Below the pieces are notes generated by a model. The model had not been told where the DNA came from. It made no database searches and worked only from the letters and a program-made list of their open reading frames with translations. From Deltaproteobacteria bacterium (lineage in GTDB: Bacteria > Myxococcota > JACPTQ01), in contig JACPTQ010000050.1 in the NCBI GenBank assembly GCA_016192705.1, forward strand, positions 62,001-126,000: a DNA stretch of 64,000 nucleotides, given 5' to 3'. The first letter of the stretch is position 1; every line of letters begins with the position of its first letter. The position numbers were made by a program, and so were the translations under genes. Positions 1-64,000 of the stretch are shown piece by piece.

Positions 1-2
1 GC

Positions 3-293
3 GATCCCGAAAACGAAGTTTTTTATAAGGTCGACGGTAATCCATTCGCCACGTCGAATCAGTGGAGGTTCGATCTCCCGGGAACCGTGGTCGCCGCGCC
101 GCTAACCATTCGCGCATCTCTCTACTCCAACGACGGCGGTGTTTTGGTCTCGTCGGCATCGGTGTCGACCGATACGCTCGGGCGGCCGATTCAATTTGGC
201 ACCGCCGATGCGGCGGTCAACATCACGTTCACCTGCGCTTCGACGGAGGTTTGCACCGGCGCTGACGGAGGCGTAAGCGACGCGGGGCAATAA
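3..293 (+). CDS. C-terminal fragment of a secreted or lipoprotein-type protein (truncated by window edge)
   Basis: The reading frame is open from the first bases to a TAA at 291-293, so the true start lies upstream of the window. About 96 residues are visible. They read as beta-rich surface-protein sequence: hydrophobic and polar residues alternate, and the tail reads CASTEVCTGADGGVSDAGQ. That Asp/Gly/Ala-rich ending resembles the D-A-G linkers of the lipoproteins elsewhere in this window. No catalytic motif is visible. An internal ATG at 87 could start a 68-residue protein, but the coding character continues upstream of it, so a truncated longer gene is more likely. Function is unknown. Confidence 0.6.
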   Translation, partial: DPENEVFYKVDGNPFATSNQWRFDLPGTVVAAPLTIRASLYSNDGGVLVSSASVSTDTLGRPIQFGTADAAVNITFTCASTEVCTGADGGVSDAGQ

Positions 294-342
294 AGGTGTC
301 GACGGGGTTCGTCTCCGCAAGTTGGCTAATCGCTCGGAAAAT

Positions 343-442
343 TGGCGGAGGCGCATGGGAATCGAACCCACCAAGCGCGGCTGTTACACCTGCCTCACCG
401 GTTTTGAAGACCGGGCGGGCCACCAGGCCCAACGCACCTCCG
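343..442 (-). tRNA. selC: tRNA-Sec (selenocysteine, anticodon UCA)
   Basis: Read on the minus strand, this 100-nt gene begins GGAGGTGC and ends GCGCCTCC-G-CCA, giving the 8-bp acceptor stem typical of tRNA-Sec with an encoded CCA. The anticodon arm reads CCGGTCTTCAAAACCGG, which places TCA in the loop. A long variable arm follows (about 385-365), then a T arm with GGTTCGATTCC. The length and the UCA anticodon distinguish it from tRNA-Ser, which it otherwise resembles. In bacteria it is charged by SerRS, converted by SelA and delivered to UGA codons by SelB; none of those genes is in this window. It lies 90 nt downstream of the peptidase operon on the same strand. No separate promoter was convincingly seen. 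Confidence 0.93.
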
Positions 443-532
443 AGAGCTGTCGTATCATCACGCGCCGTTGGCGTCACGGCCGGCGTCGGCGACGTTCATT
501 GAACCCGCGGGGCACCGCTCTTTCCGCGCGCC

Positions 533-2101
533 CTATTTTGTTTTCTTCTTTACAGCGGGCTGCTTCACTTTGGGCCACTTCAGTTTGGGCTGGTTCACTT
601 TTTCTTTCGGCGTCTTCTGGTCTTTCGGCCAAACAAAACCCCAAAGAGGCATGATGTCGAGATGGACATGGTCCTTGTATGGCCCCGGACCGTGAATCCA
701 CTGGAAGTGGATCTTTCGCGCGCCAGCTTCGGCGTTGATCGTTTTCGCCACCTCAAAGTCGTTGTAAAGCGCTCGCCACCGCACCCGCGGGTTGGATACC
801 GCTTCCGCGGCCAGCATCGCCCGGAAAAAACTGAGCAACCGGTCCCGCGCGAAGAAGCAAAATTTATTCTCATCGGGGCATTTCGATTGGATCCAGATGT
901 CCGTTGAATATTCACTCCACGAGTGTGACTTGTACTGCGTCATCGAGAATCCCCAGGACTCTCCCGCGAGCTTCTGTTTCACGATTTTAAAAAACGGGAT
1001 GAGTTCAAACCCGAATTGTCCGCTCCCTTTCCATTCTTTTGGAAGCTTGACGGATAGCGCTTTTCTCAACTCGCTGGGCTCAGCCATGCTCTGAGCCCCG
1101 TATTTCGTGTACTCCTTGTCGGTGTCGAACTTCACCTTTGCCTCGGCGCTAATTCGAAACCACTCCTTGTAATCGGCGACGTACGGCGCGATCGACCGCT
1201 GGAGTGCCTCCCAGTACGGCTTCACCTTCGGACAAAATGCGGCGATGAGATCAACCGGCTTCTCTTCAAGGGCCTTCAGTTTTTTTTCGGCCGCGGCAAG
1301 GTCCCGCTCCGCGCGTGGGAGCGCCGCTTCGGCAATTTCGAGGTTCTTTTGAGCCCGCTTCTTAAGCTTTTCGTCGGGGGCCTCGGCGAGCTTTGCTTTA
1401 GCAAGTGCCGCTTCGGCTTTGGCAAGCGCCGCTTCGGCACGCTCGAGGTTCTTTTGAGCGAGCTTCTGCAGCTCGTCGGTTGGCGCGGCGGCAAGCGTCG
1501 CCTTGGCATCTTCGATCTCCGCCTTCAGTTTAGGGTCGAGCACTCCGGCGAGCTTCGCCTTGGCCGTTTCGATCGCCGCCTTGGCCTTTTCGACTCGCTT
1601 TCGCTGTTGGTCGCGCCATCGCTGTTTGCTTTCGATCGGATCTTCTATCTCGTCAGCCCACCGCTCCTTGCTGATCGGCGCGCGGAGGCCCCTGAGCGCC
1701 TCTTTGGTGACGAGGCTCAAGCTGTGCGAATGGCGCCCAGCGATATCGGCGAACTGGGCTTTCAGCTCGGCAAGTTCAGTCTCAGCCTTCGCACCTTCAA
1801 TGCCGGCCGCACGACTGTCCGCGATCGGCTGAAGCACGGTCGCGACGTACGACGGATCGGCCGCGAGCACGCCTTCCCATCCCCATTGCCTAAAACCTTG
1901 GATGGTCGGGACCTTTGGGCAGCCGGCCGGCATTTCGGGCACCGTCCATCCCTCAGGAATCTTCGGTGGTGCCTTTACGGGTTTCTCCTCTTTCCCACGC
2001 TTACCGGGCTTGGGATTCTTCCCGGTTTCCGCTTGAGTCGTGCCCGGCGCCATCGTGAGCGACATTGAAACGAGAGAAGCGATTGCGAACAGTGATTTCA
2101 T
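533..2101 (-). CDS. Secreted coiled-coil protein with C-terminal LAS-type (murein endopeptidase-like) metallopeptidase domain
   Basis: The 522-residue product begins with a signal peptide (MKSLFAIASLVSMSL..., probable cleavage after TTQA). The start at 2101 follows an AAGGAGAA ribosome site; an adjacent ATG at 2104 is the alternative. A Lys/Pro-rich segment leads to a long Ala/Lys/Glu coiled coil (roughly residues 130-270). The C-terminal domain carries SHSWSEYSTDIW (His393, Asp401) and KDHVHLDIMP (His478/His480). This H-x7-D ... HxH arrangement matches the zinc ligands of LAS peptidases such as MepA and M15, enzymes that cut peptidoglycan stem peptides. It is the last gene of a three-gene minus-strand operon, 22 bp after the giant repeat protein. 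Peptidase activity is inferred from motifs only. The coiled-coil half could anchor it to the wall or to its partner. Confidence 0.72.
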   Translation of the reverse strand: MKSLFAIASLVSMSLTMAPGTTQAETGKNPKPGKRGKEEKPVKAPPKIPEGWTVPEMPAGCPKVPTIQGFRQWGWEGVLAADPSYVATVLQPIADSRAAGIEGAKAETELAELKAQFADIAGRHSHSLSLVTKEALRGLRAPISKERWADEIEDPIESKQRWRDQQRKRVEKAKAAIETAKAKLAGVLDPKLKAEIEDAKATLAAAPTDELQKLAQKNLERAEAALAKAEAALAKAKLAEAPDEKLKKRAQKNLEIAEAALPRAERDLAAAEKKLKALEEKPVDLIAAFCPKVKPYWEALQRSIAPYVADYKEWFRISAEAKVKFDTDKEYTKYGAQSMAEPSELRKALSVKLPKEWKGSGQFGFELIPFFKIVKQKLAGESWGFSMTQYKSHSWSEYSTDIWIQSKCPDENKFCFFARDRLLSFFRAMLAAEAVSNPRVRWRALYNDFEVAKTINAEAGARKIHFQWIHGPGPYKDHVHLDIMPLWGFVWPKDQKTPKEKVNQPKLKWPKVKQPAVKKKTK

Positions 2102-2123
2102 CATTTCTCCTTCTCTTACTTCG

Positions 2124-5100
2124 TTACTTCGCAAACATCTTAACCGCGGCCTGCATCGGCCCAACGAACCCCTTGGTGTTCTTGTCCGCGGCGAACGCAC
2201 CGATGAGGCGGTTCACGAGCCCCATGAGACGCGCCTTGATCTTGTCGCCCTGGTTCGCCATCAACTCTTTAATGATGGCGACGAGGTCGACCGGTTTCTT
2301 AAGGAGGGCCGTAATCTCACCCACAATGATATTCATGAGCTCCGCGACAACCCCCTTCGGCATGCGCGCGACGAGTTCCGTTTTAAGGAAGCCGTCGAGC
2401 GCCGGCGCGATTTTCGGCAACGTGATGTTGAGCACCGGCTCCGCGCCTTGACTCACAGCCTTCTTGATCGCGTCAACCATCGCGACCGGGTCCGCGAGGA
2501 TTTCGACGGTTCCGTCGATGAGTCCAAGCACAAGTTTCTGCGCGCCCGCGTGCCCAATCTGCTTTTCGACCCGCTTCTTCGCAAGCGAGAAGAGCCACCC
2601 GAGAACACTGCGCATGACCTCTTTCCCGCTGTCCCCCGCGTGCTTTTTCCAAGCCGTCGCATCGGACATCATCGCGCTCCCGAATCGTTCGAGTCCTCCG
2701 ATCGCGGACAGCACAAAATCGGCGAGTTCCGGTGCCGCCCCGGCCTTCTTGAGCGCCTCGGCGAGCTTCGCCTTGACGAACGTCATGAACACCGGGATGA
2801 GCCCCTTCGCTTTCTCCGCGGCCTGTGTGAGCGTCTCTTTGAGAATGGCGACGACTTCAGCGGGGCGCTTAATGAGGTCCGCGACCTTCGCGGTGACCGT
2901 CGAAATCGAACCAACGGCGAGCGCGCGCAAGTCCTTGTCGGGAATCGCCGCTTCGAGAAGTGACGCGACGACGGGTCGCGCTTCATCGGCCAGCATCGCA
3001 AAAAACGCCCCAGGAGAAAACGCGGCAACTTTTGCCCGCGCCGATTCGCTCGTCAGGAGATCCGCGACCGCGTCAAACGCCTTGCCGATGAGCCCCGAGA
3101 ACTTGGCGCCCGTGGCTGAGCGGCTCACTTCGCCCTGAATGAAACTCTTGAGAGCGTCGATCCCCGCGCGTGCAAGCGCGGTTTCCGGCTTTGCGATGAA
3201 GGCCGCTCGTTTTGCGCTGTCGCCGAGCAGCCCCGCAACGGAGCGGACCGTTGTCTCAATGAAAGCGCGAAGCGTACCCGGTATCTTTGAGGCCTTCGCG
3301 ATCGCGGCCAACACGAAGTTTTCGACGGCCGGAACGAACGACGAAAGGAGGGCCGCGACGCCATCCTTCGCGATCGCTTGCCAGCGCGCGGGATCCGCGA
3401 CGAGTTCAAGCCCCGTGCGCACAACGCCCGTAAGGAGCGTCGACACCGCGGGGTCCAAACGATCGCGGACGGCGGCGAGGAGGACGCGACCCAAGTGCTC
3501 GGCGGCCGAGGCGATGAGCGCTCCGACTTTTGCGGCGGCGCCCGAAAAACCATTCGGTTGTGAAAAAAGTTCTTCGAGCCCGCGAATTCCCGAAGCCACG
3601 AGTTCACGCAACTCGGGCGACGGCATGACCGACTGCACGAGGCTCGTCGCGAAGCGGCTCGCCGTGCTTGCAATCTTTTTCCAAAGCGCCGCGGCATTTG
3701 CCTTGAGTGCGCCGGCGCCACCGCCATCCACGAGTTCGCGGACGATCGACACGACGCCCGTCGCAACATCTCGGAGCGCCGCGTTCTCGATGCGAACGAG
3801 AAGCGGGAGCAGCTTTTGGTCGATCGCCTCGACCGCCTTTTGAAGAAGCTGTTTGGCCGTCGCCGCCGGGTTTGCGAGTGCGCTTTCAATCGCCGAGAAG
3901 GCCGCCGCCACCGCCGACGTGTCGACACCGGTCACGGTCGAAACGAGCGATTGCAAAAGCGGCTTCGCGTACGCGACGAGTGCTTTCCCGATCGCGTCGA
4001 CGTTCATCGACCCGAGCTTCGCGAGCGCTGCCGCATCGCCAAGCCCCTTCTGGATCGTTTCAAGCACCGTTCGCACCGCGCTTTGCGCTGACGACGGAAT
4101 CGCCTGAACGATGAGTTTAACGAGCGTCGGCCCGACCACGCGGACCGCGCGCGCGACGTAATCGGTCGCCGACCCCTTTGCGAGTCCAGCAACCCCGTCG
4201 CTGCTCCCCAAGACCTGCTGCAGGTCGGTCACGAGTGCGCCGACGAGTTCCTTCGCAACGTCAGGGAGCGCGGCGCTTAGCTTATCTTTGAGATACGGGA
4301 GTATGAGCGCGGCGCCCTTTTGGAGCGCGGCCAACGCCTGCGACCCCTTGAGCCTCGCAAGCTGCGTCGGATCCGCGAGGAGATCGAAGACGCCTTCGAC
4401 GAGCCCGCCGATGAACGGCTTTAGCCCCGCGTCGATCGACAGCGAGGCGACCGCGTTCTTGACGAGTTCGCGCAAGGCCTTGGCGAGCGCGCCCGCGAGG
4501 TCGCGCAGAACGGCGCCCGGAACAAGCGTGACCGCCTCGGCGTTCTTGAGGAGCGAGAGGAGGGAGTTGCCCACCGATCGCAAGAGCGCTAGGCCGCTGT
4601 CTGCCGACCCCGTCGCGCCGACGACCGCGTCGAGAAGCGCCGAGAGAGCTTCCCCGACCATCTTGAGGACCGACGCGACGCCACCTTTCGCGAGCGCGCC
4701 GAATCCACCCGGCGCCTGGAGCGCGTTCCCAATGCCCTTAAAGAAACCCTCGATGACCGAGGCCGGAACCTGGCTCCCCGCGACGCGCGCGATTTGCCGC
4801 GAAACGAACGACGACAACGACGAAATAACGTCGCCGAGCATCGCCGTGCCCTTTTCCGAAAAGAGTTTTTGCAGCCCCGCGAAAAACTTCTCGCCGTTTC
4901 GGATCGGTCCGTTCTCATCGAAAAGCGCCCTCACGGCGAGCTCGACAAGCGACTCGAGTCCCGTCCCCTCGACGAGCGCCCTAAGCCGCGCCGCTGCGTA
5001 CGGCCCCGCGAGGTCGGCGATCTTCGCGACGATGCCCGCGGTTCCCTTCGCCTTAATCGCCTCGAAGTACGCCACCGGGTCTTTGAGCATTTCGATGATC

Positions 5101-7514
5101 TCGTCGATCGCATCGGCAATGAGTCCTCGCTCGGGCGCAACCGACTTGTGCGCGAGCGCCTTATCGAGCAGCTCCTTCACATACGACCCGACCGTCTCGC
5201 CAAGCCCCGCGAGCAGTCGCCCCGGCGACTTCGCGATCGAATCGACATCTTGCAGCGCCTCAACAATCCCCGCGTGCGCGTGGAGCAGCATCTTCTTAAG
5301 GCCCGCGTCGGGGATCATCCCGAGCAAGTATTCGCCGATCGGCGCCGCCGTGTTGACGATCGACGCGACGACATTCTTTGGCACCATCGGCTTTTCGAGG
5401 AGCGCGATCGCCACGTCGCCCGCGCGCCCCAAAACGCTCCCGACCATCTTTTGCTCCGCGACCGGCAGCCTAAGCGCCTTCATGATCTGTGGAACGATTG
5501 CGGTTGCCAACCCCGCGACACCCCCGGCGATGCTCTGCATGAGGTTGTTGTTCATCCCAGCGGCTGTCGTCTTGAGAAAACCGGTTATTTCGCCCAACAT
5601 CTCTTGGGCAAAACCCAAGAACGTTGCGAAATACTTCTTGTTCTTCTGCGACTTCGGACTCTTGCCGGTCATCTTCGCCTTGAGCGAATCGAATACTTCC
5701 TCGAGAACATCTTTGACCATTTTCTCCGCGATCGCCATGAGCTGGTCGGTGACGATATTCAAAACGTAGTCAACGACGAGATCCAGGCCAAAGCCAAGTA
5801 ACGCGGAAAGAACGCCACCCACGAATGGGACCGACCCGACAGCGCCGGTAACGGCTTTTATCGGGATGTTAAGCGCCATCTTGATAACGCCGCTGAGTTT
5901 CCCCACAAGCTTGGTCAGCGTCGGCGCGATGGCCAGCCACACCTCGTCCGTGACGATCGGCGCGAGCGCGTTGACGACGATCTCCGGGTTATCCTCGACG
6001 AGTCTCACGTCGACGAGGTTTTCAGCCGCGGCCTTATCGACCTTCTCCCCGCGCGCGGACGCCATCGCGATCCCGACCGCCTTGTCTGTCGCCTCCTTGA
6101 TCTTTTCAGTTATTTTGAGGGCCTTCTCGATGGAGGCCTTCATCCTCTCCTTCTTTTCCGGCGTCCCCATGTTTCCCATCACGTTGATCGCCGTTCCGGC
6201 GACCACCTTGACGACGTCGAAAATCATCTTCATAAGCGCTTGCCCGTCTTCGCCATGCTCTTTTACTTTCGCGTCGATCTGCCCTTTGAGGTCCCCCGTC
6301 GCGAAGATGAGCTCCGGAATCAGCCAGCCCATCAGCTTCTTGACGCCGAAGTGTGTGATCCCCATAACAACGGCGTTCGGGATGAGAATCGCGGAAATCG
6401 CGGCCGCGGCGGGCTTGTGGATGTGATCGTCGATCGCCTTAATGTTGGTGACAGGCGGCGAGAATGCGGCGAGAAGACCTTCGACGGCGCCCATGGTCGT
6501 CTTGAAGAACGTGCCCAGCTGCTTCCCGAGTTCCTTGGCCGACAGCTCCTTCAGGTCAAGAACGCCCGTGAAGCTCGTGACGAACGTCCGAATGTTCGCC
6601 TCGAGCCTGCAGAAGAACGCATCGCGCTTCTTCGCGTCGGCGAACATCATTATCATTTTGATCGTGTGTTCCATGAGGCAAGGCACCCCGCCCGACAATG
6701 CGCACCCGACCGCCTTGAAAATCTCGCCGGCTTGCTTCCCCCACTTGCTCTCGTCCATCTTGCGTACGTAGTGGAACCCCTTGTCCTTCTGACACGAAAC
6801 GCCAATATCGGTCGTAAATTCGGGGCAACGAGCTTCGCATCGCGTGACGACGGTTTTGAATCCCGACGGGCACAAGGAGTAGAAGAAAGCCTCCCCCTTC
6901 TTATGCTCGCACGGCATCCCGTGTTTTGGGTTGCTGTTGTACTCTTTCTCCGTCATCCCCCACTTTTTGAACGTCTCAGCATTACATTTTGCCCTATCTC
7001 TATTTGTCCGGTCGTAGCCCTGCGGCTTGTAACAGTGGAGGCCGGAATCTTCAAAACCTGGCGGACACGGTTTGGTGCACAGGTGGCCGAGTGTCTTCGA
7101 CACCTTGAAGCCTGGCTTGCAAGGTTCGTAGCAAAACGCGCCATACTGCACGAAGCCCGCCTTGCAGTTGCCGACCCACTGCTCCTTCAGCTCCTTCTCC
7201 GCGAGCTCCTTCTCCGTCGGGCACTTTGAACCCTCTGGCGCCGTTGAGGTCTCCTGCCCCTTGGGCGCCGTGTCGTGCGCCCTCCTTCCGCCCTTCGCCT
7301 TAGCCGCATCAGCGTCGGCCTTCGCCTTCTCCGCAGCTTTTTTCATCGCCGCGAGCGCAGCCTTTTTCGTCTCTTCGGCCTTGGCTTTCGCCACGGCAGC
7401 CGCCTTTTTCGCAGCCTCCGCGTCGGCCTTCTTGTCCGCGAGCGCCGCGCCCCCAGACACGGCGGAGATGACGAACAAAGCGAAAATGGATCTGAAGAGT
7501 TTTGTGTACAACAT
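2124..7514 (-). CDS. Giant secreted Cys-rich and helical-repeat protein, function unknown
   Basis: This 1796-residue protein starts at 7514, behind AAAAGGGGAATCG, with a signal peptide (MLYTKLFRSIFALFVISAV..., cleavage near GAALA). The upstream in-frame ATG at 7580 would spoil the signal. Residues about 27-85 form an Ala/Lys coiled coil. Residues about 95-290 form a Cys-rich region with repeated C-P-P-G-F ... C-Y-K-P modules. From about residue 350 the protein is a long series of amphipathic helices. At least fifteen degenerate repeats of about 57 residues can be laid out from roughly residue 830 to the end. Each has a pattern like G-x-V-x3-x2-L-L-x-D-P, then a central P-x-L, then a closing hydrophobic-V. 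Glycine-rich hydrophobic stretches occur, but none is a convincing transmembrane helix. It sits between two LAS-type peptidase genes in one operon. No family was recognised; an extended alpha-solenoid scaffold or a wall- or membrane-active toxin-like filament are guesses. Confidence 0.8.
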   Translation of the reverse strand: MLYTKLFRSIFALFVISAVSGGAALADKKADAEAAKKAAAVAKAKAEETKKAALAAMKKAAEKAKADADAAKAKGGRRAHDTAPKGQETSTAPEGSKCPTEKELAEKELKEQWVGNCKAGFVQYGAFCYEPCKPGFKVSKTLGHLCTKPCPPGFEDSGLHCYKPQGYDRTNRDRAKCNAETFKKWGMTEKEYNSNPKHGMPCEHKKGEAFFYSLCPSGFKTVVTRCEARCPEFTTDIGVSCQKDKGFHYVRKMDESKWGKQAGEIFKAVGCALSGGVPCLMEHTIKMIMMFADAKKRDAFFCRLEANIRTFVTSFTGVLDLKELSAKELGKQLGTFFKTTMGAVEGLLAAFSPPVTNIKAIDDHIHKPAAAAISAILIPNAVVMGITHFGVKKLMGWLIPELIFATGDLKGQIDAKVKEHGEDGQALMKMIFDVVKVVAGTAINVMGNMGTPEKKERMKASIEKALKITEKIKEATDKAVGIAMASARGEKVDKAAAENLVDVRLVEDNPEIVVNALAPIVTDEVWLAIAPTLTKLVGKLSGVIKMALNIPIKAVTGAVGSVPFVGGVLSALLGFGLDLVVDYVLNIVTDQLMAIAEKMVKDVLEEVFDSLKAKMTGKSPKSQKNKKYFATFLGFAQEMLGEITGFLKTTAAGMNNNLMQSIAGGVAGLATAIVPQIMKALRLPVAEQKMVGSVLGRAGDVAIALLEKPMVPKNVVASIVNTAAPIGEYLLGMIPDAGLKKMLLHAHAGIVEALQDVDSIAKSPGRLLAGLGETVGSYVKELLDKALAHKSVAPERGLIADAIDEIIEMLKDPVAYFEAIKAKGTAGIVAKIADLAGPYAAARLRALVEGTGLESLVELAVRALFDENGPIRNGEKFFAGLQKLFSEKGTAMLGDVISSLSSFVSRQIARVAGSQVPASVIEGFFKGIGNALQAPGGFGALAKGGVASVLKMVGEALSALLDAVVGATGSADSGLALLRSVGNSLLSLLKNAEAVTLVPGAVLRDLAGALAKALRELVKNAVASLSIDAGLKPFIGGLVEGVFDLLADPTQLARLKGSQALAALQKGAALILPYLKDKLSAALPDVAKELVGALVTDLQQVLGSSDGVAGLAKGSATDYVARAVRVVGPTLVKLIVQAIPSSAQSAVRTVLETIQKGLGDAAALAKLGSMNVDAIGKALVAYAKPLLQSLVSTVTGVDTSAVAAAFSAIESALANPAATAKQLLQKAVEAIDQKLLPLLVRIENAALRDVATGVVSIVRELVDGGGAGALKANAAALWKKIASTASRFATSLVQSVMPSPELRELVASGIRGLEELFSQPNGFSGAAAKVGALIASAAEHLGRVLLAAVRDRLDPAVSTLLTGVVRTGLELVADPARWQAIAKDGVAALLSSFVPAVENFVLAAIAKASKIPGTLRAFIETTVRSVAGLLGDSAKRAAFIAKPETALARAGIDALKSFIQGEVSRSATGAKFSGLIGKAFDAVADLLTSESARAKVAAFSPGAFFAMLADEARPVVASLLEAAIPDKDLRALAVGSISTVTAKVADLIKRPAEVVAILKETLTQAAEKAKGLIPVFMTFVKAKLAEALKKAGAAPELADFVLSAIGGLERFGSAMMSDATAWKKHAGDSGKEVMRSVLGWLFSLAKKRVEKQIGHAGAQKLVLGLIDGTVEILADPVAMVDAIKKAVSQGAEPVLNITLPKIAPALDGFLKTELVARMPKGVVAELMNIIVGEITALLKKPVDLVAIIKELMANQGDKIKARLMGLVNRLIGAFAADKNTKGFVGPMQAAVKMFAK

Positions 7515-7581
7515 CGATTCCCCTTTTCTCAAACCACTGTCAAACGGCGCAGCGCCCTTATATACAACAAAAGCCGCCAAA

Positions 7582-8454
7582 CTAATCCGCGATCTTATTG
7601 TTGCGGAACTTTCCCGAATACGGATTCACCGTGTACTCGAAGTGCCACGGCTCCTGACAATAATTCCACCACCCCGTGGCGAACATGATCTCGTGGAGCG
7701 CGCGGAGGCGACTGTCCTTCTTGACCCGATGCGCCGTCGCCTCGCACGAAATCGCTTTGCCCGCGAACGTCACCTGAATCCGCTCCTGGTCTCTCGTCTT
7801 ATGCCCCTTCTTACCGAAGTTCTTATTCTTCACCGTCAGATAAATGTCGATCGCGACGCCGTCTGAGTGAATATTCGGTCCCGGACACGACAGCGTTTTG
7901 CCGTCGCACGGCGGGCTCTCGCCGAGATGGTTGCACGTGAGCTGCGTTTGGCAATAGAGCGACCGGTACGCATAGCCAACATAGAGGCCGTAATCCGCGG
8001 GATTCCCCTTTTTGTCTTTGTACGCCCGCGCACCAACGACCGCCTTAACAAGCCCCGGGATCACGCCCGCACGAACCTTTGCCGATTCCCCGCTGTCGCC
8101 TTTTTTGAACGAGATTCCACACGACTCGAGCGTCTCACCGGTACACGGTTTCGACGGATGCCGAAGGAGCGCGTCGCGAAGCACGGTCTCGACGTCGACG
8201 AGGTCGGTTGGCTCACCCGACTTTTTCGCGTACTCCTTAAAGACGTCGTTCCTGACGACGCCCTTCTGCGTCTTCTGGCACTCGACCTTCGCAGCCCCAG
8301 CCACCGGGCGCACGCAAAACTTGTTGCACGCGTTCCCGTGGCACCAGCTCACGTGTCGCTCACTCCCCGCGTTCGGCTTCGGCGCATCGCCGATCGCGAG
8401 CAGCGGCCCCGCAAGAAATGCAATAAATGTTATTCCTACGATTGAATACGACAT
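7582..8454 (-). CDS. Secreted M15-type D-alanyl-D-alanine carboxypeptidase/dipeptidase-like protein
   Basis: The protein has 290 residues, with an N-terminal hydrophobic export signal (IVGITFIAFLAGPLLA) and a GGAGGG ribosome site just before the ATG at 8454. The M15/LAS zinc site is clear: NIHSDGVAIDIY supplies His196 and Asp203, and QEPWHFEY supplies the catalytic Glu268 and the third ligand His271. Such enzymes trim D-Ala from peptidoglycan peptides. About a dozen cysteines suggest disulfides outside the cytoplasm. It is the first gene of the operon that continues into the giant repeat protein (67-bp gap) and the coiled-coil LAS peptidase. VanY/VanX-type resistance is unlikely because no van genes or D-Ala-D-Lac ligase are nearby. 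Confidence 0.83.
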   Translation of the reverse strand: MSYSIVGITFIAFLAGPLLAIGDAPKPNAGSERHVSWCHGNACNKFCVRPVAGAAKVECQKTQKGVVRNDVFKEYAKKSGEPTDLVDVETVLRDALLRHPSKPCTGETLESCGISFKKGDSGESAKVRAGVIPGLVKAVVGARAYKDKKGNPADYGLYVGYAYRSLYCQTQLTCNHLGESPPCDGKTLSCPGPNIHSDGVAIDIYLTVKNKNFGKKGHKTRDQERIQVTFAGKAISCEATAHRVKKDSRLRALHEIMFATGWWNYCQEPWHFEYTVNPYSGKFRNNKIAD

Positions 8455-8593
8455 TTCCCTCCCTTTCTCGACATGATTAGACGGAGGTGAACGCGGTTTT
8501 ATTCATCCTGAGCGGTCGATTTCTATCGAGAGTCGTGGTTTTTTGAAGGGGGGGGATTAGTTCAGGAATGCCGTAAAAGCTGAAACGTTTTTA

Positions 8594-9229
8594 TTAGAAT
8601 TCGTCGCCGTCAAGTGGTGCGCCGGGCCCGCCTCGTCCTCGCCCGGGTCCCGTCCCTCCGCCTTGTGGGCCGCCGCCCGCAGGGCCGCCGCCCGGTCCGC
8701 CGTGGTGCCCGCGTCCTTTGAATGAGCGGTGCATCATATGACGCATCTGCTTCTTGAATTTCGCCATCAGCAGAACGAGCTTCGCCTGCTGGAGCGGCGT
8801 CAGGATCTTTCGCGCATCGGCGATCTGCGCGAGCTGAATATCCGGCATCTTCTGCCGAAGCGCGACCAGCTTGTCGACCGCCGCGGAAATCTTCGCGTCG
8901 TCTGGCTTACTCTCGTTCACGATGGCACGCAGCGTCTTCATCTCCCGTCGGACCTCTTCAAACATCTTGTCGCGTTCGACGTCGTGCTTCTTGAACACGG
9001 ACGACAACTTTAGCGTCGTCGCCTCGTCAAGATTTAGCGCCGACTGAATCTCGATGAGGCGCATCATCCGCATCTTTTCGAGTGCCCGCTTCTGAAACGG
9101 TCGCCCCGCGCGGCCTTGCCCAGGCTGTGGCCCCGGCCCCGGCCCGTCCTCCGGCATCTCCGCAAATGCGGCGCCGCTCATCGACAGTGCGGCCCCCAAC
9201 ACCCATACCACTCCAGTTGCTACTTTCAC
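8594..9229 (-). CDS. Spy/ZraP-like periplasmic protein (LTxxQ family)
   Basis: The 211-residue product has a GTG start at 9229 behind GGAGGAAGGAGAACGACC and a signal peptide ending near GAAFA. The middle is a helical hairpin bundle, with leucine-rich helices and the Spy/CpxP/ZraP-type motif LTPLQQAKL near residue 150. A His/Met patch (KKQMRHMMHRSFKGRGHH) could bind metal, and the C-terminal 40 residues are a Gly/Pro-rich tail. Members of this family are periplasmic chaperones or metal sensors for envelope stress. It is the last gene of a sigma/anti-sigma/effector operon, 21 bp after the anti-sigma gene, so a sensor or output role in that circuit is likely but inferred. Confidence 0.75.
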   Translation of the reverse strand: MKVATGVVWVLGAALSMSGAAFAEMPEDGPGPGPQPGQGRAGRPFQKRALEKMRMMRLIEIQSALNLDEATTLKLSSVFKKHDVERDKMFEEVRREMKTLRAIVNESKPDDAKISAAVDKLVALRQKMPDIQLAQIADARKILTPLQQAKLVLLMAKFKKQMRHMMHRSFKGRGHHGGPGGGPAGGGPQGGGTGPGRGRGGPGAPLDGDEF

Positions 9230-9250
9230 GGTCGTTCTCCTTCCTCCGGC

Positions 9251-9796
9251 TCACCCGGATTTTGTTTTCTTCGCCGCGTCGAGCGCGCTCTCAAACCCGC
9301 GCGCGGCATCGTCACTCATCTCCGAAATCTCGTCGGCGATCTCGTCGCTCATCGCATCGTCCCCCCGTCCGTCGAGAAACGCGATCTCCTCGCGCGAAAA
9401 AACTTCCGCGAGAACGACGTCGGCGAAGCTCTCGCTGTCAGCGACTGTTTCGGGCAACGACGTCGTTTCAAGGTCCACACTCAAACTGAACTCGTCGTCG
9501 TCGCTTCGTGCGAGCGGGGCGCTCGTCTCGTTGACGGGTGTGGCATCGCGCGCATCGTCGAGCGGACGCGTGATGAGGAATGCGACGAGAGCCGCAGCCG
9601 CCGCGAGGGCCGGAATCGCCCATCGCATGTGCGAACGGCGATGCGAAATCGGCGCCCGGTTTCTCGCCGCGACAACTTTTGCGAGAACAGCCGCATCGAA
9701 ATTGTCGCTGACTTTGATTTGCGACGAATCGGCCGCCCATCGTCGAAGGACCTCCCGATCGGCGTCGGTTTCGTTTTCGAAGTCGTCACGCTTCAT
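9251..9796 (-). CDS. Probable membrane-bound anti-sigma factor
   Basis: The product has 181 residues. The chosen ATG at 9796 overlaps the end of the upstream sigma gene by 11 bp, the usual translational coupling of sigma/anti-sigma pairs; longer forms from 9838 are possible. The N-terminal cytoplasmic part (about 55 residues) is followed by one transmembrane helix (WAIPALAAAAALVAFLI). After it comes an acidic extracytoplasmic region very rich in Asp, Glu and Ser. There is no zinc-type HxxxCxxC motif, so it is not a ZAS-class anti-sigma. The assignment rests on topology and position rather than a recognised domain. Confidence 0.6.
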   Translation of the reverse strand: MKRDDFENETDADREVLRRWAADSSQIKVSDNFDAAVLAKVVAARNRAPISHRRSHMRWAIPALAAAAALVAFLITRPLDDARDATPVNETSAPLARSDDDEFSLSVDLETTSLPETVADSESFADVVLAEVFSREEIAFLDGRGDDAMSDEIADEISEMSDDAARGFESALDAAKKTKSG

Positions 9797-10364
9797 TTGA
9801 TTCCCCCGTGAGTGCGCGACGAAGCGCGGCGACTGCATAATGAAAGTTCACCTTGACCGCGTTCGTCGTTGACCGCGTGAGACGCGCGATTTCGTCGAAC
9901 TTCAAATCGCCATCGACGCGCAATGTGGCGACGATGCGCTGAGTCTCGGGCAGCTTGGCGATGGCTGCACGCAGTGCCGCACTCTGTTGTTGGGCATCGA
10001 GCGATTCTCCAGCGTCCATTGGACGAGTCGGTTGTTCGAGGGCGTCGAGGGGCCGCGCGCGTCGGCGAACGTCCGAAAGCGCGAGCCGCACCGCGACCGT
10101 AAAGAGCCAGCCGCGCAGAGTTCCCTCGCCGCGAAACGACTCGGCCGCCGTGAAGAGTTTTACGAACGCCTCCTGCGCAATCTCCTCCGCGAGATCGTCG
10201 TCGTAACCGACGAGGCGCGCGACAACGCGCTTCACGCGCACGCGGTATCTCGACATGAGCTCGGCAAAGCAACGCTCGTCACCTCCCAAAAACCCGGCGA
10301 GAAGGTCCTCGTCGGTTCTTGCGTCTCCTTCCCCCGCGCTGTGGGGGAGTGTCTTTGAAATCAC
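9786..10364 (-). CDS. ECF-family RNA polymerase sigma factor
   Basis: The 192-residue protein starts with GTG at 10364. Region 2 is visible around residues 25-95 (DEDLLAGFLGGDERCFAELM; AEEIAQEAFVKLF; GWLFTVAVRLALSDVRRRAR). Region 4 lies around residues 125-180 (LPETQRIVATLRVDGDLKFDEIA; TTNAVKVNFHYAVAALRRAL). There is no region 1 or 3, as expected for ECF sigmas. It heads an operon with a membrane anti-sigma candidate and a Spy-like periplasmic protein, which suggests a response to envelope or metal stress. The upstream gap of 90 bp is shared with the divergent acyl-CoA dehydrogenase. No clear ribosome site precedes the GTG, so the start is the least certain part. Confidence 0.88.
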   Translation of the reverse strand: MISKTLPHSAGEGDARTDEDLLAGFLGGDERCFAELMSRYRVRVKRVVARLVGYDDDLAEEIAQEAFVKLFTAAESFRGEGTLRGWLFTVAVRLALSDVRRRARPLDALEQPTRPMDAGESLDAQQQSAALRAAIAKLPETQRIVATLRVDGDLKFDEIARLTRSTTNAVKVNFHYAVAALRRALTGESNEA

Positions 10365-10454
10365 ATCGTTAAGACGCGCGAACGTCGGGGATGGTTAAAA
10401 CCGTGGTGCGGCGCACATTTACAGGTGCGTGGGGTCGGTGTAGGTTCTGCGGTC

Positions 10455-11585
10455 ATGGATTTCGAGCTGTCGTCCGACGAAGCGCTCATCCAAAAGACGG
10501 CGCGAGATTTTGCGGCCGCGCGCATTCTACCCGTTGCATCGGCGAACGAGCGTGCGGGGCGATTTCCCGAGGAGATTTTTCGCGAGCTTGCGCGACTTGG
10601 GCTCATGGCCGTCACGACGCCCGCAGCGCTGGGGGGAGCGGGGGCGACGACGGTTGCGTACTCCGTGGCAATGACCGAGGTCGCGCGGGCGTGTGCGTCG
10701 ACGGCGGTCGGTATGGCCGTGAACAACATGGTTTGCGAAATCGTGACGCGCTTTGGGACGGACGCGCAGTGTTCGCGGGTTGTGCCGCCGCTGACTGGAG
10801 GTGAAGGTGTCGGCGCATTCGCGCTTACGGAGCCGCATTGCGGTTCGGATGCGCAGGCGCTGCGGGCGACGGCGCGCGCGGTCGGTGACACCTGGGTTTT
10901 GAACGGCACAAAGACGTTCATCACGAACGGCGGCTACGCGCTCTTCGTTGTCGCGTGGGCGAAGACGCTCGCTGGGATTTCGACGTTCATCGTGCCGCGC
11001 GGTGCGCCGGGACTTCGCGTGGGGCGCGAAGAAGACAAGTGTGGCATTCGCGCGTCGAATACGGTCGAGCTGCATTTTGAAGACTGCGTGGTGCCGCGCG
11101 AAGCGCTGCTCGGGGACGACGGGAAAGGATTTCGCGTGGCGATGAGCGCGCTCGATGGCGGGCGGATCGGCGTCGCGTCGCAGTCGCTCGGCATCGGACT
11201 CGCGGCGACCGATGCGGCCGCGAAGTACGCGAAAGAGCGCACGGCGTTTGGTCGTCCCATTGCGGATTTCCAGGCGATCGCTTTCATGCTCGCCGATTCG
11301 ACGACCGAACTCGAAGCGTCGCGGCTTCTCACGCTTCGCGCAGCGCGGGCAAAAGACAGCGGGCAACCGTTCTCGCGGGCGGCGGCGATGGCGAAAGTTT
11401 TCACGACCGAGGCGGCGACGCGTGCGTGCCATCGCGCGGTGCAAGTGCACGGCGGATATGGGTACATTCGCGAATTTCCGGTTGAGCGGTATTTGCGCGA
11501 TGTGCGCGTGACGAGCCTTTACGAGGGGACGAGCGAAATCCAGCGGCTCGTTATTGCGCGCGATCTTTTGCGGAGTGGGGTGTAA
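10455..11585 (+). CDS. Acyl-CoA dehydrogenase
   Basis: The 376-residue product matches short- and medium-chain acyl-CoA dehydrogenases in length. The chosen ATG at 10455 gives the typical N-terminus ([20 protein letters not shown]). Family landmarks are present: [12 protein letters not shown] (FAD/substrate loop), [37 protein letters not shown], and the C-terminal [11 protein letters not shown], whose Glu is the usual catalytic base. The enzyme is an FAD-dependent oxidase of acyl-CoA to 2-enoyl-CoA that passes electrons to ETF. Its stop overlaps the start of the next gene, a B12-dependent acyl-CoA mutase subunit, which points to branched-chain or C4 acyl-CoA metabolism. Isobutyryl-CoA or butyryl-CoA are plausible substrates. 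Confidence 0.93.
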
Positions 11586-13195
11586 TGGCGTCGAAGGAAA
11601 AGGGCGAAGTCAAAAGGGCGGAGCGGTTCTCGACGATTTCGGACGTCGAAGTTCCGGCGTGCGTCGGGCCGGGCGACGCGGCGATCGAGTACGCGCGCGA
11701 CCTCGGCAACCCCGGCGAATTCCCGTTCACGCGTGGCGTACACGAAAGCATGTACCGCGGGCGACGTTGGACGATGCGGCAGTTCGCGGGGTTTGGAACG
11801 CCCGAAGACACGAACAAGCGGTTTCATTTTTTGCTGGAGCATGGGCAGACGGGGCTCTCGGTCGCGTTCCATTTCCCGACGCTCATGGGGTACGACAGCG
11901 ACGACGCGCGCAGCGAGGGCGAAGTCGGCATGTGCGGCGTTGCGGTCGATACGCTTCGCGACATGGAGGTGATGTTTCGCGGAATTCCGCTCGACAAAGT
12001 GTCGACGTCGATGACGATCAACGCGCCGGCGACGGTGCTGTTGTCGATGTATATGGCGGTTGGCGAAAAGCAGGGCGTGCGCGCGGAGCAGCTTTCCGGG
12101 ACGACGCAAACCGACATCTTGAAAGAGTACATCGCGCAAAAGACGTGGATCTTTCCGCCGCGGCCGTCGATGCGGCTCGTCTGCGATCTCATCGAGTTTG
12201 CGACGGAGCGCGTGCCGCTTTGGAACACGGTGTCGGTCAGCGGGTATCACATCCGTGAGGCGGGGGCGACGGCGGCGCAGGAGCTGGCGTTTACGTTGCG
12301 CGATGGCATCGAATATGTGCAAGCGTGCGTTGACCGCGGGATGGACGTCGATCGGTTTGCGCCGCGGCTCTCGTTTTTTTTCGATGTGCACAACGATTTT
12401 TTCGAGGAGATCGCGAAGTTTCGCGCGGCGCGGCGGATTTGGGCGCGCGTGATGCGCGAGCGGTTCAAGGCGAAAAACCCGCGGAGCTGGATGCTGCGAA
12501 CGCACGCGCAGACGGCGGGCGTGTCGCTCACGGCGCAGCAGCCGCTGAACAACGTCGCGCGCGTGGCGTTGCAAGCGCTTGCGGCGGTTTTGGGTGGGAC
12601 GCAGTCGCTTCACACGAATTCGCTCGATGAGACGTACGCGCTGCCGACGGAAGAGTCGGTGCGGACGGCGCTTCGAACGCAGCAGATCATTGCGGACGAG
12701 AGTGGTGTTGCGAACACGGTCGACCCGCTGGGCGGAAGTTACTTTGTCGAGTGGATGACGAACAAGCTTGAAGACGAGGCGATGACGTACATTCGGCGCA
12801 TCGATGAGATGGGCGGAATGCTTGTCGCGGTTGAGGATGGTTATCCGCAACGCGAGATTCAGGAGTCGGCGGTCAGGTATCAGCGACAGGTCGAGGCGAA
12901 TGAGAAGGTGATTGTTGGGGTCAACAAATACGTGGGAGCCGATTCGCCGATCCCGATGTTGCGCATCGACGAGAACGTGGCCGAGCGGCAGGCGGCGGCG
13001 ACGCGGAACGTTCGCGCGTCGCGCGATAACGCGGCGGTTTTGCGCGCGCTCGACGATTTGAAACGAAAAGCGGCGACGAGCGAAAACCTCATGCCGACGA
13101 TCTTCGAGGCGGTGAAAGCGTATGCGTCACTTGGCGAAATCGTCGCCGCGCTCAAGACGGTCTTTGGTGAACATCGCGACCCTGGGTATTTTTAA
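11585..13195 (+). CDS. B12-dependent acyl-CoA mutase large subunit, isobutyryl-CoA-mutase-like
   Basis: The 536-residue protein is the substrate-binding TIM-barrel subunit of the methylmalonyl-CoA mutase family; the B12-binding domain is absent, so a separate small subunit is needed. Recognisable segments include [53 protein letters not shown] and [19 protein letters not shown]. The two residues that set substrate choice are Phe67 (in RQFAG) and Gln185 (in KEYIAQKTW). Methylmalonyl-CoA mutases have Tyr and Arg there, while isobutyryl-CoA mutase has Phe and Gln at the same 118-residue spacing. The ATG overlaps the acyl-CoA dehydrogenase stop by one base, so the two are co-translated. Automated annotation would probably call it methylmalonyl-CoA mutase. 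Confidence 0.88.
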
Positions 13196-13205
13196 CAGGC
13201 TGCGG

Positions 13206-13227
13206 AAAAAGTCGGCTCACAGCCGAC
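13206..13227 (-). terminator. Rho-independent terminator of the HEAT-repeat gene
   Basis: On the minus strand GTCGGCT-GTG-AGCCGAC is followed directly by TTTTT (13210-13206). The 7-bp stem includes the last codons and the stop (TGA, 13219-13217) of the HEAT-repeat gene, so coding sequence and terminator share bases. Confidence 0.75.
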
Positions 13228-15499
13228 GCGCGACTTGCTTCGCGCGCGCGCGCACGGCCTTGTCTTTGTCGGACGACGCGAGCCGCTCGACCGCCGCCTT
13301 CGCGGATTTCCCATGGACTCCCGCGATCGCATCGAGCGCCGCGAGACGCACCGTTGCGACCTCGTCGGTCAGCGCCTCAACGAAGTGAACGAGCGCTTCG
13401 CCCTTCGCGATCTTCGCCAGCGACGCAAGCGCCGCGCTTCGCACGCCCGCGGCCTGATCCTTGAGCAGCGTCACCAGCGTCGGATTTACGCGCGCGTCCT
13501 TCGCCGTTGCAAGTGCCCGAATCGCGTGCTCACGGCACTCCGCGTCTTCGTCGTAAACGAGATCGATGAGGACCTGCACGAACTCCTTCTCAGGGCTCTT
13601 GATGTGGCGCGCGATCGCGCGAAGAATCTGCCGCCGCAACGATACATTTCCAATCTTCGCGAGCTTTGAGAGTGGCGCGACGACACCCTCATCCCCAGCC
13701 GCGACGAGCGCGCCCGCGGCCGCCGCACGCACCGTGTCGTCTTCGTCCTCCATGAACTGAAGCAGCTGCGCCTTCACGTCGTCGCCACGCTTCTTGCCGA
13801 GCCCTTCCGCCGCGAGCTTGCGCACCTTCGCGTCCTTATCTCTCGCCGCCGCAAACATCGCATCTTGCGACTCCTTGCCCGACGCTTTCGACAGCGTCTC
13901 GAGCGCCTGATGCCGCACCTCCGCGTCCGCATCCTGCTGCAGCGCCGCGAGCGCCGGCAAACTTTCCGCCGACAGTCGGCCTTCGCTTGTTCCGAGTGTG
14001 TGCGCAACCATTCGCCGCACCCCCGCGTCTGGGTCTTTCAAAAGGACGAGAAGATCCTTCGTCGGCTGTTTCGCGAGCAGCCGCTCGAGCACTTTCGGCG
14101 CCTCCGTATTTTCGCTGTCCTTCGCCGCCTTCGCGAGCGCCGGAATCGAACTCGCCCGCGACAAAAGCCCAATCGCCCGCGCCGCCGCCTTCTTAACGCC
14201 GACATCCGCGTGTGAGAGCGCCGCCTCGAGGGCCTCGCGCGCGCGATCGTCGCCGAGTGTCCCGAGCCGCTCCGCCGCTGCCCGCGCCCTTTCGGCATCG
14301 GCCTTCTGCAGCCGATGAATCCACCCCAAAATCGCGTGCGATTTTCCACCCGCGCGAATGAGTCCCTCGGCCGCCGCTTCCCGCACCTCCGCCTCGGTGT
14401 CGCTCGTCATCACGCCGTTCAACGCGTCGCGCACGGAATCGTCGACGCTCGCGATGAGCGCCTCGACCGTCGCCTTCCGAATCTTTGGCTCGCTGTCCTT
14501 CAACAACGGAAGAAGATGCGGCCGCGCCTCCGGGAACGGGTTCGCCTTGAGTGACTCAATGGCTTTCGCCTTTCGCTCGACCTGCGTGCTCGACAAAAAA
14601 TATTTTAGCCCCGTCACCTTCGCGCTCGTGTCGGGCATCGCGGCCATCACCGTTGCGACTTCGAACCGCACGCCGTCGTCCTCGTCTTTCTCAAGCGATT
14701 CCGTTAGAGCTTGCGATGCGCGCGCGGATGGAAAAAAGGCGAGCGTTTCAACCGCGGCGAGTCGCACGTCACGCTCTTTCGCCCGAAGCGCCATCGTCAA
14801 ATCGTCGAGCGCCGTCGCGAGTTTCACTTCACGGAGCGCCCGCACCGCGGCGATTCGCTTCGCGACTTCGGGGGCCTTGAGAAGCGATGTCACAACCACC
14901 GTGATCTTGGCGTCGCTCCGCGCGATCCGCGCTTTAAGCGCCGGCACGCCGATGTGTTCGCCGTCCGACATTCGCACGACCGCCTCGAGAAATCGATACG
15001 GCGGCAATGCTTGCCAGAGCGGCAACACGAGCGCATACGCCGCCACGACGACGTTGTCGCGCGTGAGCGGCTTGCCTTGCGACCCGAACATCTTGACACC
15101 CTTCGCGCCAAGCTCGGTCAACGTGTAAATGACTTCGGCGAGCATCAAGTCGAGCTTTCCCGCCTTGTCGGGGTCGGGCACAATCGCGAAAACACCAGTT
15201 TTTTCGTACGCCGCGCGCTCTTCCGGCGTGTCGACGAGCTTCGCTTGGCCGTAATTTTGCCCCTTGTCGGCCTTGAGCGATTCGAACAGAGCGAGTCCCC
15301 ACGCGAACTCGACGTCTTCTCCCGTCAAACTGACAATGCGCGGCACGAGAACTTCACGCACAGCGCCGCCCGAACCGATGATGCGGTCGTAACTATAGAG
15401 GATGAAGTCTTTCTTGATTTGGTCAGCATGCGCTCCCGTTGCCGTCGTTGCGACGACCGCCGCCGTAAGCGCTATGCGAATTGTATGCAGCCCGAACAT
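13217..15499 (-). CDS. Exported HEAT-repeat protein
   Basis: The 760-residue product starts at 15499 behind GGAGGCTTTT with a signal peptide (MFGLHTIRIALTAAVVATTATGA). Residues about 25-190 are a mixed region without a recognised fold. From about residue 200 to the end there are some 14-16 HEAT/PBS-type repeats of 30-40 residues (for example LLKDSEPKIRKATVEALIAS, FMEDEDDTVRAAAAGALVAA), forming an alpha-solenoid. Such proteins are protein-protein scaffolds. Exported versions are common in myxobacteria, but no specific role can be assigned. It is transcribed alone from a promoter at 15524-15553 and ends in an overlapping terminator. Bacterial phycocyanobilin-lyase-like HEAT proteins are a less likely alternative because of the signal peptide. 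Confidence 0.8.
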   Translation of the reverse strand: MFGLHTIRIALTAAVVATTATGAHADQIKKDFILYSYDRIIGSGGAVREVLVPRIVSLTGEDVEFAWGLALFESLKADKGQNYGQAKLVDTPEERAAYEKTGVFAIVPDPDKAGKLDLMLAEVIYTLTELGAKGVKMFGSQGKPLTRDNVVVAAYALVLPLWQALPPYRFLEAVVRMSDGEHIGVPALKARIARSDAKITVVVTSLLKAPEVAKRIAAVRALREVKLATALDDLTMALRAKERDVRLAAVETLAFFPSARASQALTESLEKDEDDGVRFEVATVMAAMPDTSAKVTGLKYFLSSTQVERKAKAIESLKANPFPEARPHLLPLLKDSEPKIRKATVEALIASVDDSVRDALNGVMTSDTEAEVREAAAEGLIRAGGKSHAILGWIHRLQKADAERARAAAERLGTLGDDRAREALEAALSHADVGVKKAAARAIGLLSRASSIPALAKAAKDSENTEAPKVLERLLAKQPTKDLLVLLKDPDAGVRRMVAHTLGTSEGRLSAESLPALAALQQDADAEVRHQALETLSKASGKESQDAMFAAARDKDAKVRKLAAEGLGKKRGDDVKAQLLQFMEDEDDTVRAAAAGALVAAGDEGVVAPLSKLAKIGNVSLRRQILRAIARHIKSPEKEFVQVLIDLVYDEDAECREHAIRALATAKDARVNPTLVTLLKDQAAGVRSAALASLAKIAKGEALVHFVEALTDEVATVRLAALDAIAGVHGKSAKAAVERLASSDKDKAVRARAKQVARRL

Positions 15500-15523
15500 A
15501 AAAGCCTCCGATCCGCGGACCAT

Positions 15524-15553
15524 AAGATAAGAACCAGCCTCACGGCAAGTCAA
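15524..15553 (-). promoter_or_regulatory. Sigma-70-type promoter for the HEAT-repeat gene
   Basis: On the minus strand TTGACT (15553-15548) is separated by 18 bp from TATCTT (15529-15524). Transcription would begin near 15517, just ahead of the GGAGG ribosome site and the ATG at 15499. Confidence 0.5.
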
Positions 15554-15629
15554 AATCCCGTGGTTGTTGAAAACGGCTGTTCACTTGAAAACTGCGGACC
15601 CGTCTGGGAATCTATTATGGGGGTTTGTT

Positions 15630-17189
15630 ATGAAGCGCCGCGCGGGCCAATTTTCGCTGTCGACCATCATCGGGATAGGGCTATGCGCTGCGTGCAGCGC
15701 CTCGACGCCGGGCGCGGGGACCGTCGAATCGTCGGTTGACGCGGGAGTGGATGCGGGTGCGGGCGCCGATGCGGGTGCGGATGCGGGTGCCGACGCGGAT
15801 GCGGGTGCGGACGCTGGTGCCGATGCCGGCGCGGGTGCGGGTGCCGACGCGGGATACGATGGCGGATACGACGGTGGCTTCGATGGTGGCGACGACGGCG
15901 GCCGCGAATGGCGCGAATGCGACGGCTCGACGCTCATCGAAACTTACGACGGCGGCAACGTCAGCGGGCCGCGTTTGGCCGCGAGCTCAAACGGCGATGT
16001 CCTCGTCGTTTGGGAAAAAGTGACCGATGGACGCACCGACATCTGGGCGAACCGGTTCGCTTACGCGTCGCAATCGTGGGGCGTCGCGCAGCCGATCGAA
16101 TCGTTCAACGCGGGTGGTGCCTCGGAGCCCGAAATCGCCATCGACCCGTTTGGCCGCGGAGTTGCCATCTGGTCGCAAAGTACCGGCACAATCATGCGAG
16201 TTGCCGCGAATCGTTTCGACCCAACGACAGGTTGGGGTGACGCCGGCCTCATCAACTATGACGGCGGTCATGGGCAAGGGCCCAAGGTTGTGCTCGATTC
16301 GATGGGGAACGGCGTTGCAGTTTGGATCCAGCCCCTGAACGCTGATTTGACGCTCGCCTCGCGTTCGCGCCTCTGGAGCGCGCGTTTCCTCGCTGCGGGC
16401 GGTTGGCAGCTTCCGACGCTTGGGGAAAGTACCGACGCTGGAATCGTTGGGTTCCCGACCCTGGCTGGAAACCCGAGCGGGACGGTGGTCGCGGTGTGGG
16501 CTCACCGCATCGAGGCGGATGAATTCGTTTGGGCGAATCGATTCACGCCGGTATTGGGATGGGCGGACGCGGGGCCGATCGAAGACCACGACGCTGGAAA
16601 AGACTCGCAAGCCGTCGCGGTCGACAGCGCGGGCAACGCGATTGTTCTTTGGGCGGAGTACAGCCCGTTCTTTCGGATTTGGTCGAGCCGGTCGGTTGAC
16701 GCGGGACCGTGGTCGGCGCCCCTGTTCGTAAGCCAATCGACGGGCGGCGCGCTGGGACCGAGCGTCGGGGTTGACGACGCCGGGAACGCGCTTGCGGTTT
16801 GGTACGCCGTTGATGGCGGGATCAATTTTCGTGTTTTTGGCAGCGCGTTTATCGCCGACGGCGGTTACTGGCGAACTCCGATCATGCTGAACGATGTTGA
16901 GGCTGGCTATTCGAGCGACCCGCAAATCGCGGTGTATCCAGACGGGATGGGGATTGTTGTTTGGGAGCAGGATGAAACGCCGAACGTCTACCTTTGGTCT
17001 CAAATGTTCAACATCGATATGGTGACGCTGGGAAGTCCGATGCCGGTTCCACGCGTCGCGCCGCCCGACAGCCCTGGGAGCATGATCGACCCGCGAATTG
17101 CGATCAGCGGCGCGGGAATGCCAACCATCGTTTGGGAGCACTGGCCGGCGTCCGGACCGTACTACATCGGAACGAACGTCTGTTATTGA
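15630..17189 (+). CDS. D-A-G-linker lipoprotein with beta-propeller-like repeats
   Basis: The 519-residue product has a start at 15630 after GGGGG-TTTGTT. A short charged N-terminus and hydrophobic core end in LCAAC-S, an imperfect lipobox (Cys at -3 is unusual), so lipidation is probable but not certain. About 55 residues of Asp-Ala-Gly repeats and then Tyr-Asp-Gly-Gly repeats form a flexible linker. The remainder holds about eight repeats of 45-50 residues of the type A-V-W-x(n)-W-x-N-R-F ... W-x-D-A-G-x-I. They are spaced by patterns such as SEPEIAIDPFGRGVAIW and resemble blades of a beta-propeller. The protein is probably surface-exposed; the ligand is unknown. The DNA of the linker is a GCGGGTGCGGATGCG low-complexity repeat that recurs in other places in the window. 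Confidence 0.75.
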   Translation: MKRRAGQFSLSTIIGIGLCAACSASTPGAGTVESSVDAGVDAGAGADAGADAGADADAGADAGADAGAGAGADAGYDGGYDGGFDGGDDGGREWRECDGSTLIETYDGGNVSGPRLAASSNGDVLVVWEKVTDGRTDIWANRFAYASQSWGVAQPIESFNAGGASEPEIAIDPFGRGVAIWSQSTGTIMRVAANRFDPTTGWGDAGLINYDGGHGQGPKVVLDSMGNGVAVWIQPLNADLTLASRSRLWSARFLAAGGWQLPTLGESTDAGIVGFPTLAGNPSGTVVAVWAHRIEADEFVWANRFTPVLGWADAGPIEDHDAGKDSQAVAVDSAGNAIVLWAEYSPFFRIWSSRSVDAGPWSAPLFVSQSTGGALGPSVGVDDAGNALAVWYAVDGGINFRVFGSAFIADGGYWRTPIMLNDVEAGYSSDPQIAVYPDGMGIVVWEQDETPNVYLWSQMFNIDMVTLGSPMPVPRVAPPDSPGSMIDPRIAISGAGMPTIVWEHWPASGPYYIGTNVCY

Positions 17190-17247
17190 CCGCGCGGCTC
17201 GGAAACAGGAATTCAACGCCGCTTCTGGTATGCTCAGGGCGGGCTCG

Positions 17248-19134
17248 ATGGAACTCGGAGCGGGGAAATACCAAGTTATCGCGCCGATCTCGACGGGGGG
17301 AATGGCCGAAGTGTTCGTCGCGCAGGCGATCGGCATTCAAGGGTTCGTCAAGCGCGTCGCGATAAAACGTGTTCTCCCGCACCTCGCGAAGGAGCGCGAA
17401 TTCGTCCGCATGTTTCTCGACGAGGCGCGCGTTGCGGTTGAGCTCACGCACGCGAACATTGTCCAAGTGCTCGACCTCGGCGTCTCCGACGACAACTATT
17501 TTATTGTCATGGAGTACATCGATGGGCGCGACCTCGGCCACGTCCTTAAGCGCGCGCGCCAGCTCGACACATCGCCATCAATTCCGCTCGCCATCTACAT
17601 TTTCACGGAGGTCTTAAAGGGGCTCGAGCACGCCCACTCGAAGCGCGATGCCGAGGGGCGTTCGCTCGGCGTTGTTCATCGCGACGTGAGCCCCGCGAAC
17701 ATTCTCCTCTCGTGGCCGGGCGAGGTGAAGATCGCCGACTTTGGGATTGCGAAGGCGGCGCTGCAGATTCAGCTCACCGACCCGGGCGCGCTCAAAGGGA
17801 AGTACAGCTATATGTCGCCCGAACAGGCGCGCGGTGAGCCGGTCGATCCACGGAGCGATGTTTTTGCCGCGGGGATCGTGCTCTGGGAGATGATCGCCGG
17901 GCAGCGCCTTTTCAAATCGGAAAACAACTTCGAAACGCTCGAACGTGTTAAGGCGATGCCAGCGCCGAAGCTTCACAGCGTGCGCAGCGACGTCCCACCC
18001 GAGCTCTCGGCGATTATTGGGCGCGCGCTCGAGAAAGTGCCGGACAATCGGTATTCACGCGCGGGTGATATGGGCGACGAGCTCGCGGAGTTTTTGTACG
18101 CGAAGGGGTGGAAAGTCACGGCGTCGGACCTTTCGGCTTATCTCGCGTTCTTGTTTCCGGCAAGCGAGCGCGAGGAGTTGGCGCAGCATCGCCAGCGGTT
18201 GGTGTCCGCGCAGCCACCCGCGGGTTCGCAGCCCCCGAAGAGCGGCCAAGGCCTCGCGTCGGGACATCCGCACGTCGAGCTTCCCGCGGCGCAGCGAGGG
18301 GCGCAAATCGCGCGAGGTCCAACGATCGAGCACCGAGCGCCGCCGAAATCGCAGGTGCCGATGGTTCCGGTCGTTACGAGCTCGGGTGTCGTTCTGCGTC
18401 CGCAGCGCGCGTTCGACTCGCCCGCTGACGAATCGGAGCCCATCCGCGGTGGTCCACCGGGCGCGCCCGAAAAAAAGCCAGACCAGCCGTTTGAGTCGGT
18501 TTCGTCCGACTCGCTTCCCGGGGCGTCGATTGGTTTTCCAGCCATAACCCCGGCGACACCGTTGCCCGCTGTCCCGGCTTGGACCGCGCCCCCCGCGACC
18601 GTGCCGAACATCGCCGCGTCAAATCCTTCCGCACAGGCCCTCGAGCTCGACCTTCGCTCGTTTAAGCGCACCAAGGCGACGCGTCGCGGAGCGACGGCCC
18701 AGTCGTACGCGATCGACTATCGCGCGGGTGGCCCGCCGGTCGAGCCGGCCGGCCGTTTGTCGAACCCGTTTGCGCTCACGGGGCCATTTGGCTTCCTCAT
18801 AAAGATCGCGGTGATTGGTGGTCTTATTTTCGGCGGGTATCGATTGGCGCAGTACCTTTCCGATCAGGGGATCGTCGGTACCGTGCCCGGCGAATCGCGG
18901 CTCATCGTGTTGTCGAATCCTCCCGGGGCTCAGATTTTTTTGAACAACGAGCAGATCGGCGTAACGCCATTCGACGGCAAGAACCCGGTCAGGCAGGAGA
19001 AGGTCTTTATTCGCATCGTAAAGGACGGCTTCACGGGGTGGGAGGATTACGTTACGACACAGAGCCGAAACAACATCAAGGTTGACGTGAAGCTGATGTC
19101 GGTCGAGCCCGCAAATCGCGACAGAGGTAAGTAG
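17248..19134 (+). CDS. Transmembrane Ser/Thr protein kinase with PEGA domain
   Basis: The product has 628 residues from the ATG at 17248, with GGGCGGGC upstream; an ATG at 17230 is the alternative. The Hanks-type kinase domain (about residues 5-280) shows all key motifs: glycine loop ISTGGMAEVF, VAIKRVLP (catalytic Lys), HRDVSPANILL (catalytic Asp), IADFGIAKA and YMSPEQARGEPVDPRSDVFA. A Pro/Ala-rich cytoplasmic linker follows, then one transmembrane helix (FLIKIAVIGGLIFGGYRLA, about residue 515). The C-terminal extracytoplasmic domain is of the PEGA type (ESRLIVLSNPPGAQIFLNNE ... GVTPF). This layout is standard for myxobacterial STKs. The sensing role of PEGA is inferred. It lies 59 bp after the propeller lipoprotein and may be co-transcribed with it. 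Confidence 0.92.
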   Translation: MELGAGKYQVIAPISTGGMAEVFVAQAIGIQGFVKRVAIKRVLPHLAKEREFVRMFLDEARVAVELTHANIVQVLDLGVSDDNYFIVMEYIDGRDLGHVLKRARQLDTSPSIPLAIYIFTEVLKGLEHAHSKRDAEGRSLGVVHRDVSPANILLSWPGEVKIADFGIAKAALQIQLTDPGALKGKYSYMSPEQARGEPVDPRSDVFAAGIVLWEMIAGQRLFKSENNFETLERVKAMPAPKLHSVRSDVPPELSAIIGRALEKVPDNRYSRAGDMGDELAEFLYAKGWKVTASDLSAYLAFLFPASEREELAQHRQRLVSAQPPAGSQPPKSGQGLASGHPHVELPAAQRGAQIARGPTIEHRAPPKSQVPMVPVVTSSGVVLRPQRAFDSPADESEPIRGGPPGAPEKKPDQPFESVSSDSLPGASIGFPAITPATPLPAVPAWTAPPATVPNIAASNPSAQALELDLRSFKRTKATRRGATAQSYAIDYRAGGPPVEPAGRLSNPFALTGPFGFLIKIAVIGGLIFGGYRLAQYLSDQGIVGTVPGESRLIVLSNPPGAQIFLNNEQIGVTPFDGKNPVRQEKVFIRIVKDGFTGWEDYVTTQSRNNIKVDVKLMSVEPANRDRGK

Positions 19135-19138
19135 CGCG

Positions 19139-20086
19139 TTATTTGAGCGTCTCGAGGTATTTAAGGCCGGTCACCGCGGCGTCGGGTTGCTCAACCAAAC
19201 TGCCGTGGCCGCCGTCAAAGCCTCGGTAAATTGGCTGGACCGTGGCGCCATACGTCATGAGCCAGCTTCGCGCGTTGTCCATCTCCCAGCACATCGCCCA
19301 GCCGTGGTCGTCGTCTGCATCACCGCAGTACATCCAGAATTTAACGCCCGCATAGGCCGATGTCTCATTGCGATCTTTGATGCCAGCGAGCGTCGGGTAA
19401 AGCGGCTCGACGCCGCCGTCGGGGGGCGGCCAAGCGCCGGAGTTCGCGATGACGCCGGTGAAGAGGCGACGCCCGCCGTCAGCGTCGAGGTACGAGACCG
19501 GGTACGACATGGCGCTGCCGCGCGAAAACCCGAGGAGCGAAATCTGCGCCGGGGCGAGGTTGCAGTAAGCGTTGACCTCGTCGAACGCTTGCGTGATGTG
19601 GCGGTAGATGGTGACGTCGTCGTCGTACGAGCCGCCATCCTGCGCTTGATAGTAACTAACACCAATGAATCCCCACGAGCGTGGCTCGAGGTATCTTTGC
19701 CACCCGTTCCACTCGGCTTCGGGATAGCCGCTTGTTCCGTGAAGCGCGACGAGCACGCGCCGTGTTGGCGCTCCCGCCCATGAGGCAGGAAACCACATCG
19801 CGTAGTAGCTTCCTTCGACAGCGCGAAGTCCGCCGCCCGCGTCAAGGAGCGAGGCCCGTTGGTTTGCGCCCTGCCCAGGTGGCACCGAGATTCCCGCGCC
19901 CGATTGCGCCGCGACCCACGGGTAACAAGTCGCCGCGATCGTTCCCGCGTCCCAAGCGACAACGCCCGCGTCGACGCCCGCACCCGCGTCCGCACCGGTA
20001 CCATCCGTCGGTCTTGGCGTGGTCGCACACGGCGCACCGAAGAGCGGCAACAGCAAGAAGAAAACGACTCTTGAATTCATCGGCAT
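19139..20086 (-). CDS. Secreted alpha/beta-hydrolase (esterase-like) lipoprotein
   Basis: The 315-residue product has a hydrophobic N-terminus ending LFGAPC, which fits a lipobox. An ATG at 20080 is an alternative start, and neither has a strong ribosome site. A short D-A-G linker follows. The hydrolase core shows RVLVALHGTSGYPE (oxyanion region), LLGFSRGSAMSYP (G-x-S-x-G nucleophile elbow, Ser in GFSRG) and a late FDGGHGSL that could supply the catalytic His. This architecture resembles secreted poly(3-hydroxybutyrate) depolymerase-like or feruloyl-esterase-like enzymes, but the substrate cannot be set from sequence. It converges on the kinase gene with only 4 bp between stops. Confidence 0.72.
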   Translation of the reverse strand: MPMNSRVVFFLLLPLFGAPCATTPRPTDGTGADAGAGVDAGVVAWDAGTIAATCYPWVAAQSGAGISVPPGQGANQRASLLDAGGGLRAVEGSYYAMWFPASWAGAPTRRVLVALHGTSGYPEAEWNGWQRYLEPRSWGFIGVSYYQAQDGGSYDDDVTIYRHITQAFDEVNAYCNLAPAQISLLGFSRGSAMSYPVSYLDADGGRRLFTGVIANSGAWPPPDGGVEPLYPTLAGIKDRNETSAYAGVKFWMYCGDADDDHGWAMCWEMDNARSWLMTYGATVQPIYRGFDGGHGSLVEQPDAAVTGLKYLETLK

Positions 20087-20236
20087 ATTATCGGCGCGCG
20101 CGTCGCCTGAATCAAACGATCACAAACGCATCTTTTGATTGAACGAAGCGACAAACTGAAACAGTGTCTCATCTAAAAAACGTGGGAATCGGTCCTCGGC
20201 GCGGATGGCGCGACGCTTGCTCAAGCCCCTCCGCGA

Positions 20237-20282
20237 GGTGACACGGTGTCACCCATAAGAACGAAGGTTAAAGGTTTCGTTC
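20237..20282 (+). promoter_or_regulatory. Two successive dyads upstream of the Cys-rich lipoprotein gene
   Basis: GGTGACA-CGG-TGTCACC (20237-20253) is a perfect 7-bp inverted repeat. GAACGAA-N10-TTCGTTC (20259-20282) is a second perfect 7-bp dyad, ending 17 bp before the start codon. The first looks like a protein operator. The second could form a stem-loop in the leader just ahead of the GAGGAGG ribosome site. No regulator is identified. Confidence 0.4.
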
Positions 20283-20299
20283 ATGAGGAGGTCAGGAAG

Positions 20300-20902
20300 A
20301 TGTTTTCGAATTGTGTTTTAATTTCGCGTACGCTTTTGGCCACGGTGGCGCTCGCTTCGGCGTGCGGCCTTCAGGGAACGCAGGGCGAACCGCAGTCGAC
20401 GAATTTTGCGCTGTCACCGACTTCGTGTCCGGTGACGACGGAGATTCAGGATCTCATGTGGGATGTCGAGCGCGATGGGTCGCGTCTCGTGAAGTCGTTC
20501 AAGATCACGCGCACTGAAATCGACCGGCATTGCAGCGCGGTTGCGGCAGGCAGTCTCGCGGACAAGCTCGCGACGATCGATTTGACGCCGGGAACGTACT
20601 TGAGTCTTGTGAGTGCGCTCGATCGAAGTGGCGTCGTGGTGAACGACCTCGATGCGGCGTCGAGTACGTTTACGATTCAGCGCGGGCAAACGACGAGCGT
20701 TTCGGCGACGATCAAAGCGGCGACGGGAACGGCGAAGGCGAACGGAAGCTGGACGATCGATAACGCCAGTTTCGAGGATGATACGGCGATTGGAAGCGGG
20801 TGCTGCTGCCCGGCGATGTGCAAGGGCGAATCGGTGGTCGGATGCAAGCGCGCGACGAACAACGGCATTTGCACCGGCTGGACCGATCCCTGCGGCTGCT
20901 GA
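20300..20902 (+). CDS. Cys-rich lipoprotein, function unknown
   Basis: The 200-residue product starts at 20300 behind GAGGAGGTCAGGAAG. The signal ends LASAC-G, a good lipobox. The mature part is about 125 residues of beta-type sequence (for example DLTPGTYLSLVSALDRSGVV and STFTIQRGQTTSVSATI), resembling an Ig-like or transthyretin-like fold. The C-terminal 40 residues hold eight cysteines in a compact pattern (GSGCCCPAMC ... VGC ... ICTGW ... PCGC), probably disulfide-bonded. The context is isolated: a divergent hydrolase on one side and a repeat element on the other. No family was recognised. Confidence 0.7.
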   Translation: MFSNCVLISRTLLATVALASACGLQGTQGEPQSTNFALSPTSCPVTTEIQDLMWDVERDGSRLVKSFKITRTEIDRHCSAVAAGSLADKLATIDLTPGTYLSLVSALDRSGVVVNDLDAASSTFTIQRGQTTSVSATIKAATGTAKANGSWTIDNASFEDDTAIGSGCCCPAMCKGESVVGCKRATNNGICTGWTDPCGC

Positions 20903-20937
20903 CGTCCAATCTCGCCAATATCAGAAGCCAAGAGAAT

Positions 20938-21042
20938 GAGAAACCACAGAGTCACAGAGGTAGAGAGATCAGAGGAGGAGTTTTCCCAAAGAGAAAGTGC
21001 CTCTCTTCCGAGCTCTAAGACTCAGCCTCTCTGTGGTTTCTC
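20938..21042. repeat. Complete AACCACAGAG-type hairpin repeat element
   Basis: Perfect 14-bp inverted arms GAGAAACCACAGAG (20938-20951) and CTCTGTGGTTTCTC (21029-21042) bound a 105-bp element. Its interior is built of degenerate 8-9-bp units (CACAGAG, GTAGAGAG, ATCAGAGGAGG). It fills the gap between the Cys-rich lipoprotein and the FHA regulator. Single arms of the same sequence occur at five other sites in the window. Confidence 0.8.
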
Positions 21043-21121
21043 TTCTCTTCGCCTTCGAAAGGGCTTGCGGATGAATCTCGATCTCGGCACAATGCGCCGT
21101 TCTAACGAGGAAGAAAACGCG

Positions 21122-23113
21122 ATGGCGCACATTGTCGTCAAAGAGCCGGGCCGCGTCACGACGGCCGTTCCGGTGCACGAGGGGTTTCGCGTCGGGCGTC
21201 ACGAGGGGAACGACCTTGTCCTGCGCGATCGCCACGTCTCGCGTGACCATGCACAGTTTGGGCGCGTCGCGACCGGTGCAGAAGCGTTGCGCATCGTCGA
21301 CCTTGAATCAACGCACGGGGTGTTCGTGAACGGTGAACGCATCGAGGTCGCGCGTGACCTGGGCGACGGCGATCGGATCGAAATCGGCAGCACCGTGATT
21401 GAGTTTTATGCGGCCGACGAGCCGCCGGTTGAAGTGGTTCAGGCGCCGGCGGAAACGGTGGCGCTCGAGACGGGCGGACAAGTTCTTCAGCCGTTTGACG
21501 ACGCTGCGTTCGCCGAGCACGACGAGAGCAATGATGCGGTGCACCGCGCGAAGACGGCAGTCGACCTCGATCGGCGCGATGCGGTTTTGGCTAAGCGCCT
21601 CCGTGTTTTTTATGAAGTGAGCCGCGCGATTGGAAACCTCGGCGACTCCGAGAAGCTGCTGTCGGAGATGCTCGGCGCCATTCTGGAGGTGCTCGAGTGC
21701 GACCGCGGGGTGGTTGGGCTCGTCGACAATGGTCAAGGCGAGCTTCGCACGGGACCGCGCCGCATCGTGCGGGTGCGCGGGGCGAAAGGCGCGGCGGCCG
21801 ACGAAGAGATCGTCGTGAGTCGGTCGCTCCTGGAAGCGATGGTCGTTCGACGCGAGGCGCTCATCGTGCCCGATCTGTCGAAGCGGCAAACGCCCCACAC
21901 GATGGTGCAGTTCAATATTCTATCGGCCATGGGTGCGCCGCTGCAGACGAAAAATCGGCTGTACGGGTTTGTGTACGTCGACACGCGCGGACGCAAGGAC
22001 CATTTCACGCGCGACGATCTCGATTTTTTGACGGCGCTTTCGTACCTGACCGCGGCGGCACTCGAGAGCGCTGAGGAGTATCAACGCGTCAGTGCGGCGG
22101 TCGAGGCGCTCCGCGACGTGTCGGGGCTCGACCCGATGGTCGGGGCGAGTGCGGCCTTGGCGCGGCTTAAGTCGCTCATCCAGCGTTATGCGCGTGCGGA
22201 TGGAGCGCACGTGCTTGTGCGAGGCGAGAGTGGAAGCGGGAAGGAGCTCGTGGCGCGCACACTGCACGCGCTCTCGCCTCGGAGCGAGCAGCCGTTTGTC
22301 GCTTTGAATTGCGCCGCGATCCCGGATCAAATGATCGAGAGCGAACTGTTTGGACACGAACGTGGCGCGTTCACGGGCGCGACGAAAGACCGGCGTGGCA
22401 AGTTTGCGCTCGCGCACCGTGGAACGCTTTTCCTCGATGAGATTGGCGATTTGAGTTTGACCGCGCAGGCCAAGGTTTTGCGGGCGATCGAGGAGGGCGA
22501 GCTGCAGCCGCTCGGTTCCGAGAAAACGGTGCACGTCGATGTGCGGATCATTTCGGCGACGCACAAAGATTTGCAAAAGGAGGTTACGGCGGGGCGTTTT
22601 CGCGAGGACCTTTACTATCGCTTGAACGTCGTCGAGCTCGTTGTGCCACCGCTTCGCGAGCGTGCGGACGATGTCATCCTCCTCGCGGAGCGGTTTCTTG
22701 CGCGGCGATGCGATCGGATGGGGAAGAATTTGGCTGGGTTTACGCCGGGCGCGGCTTTGGCGCTCAAGCGATATCGATGGCCGGGTAATGTGCGCGAAGT
22801 CGAAAACGAAATCGAGCGCGCGGCGATTGTTGCGGAAGGGATGGCGGTGGACGTTGGCGATTTGAGCCCCAAGATTGCGACGGCATCGGCGGCTCTGTCG
22901 GTGGCGGCACCCGAGACGGCGCAAGGCGGTGCACAAACCCTCGCGGCGCGGTTTTCGGAGCTTGAAACGACGGAGCGGTTTCTGGTGCAAGAGGCAATGA
23001 GAGAAGCGCGTGGAAACGTCTCCGAGGCCGCACGGATTTTGGGAATCACGCGCATCATGATGAAGCGTCGCCTCGATCGTTTCGCCGAACCGACGACGCC
23101 CGACGAGCAGTAA
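21122..23113 (+). CDS. FHA-GAF-AAA+-HTH sigma-54-dependent-type transcriptional activator
   Basis: The product has 663 residues from the ATG at 21122 (GAGGAAG upstream); ATGs at 21071 and 21092 are alternatives, and the longer frame from 20936 runs through the repeat element. An FHA domain comes first (FRVGRHEGNDLVLRDRHVSR; THGVFVNG). A GAF domain spans about residues 150-300. The AAA+ domain (about 320-560) shows Walker A RGESGSGKE, Walker B-type LFLDEIGDL, the sigma-54 contact loop GAFTGA and the R-finger region YYRLNVVEL. A Fis-type HTH is at the end (NVSEAARILGITR). It is therefore an enhancer-binding activator whose FHA domain reads a phosphothreonine signal. The kinase gene about 4 kb upstream is a natural but unproven partner. 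Confidence 0.93.
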   Translation: MAHIVVKEPGRVTTAVPVHEGFRVGRHEGNDLVLRDRHVSRDHAQFGRVATGAEALRIVDLESTHGVFVNGERIEVARDLGDGDRIEIGSTVIEFYAADEPPVEVVQAPAETVALETGGQVLQPFDDAAFAEHDESNDAVHRAKTAVDLDRRDAVLAKRLRVFYEVSRAIGNLGDSEKLLSEMLGAILEVLECDRGVVGLVDNGQGELRTGPRRIVRVRGAKGAAADEEIVVSRSLLEAMVVRREALIVPDLSKRQTPHTMVQFNILSAMGAPLQTKNRLYGFVYVDTRGRKDHFTRDDLDFLTALSYLTAAALESAEEYQRVSAAVEALRDVSGLDPMVGASAALARLKSLIQRYARADGAHVLVRGESGSGKELVARTLHALSPRSEQPFVALNCAAIPDQMIESELFGHERGAFTGATKDRRGKFALAHRGTLFLDEIGDLSLTAQAKVLRAIEEGELQPLGSEKTVHVDVRIISATHKDLQKEVTAGRFREDLYYRLNVVELVVPPLRERADDVILLAERFLARRCDRMGKNLAGFTPGAALALKRYRWPGNVREVENEIERAAIVAEGMAVDVGDLSPKIATASAALSVAAPETAQGGAQTLAARFSELETTERFLVQEAMREARGNVSEAARILGITRIMMKRRLDRFAEPTTPDEQ

Positions 23114-23114
23114 G

Positions 23115-23131
23115 GAGAAGAGAAACCACAG
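23115..23131 (+). repeat. Single arm of AACCACAGAG-type repeat
   Basis: GAGAAGAGAAACCACAG begins two bases after the TAA of the FHA regulator gene. It matches the arm sequence of the complete element at 20938-21042 and the copies at 28861 and 52114. Confidence 0.6.
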
Positions 23132-23171
23132 CAGTTGACCGCGGCGTGCGCGCGCACTTAGATTTCGCGGC

Positions 23172-24140
23172 GTGGAAGTTCTGCTGACTGGAGCGACGGG
23201 TTTTGTCGGGGGTCACGTTGCGGCGGCCCTTCGTGAAGAGGGGCACACCGTGCGGGCGCTTGTGCGACCCGCGTCGTACAAGGTTCCGGCGCAGCGGCGA
23301 CGCGAGGTTGACGCGCTTAGTCGGTTGGGATGCGCGACAGTCGTTGGGGATGCAACGGAGCCCGCCGACCTTGACCGAGCGGCTCGCGGCGTTGACGCCG
23401 TCGTGAACCTCATCGGGATTTTGATCGAGCGCCCGCCGATATCGTTTGACGTCGCTCATATCGAGGTGACGGCGAATCTCGTTCGCGCGGCTGAAATCGC
23501 GGGCGCACGGCGGTTTGTGCAAATGAGCGGAATTGGCGCATCGCCCGAGGCGCCATCGCGTTACCACCAAACGAAAGCTGCGGGCGAGGCGGCGGTGCGA
23601 GCGTCGAAACTCGACTGGACGATCGTGCGGCCGTCGGTCATTGTCGGCGCGGGCGACGGATTCACGAACGGCATCGTGGATCTTGTCGAAACGCCGCTCG
23701 TGACGCCGGTTCCGGGCGATGGGCGAACGCCGCTTCAGCCGGTTGCGGTGCGCGATGTGGCGCGCGCGTTTGTGGCAACGCTTCAGGATGACCGAACCGT
23801 CGGCCAGACGATCGACCTTGTCGGCCCGCAAACTTTCACGTTTCGGCAGGTCGTTCAGATCGTCGGCGCGGCGACTGGGAATAATCAGCCGATATTTCCG
23901 GTGCCGAAAGTTTTTCTCCACGCGGTCGCGTATTTCGCCGAGGCGTTTGCGACGAACCCGGTTGTGACCTCGGATCAACTTCGTATGATGAATGGAATTC
24001 CCATCGTCGATCACGCGCCCTTGCGGACGTTTTTCGATTGGGAGTTTACGGCGTTTGAGGTGGCGCTTCAGGAAACGCTTGCCGCGCGCCGGGCGGGGCT
24101 TCGCAACGCGTCGCTTGGTCAGGATGAGAGAGAGGAGTAA
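23172..24140 (+). CDS. NAD(P)-binding Rossmann-fold epimerase-like protein (NDUFA9-like SDR)
   Basis: The 322-residue product starts with GTG at 23172. The N-terminus MEVLLTGATGFVGGHVAAAL carries the TGxxGxxG dinucleotide motif. Later features (RFVQMSGIGASPE; RYHQTKAAGEAAVRAS; LDWTIVRPSVIVG) match the atypical extended SDR group that includes mitochondrial complex I subunit NDUFA9 and bacterial NAD-dependent epimerases. A Tyr-x3-Lys is present (Y-H-Q-T-K). The substrate is unknown; quinone- or lipid-linked roles have been proposed for the group. Its TAA stop is formed by the start of the next repeat element (GAGTAACCACAGAG). Confidence 0.75.
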   Translation: MEVLLTGATGFVGGHVAAALREEGHTVRALVRPASYKVPAQRRREVDALSRLGCATVVGDATEPADLDRAARGVDAVVNLIGILIERPPISFDVAHIEVTANLVRAAEIAGARRFVQMSGIGASPEAPSRYHQTKAAGEAAVRASKLDWTIVRPSVIVGAGDGFTNGIVDLVETPLVTPVPGDGRTPLQPVAVRDVARAFVATLQDDRTVGQTIDLVGPQTFTFRQVVQIVGAATGNNQPIFPVPKVFLHAVAYFAEAFATNPVVTSDQLRMMNGIPIVDHAPLRTFFDWEFTAFEVALQETLAARRAGLRNASLGQDEREE

Positions 24141-24240
24141 CCACAGAGGCACTGAGGACACAGAGATCGGAGGAGCGGAGAAAAGGGAGAGGAAAGAAGA
24201 AGCGGAAGCGGGTGCGGGAGCGGATGCGGAAGCGGGAGCG
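24126..24240 (+). repeat. AACCACAGAG arm joined to GCGGGTGCGGGAGCGG low-complexity repeat
   Basis: GAGAGAGGAGTAACCACAGAG followed by GCACTGAGGACACAGAGATCGGAGGAG (24126-24175) is nearly identical to 35927-35974. A GGAAAGAAGAAGCGGAAGCG stretch and the hexamer-like GCGGGTGCGGGAGCGGATGCGG run follow to 24240. The element begins inside the stop codon of the epimerase-like gene and ends 24 bp before fadN-like. Confidence 0.75.
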
Positions 24241-24264
24241 AGTCTTGAAAGTATGGAGGTCGTC

Positions 24265-26595
24265 ATGACGGAACCAGTGAAAAAGGTCGGAGTACTTGGA
24301 GCGGGGGTGATGGGAAGCGGGATTGCGGCGCACCTCGCGAATGCGGGCGTGCGGGTCGTCCTTCTCGATGTTGTGGTCGACAAAGGCGACAAGAACAAAC
24401 TCGCGCGCGAGGGCGTTGCGAAGGCCTTGAAGGCGCGGCCTGCGGCGTTTTTTCACCCGCGCTTCGCTGACCTCATCGAGGTTGGGAATCTCGACGACGA
24501 CCTCGAGCGCGTCGGGGAGTGCGATTGGGTGGTCGAGGCGGTGAAAGAAGATGTCGAGGTGAAGCGGGCGCTCTTCGCGCGTGTCGACGCCGTACGGAAA
24601 AACGCCATCGTCACGACAAACACGAGCGGGCTGCCGATCAAGTCGCTCGTCGAGGGGCGCTCGGCGGAATTCAAAAAAGCGTTCTTCGTGACGCACTTTT
24701 TCAACCCCGTACGCTACATGTCGCTCCTCGAGATCGTCGCGGGCGATGCGACGAGCCTCGATGCGGTCGCGCGAATCGCCGACTTCGCCGCGGTTTGGCT
24801 TGGGAAGGGCGTCGTTTATGGCAAAGACACGCCGAACTTCATTGCGAACCGAATCGGCTGTTACGCGATGATGTCGGTTTTGCGCGCCATGGGCGAAGGT
24901 GGTTACAGCGTCGAAGAGATCGACGCCGTTTTCGGGACGCCGCTTGGACGCCCGAAGAGCGCGGTGTTTCGCACGGCCGACATGGTTGGGCTCGACACGT
25001 TCGTTCACGTCGCGAAGAACTGTTACGCGAACCTCGCGGGCGACGAAGAGCGCGACGTCTTTAAGGTGCCGGGATACCTCGAAGACATGGTGCGGCGCGG
25101 GTGGCTTGGCGATAAGGGCGGGCAAGGTTTCTATAAAAAAGTCGGGAGCGAGATTTCGGCGCTCGACTTGAAGACGATGGAGTATGCGCCGTCGAAGAAG
25201 ATTCGGTTCGACTCGATCGGCGCCGTGCGAAACATCGACGACGCAAAGGAGCGGCTTCGCCAAATGGTGAGTGCGACCGACCGCGGTGGCGAAATTGCGT
25301 GGCGCGTCACGGCCGAAACGCTCGCGTACACGGCGCGGCGAGTGGGCGAAATCGCGGACGACATCGTCAACATCGATCGCGCGATGCGCTGGGGGTACAA
25401 CTGGGCGTTTGGGCCGTTCGAGATGTGGGATGCGATCGGCGTCGAGACGTCGGCCCTGCGGATGGACAAGGCCGGCATCAAGGTTCCCGAGAACATCAAG
25501 GCGATGCTGAAATCGGGGCGCAAATCATTTTACGAGGAGAAGGGGGCCGCGACGACGTACTGCGACATCGCGGCGAAAAAGTCGGTCGCGGTGCCGCCGC
25601 TTCCGCGCGCGTTAAAACTCGGGGGTACGCGCGTTGTGAAGGAGAAGGTGGGTGCGCTCTTGCGCGACCTTGGCGATGGCGTTTTATGCGTCGAGTTTCG
25701 CACGAAGATGAATGCGATCGACGACGATATTCTCGCGATGCTTCATGAGGCGATGGACGAGGCTGAGAAAAACTACGCGGGCATCGTGATTGGAAACGAG
25801 GCCGAGAGCGCGTTTTCGGCGGGCGCGAATTTGATGCTCGTGTGGATGCTCGCGCAGCAGCAAAACTGGACCGAGATCGACCGCGCGATCACGATGTTCC
25901 AGGCGGCGACAAAACGACTCCACGCGACGACGGTGCCGGTTGTCGCGGCGCCGTTCGGGCTTGCGCTCGGCGGTGGGTGCGAAATCGCGCTTGGGTGCGC
26001 GGCGATTCGCGCGAACGCGGAGCTTTACATGGGGCTCGTCGAGATGGGCGCGGGGCTTATCCCGGCCGGTGGCGGTTGCACGATGATGCTGAATCGATGG
26101 CTCGGCGACCTACCCGACGGCGTCGACGCGCTTCAGTATGTGCGGAAGGTGTTCGAAATCATCGGAATGGCGAAGGTCTCGATGTCGGCCGAGGAGGCGC
26201 GTACGTACCGTTTCTTAAACGAGCGCGACGGCGTCACGATGAACCGCGACCAACTCATCCACGATGCGAAGGAGACGGTGCTCGGCTTGGCGCGCGCGGG
26301 GTATCGGCCGGCGCCGGCGCGTGCGGTGCGGCTTCCGGGTGAGAGTGGCTACGCGACGATTCGCGCTGGGCTTTGGGCGATGGTCAAGTCGCACGCGATC
26401 ACGGAGCACGACGCGCTGATCGGCGGCAAGCTCGCGAAGACTCTCACGGGCGGCAACGTCGCGCAGAACACGCTCGTTACGGACACACAACTCTTTGAGC
26501 TTGAGCGCGAGGCGTTTCTTTCGCTCTGCGGCGAAGAGAAGAGTCAGGCGCGCATGCAGGCGCTTCTCACCAGCGGCAAGCCGCTCCGTAATTAG
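24265..26595 (+). CDS. 3-hydroxyacyl-CoA dehydrogenase / enoyl-CoA hydratase (FadN-type)
   Basis: The 776-residue product has its start at 24265, behind GGAGGTCGTC. The order is dehydrogenase first, hydratase last, as in Bacillus FadN and opposite to E. coli FadB. The dehydrogenase part opens with VGVLGAGVMGSGIAAHLANAG (NAD binding) and contains VTHFFNPVRYM (catalytic His region) and two 3HCDH C-domains. The hydratase part (about residues 470-700) shows AFSAGANLMLVWMLAQ and LALGGGCEIALGCAAI, the oxyanion glycine loop. It would carry out the second and third steps of fatty acid beta-oxidation. No thiolase or acyl-CoA dehydrogenase is adjacent, so the remaining steps must be encoded elsewhere, perhaps partly by the dehydrogenase at 10455. 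Confidence 0.92.
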   Translation: MTEPVKKVGVLGAGVMGSGIAAHLANAGVRVVLLDVVVDKGDKNKLAREGVAKALKARPAAFFHPRFADLIEVGNLDDDLERVGECDWVVEAVKEDVEVKRALFARVDAVRKNAIVTTNTSGLPIKSLVEGRSAEFKKAFFVTHFFNPVRYMSLLEIVAGDATSLDAVARIADFAAVWLGKGVVYGKDTPNFIANRIGCYAMMSVLRAMGEGGYSVEEIDAVFGTPLGRPKSAVFRTADMVGLDTFVHVAKNCYANLAGDEERDVFKVPGYLEDMVRRGWLGDKGGQGFYKKVGSEISALDLKTMEYAPSKKIRFDSIGAVRNIDDAKERLRQMVSATDRGGEIAWRVTAETLAYTARRVGEIADDIVNIDRAMRWGYNWAFGPFEMWDAIGVETSALRMDKAGIKVPENIKAMLKSGRKSFYEEKGAATTYCDIAAKKSVAVPPLPRALKLGGTRVVKEKVGALLRDLGDGVLCVEFRTKMNAIDDDILAMLHEAMDEAEKNYAGIVIGNEAESAFSAGANLMLVWMLAQQQNWTEIDRAITMFQAATKRLHATTVPVVAAPFGLALGGGCEIALGCAAIRANAELYMGLVEMGAGLIPAGGGCTMMLNRWLGDLPDGVDALQYVRKVFEIIGMAKVSMSAEEARTYRFLNERDGVTMNRDQLIHDAKETVLGLARAGYRPAPARAVRLPGESGYATIRAGLWAMVKSHAITEHDALIGGKLAKTLTGGNVAQNTLVTDTQLFELEREAFLSLCGEEKSQARMQALLTSGKPLRN

Positions 26596-26637
26596 CTAAT
26601 CTGTAACTTTTCACCTCGCGCGACGATGGCGCCCCGC

Positions 26638-26699
26638 TTGACAAAGCGATAAGCGCGATCCATTATCCTAATCGTAACCCTTACGTTTACGGTAGGGTT
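26638..26699 (+). promoter_or_regulatory. Promoter and dyad of the isc operon
   Basis: TTGACA (26638-26643) is followed after 17 bp by CATTAT (26661-26666); a TATCCT at 26664-26669 would give a 20-bp spacer like MerR-controlled promoters. Just downstream, AACCCTTAC-GTTTAC-GGTAGGGTT (26676-26699) is an imperfect dyad (7 of 9 pairs) that could be the operator of the MerR-family gene starting at 26727. Which -10 is used cannot be decided by eye. Confidence 0.55.
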
Positions 26700-26726
26700 T
26701 GGGTTAAGGAGAGGCGAGGAACGGAA

Positions 26727-27236
26727 TTGAGCCCGGCGTTGGTCCAGATTGGCCGCACGATCCGCATCGGCGAGCTCGCTCGAATGACCGGTAAATCGGC
26801 GCGGGCGCTACATCTATATGAAGAGCTTGGGCTCCTCGATCCGACATCGCGAAGTCGGGGTGGCTTTCGACTTTACTCGTCGAGCTCAGTTCTTCGGGTT
26901 CGGTGGATCGGCCAAATGCAAGAGATGGGGTTCTCTCTCCCAGAGATTAAACAGGTTTTGGGGCACTGGGGAGAACAGCACGTAGGGCCTCAGGCAATGA
27001 GCTTTATCCGCCAGATATATCAGGAGAAATTACGTGCCGCACGCGAACAGCTTTCTCGCGTCGCGGAGTTGACGAAGGAGCTCGAACGGTCGGTGAGTTA
27101 CCTCAACACCTGCGAGACGTGCGACCCGATTCATCTCGTGTCGGACTGTCCGACGTGCGATGTCCACGCAAAAGACGATGTTGCGCCCGACCTTGTCGTC
27201 GGGATTCAGTCGATAAAGGAAGAGGCAAGAGGGTGA
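26727..27236 (+). CDS. MerR-family regulator with C-terminal CxxC...CxxC, first gene of the isc operon
   Basis: The 169-residue product has a TTG start at 26727 behind AAGGAGAGGCGAGG. The N-terminal winged-helix HTH is clear ([40 protein letters not shown]), with a coiled-coil dimerisation helix at about residues 90-125. The tail has Cys129, Cys132, Cys141 and Cys144 (C-x2-C-x8-C-x2-C) plus His147, able to hold a metal or an Fe-S cluster; SoxR uses four Cys with different spacing. Its TGA overlaps the iscS ATG. It occupies the place that the Rrf2-type regulator IscR holds in other isc operons, so an iron-sulfur-status sensor is the natural inference. No biochemical family matching this tail was recognised. 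Confidence 0.85.
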
Positions 27237-28450
27237 TGAAGCTACCTATATATATGGATAACCACGCGACGACGGCGGTCGACCCGCGGGTTGTTGAGGC
27301 GATGCTGCCGTACTTCACGGACGACTTTGGTAACGCGGCGAGTCGAAACCATGCGTTCGGCTGGAAAGCCGAGGAGGCGTGCGACTACGCGCGCGAGCAG
27401 ATTGCGGCGTTGATTGGGGCGAGCGAGAAGGAGATCGTTTTTACGTCGGGCGCGACGGAGAGCGATAATTTGGCGATCAAGGGGGCCGCCGAATTCTATA
27501 AGGAGAAGGGGCGGCACGTCGTGACGACGAAGATTGAGCACAAGGCGGTGCTCGACTCGTGTCACCGGCTCCTGCGCGAGGGTTGGGAAGTCACGTTTGT
27601 CGACGTCGGGCGCGATGGGCGCGTTTCGGCGGAGGCGATTGCGCGCGCGATACGGCCCGACACGACCGTCGTGTCGGTGATGTTTGTGAACAACGAGGTC
27701 GGGACAGTTCAGCCGATCGCGGAGATTGGGAAGGTTTGTAAAGAGAAGGGCGTCATTTTCCATTCGGACGCGGTGCAGGGCGTTGGGAAGCTTCCGTTCA
27801 ACGTGGATGAAATGAAGGTCGACCTTGTGTCGATGTCGGCGCACAAGATGTACGGGCCAAAGGGCGTCGGCGCGCTGTACGTGCGGCGGAAGAACCCACG
27901 CGTGCGGTTGCAGCCGCTCATCGATGGGGGTGGGCACGAGCGCGGGCTGCGAAGCGGGACGCTGAATGTGCCGGCGATTGTGGGGTTTGGGAAGGCGTGC
28001 GAGATCGCGCGGGCTGAAATGGCAACGGAGGCGGCGCGGCTTGTGGGGCTTCGCGAGCGGTTGCGGAAAAAGATTTTCGAGAACGTTGATGAAGTGTACG
28101 TGAACGGTTCGCTCGAACATCGGCTGCCGGGGAATTTGAACGTGAGTTTCTCGTATGTCGAGGGCGAGGCGCTTTTGATGGCGCTTAAGGAAGTCGCGGT
28201 GTCGAGCGGTTCGGCGTGTACGTCGGCGTCGCTTGAGCCGTCGTATGTGCTCCGTGCGCTGGGCGTCGAAGAGGAGCTCGCGCACACGTCGATTCGGTTT
28301 GGAATCGGACGGTTTAACACCGAGGAAGAGATCGATTTTGTTGCGAATTTGGTTGAGGAGAAGGTGAAGCGGCTGCGTGAGATGTCGCCGCTTTATGAGA
28401 TGGCGAGAGAAGGGATCGATTTGAAGAAGATTTCGTGGGCGGCGCATTGA
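27236..28450 (+). CDS. iscS: Cysteine desulfurase IscS
   Basis: The 404-residue product has the same length as E. coli IscS. This PLP enzyme removes sulfur from cysteine and passes it to IscU and other acceptors. Landmarks are [53 protein letters not shown] (PLP lysine near residue 206) and the mobile-loop [19 protein letters not shown] with the sulfur-carrying Cys near residue 328. The ATG at 27236 overlaps the MerR stop (TGATG), and iscU follows after 32 bp. It is the general group I enzyme, distinct from the NifS-type paralogue at 40313. Confidence 0.97.
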
Positions 28451-28482
28451 GGTGCGTGGCTTTTTGATAGGAGGACGGTGAG

Positions 28483-28932
28483 ATGGCTTACAGCGGAAAA
28501 GTGATTGACCACTACGAGAACCCACGAAACGTGGGAACACTCGATAAGAACGACCCGAGCGTTGGGACGGGCCTCGTGGGCGCGCCGGCGTGCGGTGATG
28601 TGATGCGGTTGCAGCTCAAGGTGAGCGAGGCTGGGATCATCGAGGACGCGAAGTTCAAGACGTTCGGGTGTGGGAGCGCGATCGCGAGCTCGAGCCTTGT
28701 GACCGAGTGGGTCAAGGGGAAGTCGATCGACGAGGCGGGGCAGATCCGAAACACCGACATCGCGAAGGAGCTGTCGCTGCCGCCCGTGAAGATTCACTGC
28801 AGCGTGCTCGCCGAAGATGCGATTAAGGCGGCGATTGAGGATTTTCGGAAGAAGCGGGACGAGAAGAGAAACCACAGAGACACGGAGAAGCAGAGTTCAG
28901 ATGAGGAAGAAAAGAAAAGGGTGACGGCGTAG
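28483..28932 (+). CDS. iscU: Iron-sulfur cluster scaffold IscU with repeat-encoded C-terminal tail
   Basis: The protein has 149 residues. The first 128 align without gaps to E. coli IscU: Cys37 (GAPACGDVM), Asp39, Cys63 (FGCGSAIASSS) and Cys106 (KIHCSVLAED) are in place, as is the HscA-binding LPPVK. It assembles [2Fe-2S] clusters with IscS sulfur and passes them on through HscB/HscA. From residue 129 a charged tail (RNHRDTEKQSSDEEEKKRV) is unlike any IscU. It is encoded by an AACCACAGAG-type repeat inserted exactly where the normal stop would be. The ribosome site is TAGGAGG at 28469. The active fold should be intact, but the tail sits at the end of the C-terminal helix. Confidence 0.97.
   Translation: MAYSGKVIDHYENPRNVGTLDKNDPSVGTGLVGAPACGDVMRLQLKVSEAGIIEDAKFKTFGCGSAIASSSLVTEWVKGKSIDEAGQIRNTDIAKELSLPPVKIHCSVLAEDAIKAAIEDFRKKRDEKRNHRDTEKQSSDEEEKKRVTA
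28861..28910 (+). repeat. AACCACAGAG-type repeat inside the 3' end of iscU
   Basis: GAGAAGAGAAACCACAGAG followed by ACACGGAGAAGCAGAG and TTCAGATGAGGAAG matches the copies at 52114 and 23115. It is translated as the last 21 residues of IscU. Confidence 0.8.
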
Positions 28933-28943
28933 GAGAGGCGACG

Positions 28944-29273
28944 ATGCCGGCGATAACGGTGACAGAGCGAGCCGCAAAGCACATTCGGGAGGCGCTCGAG
29001 AAGCGTGGGACGCCGGACCAGGTGTTGCGCGTCGCGGTTAAGGGTGGAGGATGCTCGGGGTTTTCGTATCACATCACGTACGCCGAGAAGCCGGGAGTAC
29101 GTGACGCCGTGTTTGAGCGGAATGGGGTGCGCGTGGTGGTTGACCCCAAAAGTCTCATTTACCTCGACGGGACGGAGCTCGATTGGGTGCAAACGCTGAT
29201 GCAGTCGGGGTACCAGTTCAATAATCCGCAGGTGAAGGCGAGTTGTGGTTGCGGCGAGAGTTTTCAGGTGTAG
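28944..29273 (+). CDS. iscA: A-type Fe-S carrier IscA
   Basis: The 109-residue product starts at 28944 behind TAGGAGAGGCGACG. The three conserved cysteines of A-type carriers are present: GGGCSGFSY and the C-terminal ASCGCGESF. It carries clusters (or iron) from IscU to target apoproteins. The size and sequence (ITVTERAAKHIREAL; DPKSLIYLDGTELDW) fit IscA rather than ErpA or SufA, helped by its place between iscU and hscB. Confidence 0.95.
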   Translation: MPAITVTERAAKHIREALEKRGTPDQVLRVAVKGGGCSGFSYHITYAEKPGVRDAVFERNGVRVVVDPKSLIYLDGTELDWVQTLMQSGYQFNNPQVKASCGCGESFQV

Positions 29274-29317
29274 GGGGGCAACGGGTCAGGCGGCAGCCAG
29301 CGCTCGGTTTGAAATCA

Positions 29318-30034
29318 ATGACGTGTTGGAACTGCGAGCGTGACGCACGCGATGAGGCGGTGTGTGGGTTTTGCGGAAAGCTGCAGCCACTTGCGCGCGA
29401 TGCGGACCATTTCACGGTGATGGGATTTTCGCGACGTTATGCGGTTTTGCGAGACGAGGTGGACACGAGGTTTCGCGAGCTGTCACGGCGGTTTCACCCG
29501 GACCGTTTGGCGCGGGAATCAGCCGAGGAGCGTCGAATCGCACTGCAGCGGACGGTTGCGTTGAACGACGCTTATCGCGTGCTACGGGACGACGTGAAGC
29601 GGGGCGAGTATTTGTTGAAGCTGTGGGGGATCGACGTTGGGGCGGAGAAGTCGGGCCAAGCGAGTGCCATCGGGCTTGGCGGCGGGTTCTTGATGGAGAT
29701 GTTGGAGCGGCGCGAGGCGCTTCTAGAGGCGCGGGCGGCTGGGGATCGCGGGACGGAAGAGCGGCTCTTCGCGGAGGCGCGCGAGGCGCGTGCGGCGGCG
29801 CTGGAACGCGCGGCGGCGGGGTTGGACGAGGAGGAAGAGAAAGGCGATAGGAAAGAAGGCGCCGGACCGGGAGCGGGTGCGGGTGCGGATGCAGGAGCGG
29901 ATGCGGAAACGGGAGCGGTAGCGGTAGCGGGTGCGCTAGCGGGAGAGGGTGCGGGGCGGCTCGGGGAGGTGGCGCGCGAGTTTGCGCGGATTAGATATTA
30001 CGCTCGGTTTTTGGGTGAGGCCGCTGATGACTGA
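29318..30034 (+). CDS. hscB: Fe-S co-chaperone HscB with N-terminal CWxC zinc module and low-complexity insertion
   Basis: The protein has 238 residues; bacterial HscB is normally about 170. The start at 29318 gives [20 protein letters not shown] with Cys3, Cys6, Cys16 and Cys19, the two CxxC pairs that bind zinc in mitochondrial HSC20/HSCB. The J domain follows ([28 protein letters not shown] with the HPD motif), then the three-helix IscU-binding domain. Within that domain an acidic run and a Gly/Ala/Asp-rich stretch of about 40 residues interrupt the sequence before the last helix ([16 protein letters not shown]). It recruits IscU to HscA and stimulates its ATPase. No strong ribosome site precedes the ATG; a longer frame from 29243 overlaps iscA and is less likely. 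Confidence 0.93.
29826..29960 (+). repeat. GCGGGTGCGGATGC low-complexity run inside hscB
   Basis: GAGGAGGAAGAGAAAGGCGATAGGAAAGAAG is followed by about 90 bp of hexamer-like units (GGGAGCGGGTGCGGGTGCGG, GGAGCGGATGCGG, GGAGCGGTAGCGG). The same motif accompanies the repeats at 24126 and 35927 and encodes the D-A-G linkers at 15750-15860 and 38225-38330. Confidence 0.7.
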
Positions 30035-31937
30035 CGAGCAACAACATCGTGTGAGCGGGCTCATTCAGGTTGACGACCCGCTCGAGACGAAAGAGCCGGT
30101 CGCAAAGCCGATCGGCATCGATCTCGGGACGACGTTTAGCCTCGTCGCGCATGTGTCGTGCGGGAGGCCAGCGGTGATTGCGGATGGCGCGCGGCGCGCG
30201 TTGCTTCCGTCGGTTGTGCACTATCGGCGCGACGGTGGCGTAGACGTTGGTGACGACGCGGTTGCGCGGGCGATCGATTTTCCTGAGGACACAATCGCGT
30301 CTGCGAAGCGCTTCATGGGGAAGGGCGCGGACGATGCGGAGACGAGGCGGCTGGGGTCGTACCGGTTTGCGGCGGGCGCGGGCCCAGTCGTGCGCTTTGC
30401 GGTTGCGGGAGAGGGTGGTGCAGCGGCGCGCTCCGTGTCGCCGGTCGAGGTGTCAGCCGAGATTTTGCTGGCGTTGCGTGCGCGAGCGGAGAAGGCGTTC
30501 GGGGCGGCGGTCGGTGGCGCGGTTATCACGGTGCCGGCCTACTTCGACGAGGCGCAGCGTCAGGCGACGAAAGACGCGGGGCGACTCGCGGGGTTAACGG
30601 TCCTCCGGTTGTTGAACGAGCCGACGGCGGCGGCCCTGGCGTATGGCCTCGACAAGAAGCAGAACGGGCTTTTCGCGATTTACGATCTGGGCGGGGGGAC
30701 GTTCGACATTTCGATTTTGAAACTTGTCGACGGTGTCTTTCAGGTTCAAGCAACGGGCGGCGACACGGCGCTTGGCGGCGACGATTTCGATCGGGCGGTT
30801 GCGGCGCGGTTGCTTGAAGCGGTCGATTCGCGGCCGGCGGGCCTCATTCGCGCTGCGCTGGCCGCGGCGCGGGAAGCGAAGCATCGTTTGACTGAGGCGA
30901 CAGAAACGGTCATCGAATTCGAATACAACGGGCAGCGGTTCAAGACGCGGCTCGTGCGCGACGAGTTCGATACGCTGATACGTCCGTGGGTCGAGCGAAC
31001 CGCCGCGACGTGTCGACGCGCGATGAAGGACGCGGGGTGCGCACCGGGTGATTTGGATGGCGTCATTCTCGTTGGTGGCTCGACGCGCGTTCCGCTTGTG
31101 CGGCGTTTTGTGCGTGACCTTTTTGGGAAGGACCCGTTCGCCGACATCGATCCCGATCAGGTCGTGGCGCTTGGCGCGGCCGTGCAGGCTGATTTGCTTG
31201 CCGGGACAGGGCCGCGCGATGAGGTTCTGCTTCTCGATGTGACGCCGCTGTCGCTCGGGCTCGAGATGATGGGCGGCGTCGTGGAAAAAATCGTTCCGCG
31301 CAATTCGCCGATTCCGACGAGTGCGGCGCAGGTGTTTACGACGTACGCCGACGCGCAGACGGGCATGGAGATTCACGTGGTGCAGGGCGAGCGCGATTTG
31401 GTCGCCGATTGTCGGTCGCTCGCGCACTTCACGCTGCGCGGAATTCCGCCAATGCCGGCCGGAATCGGGCGCGTCAAGGTGACGTTTCTGGTTGATGCGG
31501 ATGGGCTCTTGCAGGTCACGGCCGAGGAAGAGACGACGCACACCGCGCAGACGATCGCGGTGACGCCGACTTACGGGCTGACCGACGAAGAGGTTCTGCG
31601 CATGCTCCTCGAATCGTACGAACGCGCGGAGGGTGATGTGCGCGAGCGGGCGCTTCGCGAGCAGCGGGTCGAGGCGGCGCGGATTTTGGCTGCGACGGAA
31701 AGCGCGATGGCGGCGGATCGCGACCTTGTAACGGCCGAGCTTGATGCGGCGATGGGTGCCGCGATGAAGACGCTTCGTGATGCGGCGGCCGGAACAAATG
31801 CCGATGCGATTCGCGCGGCGATCGCCGCGCTTGACGAGGTGGCGGTCCCGTTCGCAGAGGCGCGAATGAACCGCGCGATAGGGAGCGCTGTTCGCGGCAA
31901 AAGCGTCGACGCGGTTTTGGAGAAGGACCGTGGCTAG
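30027..31937 (+). CDS. hscA: Fe-S specialised Hsp70 chaperone HscA
   Basis: The 636-residue product starts at 30027, overlapping the hscB stop by 8 bp. Hsp70 signatures are present: [31 protein letters not shown] and [17 protein letters not shown], with the interdomain linker region [20 protein letters not shown]. The N-terminus preceding the ATPase domain ([16 protein letters not shown]) matches HscA rather than DnaK. It uses ATP to release the cluster from IscU after recognising LPPVK, with HscB as co-chaperone. The fdx gene overlaps its end by 8 bp. Confidence 0.96.
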
Positions 31938-32283
31938 AATCACGTTCCTTAAGAATCGGCTGCAGCCCGAGGACGCGACGATCGACGTCGCCGAAGGCAC
32001 GACGCTGCTCAAGGCCGCGCAGGATAATGCGATTCCGCTCGGACATGCGTGCGGCGGCGTTTGCGCGTGCTCAACGTGTCACGTCTACGTGCGGCGCGGG
32101 TTCGATTCGCTCGGTGAGATGGAAGAAGACGAATCGGACATTCTCGACAAGGCGTTCGGCGTTCTCGCGGTGTCGCGGCTCGGTTGCCAGACGAAGGTCG
32201 CCCGGACCGATCTTGTCGTCGAAATCACGCCCGAGAGCTCGCAGGCTTACGAAAACGAGCACCCCGAACTCAAACCGAAATAG
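31930..32283 (+). CDS. fdx: ISC-type [2Fe-2S] ferredoxin
   Basis: The 117-residue product starts with GTG at 31930, overlapping hscA. Cluster ligands are in [15 protein letters not shown] (Cys at positions 0, 6 and 9 of that stretch) and a later RLGCQTKVA, the adrenodoxin-like pattern of E. coli Fdx. It supplies electrons for cluster assembly on IscU. The sequence [14 protein letters not shown] is typical of ISC ferredoxins. It should be followed directly by iscX, but a non-coding inverted-repeat element lies between them. Confidence 0.96.
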
Positions 32284-32285
32284 AG

Positions 32286-32859
32286 TTTGGATTTTCTCCC
32301 AATCCCCGGTTAAGCGCTCCGTTCGCTCGTGAGCGCGAGGGTCGACAGGAGCCCGCTTCGGCGCGCCGACGTCCTCGGGTCTGATTTGAGACGCGCGAAC
32401 GATCTGCGGTTCAGAGGCTCGCGAAAGCTCGGTTGTCCCAGCCAATATCGCGCTGCAGACCCTGCGGAGGCGCGCCTTTGCGGCGCCCCTGCCGACCCCA
32501 CGCAAATCTGGGTGGACCGCTTTCCGGAGACGTGTTTTCTGGGCTTGAGGGCGGAACGAAGAGTTCACCCGCTGGGTGTCGACTGACGATCGATCGACTC
32601 CCAAGCCTCTTAACCGCCGTTCCAGGAAAACTGCCAAGTTCTGATTGGGCGGGCGGGGATTGGGCACGCAAAGGCTCGCATCCGCAGGGGATGAGGTGCC
32701 GATGGGGCGTGGAATTGCCGTTCTCATGATGTTTGATTCGTTTCGTGCGGACTCACATTTAATGTCAGACCCGAGGACTTTTGCGAGCCGGAGCGAGCCC
32801 AAACCCGACCGCCCCACGCAGGGCTCGGCCGTTAACCTGGAATTAGGCTTTGGATTTTC
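32286..32859. mobile_element. Inverted-repeat, MITE-like element of about 570 bp between fdx and iscX
   Basis: An 11-bp direct repeat TTTGGATTTTC lies at 32286-32296 and 32849-32859. Inside it the two ends are imperfect inverted repeats: CCCAATCCCCGGTTAA on the left matches the reverse complement of the right end (CCTAATTCCAGGTTAA) at 13 of 16 bases. Further in, GTCCTCGGGTCTGA (from 32369) is repeated in inverted orientation (TCAGACCCGAGGAC, from 32765). No convincing gene lies inside; the longest frame (32329-32586, 85 residues) has no protein-like composition. A non-autonomous insertion is inferred. Confidence 0.5.
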
Positions 32860-32893
32860 CACAGCGCGGCATTTGGTGTAGAAATGACGGCGC

Positions 32894-33097
32894 ATGAACC
32901 TCAAATGGACCAACGCCCGCGAAATCGCCGAGGCCCTGGCGCGCCGATACCCCGAAGCCGACCCGCTCGCGATTCGGTTGACCGACTTGGGACGCATGGT
33001 GCGTGAGACGCCGGGTTTCGCCGACGAGCCCACTGGCGCGAATTCGAAGGTGTTGCAGGCGATCCAAACCGCCTGGCTCGACGAAGTGAGCGATTAA
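32894..33097 (+). CDS. iscX: IscX (YfhJ), ISC accessory protein
   Basis: The 67-residue product is close in length and sequence to E. coli IscX: LKWTNAREIAEALARRYPEA, the acidic patch region, and the closing IQTAWLDEVSD. IscX binds IscS at the site shared with frataxin and is thought to tune the rate of cluster formation with iron. It is the last gene of the isc group and follows the inverted-repeat element. The MMPL exporter gene begins 15 bp after it. Confidence 0.94.
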   Translation: MNLKWTNAREIAEALARRYPEADPLAIRLTDLGRMVRETPGFADEPTGANSKVLQAIQTAWLDEVSD

Positions 33098-33112
33098 CTT
33101 TTCGGGCTCCGG

Positions 33113-35914
33113 TTGAACGAGCGGGTGTTTGAGAGATTTGGACGGTGGGCGCTTCGCCACGCGCGACCGCTGTTCATCGCAGCCGGATGCTTAACGGCGG
33201 CGTCGATCGCGACGCTTCCGTCGATTCGCGTGGACACATCGCGCACGAACCTCGTCTCGCCGCACAACCCGTGGCAGGCCGCGTATCAGCGCTATCTCGA
33301 CGAGTTTGGCGCGCCACCACCGCTCGTCGTTTTTCTTGAGGGCGCAAACGTCGACGCGCTGCGAGCGGTCGCGCGCGAGCTTGACGACACGCTTTTGCGC
33401 GTCCCAAACGTTCAACGCGTTTTTTCGCGGCTCGATTTGTTGTCGCTGGGGCTCGTGGCGTTTTCGCAATCGGATGAGGCGACGCGCACGCGCGTGGTTT
33501 CGGACCTGCGGCGCGCGAAGCCACTCATCGAGGCGATCGCGAAAGGGGGTGGGCTGGTTGGCCTTTTCAACGTCGTCGCCGACGAGGCGGAGCGTCACGG
33601 GCGAAGAAAGCGGGGGGATGGGCCTCAAATGGCCGGCGCAGGCGGTGTGGACGGCGGAGTCGCAACCGAGGCGCGTCATCCCGAGGAGGTGCGTGAGGGG
33701 CTCGACGCGCTCGCGAGCATCTTTCGTGTTTTGAGTGAGCTTGTGCGAATGGGTGACGATGGATCACGCGCGGCGCGCATGCGATCGCCCGAGCTCAAGG
33801 GGCTCGACGAACTCGGTTATGTTACGGGACGCGATGGCAAGTCGCTCGTCATCACCGTTGAGCCGACTTCGCACAACGATTCCGCGGAGTACTTATCGCC
33901 GTTTGTGCGCGGGGTGCGCGACAATGTGCGCGCGGCGGTCAGGCGCGCGGAGGCTGCACACGGCACATCGATCCGCGCGGGTGTGACTGGCATTCCGGCG
34001 ACCGTCATCGACGAGCTCGATGCCATCGCGTCGGACACGTTCGTCACGACATTTCTTTCGTTTGTGTTCGTCGCGATTCTCATTTTCGCCGGGTGCCGGA
34101 GCGTTCGCACAACCGCGCTCGCCCTGTCGCCGCTTGTCATCGGCATCGCCTGGTCGGTTGGGTACGTGATGGTGACCGTCGGCCACTTCAACCTCATCAC
34201 AAGCACGTTCATGTCGACCGCGCTTGGGCTCGGCATCGATTACGCGATTCACATGTACATGAACTTCGTCGACGAGGCGCGCGTAGGGCGCGAGGGCGCG
34301 ATTGAAAAGGCCGTGGGCCGCGTGGGCCCGGGGATCCTGACGACGGCGCTTGCGACGATCGCGAGTTTCCTTTGCTTGCTGATGGTTGAGCTCCGCGCCT
34401 TCCAGGATCTTGGCGTCATTGCCGCGGTGGGAATGGTTCTCATCGTGGTGGCGACGCTCTTTCTCTTTCCAAAGATGTTGACGTTCGCGACAATTTCAAA
34501 GGCCGAATCGGTTGCGCCGCGATGGACCGCGTGGCTCGAGCGACTCCTCACACGTCATCCCAAGAGCGTGGTCCTTGCCGCGATCGCGATTACGCTCGCG
34601 CTTTTACCGGGCGCATTCGGCCTACGATTCGATTACAACCTCGCGGAGCTTTTGCCGCGCAAAGCCGAGTCGATCGAAACGCAAGCGCGGCTCTCGCGCC
34701 TGACCGATTTCTCGGGCGAGTATCTCGTTGCGACCGCCGATTCCATCAAGGAGGCGCGCCGGATCGAAGCGGACTTTCGCGCCTTGCCATCTGTCGGCCG
34801 CGTTGAATCGATTGCGCCGGTTATTTCGAAGGCGCTTCTTGAGCCCGGCCCATCGGGGGGCAGCGTGACACGCGACGATCTCGTGGTGCGGGTCGCGCGC
34901 GCGGTCGACGCACTCGGGCCCGCCCTTCGAACGCTTGCCGAGGTTGCGGCTCCGTTCGCCGGAATGATGGCGTTGCTTCCGCCCTTGAATCGCGATGCGC
35001 TCGACAAGAGTCTCGGTCGCCTCGGTCGTGTGCTGACCGTCGCGCGATTTGTTCTTGTTGGACCGGCGCTCGTCGGGGTACGCGCCGCGGAAGGCGGGCT
35101 GCGCGAGTTTCGCGCGGCGCTCGACAGCGTTGCCGCGGATGAGGGGACGCGGCGGCTTCGATTGGTTGAGGCGCACGGGTGGTCGCTTGCGCGGACGTTG
35201 GTCGACCGGTGGCGTGAACTGACCGTTCGCGGAGACGACGGGCTTGGGATGCGTGTCGCGATGGGACAGTCGCTCCAAACGGTGATCGGGCGTTTCGTTG
35301 GGCGGAGCGGTAAGTTTGCCGTTTACGCGTATCCGAAAGAGAGCATTTGGGAGCGCGAGCCGCTTGAACGCTATATCGCGGAAACGCGTCGCGTGTCGCC
35401 AAACGTCACGGGATTCCCCGCGACGTTTTTCGAGATTTCGCGCGGCATTCAGCGCAGCATTCTCATTGCGGGTGGTGTTTCGTTCGCGATCGTTATTCTG
35501 CTCGTGTGGCTTGATTTTCGGCGAATCCGTGATGTTTTTCTCGCGCTGTTTCCGATCGCGATGGGCGCTCTGTGGATGCTGGGCCTCATGAAGATCGCCA
35601 ACATGTCGTTTAACCTTGCGAACCTTGTCGGCGTTCCGCTCGTGACCGGAATGGCGGTTGAGAGTGGGATTTACATCATCCATCGGCGACGCCAACTTGA
35701 AACGTTTTCGCTGCAAGAGATTTTTAGCGGCACGGGTCGCGGCGTCATCTACTCCGCAATCACGACGATTGCCGCCTTCGGTGCCCTCGCGCTGGCGCAG
35801 CACCGCGGGATCGCATCGATGGGTTTTTTGCTGTTGACCGGCATCAGCGCGTGCCTCGTAACGTCGCTCGTCGTCATGCCGGCGCTGCTTCGATGGATGG
35901 AAGGGCGAGAGTAG
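33113..35914 (+). CDS. MMPL/RND-superfamily exporter (HpnN-like)
   Basis: The 933-residue product has a TTG start at 33113 (a GTG at 33125 is the alternative). The topology is two halves, each with one N-terminal helix, a large periplasmic loop and a cluster of transmembrane helices (about residues 305-470 and 780-930). The first loop reads IRVDTSRTNLVSPHNPWQAA, like hopanoid transporter HpnN and related lipid exporters. TALGLGIDYAIHMYMNF holds the charged residue typical of proton-driven RND pumps; GVPLVTGMAVESGIYIIH is its counterpart. Hopanoid or other lipid export to the outer membrane is possible, but no hopanoid synthesis genes are seen here. It may be co-transcribed with iscX (15-bp gap). 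Confidence 0.85.
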   Translation: MNERVFERFGRWALRHARPLFIAAGCLTAASIATLPSIRVDTSRTNLVSPHNPWQAAYQRYLDEFGAPPPLVVFLEGANVDALRAVARELDDTLLRVPNVQRVFSRLDLLSLGLVAFSQSDEATRTRVVSDLRRAKPLIEAIAKGGGLVGLFNVVADEAERHGRRKRGDGPQMAGAGGVDGGVATEARHPEEVREGLDALASIFRVLSELVRMGDDGSRAARMRSPELKGLDELGYVTGRDGKSLVITVEPTSHNDSAEYLSPFVRGVRDNVRAAVRRAEAAHGTSIRAGVTGIPATVIDELDAIASDTFVTTFLSFVFVAILIFAGCRSVRTTALALSPLVIGIAWSVGYVMVTVGHFNLITSTFMSTALGLGIDYAIHMYMNFVDEARVGREGAIEKAVGRVGPGILTTALATIASFLCLLMVELRAFQDLGVIAAVGMVLIVVATLFLFPKMLTFATISKAESVAPRWTAWLERLLTRHPKSVVLAAIAITLALLPGAFGLRFDYNLAELLPRKAESIETQARLSRLTDFSGEYLVATADSIKEARRIEADFRALPSVGRVESIAPVISKALLEPGPSGGSVTRDDLVVRVARAVDALGPALRTLAEVAAPFAGMMALLPPLNRDALDKSLGRLGRVLTVARFVLVGPALVGVRAAEGGLREFRAALDSVAADEGTRRLRLVEAHGWSLARTLVDRWRELTVRGDDGLGMRVAMGQSLQTVIGRFVGRSGKFAVYAYPKESIWEREPLERYIAETRRVSPNVTGFPATFFEISRGIQRSILIAGGVSFAIVILLVWLDFRRIRDVFLALFPIAMGALWMLGLMKIANMSFNLANLVGVPLVTGMAVESGIYIIHRRRQLETFSLQEIFSGTGRGVIYSAITTIAAFGALALAQHRGIASMGFLLLTGISACLVTSLVVMPALLRWMEGRE

Positions 35915-35926
35915 CGGGGGCGGGAA

Positions 35927-36036
35927 GAGAGAGGAGTAACCACAGAGACACTGAGAACACAGAGATCGGAGGAGAAGAAACTGCGGGTCGGAAAGAAGAT
36001 GCGGAATCGGTGGCGGGTGCGGGAGCGGAGACGGGT
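35927..36036 (+). repeat. AACCACAGAG arm joined to GCGGGTGCGGGAGCGG repeat
   Basis: GAGAGAGGAGTAACCACAGAG, then ACACTGAGAACACAGAGATCGGAGGAG, then GGAAAGAAGATGCGGAATCGG and GCGGGTGCGGGAGCGGAGACGGG. It is a near copy of 24126-24240, starts 12 bp after the exporter stop, and runs into the stop codon of the next minus-strand gene. Confidence 0.75.
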
Positions 36037-36896
36037 TAAGCGGGGCTGGAGGGCGCCCCCGTGACCGGCGTCGCGGGGATCGCCTCGCCCACCGGGCGCG
36101 GACCATTGGGCGTTGGTGCGACCACCTCGTCATCACCCGACGCGGCGTCGATCGCGCTGCCCGGCGGTCGGACCAGCATGAGGCGGTACGCATCGCGCCG
36201 CACAGCGTCGGCGTAGTGAAGGTATTGCCACGACAAGACCGAGAGCGTCTGGAAAAGCAGTCCCGCAAGCCGGCGAACATCGCGCGTCGCGCCCGTCGCG
36301 GTTCGCTTCTTCATCTCCTGATTCGTCCCGAGTGTCGTAAGCGTTTTGAGCCCCACTTCGACCTCTTTCACAAGCGTCGGGAGCCGCTCGCTCGGCGAAA
36401 ATTTCGACAGGCTGTGGCGGACGAGCCCGAGAAACGCCGGTACTTGCGACAGCGTCTGCGCGATGGTGCCGCCCAAGTTCACGTTCACCGCGCGATGGTC
36501 GACATTGGGCGAAAGTCGTGCAAGCAAAACGATCTGTTCCTTTGCGGCGCGAATCTTCCGCATCGCCATTTGCTCCGCCGCTGTCAGCTCCTGGATCTCC
36601 GACCGCTTCGCCCCAGCGTCCCCGCTCGCGTCGACGATCTCCTCTCGCAACGCGCGGACGTACTCCGGCGCGTCGGGCAGAACCCCCATCCCCTCGGCCT
36701 TGAGGGCGCCCTGGTCCGCCTCGACAAGCGCCGCCGTCACGAGCGCTTGCGCGAGAAGCCGGTCCGTCGAGCCCGGAACCGCCGGGACGTCGCCCCCCAG
36801 CGCTGCGACATCGGCCGCGATCCGCACGCGAAGCGCCTCAGCCTGTTTCACCTGTGTGTTTGTGTCTGTCGTCTTCGCCCTTGCTGCCCCCTCCAT
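36036..36896 (-). CDS. Helical protein of unknown function
   Basis: This 286-residue frame from an ATG at 36896 has no clear ribosome site. The sequence is mostly alpha-helical (EALRVRIAADVAAL; LLAQALVTAALVEADQGAL; EQMAMRKIRAAKEQIVLLA), with amphipathic segments and a Pro-rich tail of about 40 residues. No signal peptide, membrane helix or catalytic motif is visible. Frames of 236 and 270 residues exist on the other strand, but their Arg/Ser-rich composition is that of antisense shadows, so this strand is preferred. Its TAA overlaps the end of the repeat at 35927. A structural or secretion-associated role is possible; none can be assigned. Confidence 0.6.
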   Translation of the reverse strand: MEGAARAKTTDTNTQVKQAEALRVRIAADVAALGGDVPAVPGSTDRLLAQALVTAALVEADQGALKAEGMGVLPDAPEYVRALREEIVDASGDAGAKRSEIQELTAAEQMAMRKIRAAKEQIVLLARLSPNVDHRAVNVNLGGTIAQTLSQVPAFLGLVRHSLSKFSPSERLPTLVKEVEVGLKTLTTLGTNQEMKKRTATGATRDVRRLAGLLFQTLSVLSWQYLHYADAVRRDAYRLMLVRPPGSAIDAASGDDEVVAPTPNGPRPVGEAIPATPVTGAPSSPA

Positions 36897-36977
36897 CGTG
36901 GGCGCCGAGAAGCTCGCGCCGGGTGATGGGAGTCGTCAAGGTGATTGTCGATCTCGCGCTGCCGTTCCTTCTTCTTA

Positions 36978-37015
36978 CGTGGTCGTGGTCGTGGACGTGG
37001 TCGTCGTCGTGGACG
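36978..37015. repeat. GTGGTC/GTGGAC hexamer tandem repeat
   Basis: About six degenerate copies of GTGGTC, GTGGAC and GTCGTC occupy the 262-bp gap between the unknown helical gene and the SBBP lipoprotein gene, both on the minus strand. On the minus strand it would read as a short His/Asp run, but no gene with a usable start covers it. Nothing else was seen in this gap. Confidence 0.5.
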
Positions 37016-37158
37016 TTAATCCGTTCACGCTCACGATCACGACTACGGCGTGCACCACAGCTGCGTCATGGGTTTCCGCCTCCGCACGAACAGCGCTGTC
37101 CGCGTTCGGAGAATTCCGATCATCGTTTTACTTTACGGCGACGTCCACGGCCGGCTGA

Positions 37159-38466
37159 TCATTGCTCGCCGTCGACGTCGAACTTGGCGACGAAGATGTC
37201 GAAGTCCCCCGCTCTCGTGTTTCCGTCGAGCACGCCGCTGGTGGCGCCCGTCACGTAAATGTTCCCCCGCACATCGACCGCAACACCGTAACCATAGTCG
37301 TTACTCGCCGTCCCGAAGTGCCGTGTCCACCTCTTCCCACCATCGGTGTCATAATTGGCGAGAAACACATCGCTACCGCCTGCGTTGGCATTTCCGTCGA
37401 TCCCGCCCTCGGTAAAGCCCGTTACATAGATGTTCCCGCTGGCGTGTACCGCGACGCCAAAGCCCCTGTCGGATAACGTCGTCCCGAGTTCCCGGTTCCA
37501 GATCCGCGCCCCGTCGCCACCGTACTTCACAAGGAAAATGTCTTTGCCACCCAACAGCGAATCCCCGAACGGCCAGCCAGAGACATAGCCGGTTACGTAG
37601 ATGTTGCCGTTCGCGTCGACCGCGACGCCGTAACCACGATCTTCATCGTCCCGCCCGAACTGCCGCGTCCAAACTTTTCCACCGTTTCTGTCGTACTTGA
37701 CGAGGAACATGTCCGATCCCCCGGCGCTCGTGATCCCGTCGAGTCCGCCGTAGGTCGTGCCCGCCACGTAAATGTTCCCGCTCAAGTCGACCACCAAGCC
37801 GTACCCGTAGTCGTCTCCGGCCGTTCCAAGCTGCCGCGTCCACCGCTTCCCGCCGTCGCTGTCGTACTTAACGAGGAACATGTCCGACCCCCCCGCGCTC
37901 GTATTCCCGTCGAGAGCGCCGTTCGTAGTGCCCGTAACATAGATGTTCCCGCTCAGGTCGACCGCAACGCCTTGCCCTTCGTCATCCGACGACGTTCCGA
38001 ACTGCCGTGTCCACCGCTTTCCCCCGTCGCCGTCGAACTTGACAAGGAACATGTCCGAGCGCCCGACGTTCGTGTTCCCGTCGAGCCCGCCGAAAGTCGT
38101 GTAGCCCGTTACATAGATGTTTCCGCTCGAATCGACCGCAGCACCCCGCCCAAAGTCGGGGTAGAGCGTCCCAAACTGGCGTTTCCAAACGACCGCCGCC
38201 GGCGTTGCACCGCTGTCCGGCCCCGCATCCGCAACTGATACCGTTCCCGCACCCGCTCCTGCATCCGCCACCGCTCCCGCGTCTGCACGTGCGCCCGAAT
38301 CCGCCACCGCTCCCGTCCCTGCGTCCGTTCCTCCATCTAATAGTCTGCACAAGCTCCCGCAGTCGACTTCTCCGGGGTCGACGTTGGGGCCATCAGCGCA
38401 CGAGAGGCCGGCGAAGCAGCCGAACGACACCACGACCCCAAACGACCTTATTGAAGCCTCTCGCAT
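37159..38466 (-). CDS. SBBP-repeat lipoprotein
   Basis: The 435-residue product has a signal ending FAGLSC-A, a good lipobox. A D-A-G-rich linker (about residues 45-85) is followed by six near-identical repeats of about 53 residues. Their core is of the form W-T-R-Q-F-G-T ... D-Y-G-Y-G-V-A-V-D-x-S-G-N-I-Y-V-T-G ... G-G-S-D-M-F-L-V-K-Y-D-x-D-G-G-K. These are SBBP (seven-bladed beta-propeller-type) repeats, found on exported bacterial surface proteins. The repeats are close enough in DNA sequence to recombine, so copy number may vary between strains. The function is probably adhesive or scaffolding. The upstream region carries a small palindrome and a set of TGCGACT repeats. Confidence 0.88.
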   Translation of the reverse strand: MREASIRSFGVVVSFGCFAGLSCADGPNVDPGEVDCGSLCRLLDGGTDAGTGAVADSGARADAGAVADAGAGAGTVSVADAGPDSGATPAAVVWKRQFGTLYPDFGRGAAVDSSGNIYVTGYTTFGGLDGNTNVGRSDMFLVKFDGDGGKRWTRQFGTSSDDEGQGVAVDLSGNIYVTGTTNGALDGNTSAGGSDMFLVKYDSDGGKRWTRQLGTAGDDYGYGLVVDLSGNIYVAGTTYGGLDGITSAGGSDMFLVKYDRNGGKVWTRQFGRDDEDRGYGVAVDANGNIYVTGYVSGWPFGDSLLGGKDIFLVKYGGDGARIWNRELGTTLSDRGFGVAVHASGNIYVTGFTEGGIDGNANAGGSDVFLANYDTDGGKRWTRHFGTASNDYGYGVAVDVRGNIYVTGATSGVLDGNTRAGDFDIFVAKFDVDGEQ

Positions 38467-39051
38467 GACATCCTCTACCCGACCGAAAACCGGGCCATTC
38501 AGCTATTCCATTCAATCCAGAACTCGGCATTCCGATCAGCGAGAATCGTACGCGAGTACGAGTAAACTCTCATGCGACTAAAATACGCTTGCGATTAAGC
38601 GGCGTTGTGCGACTTCCTTGCGACTGTTGCCGGTAGTAGCCGCGGTAGATTGCGACTTTTGTCGTGAGGCTTTCTCCGCTCGTTTGTCGAAAATCTCAAC
38701 ATCAGTCCGGGGTCTTGCCTTGGAACGGGTTCACTCGTTGAGGGAATCGGCGCAAACGGTGTAGCTAGATGCAGGACAGTCGGCGGTTGCGGACGCGATT
38801 GCGGAGGCGGGTGCGAAAAAAAAGCCTTCCCCGCTGGCCGTGAGAAGAGATGAGGTCAGAACCCGCTTAAAGCAGGTGGGGCCTATTTGCGCGCTTCAGG
38901 CTTCCCAACGAAGGGGCTAGCACACCACGCGCAGGGACAAACCCCCATAAAGAAATAAGGCAATGACCTTCCAATCTCTACACGCACCCCGGAGAAGGCT
39001 CCACACATCATCTTAGCGATCGAACGAACGAAGACAAGGAGAAGTTTGTTG
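38467..39051. other. 585-bp stretch without a supported gene
   Basis: This stretch lies between two minus-strand genes and is less GC-rich than its surroundings. It holds a palindrome TCGTAC-GCGA-GTACGA (38546-38561) and five copies of TGCGA[C/T]T (38573, 38590, 38608, 38619, 38651). A GGTTGCGGACGCGATTGCGG low-complexity scrap lies near 38785-38815. The 130-residue frame at 38883-39275 overlaps the hydrolase antisense to its pattern and is not supported. No RNA gene was recognised. Confidence 0.5.
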
Positions 39052-40209
39052 TCACGCGGAGCGTGGTGCGTCGCGGCTTGACTTTGCGCTGCCCCTCTGT
39101 GCCGCGCGTGCGCCTCGAACCGTGTGGAGGCCCTGCTCGGTTTCGATCCAGTCGGCGAGGCGCGGGTAAACGTCGACGGCTGCGCTGTCCGAGAGGACAA
39201 CGTCGACGTGGCCGTAGTCGTGCGAGAGGCCTTCCGCGCGCCCAAAGACGGCGAGCGTTTTGTGGGTGCTGCCAATTTCGTCGAAGAGGCGTTCGTAGGC
39301 GGACGCGGGGAAGAGCCGGTCCGCGGCGGCGACGCCGATGAAAGCGGGCAGCGTTACGGACGCGAGGGCGGCGCGGTAATCGAAGTCGCGTGCGACAGAG
39401 TCCCATTTCCCCTCGTTTGACCAGCGACGAAGCTGATTGACGAGCGGGCCGGGGAGGTTCTCGCTGGTGTGGAAGACGGCGCGGCGAAGCGTGGACGGCG
39501 CAAGCGTGGCGAAGTTGAAAAGATGAGACAGCGGTGGGAATGAGAGAAGGCGCGCGATTGGGGCGACAAGGTGAGCGACGAGACGCGTTGGAAGTACGGC
39601 GATGAACCGCGGCACGTTGGCAAGGCGAAGAGCGACTTGGAGCGAGAAGTCTCCCGTGGTGGCGAGCGTCGCGACGCCGCGGAGTCCCGAGGCGGGGTTG
39701 TGCGCGGCGTGGGCGAGGCCGACGTGTCCGCCGAGCGAGTGCCCAACCCAGATGGCTGCGGACGTGCCCGTTGCGCGCAGAACCGCTTGCACGAGGGCGG
39801 GAGCGTCGAGGGTTGCGAAGTCGTCGAACGTCGCACGGGATTCCGCGAGGCCATGGCGCGAGAGGCGATGCGAGCGGCCGACGGTGCGAAGGTTCGCGAC
39901 CCACACGTCGTGTCCACGGTCGGCGAGAAAACGGGCGAGCGAAATGCGGTCGGTGAGATCGAACGTGCGGTGGTTGGAGCAGATGCCATGGCAGAGGATA
40001 AGGGGAGCGCCACCAAGCGGGGTGACGCGCGGACGGAATCGAAGGAGCGCCAAGCGCCAGTTGTCGGGGGTTGTTGCGAAGTGGATTTCGTCGAAGCGTT
40101 CGTTTTCGTGGAGGTACCGCGCGACGAGCCAGAGGTAGAGGCGAACGAATGAAACGAGCGCGAGGACCGAGACGAGGCTCCAGAAGAAAACGAGAACGGG
40201 GGTGGACAT
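39052..40209 (-). CDS. Membrane-anchored alpha/beta-hydrolase
   Basis: The 385-residue product has an N-terminal transmembrane helix (VLVFFWSLVSVLALVSFVRL). The fold landmarks are LILCHGICSNHRTFD (oxyanion His-Gly), WVGHSLGGHVGLAHA (nucleophile Ser in GHSLGG), FIGVAAADRLFPA (acid Asp) and SHDYGHVDVVLSD (catalytic His). The layout resembles the lipase/PHA-synthase-like group of hydrolases acting at the membrane. The substrate is unknown. The gene diverges from the cysteine desulfurase; the two starts are 103 bp apart. GGAGGGTCCTCC in front of the ATG contains the ribosome site and a small dyad. Confidence 0.82.
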   Translation of the reverse strand: MSTPVLVFFWSLVSVLALVSFVRLYLWLVARYLHENERFDEIHFATTPDNWRLALLRFRPRVTPLGGAPLILCHGICSNHRTFDLTDRISLARFLADRGHDVWVANLRTVGRSHRLSRHGLAESRATFDDFATLDAPALVQAVLRATGTSAAIWVGHSLGGHVGLAHAAHNPASGLRGVATLATTGDFSLQVALRLANVPRFIAVLPTRLVAHLVAPIARLLSFPPLSHLFNFATLAPSTLRRAVFHTSENLPGPLVNQLRRWSNEGKWDSVARDFDYRAALASVTLPAFIGVAAADRLFPASAYERLFDEIGSTHKTLAVFGRAEGLSHDYGHVDVVLSDSAAVDVYPRLADWIETEQGLHTVRGARAAQRGSAKSSRDAPRSA

Positions 40210-40312
40210 CGGGGAGGACCCTCCATGGATCCGGCGTGATTATGCGGCTGCGAGCGCGAGCCCGTCAAACTTGGCTTGCGGCTGCAGGGACCGCGCGGTA
40301 GACGGTGGCGTC

Positions 40313-41473
40313 ATGGCGGCGCGCGAAGTCTATCTCGACAATGCGGCAACGACGCGCGTGGATGCGCGGGTTGTCGAGGCGATGCGGACGCATTGGGGAG
40401 ATGCGTTTGGAAATCCGTCGAGTCTGCATCGGCGCGGCGTCGAGGCGGCGCGCGCGGTTCTGGCGTCGCGTCGCGTGTTCGCCGAGTATTTTCGCGCGGA
40501 CCCAAGCGGCGTCGTGTTTACGAGTGGCGGCACGGAAGCCGATTGCTTGGCGGTGCTTGGGTTCGGGCGTCGCGCGCGGCATGTCGTCGTGTCGGCGGTC
40601 GAGCACCCGGCGGTGCTGCGATCGGTCGAGGTGCTTGAACACGCCGGCGTGCGCGTCGATCGCATCGCCGTGGATCGCGAGGGGCGCGTCGACGTTGGCG
40701 CGTTTGCGGCGGCGGTTGGGCCGGACACGGGACTCTGCTCGATTATTCACGTCCAGAACGAGATTGGGACGATTGAGCCGGTCGCCGAAATCGCGCAAGC
40801 CGTCAAGGCACGAAATCCGCGCGCAATTGTTCATGTCGATGCGGTCCAATCGTTTACGAAGATTCCGTTTCCTCTGGAGCCGGCGATCGACGCGGTGAGT
40901 GTGTCGAGCCACAAGATTCACGGGCCGATGGGCGTTGGCGCGCTCGTCGTTCGCGGCGCACGCCGACCGGAGCCCGTCCTCTTGGGCGGTGGCCAGGAGG
41001 CGGGCCTTCGGTCCGGGACGGAGAACGTGCCCGGCATCGTAGGGTTTGGCGTTGCCGCCGAAATCGGGCTGCGCGCGATGACGGAAGGCGCAGGCCGAAT
41101 GGCGGCGCTTCGGGATCGCTTATGGGCACGCCTCAAGGCCGGCCTTCCAGACGCCGAGTTAAACGGACCGACCGGTGACGCACGCGCGCCGCATAATCTC
41201 AGCGTCTCGGTCGGCGGCGTTCCGGGCGAAACCGTTTTGCACGCGCTTGAGGCGGAGGGCGTTTTTGTGTCGACGGGTTCGGCGTGTCGCGCGAAAAAAA
41301 CGGGGCTGTCGCCCGTGTTACGCGCCATTGGTAAACGAGAGGGTATCGTCGAGGCGACGATCCGATTCACGCTTTGTCGCACGACCACCGAGGATGAAGT
41401 CGAGCGCGCGGGCGATTTGTTCGTGCGCGTCGTGAACCAGAAGCGCGCCGTCCTTTCCGGAGTGGCGAGATGA
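40313..41473 (+). CDS. NifS/IscS-like cysteine desulfurase, partner of ThiI
   Basis: The 386-residue product starts at 40313. PLP-enzyme landmarks are VYLDNAATTRVDARVVEAM, GGTEADCLAVLGF, SAVEHPAVLRS, SSHKIHGPMGVGALVV (PLP lysine) and STGSACRAKKTGLSPVL with the sulfur-carrying Cys. It differs from the iscS product at 27236 and is closer to the specialised desulfurases encoded next to thiI, such as Bacillus NifZ. Its stop overlaps the thiI start by 4 bp (ATGA). It most likely feeds sulfur directly to ThiI for 4-thiouridine in tRNA. Delivery to other acceptors, including selenium metabolism, is possible but unproven. Confidence 0.92.
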   Translation: MAAREVYLDNAATTRVDARVVEAMRTHWGDAFGNPSSLHRRGVEAARAVLASRRVFAEYFRADPSGVVFTSGGTEADCLAVLGFGRRARHVVVSAVEHPAVLRSVEVLEHAGVRVDRIAVDREGRVDVGAFAAAVGPDTGLCSIIHVQNEIGTIEPVAEIAQAVKARNPRAIVHVDAVQSFTKIPFPLEPAIDAVSVSSHKIHGPMGVGALVVRGARRPEPVLLGGGQEAGLRSGTENVPGIVGFGVAAEIGLRAMTEGAGRMAALRDRLWARLKAGLPDAELNGPTGDARAPHNLSVSVGGVPGETVLHALEAEGVFVSTGSACRAKKTGLSPVLRAIGKREGIVEATIRFTLCRTTTEDEVERAGDLFVRVVNQKRAVLSGVAR

Positions 41474-42687
41474 GCGCCGCGCGGTCGACCGGAATCGTGC
41501 TTCGGATCGGCGAACTTTTTCTCAAGGGACAAAACCGTTACATGTTCGAGCAGCACCTCATGAACGACGTGCGGCGTGCACTCAAGGCGTTTCCGCGCGT
41601 CGTGGCCGAACGGCTCCACGGCAGGATTTGGGTCGCGTCGCCTGGCGGTGGCGCAATCGCTGACATCGACCGGTTGGTCGAGCGGCTCGCGTGCGTTTTT
41701 GGAGTCGCGACGGTTTCCCCGGTGTTGGAGGCTCGGCCGGCGCTCGACAGCTTAACGGCCGCTGCGCTCGAAATCGTTCGCGACCAAGACGTCAGCCGCC
41801 CGACGCGGTTTGCCGTTGCGACGAATCGTGCCGACAAGCGCTTCCCGATGAAGTCGCCCGACATCTCGCGGGCCATCGCGGAGGCGTGCCTTGAGGCGAA
41901 TTCAAATCTCGCAGTCGATCTGCGCGCGCCCGAGTTGAAAGTGGGTGTTGAAATTGGTCCTGAACGGAGCTTCGTCTTCGCGGCGTCGCGCGAGGGTGCA
42001 GGGGGACTTCCAAGCGGGTCGGGCGGCCGCGTCGTTTTGTTGCTTTCGGGCGGCATCGATTCGCCCGTCGCTGGGTACCTCGTCGCGCGACGCGGCGCGC
42101 TGTTGTCGCCCGTTTATTTTCACTCAGCGCCTCATACGAGCGAGGCGGCACGCGAGAAAGTCATCGACCTTGCGCGCGTGCTGGCGAAATACACAGGACC
42201 GATCGACGTCACTGTGGTGCCGTTCACGGCGGTGCAAGAGGCGTTGCGGATGAAAGCGCCAGGAAGATTTCTGGTCGTGCTTTACCGGCGCATGATGATG
42301 CGAATCGCGACGGCGATCGCGGAGCGACGTCGCGCCCGCGGAATCGTAACCGGCGAGAGCCTCGGCCAAGTTGCGAGCCAAACACTCGACAACATCGCGG
42401 CCATCGAGGCGGTTACCGCGATGCCGGTTTTGCGTCCACTCATCGGCGCGGACAAAGTTGAGACCATTCGCCTCGCGCGAAAAATCGGCACATACGACAT
42501 CTCGATTCGCCCCTACGACGATTGCTGCGCGCTTTTTGTCCCCGCGCATCCCGAGACACACGCGCGGATCGTCGACGTCGAGGCGATCGAGGCCGATTTT
42601 GACGTTGCGGGAATGGTCGAAGCGGCCGTTCTTGCGGCTGAGACAGTTCATGTCGACGAAGGCGTCGAGTCCCCATTTTCGTCATAA
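41470..42687 (+). CDS. thiI: tRNA 4-thiouridine sulfurtransferase ThiI (no rhodanese domain)
   Basis: The product has 405 residues. The N-terminal ferredoxin-like/THUMP region (VLRIGELFLKGQNRYMFEQH; to about residue 165) binds tRNA. The PP-loop is VVLLLSGGIDSPVAGYL, followed by VTGESLGQVASQTLDN and the later YDDCCALFVP. The length matches the short ThiI of Bacillus, which lacks the C-terminal rhodanese domain present in E. coli ThiI and takes sulfur from a dedicated desulfurase. The gene directly upstream supplies exactly that. It adenylates and thiolates U8 of tRNAs, a near-UV sensor modification; a role in thiamine thiazole synthesis is less likely without the rhodanese domain. Confidence 0.95.
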   Translation: MSAARSTGIVLRIGELFLKGQNRYMFEQHLMNDVRRALKAFPRVVAERLHGRIWVASPGGGAIADIDRLVERLACVFGVATVSPVLEARPALDSLTAAALEIVRDQDVSRPTRFAVATNRADKRFPMKSPDISRAIAEACLEANSNLAVDLRAPELKVGVEIGPERSFVFAASREGAGGLPSGSGGRVVLLLSGGIDSPVAGYLVARRGALLSPVYFHSAPHTSEAAREKVIDLARVLAKYTGPIDVTVVPFTAVQEALRMKAPGRFLVVLYRRMMMRIATAIAERRRARGIVTGESLGQVASQTLDNIAAIEAVTAMPVLRPLIGADKVETIRLARKIGTYDISIRPYDDCCALFVPAHPETHARIVDVEAIEADFDVAGMVEAAVLAAETVHVDEGVESPFSS

Positions 42688-42750
42688 CAGCCCCCACAAA
42701 ACGCGATCGGATTTTTTGACGGGTGCCGCGATCGCAGGTAGACAAGTGGC

Positions 42751-44250
42751 GTGGAAACCTCTGCGCCTCTTTTTCCAGTCGTCCGTGCGATGTCACAGAT
42801 CTACGCGTCGCGCTCATCGGGCGTGCTGACCCTTTCTCCTCGCGCCAGTCGGGGGAACGTGGAGGACGCGTCGGGTGATCGCCACGAGCTTTTTTTTCGA
42901 GGTGGCTATCCATTCCTCGCGCGCGGTGAAGATTGTACGGCGCTGCTTGGGCAGATTCTCGTCGCGATGGGCGCGCTTCGTCCGCAAGACCTTTCGCGCG
43001 GGCTCGCTCGCCACACGCGCGATCGCGCGCACGTCGGCAAGACGCTCGTCCGCATGGGGCTCCTCGGCGAGGCCCTCCTGATGCAGGCCCTGCTTCGACA
43101 AATGGTCGATACGCTTCGTCACGCCATCGAAGCGCGGGCGTGCGAGGTCCGATTTGAAGCGAGCATCGACCGGATTCGAACGGTCGGAAGTGCCGGCGTT
43201 TTGTTGCACCCGTACGATCTCGCTGTTGCCTGCTACCCCGCACGTCTTCCCGAATCGGACGGCGATGGCCTTTTTGCGCATGTTCGCTCGGCTGTTGGCG
43301 GCGCGGCATTCACCGTGCGCCCCGGATTTGAGCGGCTTCATCACAAGGCGGGCCGGCCGCTTCTGTTGTCCGACGAGGAGGTGGCGTTCGTGTCGGGTCT
43401 TGTGAAGCCTTTGCGGCTCGCGGATGCGCTGAAGCAGGGCGCCCTCGCGCACCCCATGAAGTTGCGCGTGCTGTCGGCGCTCGTCGATCTCGATCTGATT
43501 GACGTCAAGCGTGCTGACGATGCGATGCGGCCCGCTCGGCCAACGCATGTGTCGCCTGAACGCGAGCGTTGGATTCGCGATTTGATCGCCAAGCACCTCG
43601 AGATGAAGCGCGACGTTGACCTTTATCGGTTCCTCGGCGTGAATTACGATGTGACACCGCGCGAGCTCGACGCCGCGTATCGAAAGGTTGTCGGGCGTTT
43701 TCACCCCGACCGACTGGGTGGCGACCTCGGCGCGGCGGTACAGTCGCAGGTCGGTGAGCTTTTCGCGTTCACGCACGATGCGTGCGAACGCTTATCAGAC
43801 GCCGCAAAGCGAGTCGCCTACGATCGCACTCTGTGGCGGAACGCTTTTTTCCGGCCGCTCCCGTCGTATCCGGTGGCGCTTGGGCGTTACGCGGAGCGAC
43901 TCATCGCCGCGGGCCAGCTCGAACTCGCGCGCGAATACCTTGCGGAGGCGGAGCGTCGCGCGCCGCATGACGCGTTCATTCAAGCGCTTGGTGGGTTTGT
44001 CGAGGTCGAGTTGGGTGACGTCAAGGCGGGTCTTGCCCGGCTTCGAATGGCGGCTCGTCGCGCTCCGGCGATTGCAGGGATTCACCGTCTTTTGGGGCAA
44101 GCTCTCGAGTCTCTTGGGCGATTGGGCGCGGCCGAGCGTGCGTACCATCGCGCGACCTATTTGGCGCCGGGTGACGAGGCCATCGCCGTACGTCTCGCAG
44201 AGATTCAGTCAACGCCGCGTGGTTTTTGGGCGCGGCTGTTTCGTCGTTAG
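42751..44250 (+). CDS. DUF4388-like / J-domain / TPR fusion protein
   Basis: The 499-residue product has a GTG start at 42751. The N-terminal 250 residues resemble the DUF4388/PatA-like module of myxobacterial regulators (ASRSSGVLTLSPRASRG; ELFFRGGYPFLARGEDCTAL; LGQILVAMGALRPQDLSRGL). A J domain follows (LYRFLGVNYDVTPRELDAAY; VGRFHPDRLGGD, with HPD). The last 130 residues are TPR repeats (ARYLA-type helices, AERAYHRATYLAPGDEA). J domains recruit and stimulate Hsp70, so it should be an Hsp70 co-chaperone tied to a regulatory input. It is cytoplasmic. Partner and signal are unknown. It starts 63 bp after thiI. Confidence 0.78.
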   Translation: METSAPLFPVVRAMSQIYASRSSGVLTLSPRASRGNVEDASGDRHELFFRGGYPFLARGEDCTALLGQILVAMGALRPQDLSRGLARHTRDRAHVGKTLVRMGLLGEALLMQALLRQMVDTLRHAIEARACEVRFEASIDRIRTVGSAGVLLHPYDLAVACYPARLPESDGDGLFAHVRSAVGGAAFTVRPGFERLHHKAGRPLLLSDEEVAFVSGLVKPLRLADALKQGALAHPMKLRVLSALVDLDLIDVKRADDAMRPARPTHVSPERERWIRDLIAKHLEMKRDVDLYRFLGVNYDVTPRELDAAYRKVVGRFHPDRLGGDLGAAVQSQVGELFAFTHDACERLSDAAKRVAYDRTLWRNAFFRPLPSYPVALGRYAERLIAAGQLELAREYLAEAERRAPHDAFIQALGGFVEVELGDVKAGLARLRMAARRAPAIAGIHRLLGQALESLGRLGAAERAYHRATYLAPGDEAIAVRLAEIQSTPRGFWARLFRR

Positions 44251-44300
44251 CTCCGTTCGCCCGAGCCGTCGCGGTGTGATACGACCAGGTCGGTTGTGTC

Positions 44301-45305
44301 GTGTCGACCGTATTCATCACAGGGGGAACCGGGTTTATCGGACGTGTTGTCGTTCGGTTCGCGCGCGCCGCGGGGCTGAATCTCGTCGTCACGACACGGT
44401 CGGCGGAAGCGGCGTCGCAATTGTCGTGCGATGGCGGCGTTCGTGCGCTCGTTTGTGACCTCGCGCGGCCGGGGGCGTGGCAGGCCGAAGCCGCGCGCGC
44501 AGAGGCGATCATTCATCTCGCGCAGCCGCCAACGTTCGGCGCTCGTGTGACACGCGAGCGCGCCCTGGCCTACCGCGCTCTACGCATGCGGATGGACGCG
44601 TTCCTCCTCACGTCACTCGACAAGAGCTCTGTTCGCCGCGTCGTCTATGTCGCCGGAACGAGTTACTACGGCGACGTTGGACGGTCTCTCCAAGACGAGT
44701 CAGTTACGCCGAATCCCCGTGGTTGGGGTCCCTATGTTGCGCCCGCGATCGAGACGATTCCCCTTTACTTAGCGCGCGGTCTCCCCATCGTGCAGGCCTT
44801 TCCCGGTTGGGTTTACGGCGATGGATCGTGGTTCCGCGATTACTTGCTTCGCCCGCTCGCCGCGCGAAAACGCTATTTTACGCCATCGGGTCCGGCCCGA
44901 ATCGTCTCGCCGATCCATGTTGACGATTGCGCGCGGGCCATTCTGTTTTTGCTCGACCGCGGGGAGATCGGCGCGCGGTATTTCCTCGTCGACGATCACC
45001 CGGTAGAGTCGCTGGACCTCGCTCGGTGCGCAGCGGCGGCGCTCGGTGTGCCACTCAAGACGCGGACGGCGCCCAAGCTCGCGGTGCGAATTCAAGCGGG
45101 CCCCGTCGTAACGGAGTCACTTATGTGCGACGCGAACTTGTCGAACGCACGTCTTCGGGCCCTCGGCTTTCAGTTTAATTTCCCATCGATAGAATCTGGA
45201 ATTCCGCGCGTTGTCGCCGAATTCCGCGAACGGTTGTCAGAGGAGGTGGCAGCACCCTTCGCCGAAGGCGGCGATTCCGCGCACCACCGTGAACGCACCG
45301 AATAG
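44301..45305 (+). CDS. NAD(P)-dependent epimerase/dehydratase-like extended SDR
   Basis: The 334-residue product has a GTG start at 44301. VFITGGTGFIGRVVVRFAR is the TGxxGxxG cofactor loop, and VVYVAGTSYYGDVGRS and GRIVSPIHVDDCARAIL-type segments match extended SDRs. The usual Tyr-x3-Lys is not obvious: after the serine/tyrosine segment the sequence GPYVAPAIETIP has Ala where Lys is expected, so catalysis may differ or be lost. Its last 69 bp overlap the convergent TauE/SafE-like gene. The substrate is unknown. Confidence 0.72.
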   Translation: MSTVFITGGTGFIGRVVVRFARAAGLNLVVTTRSAEAASQLSCDGGVRALVCDLARPGAWQAEAARAEAIIHLAQPPTFGARVTRERALAYRALRMRMDAFLLTSLDKSSVRRVVYVAGTSYYGDVGRSLQDESVTPNPRGWGPYVAPAIETIPLYLARGLPIVQAFPGWVYGDGSWFRDYLLRPLAARKRYFTPSGPARIVSPIHVDDCARAILFLLDRGEIGARYFLVDDHPVESLDLARCAAAALGVPLKTRTAPKLAVRIQAGPVVTESLMCDANLSNARLRALGFQFNFPSIESGIPRVVAEFRERLSEEVAAPFAEGGDSAHHRERTE

Positions 45306-45905
45306 GGCGAGAAGGCCACCGGTGATACGCGGGATCTGGGCGCGAACTTTGGCCGACGCGACGTTGCCAAACGCTGCGAGGACGAGGAGCGCGGGCACTG
45401 TGCCGGAAACAAACACGGCCATCGCCAAGACACCGCCCGTGAACGATCCCGTGGCGGCGGCGAGAAGGAGCGCCGACGTGAGGAGCGAACACGGGAGAAG
45501 TGGCGTCAGGGCGCCGGTTGTGAGTGAGCCAACACCGCCCGCACGCGTCAATGCCGTGAGGGAACGACCGACGGTGAGCGACACGACGTTGGCGCGCGCT
45601 GGAAGTCGAAAGAGGCCCGCGAGTTTCAGCCCGAGAAGAAGAAGGAGAGTGCCGAGAACGATCGACACGAGCGCTTGGACGAACGTGAGATCGCGGTAAC
45701 GGCCGAGAACGAATCCGAGGGTGCCAGCGGCGCCGCCGAGAAATGCGTACGAGGTGAGTCGCCCAAAATGATACAGCGCCTGGTCGCGGAGAGTCGCCGC
45801 AAGACGCGGTCGGGTCTGCGCGAGGACGATTCCACCGCACATTCCAACGCAGTGGATCGAGCCGCCCAATCCAAGGAGAAAGGCGGCGACGATTTGAGAT
45901 TCCAT
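45237..45905 (-). CDS. TauE/SafE/UreH-like membrane protein (COG2836-type)
   Basis: The 222-residue product has about six transmembrane helices. The N-terminal LGLGGSIHCVGMCGGIV with paired Cys is the hallmark of the DsbD/UreH-related family often found near cytochrome oxidase maturation genes. A second half has GALTPLLPCSLLTSALLLAAA. Family members are linked to copper or sulfur-compound transport and cytochrome c biogenesis; which applies here is unclear. It lies 15 bp downstream of the small lipoprotein gene on the same strand, and its 3' end overlaps the opposite SDR gene. Confidence 0.82.
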   Translation of the reverse strand: MESQIVAAFLLGLGGSIHCVGMCGGIVLAQTRPRLAATLRDQALYHFGRLTSYAFLGGAAGTLGFVLGRYRDLTFVQALVSIVLGTLLLLLGLKLAGLFRLPARANVVSLTVGRSLTALTRAGGVGSLTTGALTPLLPCSLLTSALLLAAATGSFTGGVLAMAVFVSGTVPALLVLAAFGNVASAKVRAQIPRITGGLLALFGAFTVVRGIAAFGEGCCHLL

Positions 45906-45920
45906 CGCGAGCTCTCGCGC

Positions 45921-46481
45921 TTATCGCGCTTTCTCGACGACGGCGGTGAATGTCCGCGAACGCCAGGTGTTTCCCGCGTCGTCCGTTCCGAGCGCCCAAT
46001 CGGTCGCGTCGTCGAGCGCCACGACACCGCCCTCCTTGAGTCGTAAACTGCGCGCGGCTGCGAGGTCGCGTCGCTGCTTGACGTCGGTCGGGGCCGCGTT
46101 TTCGACCGGGCACGCACCAAGCGCGTCCAATTGTACGAACGTTACAACCTCTGTCTTTCCCCACGCTCCTGTTGACGATTGCGGCTCACGAATCGCGACG
46201 AGCGCGCGAACACACGGGCCCCGAACGCGCGGCTTCAACGGTGGCGCGGGCCGCAACGAATGTCGCGCCTCGACGCGCGTGGAACTCAGCCGCACCGCCC
46301 GCGCGGACGCCTGTTTCTCTTCGTGGGTGCGCCGTTCATTCGTCGGCGGCTCGCGTTTGGCGACTTCCCGCTCCGCGCGGTTGCGGCGCGCGTCATCCCA
46401 ACGCATCTCAGACTTGTAGAGGCAGGCCGTCGAAACGACAAAAATTGCGACGCCGAAAGGTGGAAGCGATCTTCGAAGCAT
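45921..46481 (-). CDS. Small lipoprotein of unknown function
   Basis: The 186-residue product has an N-terminus (MLRRSLPPFGVAIFVVSTAC) ending in a plausible lipobox (VSTAC). An Arg/Glu-rich segment follows, then a domain of about 90 residues (VRALVAIREPQSSTG; VVTFVQLDALGACPVEN; DDAGNTWRSRTFTAVVE), predicted beta-rich. It probably forms an operon with the membrane protein gene at 45237. No family was recognised. Confidence 0.55.
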   Translation of the reverse strand: MLRRSLPPFGVAIFVVSTACLYKSEMRWDDARRNRAEREVAKREPPTNERRTHEEKQASARAVRLSSTRVEARHSLRPAPPLKPRVRGPCVRALVAIREPQSSTGAWGKTEVVTFVQLDALGACPVENAAPTDVKQRRDLAAARSLRLKEGGVVALDDATDWALGTDDAGNTWRSRTFTAVVEKAR

Positions 46482-46627
46482 TCGCCTGGATCATACACAA
46501 CCACGCGGGTTTGGGAAGAGTGGGCTGTGTCGACTTTTCAACACCGGGCCGAGACAACGCTGGATTGGCGCGCCGAACCCAACGCCCAGGCGTGCCGCCG
46601 AATTGCCAATATGGACTAAATAGGTCC

Positions 46628-46656
46628 TTGACCTTCGTCGGGTCGCAGCCTCTAAT
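46628..46656 (+). promoter_or_regulatory. Strong sigma-70-type promoter of the bcp-grxD-bolA group
   Basis: TTGACC (46628-46633), a 17-bp spacer and TCTAAT (46651-46656, five of six consensus). Transcription would begin near 46663, leaving a leader of about 18 nt that includes the AGAGGAGGA ribosome site. The rest of the gap 46482-46627 shows nothing clear. Confidence 0.7.
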
Positions 46657-46680
46657 CCAAATTGAAGAGGAGGACAATCC

Positions 46681-47118
46681 ATGGCAACCGAAGGAAACAT
46701 CGCTCCCGATTTCACACTGCAGACCGACAAGGGCGCCTCCGTCACTTTGTCGCAACTGCGCGGCAAGCAAGTCGTTCTGTTTTTTTATCCGAAGGACGAC
46801 ACGCCCGGATGCACCATCGAATGCAAGGAATTTCGCGACGCGGCGCCGAAGTTTGAAGGGAAGGCGGTTGTTTTTGGCGTGAGCGCCGATGATCGCGCAA
46901 GTCATGAGGCGTTTCGCGACAAGTTCGCGCTCAACTTTCCGCTCCTGTGCGACACCGGCCACGGGATTTGCGACGCGTACGGCGTTTGGGGGACGAGCAA
47001 GTGGGGCGAGGGGATCCGGCGCACGACCGTGATCGTCGGGGCGGATGGGCGCATCAAGCGCGTCTTCGAAAACGTGAAGCCCGAAGGCCACGCGGCCGAA
47101 GTGCTTGCGGCGCTTTGA
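46681..47118 (+). CDS. bcp: Thioredoxin-dependent peroxiredoxin Bcp (PrxQ)
   Basis: The 145-residue product starts at 46681 behind GAGGAGGACAATCC. The peroxidatic Cys lies in FFYPKDDTPGCTIECKEF, with a second Cys five residues later as in two-Cys atypical Bcp. It reduces hydroperoxides using thioredoxin. The later FPLLCDTGHGICDAYGVWG and the TTVIVGADGRIKRVF closing strand fit the family. No in-frame UGA is needed at the Cys positions, so it is a cysteine, not selenocysteine, enzyme. It is first in a group with grxD, bolA and a ferritin-like gene. Confidence 0.94.
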   Translation: MATEGNIAPDFTLQTDKGASVTLSQLRGKQVVLFFYPKDDTPGCTIECKEFRDAAPKFEGKAVVFGVSADDRASHEAFRDKFALNFPLLCDTGHGICDAYGVWGTSKWGEGIRRTTVIVGADGRIKRVFENVKPEGHAAEVLAAL

Positions 47119-47186
47119 CCCGACGCGGGCTTGCGACGCGCCCGTGAATCGCGGGCGCACATGATTTAGGAGAAGGGAGAAACGAC

Positions 47187-47507
47187 ATGCCACTCAACGA
47201 AGCATTGCGAAAACAAATCGCCGACCTCGTGGCGAATCATCGCGTCGTTCTGTTCATGAAAGGGACGCGCCTCATGCCGATGTGCGGTTTTTCCGCGCAG
47301 GTCGTGCAGATCCTCGACAAGCTGGTTGCGAACTATGAAACGGTCGATGTAATCACATCGCCTGAAATGCGCGACGGCATCAAAGAGTTTTCGCAGTGGC
47401 CGACCCTTCCGCAGCTCTATGTTGGCGGACAGTTTGTCGGCGGTTGCGACATCGTCCGCGAGATGAATGCGTCGGGCGAACTCCAGAAACTCATCGAAGG
47501 GAATTGA
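47187..47507 (+). CDS. grxD: Monothiol glutaredoxin Grx4 (CGFS type)
   Basis: The 106-residue product starts at 47187 behind TAGGAGAAGGGAGAAACGAC. The active site is [21 protein letters not shown], with the CGFS motif. [19 protein letters not shown] is the glutathione-binding region. CGFS glutaredoxins bind a [2Fe-2S] cluster with glutathione as dimers, or with BolA as heterodimers. The bolA gene begins one base after its stop, which supports that partnership. Confidence 0.95.
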
Positions 47508-47508
47508 C

Positions 47509-47778
47509 GTGTCGTCGCACGCGACAGATTTTAAGGGCTCGGTGCTCGACGCAATTCGGGCAGCGATCGAAGTCGCGATTCCGGGCGCGCGTGTCGATGT
47601 TCAAGGGGGTGACGGGCACTACAGCATCGAGGTGACGTCTCCGGTTTTCGCGGGGAAGAAGACGCTCGAGAGCCATCGCCTCGTGATGAGCGCGATTGCG
47701 CATCTCATGCAGGGCGCGGCGCCGCCCATCCACGCCGTCGATGCGCTCAAGACCGTCGTTCCAGCGACGACGCCGTGA
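47509..47778 (+). CDS. bolA: BolA-family protein
   Basis: The 89-residue product from GTG at 47509, one base after the grxD stop; the longer frame from 47467 lies inside grxD and is not needed. It has the BolA core: VDVQGGDGHYSIEVTSPVF-type strand pair with the conserved His, and LESHRLVMSAIAHLM with the RH(R)/V helix. BolA proteins pair with CGFS glutaredoxins to carry or sense Fe-S clusters. Position and size fit the BolA/IbaG group. The conserved His in GHYS and the His in ESHR are candidate cluster ligands. Confidence 0.92.
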   Translation: MSSHATDFKGSVLDAIRAAIEVAIPGARVDVQGGDGHYSIEVTSPVFAGKKTLESHRLVMSAIAHLMQGAAPPIHAVDALKTVVPATTP

Positions 47779-47817
47779 GCCGCGGCGCAGGAACTCTTTT
47801 TTTTGGAGGGTACGAAT

Positions 47818-48471
47818 TTGGAAACGCAAGCATTTATTGAAGAACTTGAGTCGCTCAAAGCCGCGCGCGTTGCGACGATCGTCGAAGCCGGGCGAACGTC
47901 GCTCGCGGGGGTTGCGTCGGTCGATGGCAAAAAGTTGCTGCAAATCGCGCTTGCGAACGAGATCAGCGTGAGCGAGCTTGCGGCGGAATGGACGCCCACG
48001 ACGCCGGAAGTCGACGTCAAGATTGCGTTTGCGCGACAAGCGGGGGATGAGGCGGGGCATTTTCTTCTCGTCGCGGGGCGGCTTGCGGCGCTTGGATTCG
48101 ACGTCGAGTCGTTTCGCGCGCCGCGCGAGAATCCGCTCTTCCAGTATCTGAAGGGCCTTGCGACGACCGTCGAACGGGTTGCGGCGGGACTCTTCACGCT
48201 CGAGGCGATCGCGCTCGGGGTCAACGAGAATTTTATGGCGTACTGCGAAAGACAAGGCGATCTCGAGACCGTGCGGATTTACCGTGAGGCGATCCAGCCT
48301 GATGAGCGCACGCACCATGAGATTGGAACGCGGCTCCTCAGGAAATATGCGACAACACCGGAGCTGCAGAGTGCGGCGCGCGCGGCCGTTGAGGGCGTCC
48401 TCAATATTGCGACGTCGGCCCGTGCTGATGGCGCGATGAAGCTCGGCACGGCCTGCTTCCCTGGTTGCTAA
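47818..48471 (+). CDS. Ferritin-like di-iron protein
   Basis: The 217-residue product uses TTG at 47818, because GGAGGG lies at 47805-47810 with a 7-base spacing; the in-frame TTG at 47803 would contain that site. It is an all-helical four-helix bundle with two ExxH motifs, DEAGHFLLVAGRL and DERTHHEIGTRLL, and further carboxylates in FTLEAIALGVNENF. This is the ligand pattern of ferritin-like/rubrerythrin or MiaE-like di-iron proteins. There are few cysteines apart from a C-terminal CFPGC. An oxidase, peroxidase or iron-handling role fits its place after bcp, grxD and bolA, but the substrate is unknown. Confidence 0.7.
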   Translation: METQAFIEELESLKAARVATIVEAGRTSLAGVASVDGKKLLQIALANEISVSELAAEWTPTTPEVDVKIAFARQAGDEAGHFLLVAGRLAALGFDVESFRAPRENPLFQYLKGLATTVERVAAGLFTLEAIALGVNENFMAYCERQGDLETVRIYREAIQPDERTHHEIGTRLLRKYATTPELQSAARAAVEGVLNIATSARADGAMKLGTACFPGC

Positions 48472-48542
48472 GAGGCGATTCGCCGAGATAAAAACGACGC
48501 GTCTAGTCGTCGAGTCAATAAAAGGCCGTAAAACCCAGCGAT

Positions 48543-48598
48543 TTGACTTTCTGTAGCCGTCTGCTACAAATGACTAGACTGATGTGTCAGTCTCTTTT
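48543..48598 (+). promoter_or_regulatory. Promoter, operator-like dyad and leader hairpin of the activase operon
   Basis: TTGACT (48543-48548), a 16-bp spacer and TACAAA (48565-48570). A dyad GTAGC-CGTCT-GCTAC (48553-48567) covers the spacer and the -10. A second hairpin AGACTGA-TGTG-TCAGTCT followed by CTTTT (48576-48598) lies at the start of the transcript, just before GGGAGG and the ATG at 48613. The first looks like a repressor operator. The second could be an operator or an attenuator-like terminator. Confidence 0.5.
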
Positions 48599-48612
48599 CG
48601 GGAGGTCGCGGA

Positions 48613-52113
<3,501 letters not shown>

Positions 52114-52158
52114 GAGAAGAGAAACCACAGAGGCGCAGAGTTCGCGAGATCTGAGGAG
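52114..52158 (+). repeat. AACCACAGAG-type repeat arm
   Basis: GAGAAGAGAAACCACAGAG then GCGCAGAG and AGATCTGAGGAGGG fill the gap after the activase stop. The terminal GAGGAGGG of the repeat is also the ribosome binding site of the next gene. Confidence 0.75.
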
Positions 52159-52168
52159 GGTGAAAGAA

Positions 52169-54052
52169 ATGGAAGCGACTGGAAACATTTCGTTGAACAC
52201 GATCGATATCGACGCGGAGATGGCGGCATTTGAGGCAGAGGAACGCGCGAAGCTGGGGCTTACGATGGCCGAGGCGACGACGAAGGCGTGGACCGATAAG
52301 ATGACGAATCCGTTTTTCTCGGCGAAGCAGCGCGAGAACACGACGCTGCTTGTGTCGGGGCTGACGATGGCGCACGACCTGTTTGTTGAGGCGGCGCTCA
52401 AGGGGCTCGGCTACAACATTCGTCACCTCGATTGCCCCGACAACGATGCGCTACGTTTCGGTAAAGAGTTCGGCAATCGCGGGCAGTGCAATCCGACTTA
52501 CTTCACCGTCGGAAACCTCGTGAAGAGCCTGACGGAGATCGGCGAAAAGGAAGGGCTCACGAAGCAGGGCGTCATCGATAAATATGTTTTTTTGACGGCG
52601 GGGGCGTGCGGGCCGTGCCGCTTCGGGATGTATGTGACGGAATATCGCAAGGCGCTGCGCGATGCGGGGTTTGACGGGTTTCGCGTTCTGCTGTTTCAGC
52701 AGACGGGCGGTTTTAAGCAGGCGACGGGCGAAGAGGTCGGGCTCAAGATGAATCCGCCGTTTTTCATGGCGCTCGCGCGGGCGATCATTTCGGGTGACGT
52801 CTTAAATGCACTCGCGTATCGCATTCGGCCGTTTGAAGTCGAGGCGGGCGCGACCGACAAGGCGATGGACGCGGCGAAGAAGTTAATTTATGCGGCGCTT
52901 GAGCACCAGACGAATATTCTTGTCGCGCTCTGGAAGGCGCGCGGCGAATTCAAGAAGGTTAAGGTCAATCGGCTGATGCCAAAGCCGAAGGTTTCGATCA
53001 TCGGCGAGTTTTGGGCGATGACGACCGAGGGCGACGGGAACTACCAGCTTCAGCGATTTCTTGAGGGCGAGGGCGCCGAGGTCGATATTCAGCTCGTGAC
53101 GGCGTGGCTGTTGTTCATGCTGTGGGAAGGGCGGCACGACACGAAGCTGCGCGCGGAGCTGCATGGAGTTGACGGCGGGCGAAAGGGGTTAAGCGGCGTC
53201 AATGTCATGAAGAAGCTTGCCATGCTGCGCGTCGCGGAATGGGTTGTGCGCGGCGCGTTTCAGACGTTTGCGCAGACGATCGGGCTTCGTGGCTATCACT
53301 TGCCCGACATGGAGGAGATCGCGCGCGTTGCGGCGCCTTACTACAACAACATGATCCGCGGCGGCGAAGCGCACATGGAAATTGGAAAAGTCATCCTCAA
53401 CACTGTGAAGCAGAAGGCGACGATGACGCTGTCGGTGAAACCGTTTGGGTGCATGCCGTCGTCGGGCGTGTCGGACGGCGTGCAGTCGTACATCACTGAG
53501 AAGCATCCCGAGTCGATTTTTTGCGCGGTGGAAACGTCGGGCGACGGGCGCGTGAATTTTTATTCGCGCGTGCAGATGTTTTTATTTCGGGCGCGTGAGC
53601 GAGCGCGCGAGGAGTTCGACGCGGCGCTGAAGGCGCATGGGCTAACAGCGGAGGCTGTTGCGGCGTTTCTCGCAAAGCACCCGCGATTTGCGTCGCCGCT
53701 CCACAAGGCGCCGCACACGGTCGCGGGAACGGCGGCCGACTTGGTTCACGAGGTCGCGCCTTACATGACGAAGAGCTTTGCGGCTCGACGCGTCGCGAAT
53801 GCCAAAACGTTAGCGGGTTGGATCGCCCAGACGGTACGCGCGATTCCGGGGCAGCTGCGCCATGCGGCAAAGCGCGCGCCGGAACTCGCTCGCGCGGCGT
53901 CGGCCGAGTGGAAAGAGATCGGGCCCGACGTTCGGCAGATGCTGGTCGCAGCCGTCAAAGAAAAATTTGTCGCGTGGAACCCGGTCGCTATGGGCGCTTA
54001 CGACGACGCCGGGTCCGCGCCACAAACGGACCGGTCTGCCAAGGCCGCATAG
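52169..54052 (+). CDS. 2-hydroxyacyl-CoA dehydratase-like (HgdB/DUF2229-related) component
   Basis: The product has 627 residues from the ATG at 52169, with GAGGAGGGTGAAAGA upstream. Cys-containing segments NRGQCNPTYFTVGN, LTAGACGPCRFGMY (CxxC) and KPFGCMPSSGVSDG resemble cluster-binding parts of 2-hydroxyglutaryl-CoA dehydratase/benzoyl-CoA reductase-type subunits. PKVSIIGEFWAMTTEGDGNY is the second conserved half. A C-terminal helical tail of about 120 residues is less conserved in character. It should receive electrons from the upstream activase, with which it forms an operon. Double-cubane-cluster reductases are another relative. The acyl-CoA or other substrate cannot be inferred. Confidence 0.78.
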   Translation: MEATGNISLNTIDIDAEMAAFEAEERAKLGLTMAEATTKAWTDKMTNPFFSAKQRENTTLLVSGLTMAHDLFVEAALKGLGYNIRHLDCPDNDALRFGKEFGNRGQCNPTYFTVGNLVKSLTEIGEKEGLTKQGVIDKYVFLTAGACGPCRFGMYVTEYRKALRDAGFDGFRVLLFQQTGGFKQATGEEVGLKMNPPFFMALARAIISGDVLNALAYRIRPFEVEAGATDKAMDAAKKLIYAALEHQTNILVALWKARGEFKKVKVNRLMPKPKVSIIGEFWAMTTEGDGNYQLQRFLEGEGAEVDIQLVTAWLLFMLWEGRHDTKLRAELHGVDGGRKGLSGVNVMKKLAMLRVAEWVVRGAFQTFAQTIGLRGYHLPDMEEIARVAAPYYNNMIRGGEAHMEIGKVILNTVKQKATMTLSVKPFGCMPSSGVSDGVQSYITEKHPESIFCAVETSGDGRVNFYSRVQMFLFRARERAREEFDAALKAHGLTAEAVAAFLAKHPRFASPLHKAPHTVAGTAADLVHEVAPYMTKSFAARRVANAKTLAGWIAQTVRAIPGQLRHAAKRAPELARAASAEWKEIGPDVRQMLVAAVKEKFVAWNPVAMGAYDDAGSAPQTDRSAKAA

Positions 54053-54120
54053 GACCTGGGCACTCTCGCCATCCTGCATTCCTTAGAAATCCGCTCTCTG
54101 CTGTGCTAATTTCACAAACT

Positions 54121-55677
54121 ATGTTTAAGAAGATCCTCATCGCCAACCGTGGCGAAATCGCGGTTCGCGTGATTCGGACGTGCCGCGATCTCGGGATTCG
54201 GTCTGTGGCGGTGTACTCGGACGCCGATCGCGAGGCGCTGCACGTTCGGTTTGCGGACGAGGCGTATTTCATCGGCGCGTCGGCTCCGCGTGAGAGCTAC
54301 CTAAATGTTGGGCGCCTTGTCGAGGCGATTCGCGCATCGGGCGCGGACGCCGTGCATCCGGGTTACGGGTTTTTGTCGGAGAACGCCGATTTCGCGCGGG
54401 CAGTGGCCGCGGCGGGCGCGAAGTTCATTGGCCCGTCGCCTGAGGCGATACACGCGATGGGTTCGAAGACGGGGGCGCGGCAGCTGATGATGGCGGCCGG
54501 CGTACCGGTTGTGCCGGGCGGTCGCGAGGCGGTTGCGGATGCCGATGCGGCACGGGCTGAGGCAGCGCGCGTTGGATACCCCGTGCTTTTGAAGGCGCGC
54601 TCAGGCGGGGGCGGGCGTGGAATGCGCGTCGTTGCTGGCGATGCGGAGCTCGCGGCGGCGTTCGCATCGGCGACGCGCGAAGCGGCGTCGGCGTTTGGCG
54701 ACGGCGGGATCTACGTCGAGAAATATTTCGGCACGCCGAAACACGTCGAAGTTCAGGTGCTCGCCGATTCGTTTGGCGAGACCGTCCATCTTTTCGAGCG
54801 CGACTGCTCCGCGCAGAGGCGACATCAAAAAGTCATCGAGGAAAGCCCGTGCGCTGTGGTTGACGATGAGGCGAGGCGGGCGATTGGCGATATCGCGGTG
54901 CGTGCGGCGCGGGCCGTGAAGTACGAGGGCGCGGGGACCGTCGAATTCCTGTATGCGCCGGACGAGAGCGGGCGTGGCGGGGAGTTTTATTTTTTGGAGA
55001 TGAACACGCGCATTCAGGTCGAGCACCCGGTGACCGAACTGATTACGGGGCTTGACTTGGTTGCCGAGCAGATTCGCGTCGCGGCGGGCGAAAGGCTCGG
55101 GTATGGGCAGGGCGATATCGTGCGACGCGGTGCAGCGGTCGAGTGCCGAATCTACGCGGAGGACCCCGATAAGGGTTTTTTGCCGTCGCCCGGAAAGATC
55201 ACGCGGTGGCGTGCGCCGTCGGGGCCAAACGTGCGCGAAGACGTCGGTGTCTATGCGGGTGCGACGGTCTCGTCGTTCTACGATCCGATGCTCGCGAAAT
55301 GTGTCACGTGGGGACCGACGCGCGAGGCGGCAATCGCGCGAATGCGGCGTGCGCTTAAGGAGTACACAATCCTCGGGGTCAAAACAAACGTTGGATTTTT
55401 GAGACGCGTGCTCGCGAATCCGGTGTTTTTGTCTGGCGCGTACGATACGGGACTGCTCGCGGCGATGAAGAACGAAAACGGCGCGTTCGAGGATCTTTCG
55501 CGGATTGCGCTTGGTGTCGCGGTCGCGAGCGCTCATATCAAGGCCGAAGAGGACGCGGCAAAGGTGTTTCACCGAGATGGGGCGGGCGTATCGTCAGCGG
55601 CGAACGGCGAAAGCGGAGGGCGATCGCGTTGGCGAAGCGTGGGGCGCGTCGATGGGCTTCGAGCGGATGGGGGTTGA
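54121..55677 (+). CDS. Biotin carboxylase subunit of an acyl-CoA carboxylase
   Basis: The product has 518 residues. It starts KKILIANRGEIAVRVIRTCR and carries the ATP-grasp landmarks GYGFLSENADF, LLKARSGGGGRGMRVV, FERDCSAQRRHQKVIEE, EFYFLEMNTRIQVEHPVTE and CRIYAEDP. It carboxylates biotin with ATP and bicarbonate. It is longer than acetyl-CoA-specific AccC (about 450) and ends with a segment (SGGRSRWRSVGRVDG) typical of propionyl- or methylcrotonyl-CoA carboxylase alpha chains. With the biotin carrier gene directly following and a mutase in the window, propionyl-CoA carboxylation is attractive, but no carboxyltransferase gene is present here. The start is 68 bp after the dehydratase-like gene. 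Confidence 0.93.
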   Translation: MFKKILIANRGEIAVRVIRTCRDLGIRSVAVYSDADREALHVRFADEAYFIGASAPRESYLNVGRLVEAIRASGADAVHPGYGFLSENADFARAVAAAGAKFIGPSPEAIHAMGSKTGARQLMMAAGVPVVPGGREAVADADAARAEAARVGYPVLLKARSGGGGRGMRVVAGDAELAAAFASATREAASAFGDGGIYVEKYFGTPKHVEVQVLADSFGETVHLFERDCSAQRRHQKVIEESPCAVVDDEARRAIGDIAVRAARAVKYEGAGTVEFLYAPDESGRGGEFYFLEMNTRIQVEHPVTELITGLDLVAEQIRVAAGERLGYGQGDIVRRGAAVECRIYAEDPDKGFLPSPGKITRWRAPSGPNVREDVGVYAGATVSSFYDPMLAKCVTWGPTREAAIARMRRALKEYTILGVKTNVGFLRRVLANPVFLSGAYDTGLLAAMKNENGAFEDLSRIALGVAVASAHIKAEEDAAKVFHRDGAGVSSAANGESGGRSRWRSVGRVDGLRADGG

Positions 55678-55678
55678 T

Positions 55679-56188
55679 ATGGCGGCCGAGCGATTTCTCG
55701 CGATTTGGAACGGTCGCGAGGTTGAGGTCGATGTGGCGAAGGAGGGGGAGCGGTTGCGCGTTCACTTCGACGATGAAACGCACGACCTCGATTTGCGGCA
55801 CCTGGGTGACGGCACACTTTCGGTGCTGGTCGACGGCGAATCGTACGAAGTCGTTCTCGAGCAAAAGGATGAGAAGGTCACGGCTGGACTTCGAGGGCGC
55901 AGTTACAGATTTGAAGTTCTCGACGAGCGCCGGGCGCGCATGCGGGTTGGGCGCGCGAAGCTTGGCGGCGAGGGGCCTCAAGTCGTATTGAGCCCCATGC
56001 CGGGTCGCGTCGTCCGAATCAACGTGAAGGTTGGCGAGCGCGTCGCGGCGGGTCAGGCGGTCGCGGTCGTCGAGGCGATGAAAATGGAAAACGAGCTGCG
56101 CGCCGCGCGGGACGGGGAAGTCCGCGAGGTGATCGCCGCGGTCGGAAAAGCGGTGGAAGCCGGCGAAAAACTGCTTGTCATCGTGTGA
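55679..56188 (+). CDS. Biotin carboxyl carrier protein subunit
   Basis: The 169-residue product starts at 55679, one base after the biotin carboxylase stop (ATGs at 55652 and 55667 are less likely because they overlap). Residues 1-95 look like the BT-type interaction domain of split alpha subunits (ERFLAIWNGREVEVDVAKEG; LSVLVDGESYEVVLEQKD). Residues 98-169 are a lipoyl/biotinyl domain (VLSPMPGRVVRINVKVGE) with the biotinylation site VEAMKMENEL at Lys135. It carries carboxybiotin to a carboxyltransferase. Its stop is one base from the stop of the convergent PDZ gene. Confidence 0.93.
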   Translation: MAAERFLAIWNGREVEVDVAKEGERLRVHFDDETHDLDLRHLGDGTLSVLVDGESYEVVLEQKDEKVTAGLRGRSYRFEVLDERRARMRVGRAKLGGEGPQVVLSPMPGRVVRINVKVGERVAAGQAVAVVEAMKMENELRAARDGEVREVIAAVGKAVEAGEKLLVIV

Positions 56189-56189
56189 G

Positions 56190-57206
56190 CTATTTGGCAA
56201 CCCAGGTCAAATCGATGATCTTCCCCGCGCGACTGACCCGCAGGGCAACGCGATCGCCCGCCTTCGCAAGGGCGACGGCCCGCCGAAAACGATTCTCGCC
56301 GAGCATCTCCGCCTCTCCCATTCTCAAGATGACGTCGCCCTTCTGAAGGCCTGCCCCGCGAAACGAATCGTCTGAAACGCCGTCGACCACGAGGCCGTGC
56401 GGGTGGCGCTCGAACAGCGAGAAATCACGAGGCGTAAGGGCTGGATAAAAATACTGGTAGCGCGTGAACTTGATGACGTCGGCTTCGACGAAGTTGAGGT
56501 TCGCGAGCTTTTTTGTCAGGGCGTCGTGGTTATCCATGGCGTAAGTGAACACGGGGCGCGGGTTAACGCGCAAAGCGACCGCGGCCCTGCGCCACGTCGG
56601 TGATTGGGCGATTTGCGAAAGCCGGTCAAGCGCCGCTTCGAGTGTTCGTTTGAGCGCCTTTGTCACCTCGGGACGCGGATCGTACGGCTGCTTCATGGCG
56701 AAGAGGTCGACGGGAACGACCGTGCGCGTTGACAAAAGCCGTGCGCCTGAGTCGGGGTGAAGAATCGAGACGCCGACGACGATCGATTTGTCGTATTCCT
56801 TTCGGATCCCGACGACGCGGCCACGTTTGTCGACCAGCTCGCGCGAGTGCGACGCGATTCGCTCTTCGGCGTGGGCGCGAATGACGGCGAGGCGCCGCGG
56901 GAGGATCGCGAGGCGCGTCGTTCGAAGCGCTAAGTCGCTTGCGAGAAACGGGTGGTCGCCGCGCGAATTCGACACCTCAAAATCGTCGCCCGCGAGGATG
57001 ACGTAACGTTTTCGCGCGAGCATGGCTTGGACGATGTCGTGGGTCTTCTCGTACGACTCGTACGGCTCATACTTGTGCGTGAACGTAAACGGCCACACCG
57101 CAATGGCGTGAACTTCAAGGGCCGGCGGCACAGAGCCCAGGTCGACTTCGATGCGACTTCCGGCACAAGCGAGCACGGCGAGAAGGCAAAAGCTGAAGCA
57201 CCGCAT
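56190..57206 (-). CDS. PDZ-domain lipoprotein
   Basis: The 338-residue product from ATG at 57206 has a short signal with lipobox (CLLAVLAC-A); longer frames add Arg/Pro-rich sequence and are rejected. Residues about 20-230 form an unrecognised domain (VWPFTFTHKYEPYESYEKTH; LAILPRRLAVIRAHAEERIA; VSILHPDSGARLLSTRTV) that resembles secreted-protein modules in other myxobacterial lipoproteins. The last 80 residues are a PDZ fold (LVVDGVSDDSFRGAGLQKGD; GDRVALRVSRAGKIIDLTWV). No protease triad is present. It diverges from the metalloprotease lipoprotein gene at 57310 (103-bp gap) and might process or chaperone exported proteins with it. Confidence 0.75.
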   Translation of the reverse strand: MRCFSFCLLAVLACAGSRIEVDLGSVPPALEVHAIAVWPFTFTHKYEPYESYEKTHDIVQAMLARKRYVILAGDDFEVSNSRGDHPFLASDLALRTTRLAILPRRLAVIRAHAEERIASHSRELVDKRGRVVGIRKEYDKSIVVGVSILHPDSGARLLSTRTVVPVDLFAMKQPYDPRPEVTKALKRTLEAALDRLSQIAQSPTWRRAAVALRVNPRPVFTYAMDNHDALTKKLANLNFVEADVIKFTRYQYFYPALTPRDFSLFERHPHGLVVDGVSDDSFRGAGLQKGDVILRMGEAEMLGENRFRRAVALAKAGDRVALRVSRAGKIIDLTWVAK

Positions 57207-57309
57207 CTGGGAAAAGTATAGCGGGGCGCGACCGCGATCGCCAAACTCGCGCGTCCTTTGATATTGCGGCTCCTTGTGAAACGCGTGTGCGGCTGGATAA
57301 CATGGGGAG

Positions 57310-59226
57310 ATGCGGCTTGGGAGATGGCGCGTCGGTGCAGGGATGGTGCTTCTTGCGGTAGCGTGCGACGGCAAGAAGACGGCGCCGCCTGCAGCCGACG
57401 CCGCGGTTGTTCAATGCGCGACGACGGATGCGGGAACGACGGCATCGGCTGAGGCGCTTGCGGTTGGCACGCGCAGCGACGTTGCGATTTGCGCGAAGGA
57501 GTTTTTTTTCGCGAGCGATTTTGTGGCGGGCGACGTCGTGACCTTGACGCTCGCGTTTTCAAACGTGGCTGGAGATATCGACGTCGCGCTTATCGATCCG
57601 GAAGGAAGCATTATTGCGACTTCCGCCGGGACAGGCGATGGCGAGCAGTTGTCGGCAATCCCCGCGCGCCTCACGGGCCGGTATTTCGTTCGCCTCTATA
57701 ACAAGAACCGGTACACGCTTCGGACTGCGTTCTCGATCACGCTGGCGGTGACGCACGATTCATCGTGCACCGATGACGCGCTCGAACCGAACGACACCGT
57801 CGTGGCGGCGCGCGCCGTTGGAGATGGCGGCGGTGCTTGGTCGGGTCTCGTGCTCTGCGCGTCGAACAAAGACCACTTCCGCGTTGACTTGGACGCGGGC
57901 GATGTCGTGACGGCGACGCTGGCCGCGGACGCGGGGCTCGCGCTCAGCTTGTACGTCGTCGACAGTGCCGCGCCGACGACGCCGTTTGTCGTTGCGCGCG
58001 CGCCGACGGTTGCATACGGTCCGGTCGCGTTTGGCGGCCCTGTGTACTTGATGGTTTCGGCTGATGCGGGTGTCACCGGTGCGTATGACCTCGGAGTCTC
58101 GTGGGTGCGGGCGGATGGCGGTCGACCGGTACGGCTTTCGGGCGTTGTGACGTATGAGCGACAGCTCGTTACGGCCACCGGATACGTGAACCAAGGGTAC
58201 GTCCCAGCTGCGTTTGCGCGTGTTGACGCGGTGTCGGCGGCGACGGGGAAAGCCCTCGCGGAGGTTGCGACGAACGACGCTGGCGCGTTTGAATTCCCGG
58301 AGCTCCTTGTTTTCGGCGACGCCGGCCTGCAGATCCGTGCGCTGGCACAGCGGTTTGAGCCGACGGTGAATTTTTCGGTGCGCGATAATCCGGCTTCCAA
58401 CGCGATCGTCGCGGCGACATCGGCGGTTTACGACGAGACCGCTGTTGGGCCGTCGATTTCGGTGTCGCTTGCGGTCTCGGAGATGTCGGGCGCGGGAGGG
58501 GCGTTTCACCTCTTGTCGCTTGCCTCGCGCGCCGAGGAGTTTGTTCGCGCGGCAACCGGGAAATCGATATCGCCGCTCACGCTCTATTGGACGAAGGGCA
58601 CGAACGCGTACGGCTGCGGCACGTGCTACGTCGACTCAGTCGTCTACGTCGGTGGAACGCCGTCGGACCCCGACGAATACGATGACGCGGTTGTGCTGCA
58701 TGAAATCGGGCACCACGTTGTGCGCGTGCTGTCGCGGGATGACTCGATCGGCGGCGATCACAACGGCTCGAAGACCGACCCCGTGCTGGCGTTTTCTGAA
58801 GGTTGGGCGACGTTTTTCGCGCTCGCCGTGCGGGGCGATCCTGTTTATTACGACTACCGAACGGCCGATGTGCTGGCGGCAAATTTCGAGACGATGGCGG
58901 AGGCGGCGAGCTTTGGGACGGGCTCGGGCGCGCTTGCGGGCGACGTTTCGGAGTGGCTCGTGAGCGCGTTCTTGTGGGATGTGCTCGATGCGCCCGCGGA
59001 TACGGGGGATGGTCTCAACGTCGGCTTCGGTGTCTTGTTTGATCCGCTTGCGAAGTATTTCACGGCGCAGTCGTTCGCGGATCGCGGGGCGGTTGGACGC
59101 GATTTTGTCGACTACCTTGATGGGTGGAGTTGTCGGGCTCTCGGTTCGACGAGTGAGCTGACGGCGCTCATCAGTGCGCGGCAGTTTCCGTACGACTTCG
59201 CGGGACCGACGAGTTGCCCCGAATGA
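57310..59226 (+). CDS. Exported PPC-domain metalloprotease (HExxH) lipoprotein
   Basis: The 638-residue product has a signal ending LLAVAC-D, a clear lipobox. Two bacterial pre-peptidase C-terminal (PPC)-like beta domains follow (FFFASDFVAGDVVTLTLAF ... GRYFVRLYNKN; and CTDDALEPNDTVVAARAV ... KDHFRVDLDAGDVVTATL). A carboxypeptidase-regulatory-like fold comes next (FARVDAVSAATGKALAEVAT). The catalytic part has VLHEIGHHVVRVL (HExxH) with a downstream Glu in AFSEGWATFFAL, a gluzincin-type arrangement. A CGTCY pair precedes it. It is probably a surface or secreted zinc protease; the target is unknown. Confidence 0.82.
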   Translation: MRLGRWRVGAGMVLLAVACDGKKTAPPAADAAVVQCATTDAGTTASAEALAVGTRSDVAICAKEFFFASDFVAGDVVTLTLAFSNVAGDIDVALIDPEGSIIATSAGTGDGEQLSAIPARLTGRYFVRLYNKNRYTLRTAFSITLAVTHDSSCTDDALEPNDTVVAARAVGDGGGAWSGLVLCASNKDHFRVDLDAGDVVTATLAADAGLALSLYVVDSAAPTTPFVVARAPTVAYGPVAFGGPVYLMVSADAGVTGAYDLGVSWVRADGGRPVRLSGVVTYERQLVTATGYVNQGYVPAAFARVDAVSAATGKALAEVATNDAGAFEFPELLVFGDAGLQIRALAQRFEPTVNFSVRDNPASNAIVAATSAVYDETAVGPSISVSLAVSEMSGAGGAFHLLSLASRAEEFVRAATGKSISPLTLYWTKGTNAYGCGTCYVDSVVYVGGTPSDPDEYDDAVVLHEIGHHVVRVLSRDDSIGGDHNGSKTDPVLAFSEGWATFFALAVRGDPVYYDYRTADVLAANFETMAEAASFGTGSGALAGDVSEWLVSAFLWDVLDAPADTGDGLNVGFGVLFDPLAKYFTAQSFADRGAVGRDFVDYLDGWSCRALGSTSELTALISARQFPYDFAGPTSCPE

Positions 59227-59235
59227 GAAAAAACG

Positions 59236-59312
59236 AACCGCCAAGACGCTAAGAGGGCCAAGGTTGAATTTGATGATGTTTCTACTTTGGGGTTCTCTTC
59301 TTCTTGGCGGTT
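59236..59312. repeat. Complete AACCGCCAAG-type hairpin repeat element
   Basis: Inverted 11-bp arms AACCGCCAAGA (59236-59246) and TCTTGGCGGTT (59302-59312) bound a 77-bp element made of 8-9-bp units (GACGCTAAG, AGGGCCAAGG). It fills the space between the convergent metalloprotease and TPR genes and may act as a two-way terminator. Confidence 0.8.
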
Positions 59313-59326
59313 AATCTTGCGATTTG

Positions 59327-60448
59327 TTACAGCACGTCGGCGGCAAGACGTTCGTGGCGCGCGCGGCTCAAGGCTTCGGTGTGCCACGTCTCGGTTGGGA
59401 ATAACGGCGCGGCCTGCGTTGCGACGCGGGCGGCGTTTTCGTAAAACCTGTTTTCGAATTCCCACGTCAGGAGGGCACGCCATGGTTCGGGGTGTGTGGG
59501 CGTGCGGTCGCGGTCGGCGACGAGCAGGGATTGCGCTTCGTCGGTGCGACCGAGCAGCGTTAGGTCGCGGGCGACTTCGAGGGCGATGCGTGCGTCGTTG
59601 GGGCGGAGGCGGCGCGCGTGTGCGCAAACGCGCAGGGCTTCCTCCGTCGGTTTGACGTGGCGGGCCATTTCACAAACATAGAAGGGGACGTCGGGTTCGT
59701 GCGGGACGTTGCGATAAAGGGTTTGGTAGGTTTCGTAGGCGAGCGAAAGATTGTTCGCGTGGAGCGCGATTGTTGCGAGCTCCCAGTAGGGGCGGACGTC
59801 GTTGGGCGTGGCGGCGATCTCGCGCTGGATGACCCGCGCGGCGGCGGTAAAGCGGCGTTCAGCCGTGAAGGTGCGCGCGATTTCGCGTTCGAGGTATCTG
59901 TACTGCGGGAGTTTGCGGCGAAGCGATGCGAGGAAAAAACGTGCGAGCCAGGGCCGGCCCTCGAGGGTTTCGAGGCGGGCGAGCATGCGGGCGCTCCAAA
60001 CGAAATCGGTGCGCCAGGTTTTCGAGAGCCAGTGGCGAATCGCGGTTGGGTTGTTCTGTTCGATCGCAGCGGCAGCAAGGAGGCGTTCGCGGGTTGGGTG
60101 AAGGTGAGACAAACGCAAAGACGCGGAGACGCCAAGAGAACAGGTTTCTGACTTTGCGGCTTTGCCCCTTTGCGACTTTGCGTTGAAATCCCCTGCGGGT
60201 GCGGGCATCGGTTCGCCGATGCGGGCGAGCACACGCGCGAGGAGCGCGGTGGCGCAAGGATCGCCGGCGCGTGCGGCGGGTTCGAGCGCGAGGCGGACGG
60301 GCCAGAGGTCGTCGATGTCGGTCCAGGGCGCATGGGCGATTTGCGCGGCGCGATCAAATGACGACGGGCGCATTGCGAGGACAACAATGGCGCCGACGGC
60401 GAAAACCACCGCGCCAACGCGACGATGAGAAAAAGGATTTGCTGTCAT
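59327..60448 (-). CDS. Membrane-anchored TPR protein with repeat-encoded insertion
   Basis: The 373-residue product has one N-terminal transmembrane helix (VGAVVFAVGAIVVLAM). From about residue 140 there are TPR-like helical pairs (AARVIQREIAATPNDVRPYW; LSLAYETYQTLYRNVPHEPD; EALRVCAHARRLRPNDARIA). Residues about 88-113 (NAKSQRGKAAKSETCSLGV...) break the pattern. They are encoded by an AACGCAAAG hairpin element at 60112-60184 inserted in frame. The protein is probably a periplasm-facing scaffold. The stop is 15 bp from the AACCGCCAAG element, and the start is 129 bp from alaS in divergent orientation. Confidence 0.75.
   Translation of the reverse strand: MTANPFSHRRVGAVVFAVGAIVVLAMRPSSFDRAAQIAHAPWTDIDDLWPVRLALEPAARAGDPCATALLARVLARIGEPMPAPAGDFNAKSQRGKAAKSETCSLGVSASLRLSHLHPTRERLLAAAAIEQNNPTAIRHWLSKTWRTDFVWSARMLARLETLEGRPWLARFFLASLRRKLPQYRYLEREIARTFTAERRFTAAARVIQREIAATPNDVRPYWELATIALHANNLSLAYETYQTLYRNVPHEPDVPFYVCEMARHVKPTEEALRVCAHARRLRPNDARIALEVARDLTLLGRTDEAQSLLVADRDRTPTHPEPWRALLTWEFENRFYENAARVATQAAPLFPTETWHTEALSRARHERLAADVL
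60112..60184. repeat. AACGCAAAG-type hairpin repeat element within a TPR gene
   Basis: Arms AACGCAAAG (60112-60120) and CTTTGCGTT (60176-60184) flank degenerate units (ACGCGGAG, ACGCCAAG, GCGGCTTTGC, CCCTTTGCGA). The element lies inside the coding region of the minus-strand TPR gene and keeps its frame. Confidence 0.8.
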
Positions 60449-60576
60449 GTAACGATCTTTCGTGACCTACAACCGCAACCAGCAACATGCTTATTCCGAG
60501 TCCGGCGCGTGGACTCCATATCCCGCGCGGGCGCGCGCCTTGACGAAGCCCCGCTCGCAATCGGAGACTGAAAGGA

Positions 60577-63168
60577 ATGAAATCGTCAAGCCAAATTCGC
60601 GAGTCGTTTCTTTCGTTTTTTGAGTCGCGCGGCCACCGGCGCGTCAAATCGAGTGGGCTCATTCCGCAAGGCGACGCGACGTTGCTGTTCACGAACGCCG
60701 GCATGGTGCCGTTCAAGGATTTTTTCACCGGCGCCGTGCGCAGCGATTTTTCGCGCGCGACGACGTCGCAAAAATGCATGCGCGTTTCCGGGAAGCACAA
60801 TGACCTTGAAAACGTCGGACGCACGCCGCGTCACCACACGTTTTTTGAGATGCTCGGGAACTTTTCGTTCGGCGATTATTTCAAGGCCGAAGCGATCGAT
60901 TTTGCGTGGGAGTTTCTCACGAAGACGGTCGCGCTTCCGAAGGAGCGCCTCTGGATAACGGTGTTTCGCGAAGACGACGAGGCCGAGGCGCTTTGGAAGG
61001 CGCGCGCGAATGTGTCGGCGGATCGCATCGTGCGGCTTGGCGAAGCGGACAATTTTTGGGCGATGGGCGACACGGGGCCTTGTGGGCCGTGCTCTGAGAT
61101 TCACATCGATCAAGGCGAAGCGGCTGGTTGTGGAAGACCGAGCTGCACGTTTGGCTGCGAATGTGGCCGCTACATGGAGCTTTGGAACCTCGTCTTCATG
61201 CAGTTTGAGCGCGACGCCAAGGGCGCAATGACGAAGTTGCCGAAGCCGTCGATCGACACGGGCGCCGGCCTCGAGCGGCTTGCGGGCGTCCTGCAAGGAA
61301 CGACGTCGAACTACGGAAGCGACTTGTTTGGCGGCCTTATTGAGACGGCGAGCGCGCTCGCGAAAAAGGCGTACGGCAAAAACGACGAGGACGATGTTTC
61401 GATGCGCGTCATCGCCGACCATGCGCGCGCGACGGCGTTTTTGGTTGCGGACGGCGTGCTCCCGCAAAACGAGGGGCGCGGCTATGTGCTTCGTCGCGTG
61501 ATGCGGCGTGCGATTCGGCATGGCGAGCGGCTTGGGCTCAAGGATCTTTTCTTTCACGCCGTGTGTGGACGCGTCGTCGACGAGATGCGTTCGGCATACC
61601 CGGAGCTCGATGGGGCGCGTGCGCTCATCGACAAAGTCGCGCGGCAAGAAGAGGAAGGGTTTCGTCGAACGCTGGCAAGCGGGTGCGCGTTGTTGCAGCA
61701 GGAGATTGCGAAAGGCGGCAAGGCGATTGCGGGCGCGGTCGCGTTCAAGCTGTACGACACGTTTGGGTTTCCGCTCGATCTGACCGAAGTGATTGCGGGT
61801 GAAGCGGGCATGGCCGTTGATCGCGCGGGATTCGATGCTCATATGGAAGAGCAGCGGGGACGGAGCACGTTCAAAGGTGAGGCGAATGCGGTCGCTGTCG
61901 GGGGTGCGTGGAAATCGGCGACGAGCCCGTCGGGGAGCCGATTTTTGGGCTACGAGGCGACGAAGGTGCGGGCGCGGGTGCTTGACGCGATCGAGTCGAA
62001 TGGGCGGGTCGAATTCACGTGCGACCAAACGCCGTTTTACGCAGAGTCCGGCGGGCAGATCGGCGATGCGGGCGAGGCGCGCGGGGCGCGTGGCGTTTTG
62101 AGGGTCTCCGACACCAAACGCGTGGGCGAGCGGATTGTACATATCGGCGTCGGTTCGGTTGCGGCTGGCGACGACGTCGAACTCATCGTCGACGAAGCGC
62201 GGCGCGACGCGATTCGCCGCAACCACAGCGCGACGCACCTTGCGCATTGGGCGCTCCGCTCGGTGCTGGGCGACCACGTGAAGCAGGCCGGGTCGCTCGT
62301 TGCGCCCGATCGGCTGCGGTTTGACTTCAGCCATTTTCAGCCGCTGACGTCCGACGAAATCGCGCGCGTCGAAGACCTCGTCAACGCGCGCGTCGTGGCC
62401 AATTTTGAAGTCGGAACGCGCGTGTCGACTTACGATGCGGCCGTGAAAGACGGCGTCATCGCGTTCTTTGGTGAAAAATACGGGAACGAGGTGCGGGTCG
62501 TTCAGGTGTCGCCGGAATCGCGCGAGCTCTGCGGCGGGACGCATTGCCGGCGGTCGGGGGATATTGGCTTCTTCAAGATTGTGAGCGAAGAGGGGATCGC
62601 GGCGGGCGTGCGGCGCATCGAGGCCGTGACGGGAATGGGCGCGGTGGCGTTTGTTCGCGGGCTTGAGACGACGCTCAAGCGGGCGGCCGGCGAGCTCAAG
62701 TCGGCGCCGGCGGAAATCGTTGAGCGGGTTGGAAAGTTGCGTGAGCGCGAGGCGAAGCTCGTGAAGGAGATTGAGGAACTTACGCGGAAGATGGCGGGTG
62801 GCCAGGCGCGTGACCTTGTCGCGGACGCGGTCGACGCGGGTGGCGTGCGCGTCATCGCGACGCGCGCGGAGATCGCGGACCCCAAGGGGATGCGGGATTT
62901 CGCGGATGGGCTCAAGGAGCGCTTGAAGAGCGGCGTTATTGTGCTCGGCGCGGTGAACGACGGGAAAGCGGTGCTTCTCGCGGCGGTTACGCCCGACCTT
63001 GTGGGGCGCGTGCATGCGGGCAAGCTCATGGGCGAACTCTGTGCGATCGTGGGTGGACGCGGCGGCGGCAAGCCCGATATGGCGCAAGGGGGCGGCAGCG
63101 ATGTCGCGGCGCTCGATGCGGCGCTTGCGAGTGTGGCTGAGAAGGTTCGCAAGGCGGTCGGCGCTTGA
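60577..63168 (+). CDS. alaS: Alanyl-tRNA synthetase
   Basis: The 863-residue product starts at 60577 behind GAAAGGA. The class II catalytic core has SFLSFFESRGHRRVKSSGL, TTSQKCMRVSGKHNDLENVG and GDTGPCGPCSEI. The editing domain shows RRNHSATHLAHWALR (HxxxH) and RELCGGTHCRRSGDIGFF (Cys and His of the zinc site). The C-terminal C-Ala domain ends GGRGGGKPDMAQGGG, as in the family. It charges tRNA-Ala and edits mischarged Ser and Gly. Length and domain order are complete. The PilZ gene overlaps its stop, an unusual operon neighbour. Confidence 0.98.
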   Translation: MKSSSQIRESFLSFFESRGHRRVKSSGLIPQGDATLLFTNAGMVPFKDFFTGAVRSDFSRATTSQKCMRVSGKHNDLENVGRTPRHHTFFEMLGNFSFGDYFKAEAIDFAWEFLTKTVALPKERLWITVFREDDEAEALWKARANVSADRIVRLGEADNFWAMGDTGPCGPCSEIHIDQGEAAGCGRPSCTFGCECGRYMELWNLVFMQFERDAKGAMTKLPKPSIDTGAGLERLAGVLQGTTSNYGSDLFGGLIETASALAKKAYGKNDEDDVSMRVIADHARATAFLVADGVLPQNEGRGYVLRRVMRRAIRHGERLGLKDLFFHAVCGRVVDEMRSAYPELDGARALIDKVARQEEEGFRRTLASGCALLQQEIAKGGKAIAGAVAFKLYDTFGFPLDLTEVIAGEAGMAVDRAGFDAHMEEQRGRSTFKGEANAVAVGGAWKSATSPSGSRFLGYEATKVRARVLDAIESNGRVEFTCDQTPFYAESGGQIGDAGEARGARGVLRVSDTKRVGERIVHIGVGSVAAGDDVELIVDEARRDAIRRNHSATHLAHWALRSVLGDHVKQAGSLVAPDRLRFDFSHFQPLTSDEIARVEDLVNARVVANFEVGTRVSTYDAAVKDGVIAFFGEKYGNEVRVVQVSPESRELCGGTHCRRSGDIGFFKIVSEEGIAAGVRRIEAVTGMGAVAFVRGLETTLKRAAGELKSAPAEIVERVGKLREREAKLVKEIEELTRKMAGGQARDLVADAVDAGGVRVIATRAEIADPKGMRDFADGLKERLKSGVIVLGAVNDGKAVLLAAVTPDLVGRVHAGKLMGELCAIVGGRGGGKPDMAQGGGSDVAALDAALASVAEKVRKAVGA

Positions 63169-63575
63169 GTGAGCGGTACATCGTTCGAACGCCCTTTGCG
63201 ACGAGCCGAGAGTTCGCGGAGAAATTCCGGCGCCACTTTCGCGACGGTGGCGTGTTTATTCCGGCGCACGAGCTTCCCGCAGTTGGGGATCCGTTTGTGC
63301 TCGAGGTTCGTCTCGCGGGCGGAGATGTCGCGTTTGGCGCCGACGTTGAGACGGCATGGATTCGCGAGGCGAAGCCGCGGGGCGTTGGGTTTCGAATTGT
63401 GCGTGTGACCAACGACAGCGGGGCCGTCTTCGATGGGGCCGCACGGGCGGACGCCGAGATTATTCAGCTCGCGGAGATTGCAAAGGCGGTGTATGAGAAG
63501 AGAGAGGTTTCGGCGGCGTGGACGGCGGAAAGGCTGGCGATCGTGGATCGTGCACTGGATGAATTCGTGAAGTAG
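63165..63575 (+). CDS. PilZ-like domain protein
   Basis: The 136-residue product has a TTG start at 63165 that overlaps the alaS stop (TTGA). The N-terminal 90 residues resemble myxobacterial PilZ-type domains: RYIVRTPFATSREFAEKFRR, GGVFIPAHELPAVGDPFVLE and VAFGADVETAWIREAKPRGVGFRI. The canonical c-di-GMP motif (RxxxR and D/NxSxxG) is not clearly present, so nucleotide binding is doubtful. A helical C-terminal tail follows. It may regulate motility or envelope functions; translational coupling to alaS suggests growth-linked expression. Confidence 0.65.
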   Translation: MSERYIVRTPFATSREFAEKFRRHFRDGGVFIPAHELPAVGDPFVLEVRLAGGDVAFGADVETAWIREAKPRGVGFRIVRVTNDSGAVFDGAARADAEIIQLAEIAKAVYEKREVSAAWTAERLAIVDRALDEFVK

Positions 63576-63598
63576 AAAAAAATTGTCAAGCGGATTTT

Positions 63599-63627
63599 TT
63601 GACTGAGTGTCCTACATGTCGTACAAC
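63599..63627 (+). promoter_or_regulatory. Sigma-70-type promoter for the small RHH gene
   Basis: TTGACT (63599-63604), a 17-bp spacer and TACAAC (63622-63627). The -35 is also the right arm of GTCAA-N9-TTGAC (63585-63603). Transcription would begin near 63634 and leave a leader of about 40 nt. Confidence 0.5.
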
Positions 63628-63672
63628 ACGACTCAGGCGAGGGGCACTCGCTATGAACGGAGGAAGGGAGCC

Positions 63673-63900
63673 ATGGCAGCAGGCACCGACAAAAGAAAAC
63701 AAAGCCTCTACTTCCCGGAGGACATGCTTCGGGAAATTCAGGATGAGGCGACGAGGCAGGACCGGTCGCTCTCGTGGATCGTTCAGCGGGCGTGGTTGAT
63801 CGCGCGGAAGGACATTCAGAAGTATCCAGCGGTCAACGACCTCGCGGAAGGTCCGAACGACATTCGCGAGCGCGAGCGCGTTTCCCGAGACCGGGAGTAA
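63673..63900 (+). CDS. Small ribbon-helix-helix-like protein (TIGR04563-like)
   Basis: The 75-residue product starts at 63673 behind GGAGGAAGGGAGCC; the frame can be extended to 63607 without a ribosome site. The sequence DKRKQSLYFPEDMLREIQDE followed by ATRQDRSLSWIVQRAW has the beta strand plus two helices of ribbon-helix-helix DNA-binding proteins. It resembles the short uncharacterised family known in Myxococcales as TIGR04563. The C-terminus is charged (DLAEGPNDIRERERVS). It could be a repressor or, less probably, the antitoxin of a pair; no toxin gene is seen before the window ends. Confidence 0.7.
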   Translation: MAAGTDKRKQSLYFPEDMLREIQDEATRQDRSLSWIVQRAWLIARKDIQKYPAVNDLAEGPNDIRERERVSRDRE

Positions 63901-64000
63901 GCGCGCACCGTAAAGGTGCCTGGACCTGCCTGGTTCGTGAAGCATGGGCCGGTGAGCGGTTGGCTTGCTGGCGGTAAAAGGTATGAATCAGGTTGAGCGG
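63901..64000. other. Window end, no supported gene
   Basis: A small hairpin GCACC-GTAAA-GGTGC (63905-63919) follows the small RHH gene but has no U-run. Nothing else is recognisable in the last 100 bases. Confidence 0.4.

Follow-up and report, generated by a model that had tools for sequence, protein, structure and literature searches.

A dispersed hairpin repeat read in frame inside a TPR gene and other genes of a Myxococcota genome

The window analysed here is a 64,000-nucleotide stretch of contig JACPTQ010000050.1 (positions 62,001 to 126,000 of the forward strand, GenBank assembly GCA_016192705.1) from a Deltaproteobacteria bacterium of the phylum Myxococcota. Within it lies a gene for a TPR protein in which a hairpin-like DNA segment is read in frame between the N-terminal part and the TPRs. 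The locus raises the question of whether this segment belongs to the protein or to a repeat that has entered it. The reading favoured here, with a probability of about 0.8, is that the segment is a copy of a dispersed MITE-like hairpin repeat which is tolerated as an in-frame linker, resembling the Rickettsia palindromic elements (RPEs) but in an unrelated lineage. The genome size of 5.2 Mb, the 62% GC of the window and the presence of kinase-PEGA and DUF4388 genes point to a host other than a rickettsia, and these two kinds of gene also suggest Myxococcota.

The element within the TPR gene

A sequence-only reading of the window had described a hairpin repeat translated inside the TPR gene. 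The in-frame reading was borne out: the 373-residue ORF at 59327-60448 (minus strand) stays open across the element, where its translation is DFNAKSQRGKAAKSETCSLGVSASLRL (Table 1). The repeat was also present at the coordinates first given, 60112-60184, but these cover the hairpin core only. Seed copies of the element align over 98 positions with no internal gaps; the conserved unit is thus wider than the 73 nt reported earlier and occupies approximately 60102-60199. The score of 60199-60102 against model R1 (cmsearch; Table 1) is that of a sequence used to build the model, the window copy being among R1's own 11 sequences. The CCCGCA hexamers on the 5' side overlap the first positions of R1.

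Table 1. Features of the TPR locus, in window positions
Feature	Positions	Strand	Remarks
Host gene, 373 aa, with N-terminal hydrophobic segment and TPRs	59327..60448	minus	element at residues ~84-115
Whole conserved element, 98 R1 positions	60102..60199	minus	read as PAGDFNAKSQRGKAAKSETCSLGVSASLRLSH; 104.5 bits, E 2.9e-29
Hairpin core, ends AACGCAAAG and CTTTGCGTT	60112..60184	minus	arms of ~8-nt units like NCGCNAAG
Two CCCGCA hexamers (Pro-Ala)	60194..60205	minus	element's 5' side; flank type common to copies

The word AACGCAAAG is found at exactly two places in the window, 60112-60120 (plus) and 60176-60184 (minus), which are the two ends of the element; for a 9-nt word this alone is within chance (1.08 expected, and two or more in 29 of 100 shuffles). 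The inverted ends AACGCAAAG/CTTTGCGTT of the window copy are imperfect in the consensus of copies. RNA folding of 60100-60200 gave a z of -2.7, with 3 of 200 shuffles equally or more stable. Covariation for the hairpin pairing (registers 96-111) revealed no compensatory excess over shuffles, and no Rfam match to window 58900-60700 was obtained at E up to 1. A related hairpin of the spacer type (AACCGCCAAG...CTTGGCGGTT) is located at 59236-59312, in the gap where the gene at 57310-59226 and the TPR gene converge.

Pfam TPR matches in the host protein start near residue 190, with TPR_19 above its cut-off. A single-sequence AlphaFold2 model (mean pLDDT 56) places helices at residues 28-77, ahead of the element segment, and has pLDDT values of 27-34 over the segment itself; the low-confidence stretch, 86-195, exceeds the element, so little is told by the model. 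Homologues of the TPR gene were weak, matching parts of residues 178-360 (from 178 on) in 8 of 38 relatives, and a close one was not found among these; six peptide patterns likewise revealed no relatives of the gene in the named genome collection. Because only weak homologues exist, we infer the insertion in the TPR gene itself from the repeat family. When the TPR protein was searched against its own genome (tblastn), 34 matches were obtained, its own locus included, and the other 33 all lay over the element region.

Copies in the genome, their hosts and their reading frames

At least 87 non-overlapping copies were identified by nhmmer in the window and 68 further stretches fetched from the same genome. 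This number is a lower bound, and it is biased towards one subfamily, as the 11 model seeds were found through the peptide. A 21-nt pattern allowing two mismatches matched 94 times in the genome, versus 12 times when read backwards; with at most one mismatch it matched 71 times, compared with a single match in each of five out of 194 further genomes from the phylum. The covariance model gave at least 146 matches, many places being counted on both strands, with 150 of 4442 candidates scored. One exact pattern searched in viral contigs gave no match. Two contigs (the ends of L083 and L065; G000 C17 and C13) stop inside a copy, as expected where repeats break an assembly.

The copies code as well as fill spacers, as had been proposed from the window: 62 of the 87 lie wholly inside gene calls, 21 lie outside and four partly overlap a gene end. 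The gene calls come from the author's own codon-usage caller, and some host assignments may be wrong. The 62 in-gene copies are distributed over 56 host genes, 50 with one copy and six with two. These hosts are mostly unrelated, since similarity among the element-masked proteins is confined to the kinase, sulfatase and FHA groups and to two further pairs. Of the 41 hosts scanned against Pfam, 31 had a family match and 10 had none; conserved enzymes among the hosts include MTHFR and glutamate synthase. Genes are neither avoided nor sought, as 58 of 87 copies (67%) lie at least 20 residues inside a gene, compared with 65% of random windows. Two other sets of places compared as spacer controls were not clean, since gene calls also contain 5 of 17 places of a second repeat family starting AACCACAGAG and 11 of 16 places with a loose AACCGC word. 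The length of the element is nearly constant in genes: the exact model length is found in 55 of 62 in-gene copies versus 13 of 25 others, two of these 25 being cut by contig ends.

The second family is represented in the window at 20942-21038, 24139, 28870, 35938 and 52123. Three of these overlap a gene call at its beginning or its end, 24139 is inside a call near its start and 35938 is in a spacer. Over 110 nt, 24127-24236 and 35926-36035 match at 81%, and both stretches continue into hexamer-like arrays.

In element coordinates, 41 of the 62 in-gene copies are read in frame +0, 17 in frame -2 and four in other frames. All 62 frames used are stop-free within the element, and other frames are often stop-free too. 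If insertion were neutral and blind to frame, with any frame accepted and stop codons as the only filter, 26.3 copies would be expected in +0 or -2 by random choice of a stop-free frame; 58 of 62 were observed, and the maximum in 20,000 simulations was 40. Similarly, among the 40 copies in which +0 and at least one of +1 and -0 are open, +0 is used in 35. Frame-blind insertion agrees with the lack of depletion of copies from genes relative to random windows and with the absence of peptide-level selection described below. In its pure form it is refuted by the frame simulation, and it survives if a hexamer target, not selection, sets the frame; overall it is considered unlikely. The bias persists when the 11 seeds are left out: one frame is shared by 32 of the 34 same-strand copies, and one by 17 of the 19 on the opposite strand. 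When codon usage was calculated for the 240-nt flanks independently of ORF calls, the two sides agreed on the best frame in 29 of the 43 same-strand copies, in 13 of the 19 on the opposite strand and in 9 of the 25 others. For the 42 in-gene copies with agreeing flanks the frame was the expected one in 38, and another frame or strand in four. Some host calls are therefore weak.

The hexamers flanking the element probably set its reading frame. On either side of the element the consensus consists of decaying CCCGCN hexamers, alike for gene and non-gene copies, and strict arrays (at least three CCNGCN within 72 nt) adjoin 12 of 87 copies, compared with 0.4% of random 72-nt windows. The strict word CCCGCNCCCGCNCCCGC matched 283 times in the genome, overlaps counted, versus 10 for a reversed control; among the first 100 places listed, some are on contigs without any listed copy. 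In fetched sequence, all 14 in-gene arrays of at least four CCNGCN encode Pro-Ala (+0) or Ala-Gly (-2), and this holds for all six that lie away from any element; one further array is outside genes. The array frames +0 and -2 are the two frames of the element. In the flanks of the 43 same-strand copies, Ala and Pro together make up 45% and 42% of residues, compared with 21% elsewhere in the hosts. Elsewhere in the window, long GC-rich hexamer-like arrays (GCGGGTGCGGAT...) occur without a hairpin at 15745-15862, 29849-29964 and 38215-38337, and five direct repeats at an exact spacing of 171 nt, which match the reference copy at 61-74%, occupy 37177-38142.

That many proteins use a single peptide in a single frame, that its length in genes is nearly constant and that several hosts are membrane, signalling or periplasmic proteins would also be expected of a functional module, such as a linker or binding motif, spread and kept by selection, with the DNA likeness following from the peptide. 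Substitutions were counted in 66 of the 87 copies (39 in genes on the same strand, 14 in genes on the opposite strand and 13 not in genes); the weak or odd copies L080, L081, L082, L084, L085 and L086 and those not exactly 98 nt long were left out. Among codons with a single change in the 39 same-strand copies, 69 of 255 (0.27) were synonymous, against a neutral expectation of 0.24-0.29. The 14 opposite-strand copies, which use the second frame, were likewise neutral in their own frame (25 of 106). Outside gene calls, the 13 copies (16 of 79 synonymous) are about as conserved as those in genes. Purifying selection on the peptide was not found, the synonymous share being at the neutral level. 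It is the DNA word structure that is conserved, together with length where the copies are in genes. A functional module also has no obvious use in MTHFR or glutamate synthase; this explanation is already disfavoured and is judged improbable.

The repeat reading can be assembled into a sequence of steps. A hairpin repeat, with a core of about 72 nt in a unit of about 98 nt, has multiplied in this genome. It may land in, or move with, (CCCGCN)n arrays, which genes would tolerate only where they encode linkers of Pro-Ala (sense) or Ala-Gly (antisense). The array would then fix the frame, and the constant length of the element would preserve the frame downstream, allowing the element to persist as a hydrophilic and probably disordered linker. 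In the TPR protein it would add length to the linker that joins the N-terminal part to the later TPRs, presumably with little or no function of its own.

Empty sites in relatives of the host proteins

The earlier interpretation would fall if all homologues shared the segment. The sequences of MTHFR and glutamate synthase answer this point for the repeat family. In MTHFR, a net 23 residues of the protein from this genome are absent from 14 of 14 relatives' enzymes; these 14 matches came from a search of 23 relatives, the remaining nine having no MTHFR at E 1e-20. Three PDB alignments shown for MTHFR split at the place of the element, and a second MTHFR was not found in the genome. Glutamate synthase carries two copies, and both segments are missing in all 16 stretches from 9 relative genomes (homologues at E 1e-50 in 9 of 18 relatives). 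The segments are missing in the relatives' proteins, and are therefore insertions in the MTHFR and glutamate synthase of this genome. Comparable breaks were observed in two other hosts when compared with PDB sequences. An aminotransferase is interrupted at the element by a net of about 30 residues in the two alignments shown, and a molybdopterin oxidoreductase by about 58 residues, including an Ala-Gly array, in one alignment that covers both sides. An MmgE/PrpD host had no PDB match at E 1e-5.

These comparisons also bear on the proposal that each segment is an ancestral, fast-evolving linker of its host which converged to a simple repeat, nothing having been inserted. Such an origin would account for the Ala/Pro-rich flanks, and the TPR gene has no close relatives for comparison. 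However, homologues of conserved enzymes are without the segments, the same DNA is also found outside gene calls, and the median nearest-neighbour identity among 66 full-length copies is 0.91. The proposal is refuted for MTHFR and glutamate synthase and, taken over all hosts, is very improbable.

Known repeats and related hairpins in other genomes

The closest known systems appear to be the RPEs, with which the Wolbachia palindromic elements are grouped here by name. RPEs are described as inserted in frame in unrelated genes, where they encode a conserved peptide and are apparently tolerated (PMC10969869, PMC6649704), and nearly half of the first 44 RPEs are placed within ORFs (2024 review, PMC10969869). 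The repeat described here resembles them in that one repeat is in frame in many unrelated genes (62 copies in 56 gene calls) and in that homologues lack the segment (MTHFR, 14 of 14; glutamate synthase, 9 genomes). The likeness is one of behaviour. The element is about 98 nt long, whereas RPEs are about 150 bp. The element also differs in being built of units of about 8 nt, in being set in (CCCGCN)n arrays, and in having related hairpins in Sorangium and a Schlesneria MAG that are mostly in spacers or at gene edges.

MITEs such as ERIC, BOX and QMITE are short, non-autonomous elements with inverted-repeat ends, and some of them contain ORFs and form in-frame fusions with genes (PMC10969869). 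Terminal inverted repeats are shared by the hairpins described here, with AACGCAAAG/CTTTGCGTT at the ends of the window copy and CTAGTTCCGC/GCGGAACTAG at those of a Sorangium copy. Unlike MITEs, no parent transposon and no target duplication were found for the repeat in its own genome, and 62 of 87 copies are in gene calls. REPs, characterized as extragenic and 20-40 bp long (PMC3733652), are similar as dispersed palindromes of high copy number. In contrast to the REP/RAYT system, the Y1_Tnp (RAYT) family had 0 matches at E 1e-3 in this genome, which is 96.65% complete; a reverse transcriptase (RVT_1) was also not found at E 1e-3. PARCELs (palindromic amphipathic repeat coding elements), which are coding DNA with dyad symmetry (PMC2996958), share that property with the element but consist of tandem 25-residue amphipathic repeats, whereas 50 of 56 hosts here have one copy and six have two. 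A published account of this repeat was not found among the papers listed in searches by sequence words, judged by titles and the beginnings of abstracts, and no related paper on palindromic in-frame repeats in Myxococcota was found, judged by title.

The repeat offers an RPE-like case in an unrelated lineage, with 62 copies in gene calls and some in core enzymes. Its insertions could be used to examine the tolerance of proteins for new linkers and the change of a spacer repeat into coding sequence.

Related hairpins were found when the named genomes were scanned with a peptide profile: Sorangium cellulosum So0157-2 has two such loci, and a Schlesneria MAG has one. Model R1 gave at least 145 matches in Sorangium and at least 25 in the Schlesneria MAG, both strands being counted and 150 candidates scored in each. 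The 38 Sorangium matches in 36 stretches, of which two matches are half elements, comprise 18 in intergenic DNA, 14 that overlap a gene end or are close to one, and six inside calls; of nine copies in the Schlesneria MAG, seven are intergenic and two overlap gene ends. The share of copies inside genes is 58 of 87 in the genome studied here versus 6 of 38 in Sorangium (Fisher p 1.7e-7), the copies having been chosen by differing searches. The core is 69, 77 or 85 nt long in 12 of 16 Sorangium copies and 71, 78, 79 or 81 nt in four; length there therefore changes largely in 8-nt steps. Tentatively, these observations could represent a hairpin that has adapted to life inside proteins outside the Rickettsiales and independently of Rickettsia. 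The spacer form, as in Sorangium, would vary largely in 8-nt steps and the coding form would preserve frame; (CCCGCN)n arrays would serve as landing pads, encoding Pro-Ala or Ala-Gly linkers, and a selfish element and a simple repeat would together spread such linkers across the proteome.

One Sorangium copy, L170, has an empty counterpart in the sister genome L194, which retains both flanks and lacks the element. Among the other four of the five counterparts fetched, two have both flanks with different DNA between them and two match one side. At the filled site, CTAGTTCCGC and GCGGAACTAG form the boundaries and another CTAG lies upstream, making three CTAGs in all versus one when empty, and a GC-rich stretch is alike on both sides. 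In the genome with the empty site, the matches to the two flanks share 24 nt, so a target duplication of 4 nt or of about 24 nt is compatible with the site. The CTAG presumably resembles the YTAR targets of IS5-group elements. Such a boundary is not evident in the genome studied here, where five CTAGs lie within 150 nt of the 87 copies. At positions 1453-1635 of L170 (Sorangium So0157-2 genome), the hairpin is nested, as the inner part, within a larger palindrome whose ends are CTAGTTCCGC.
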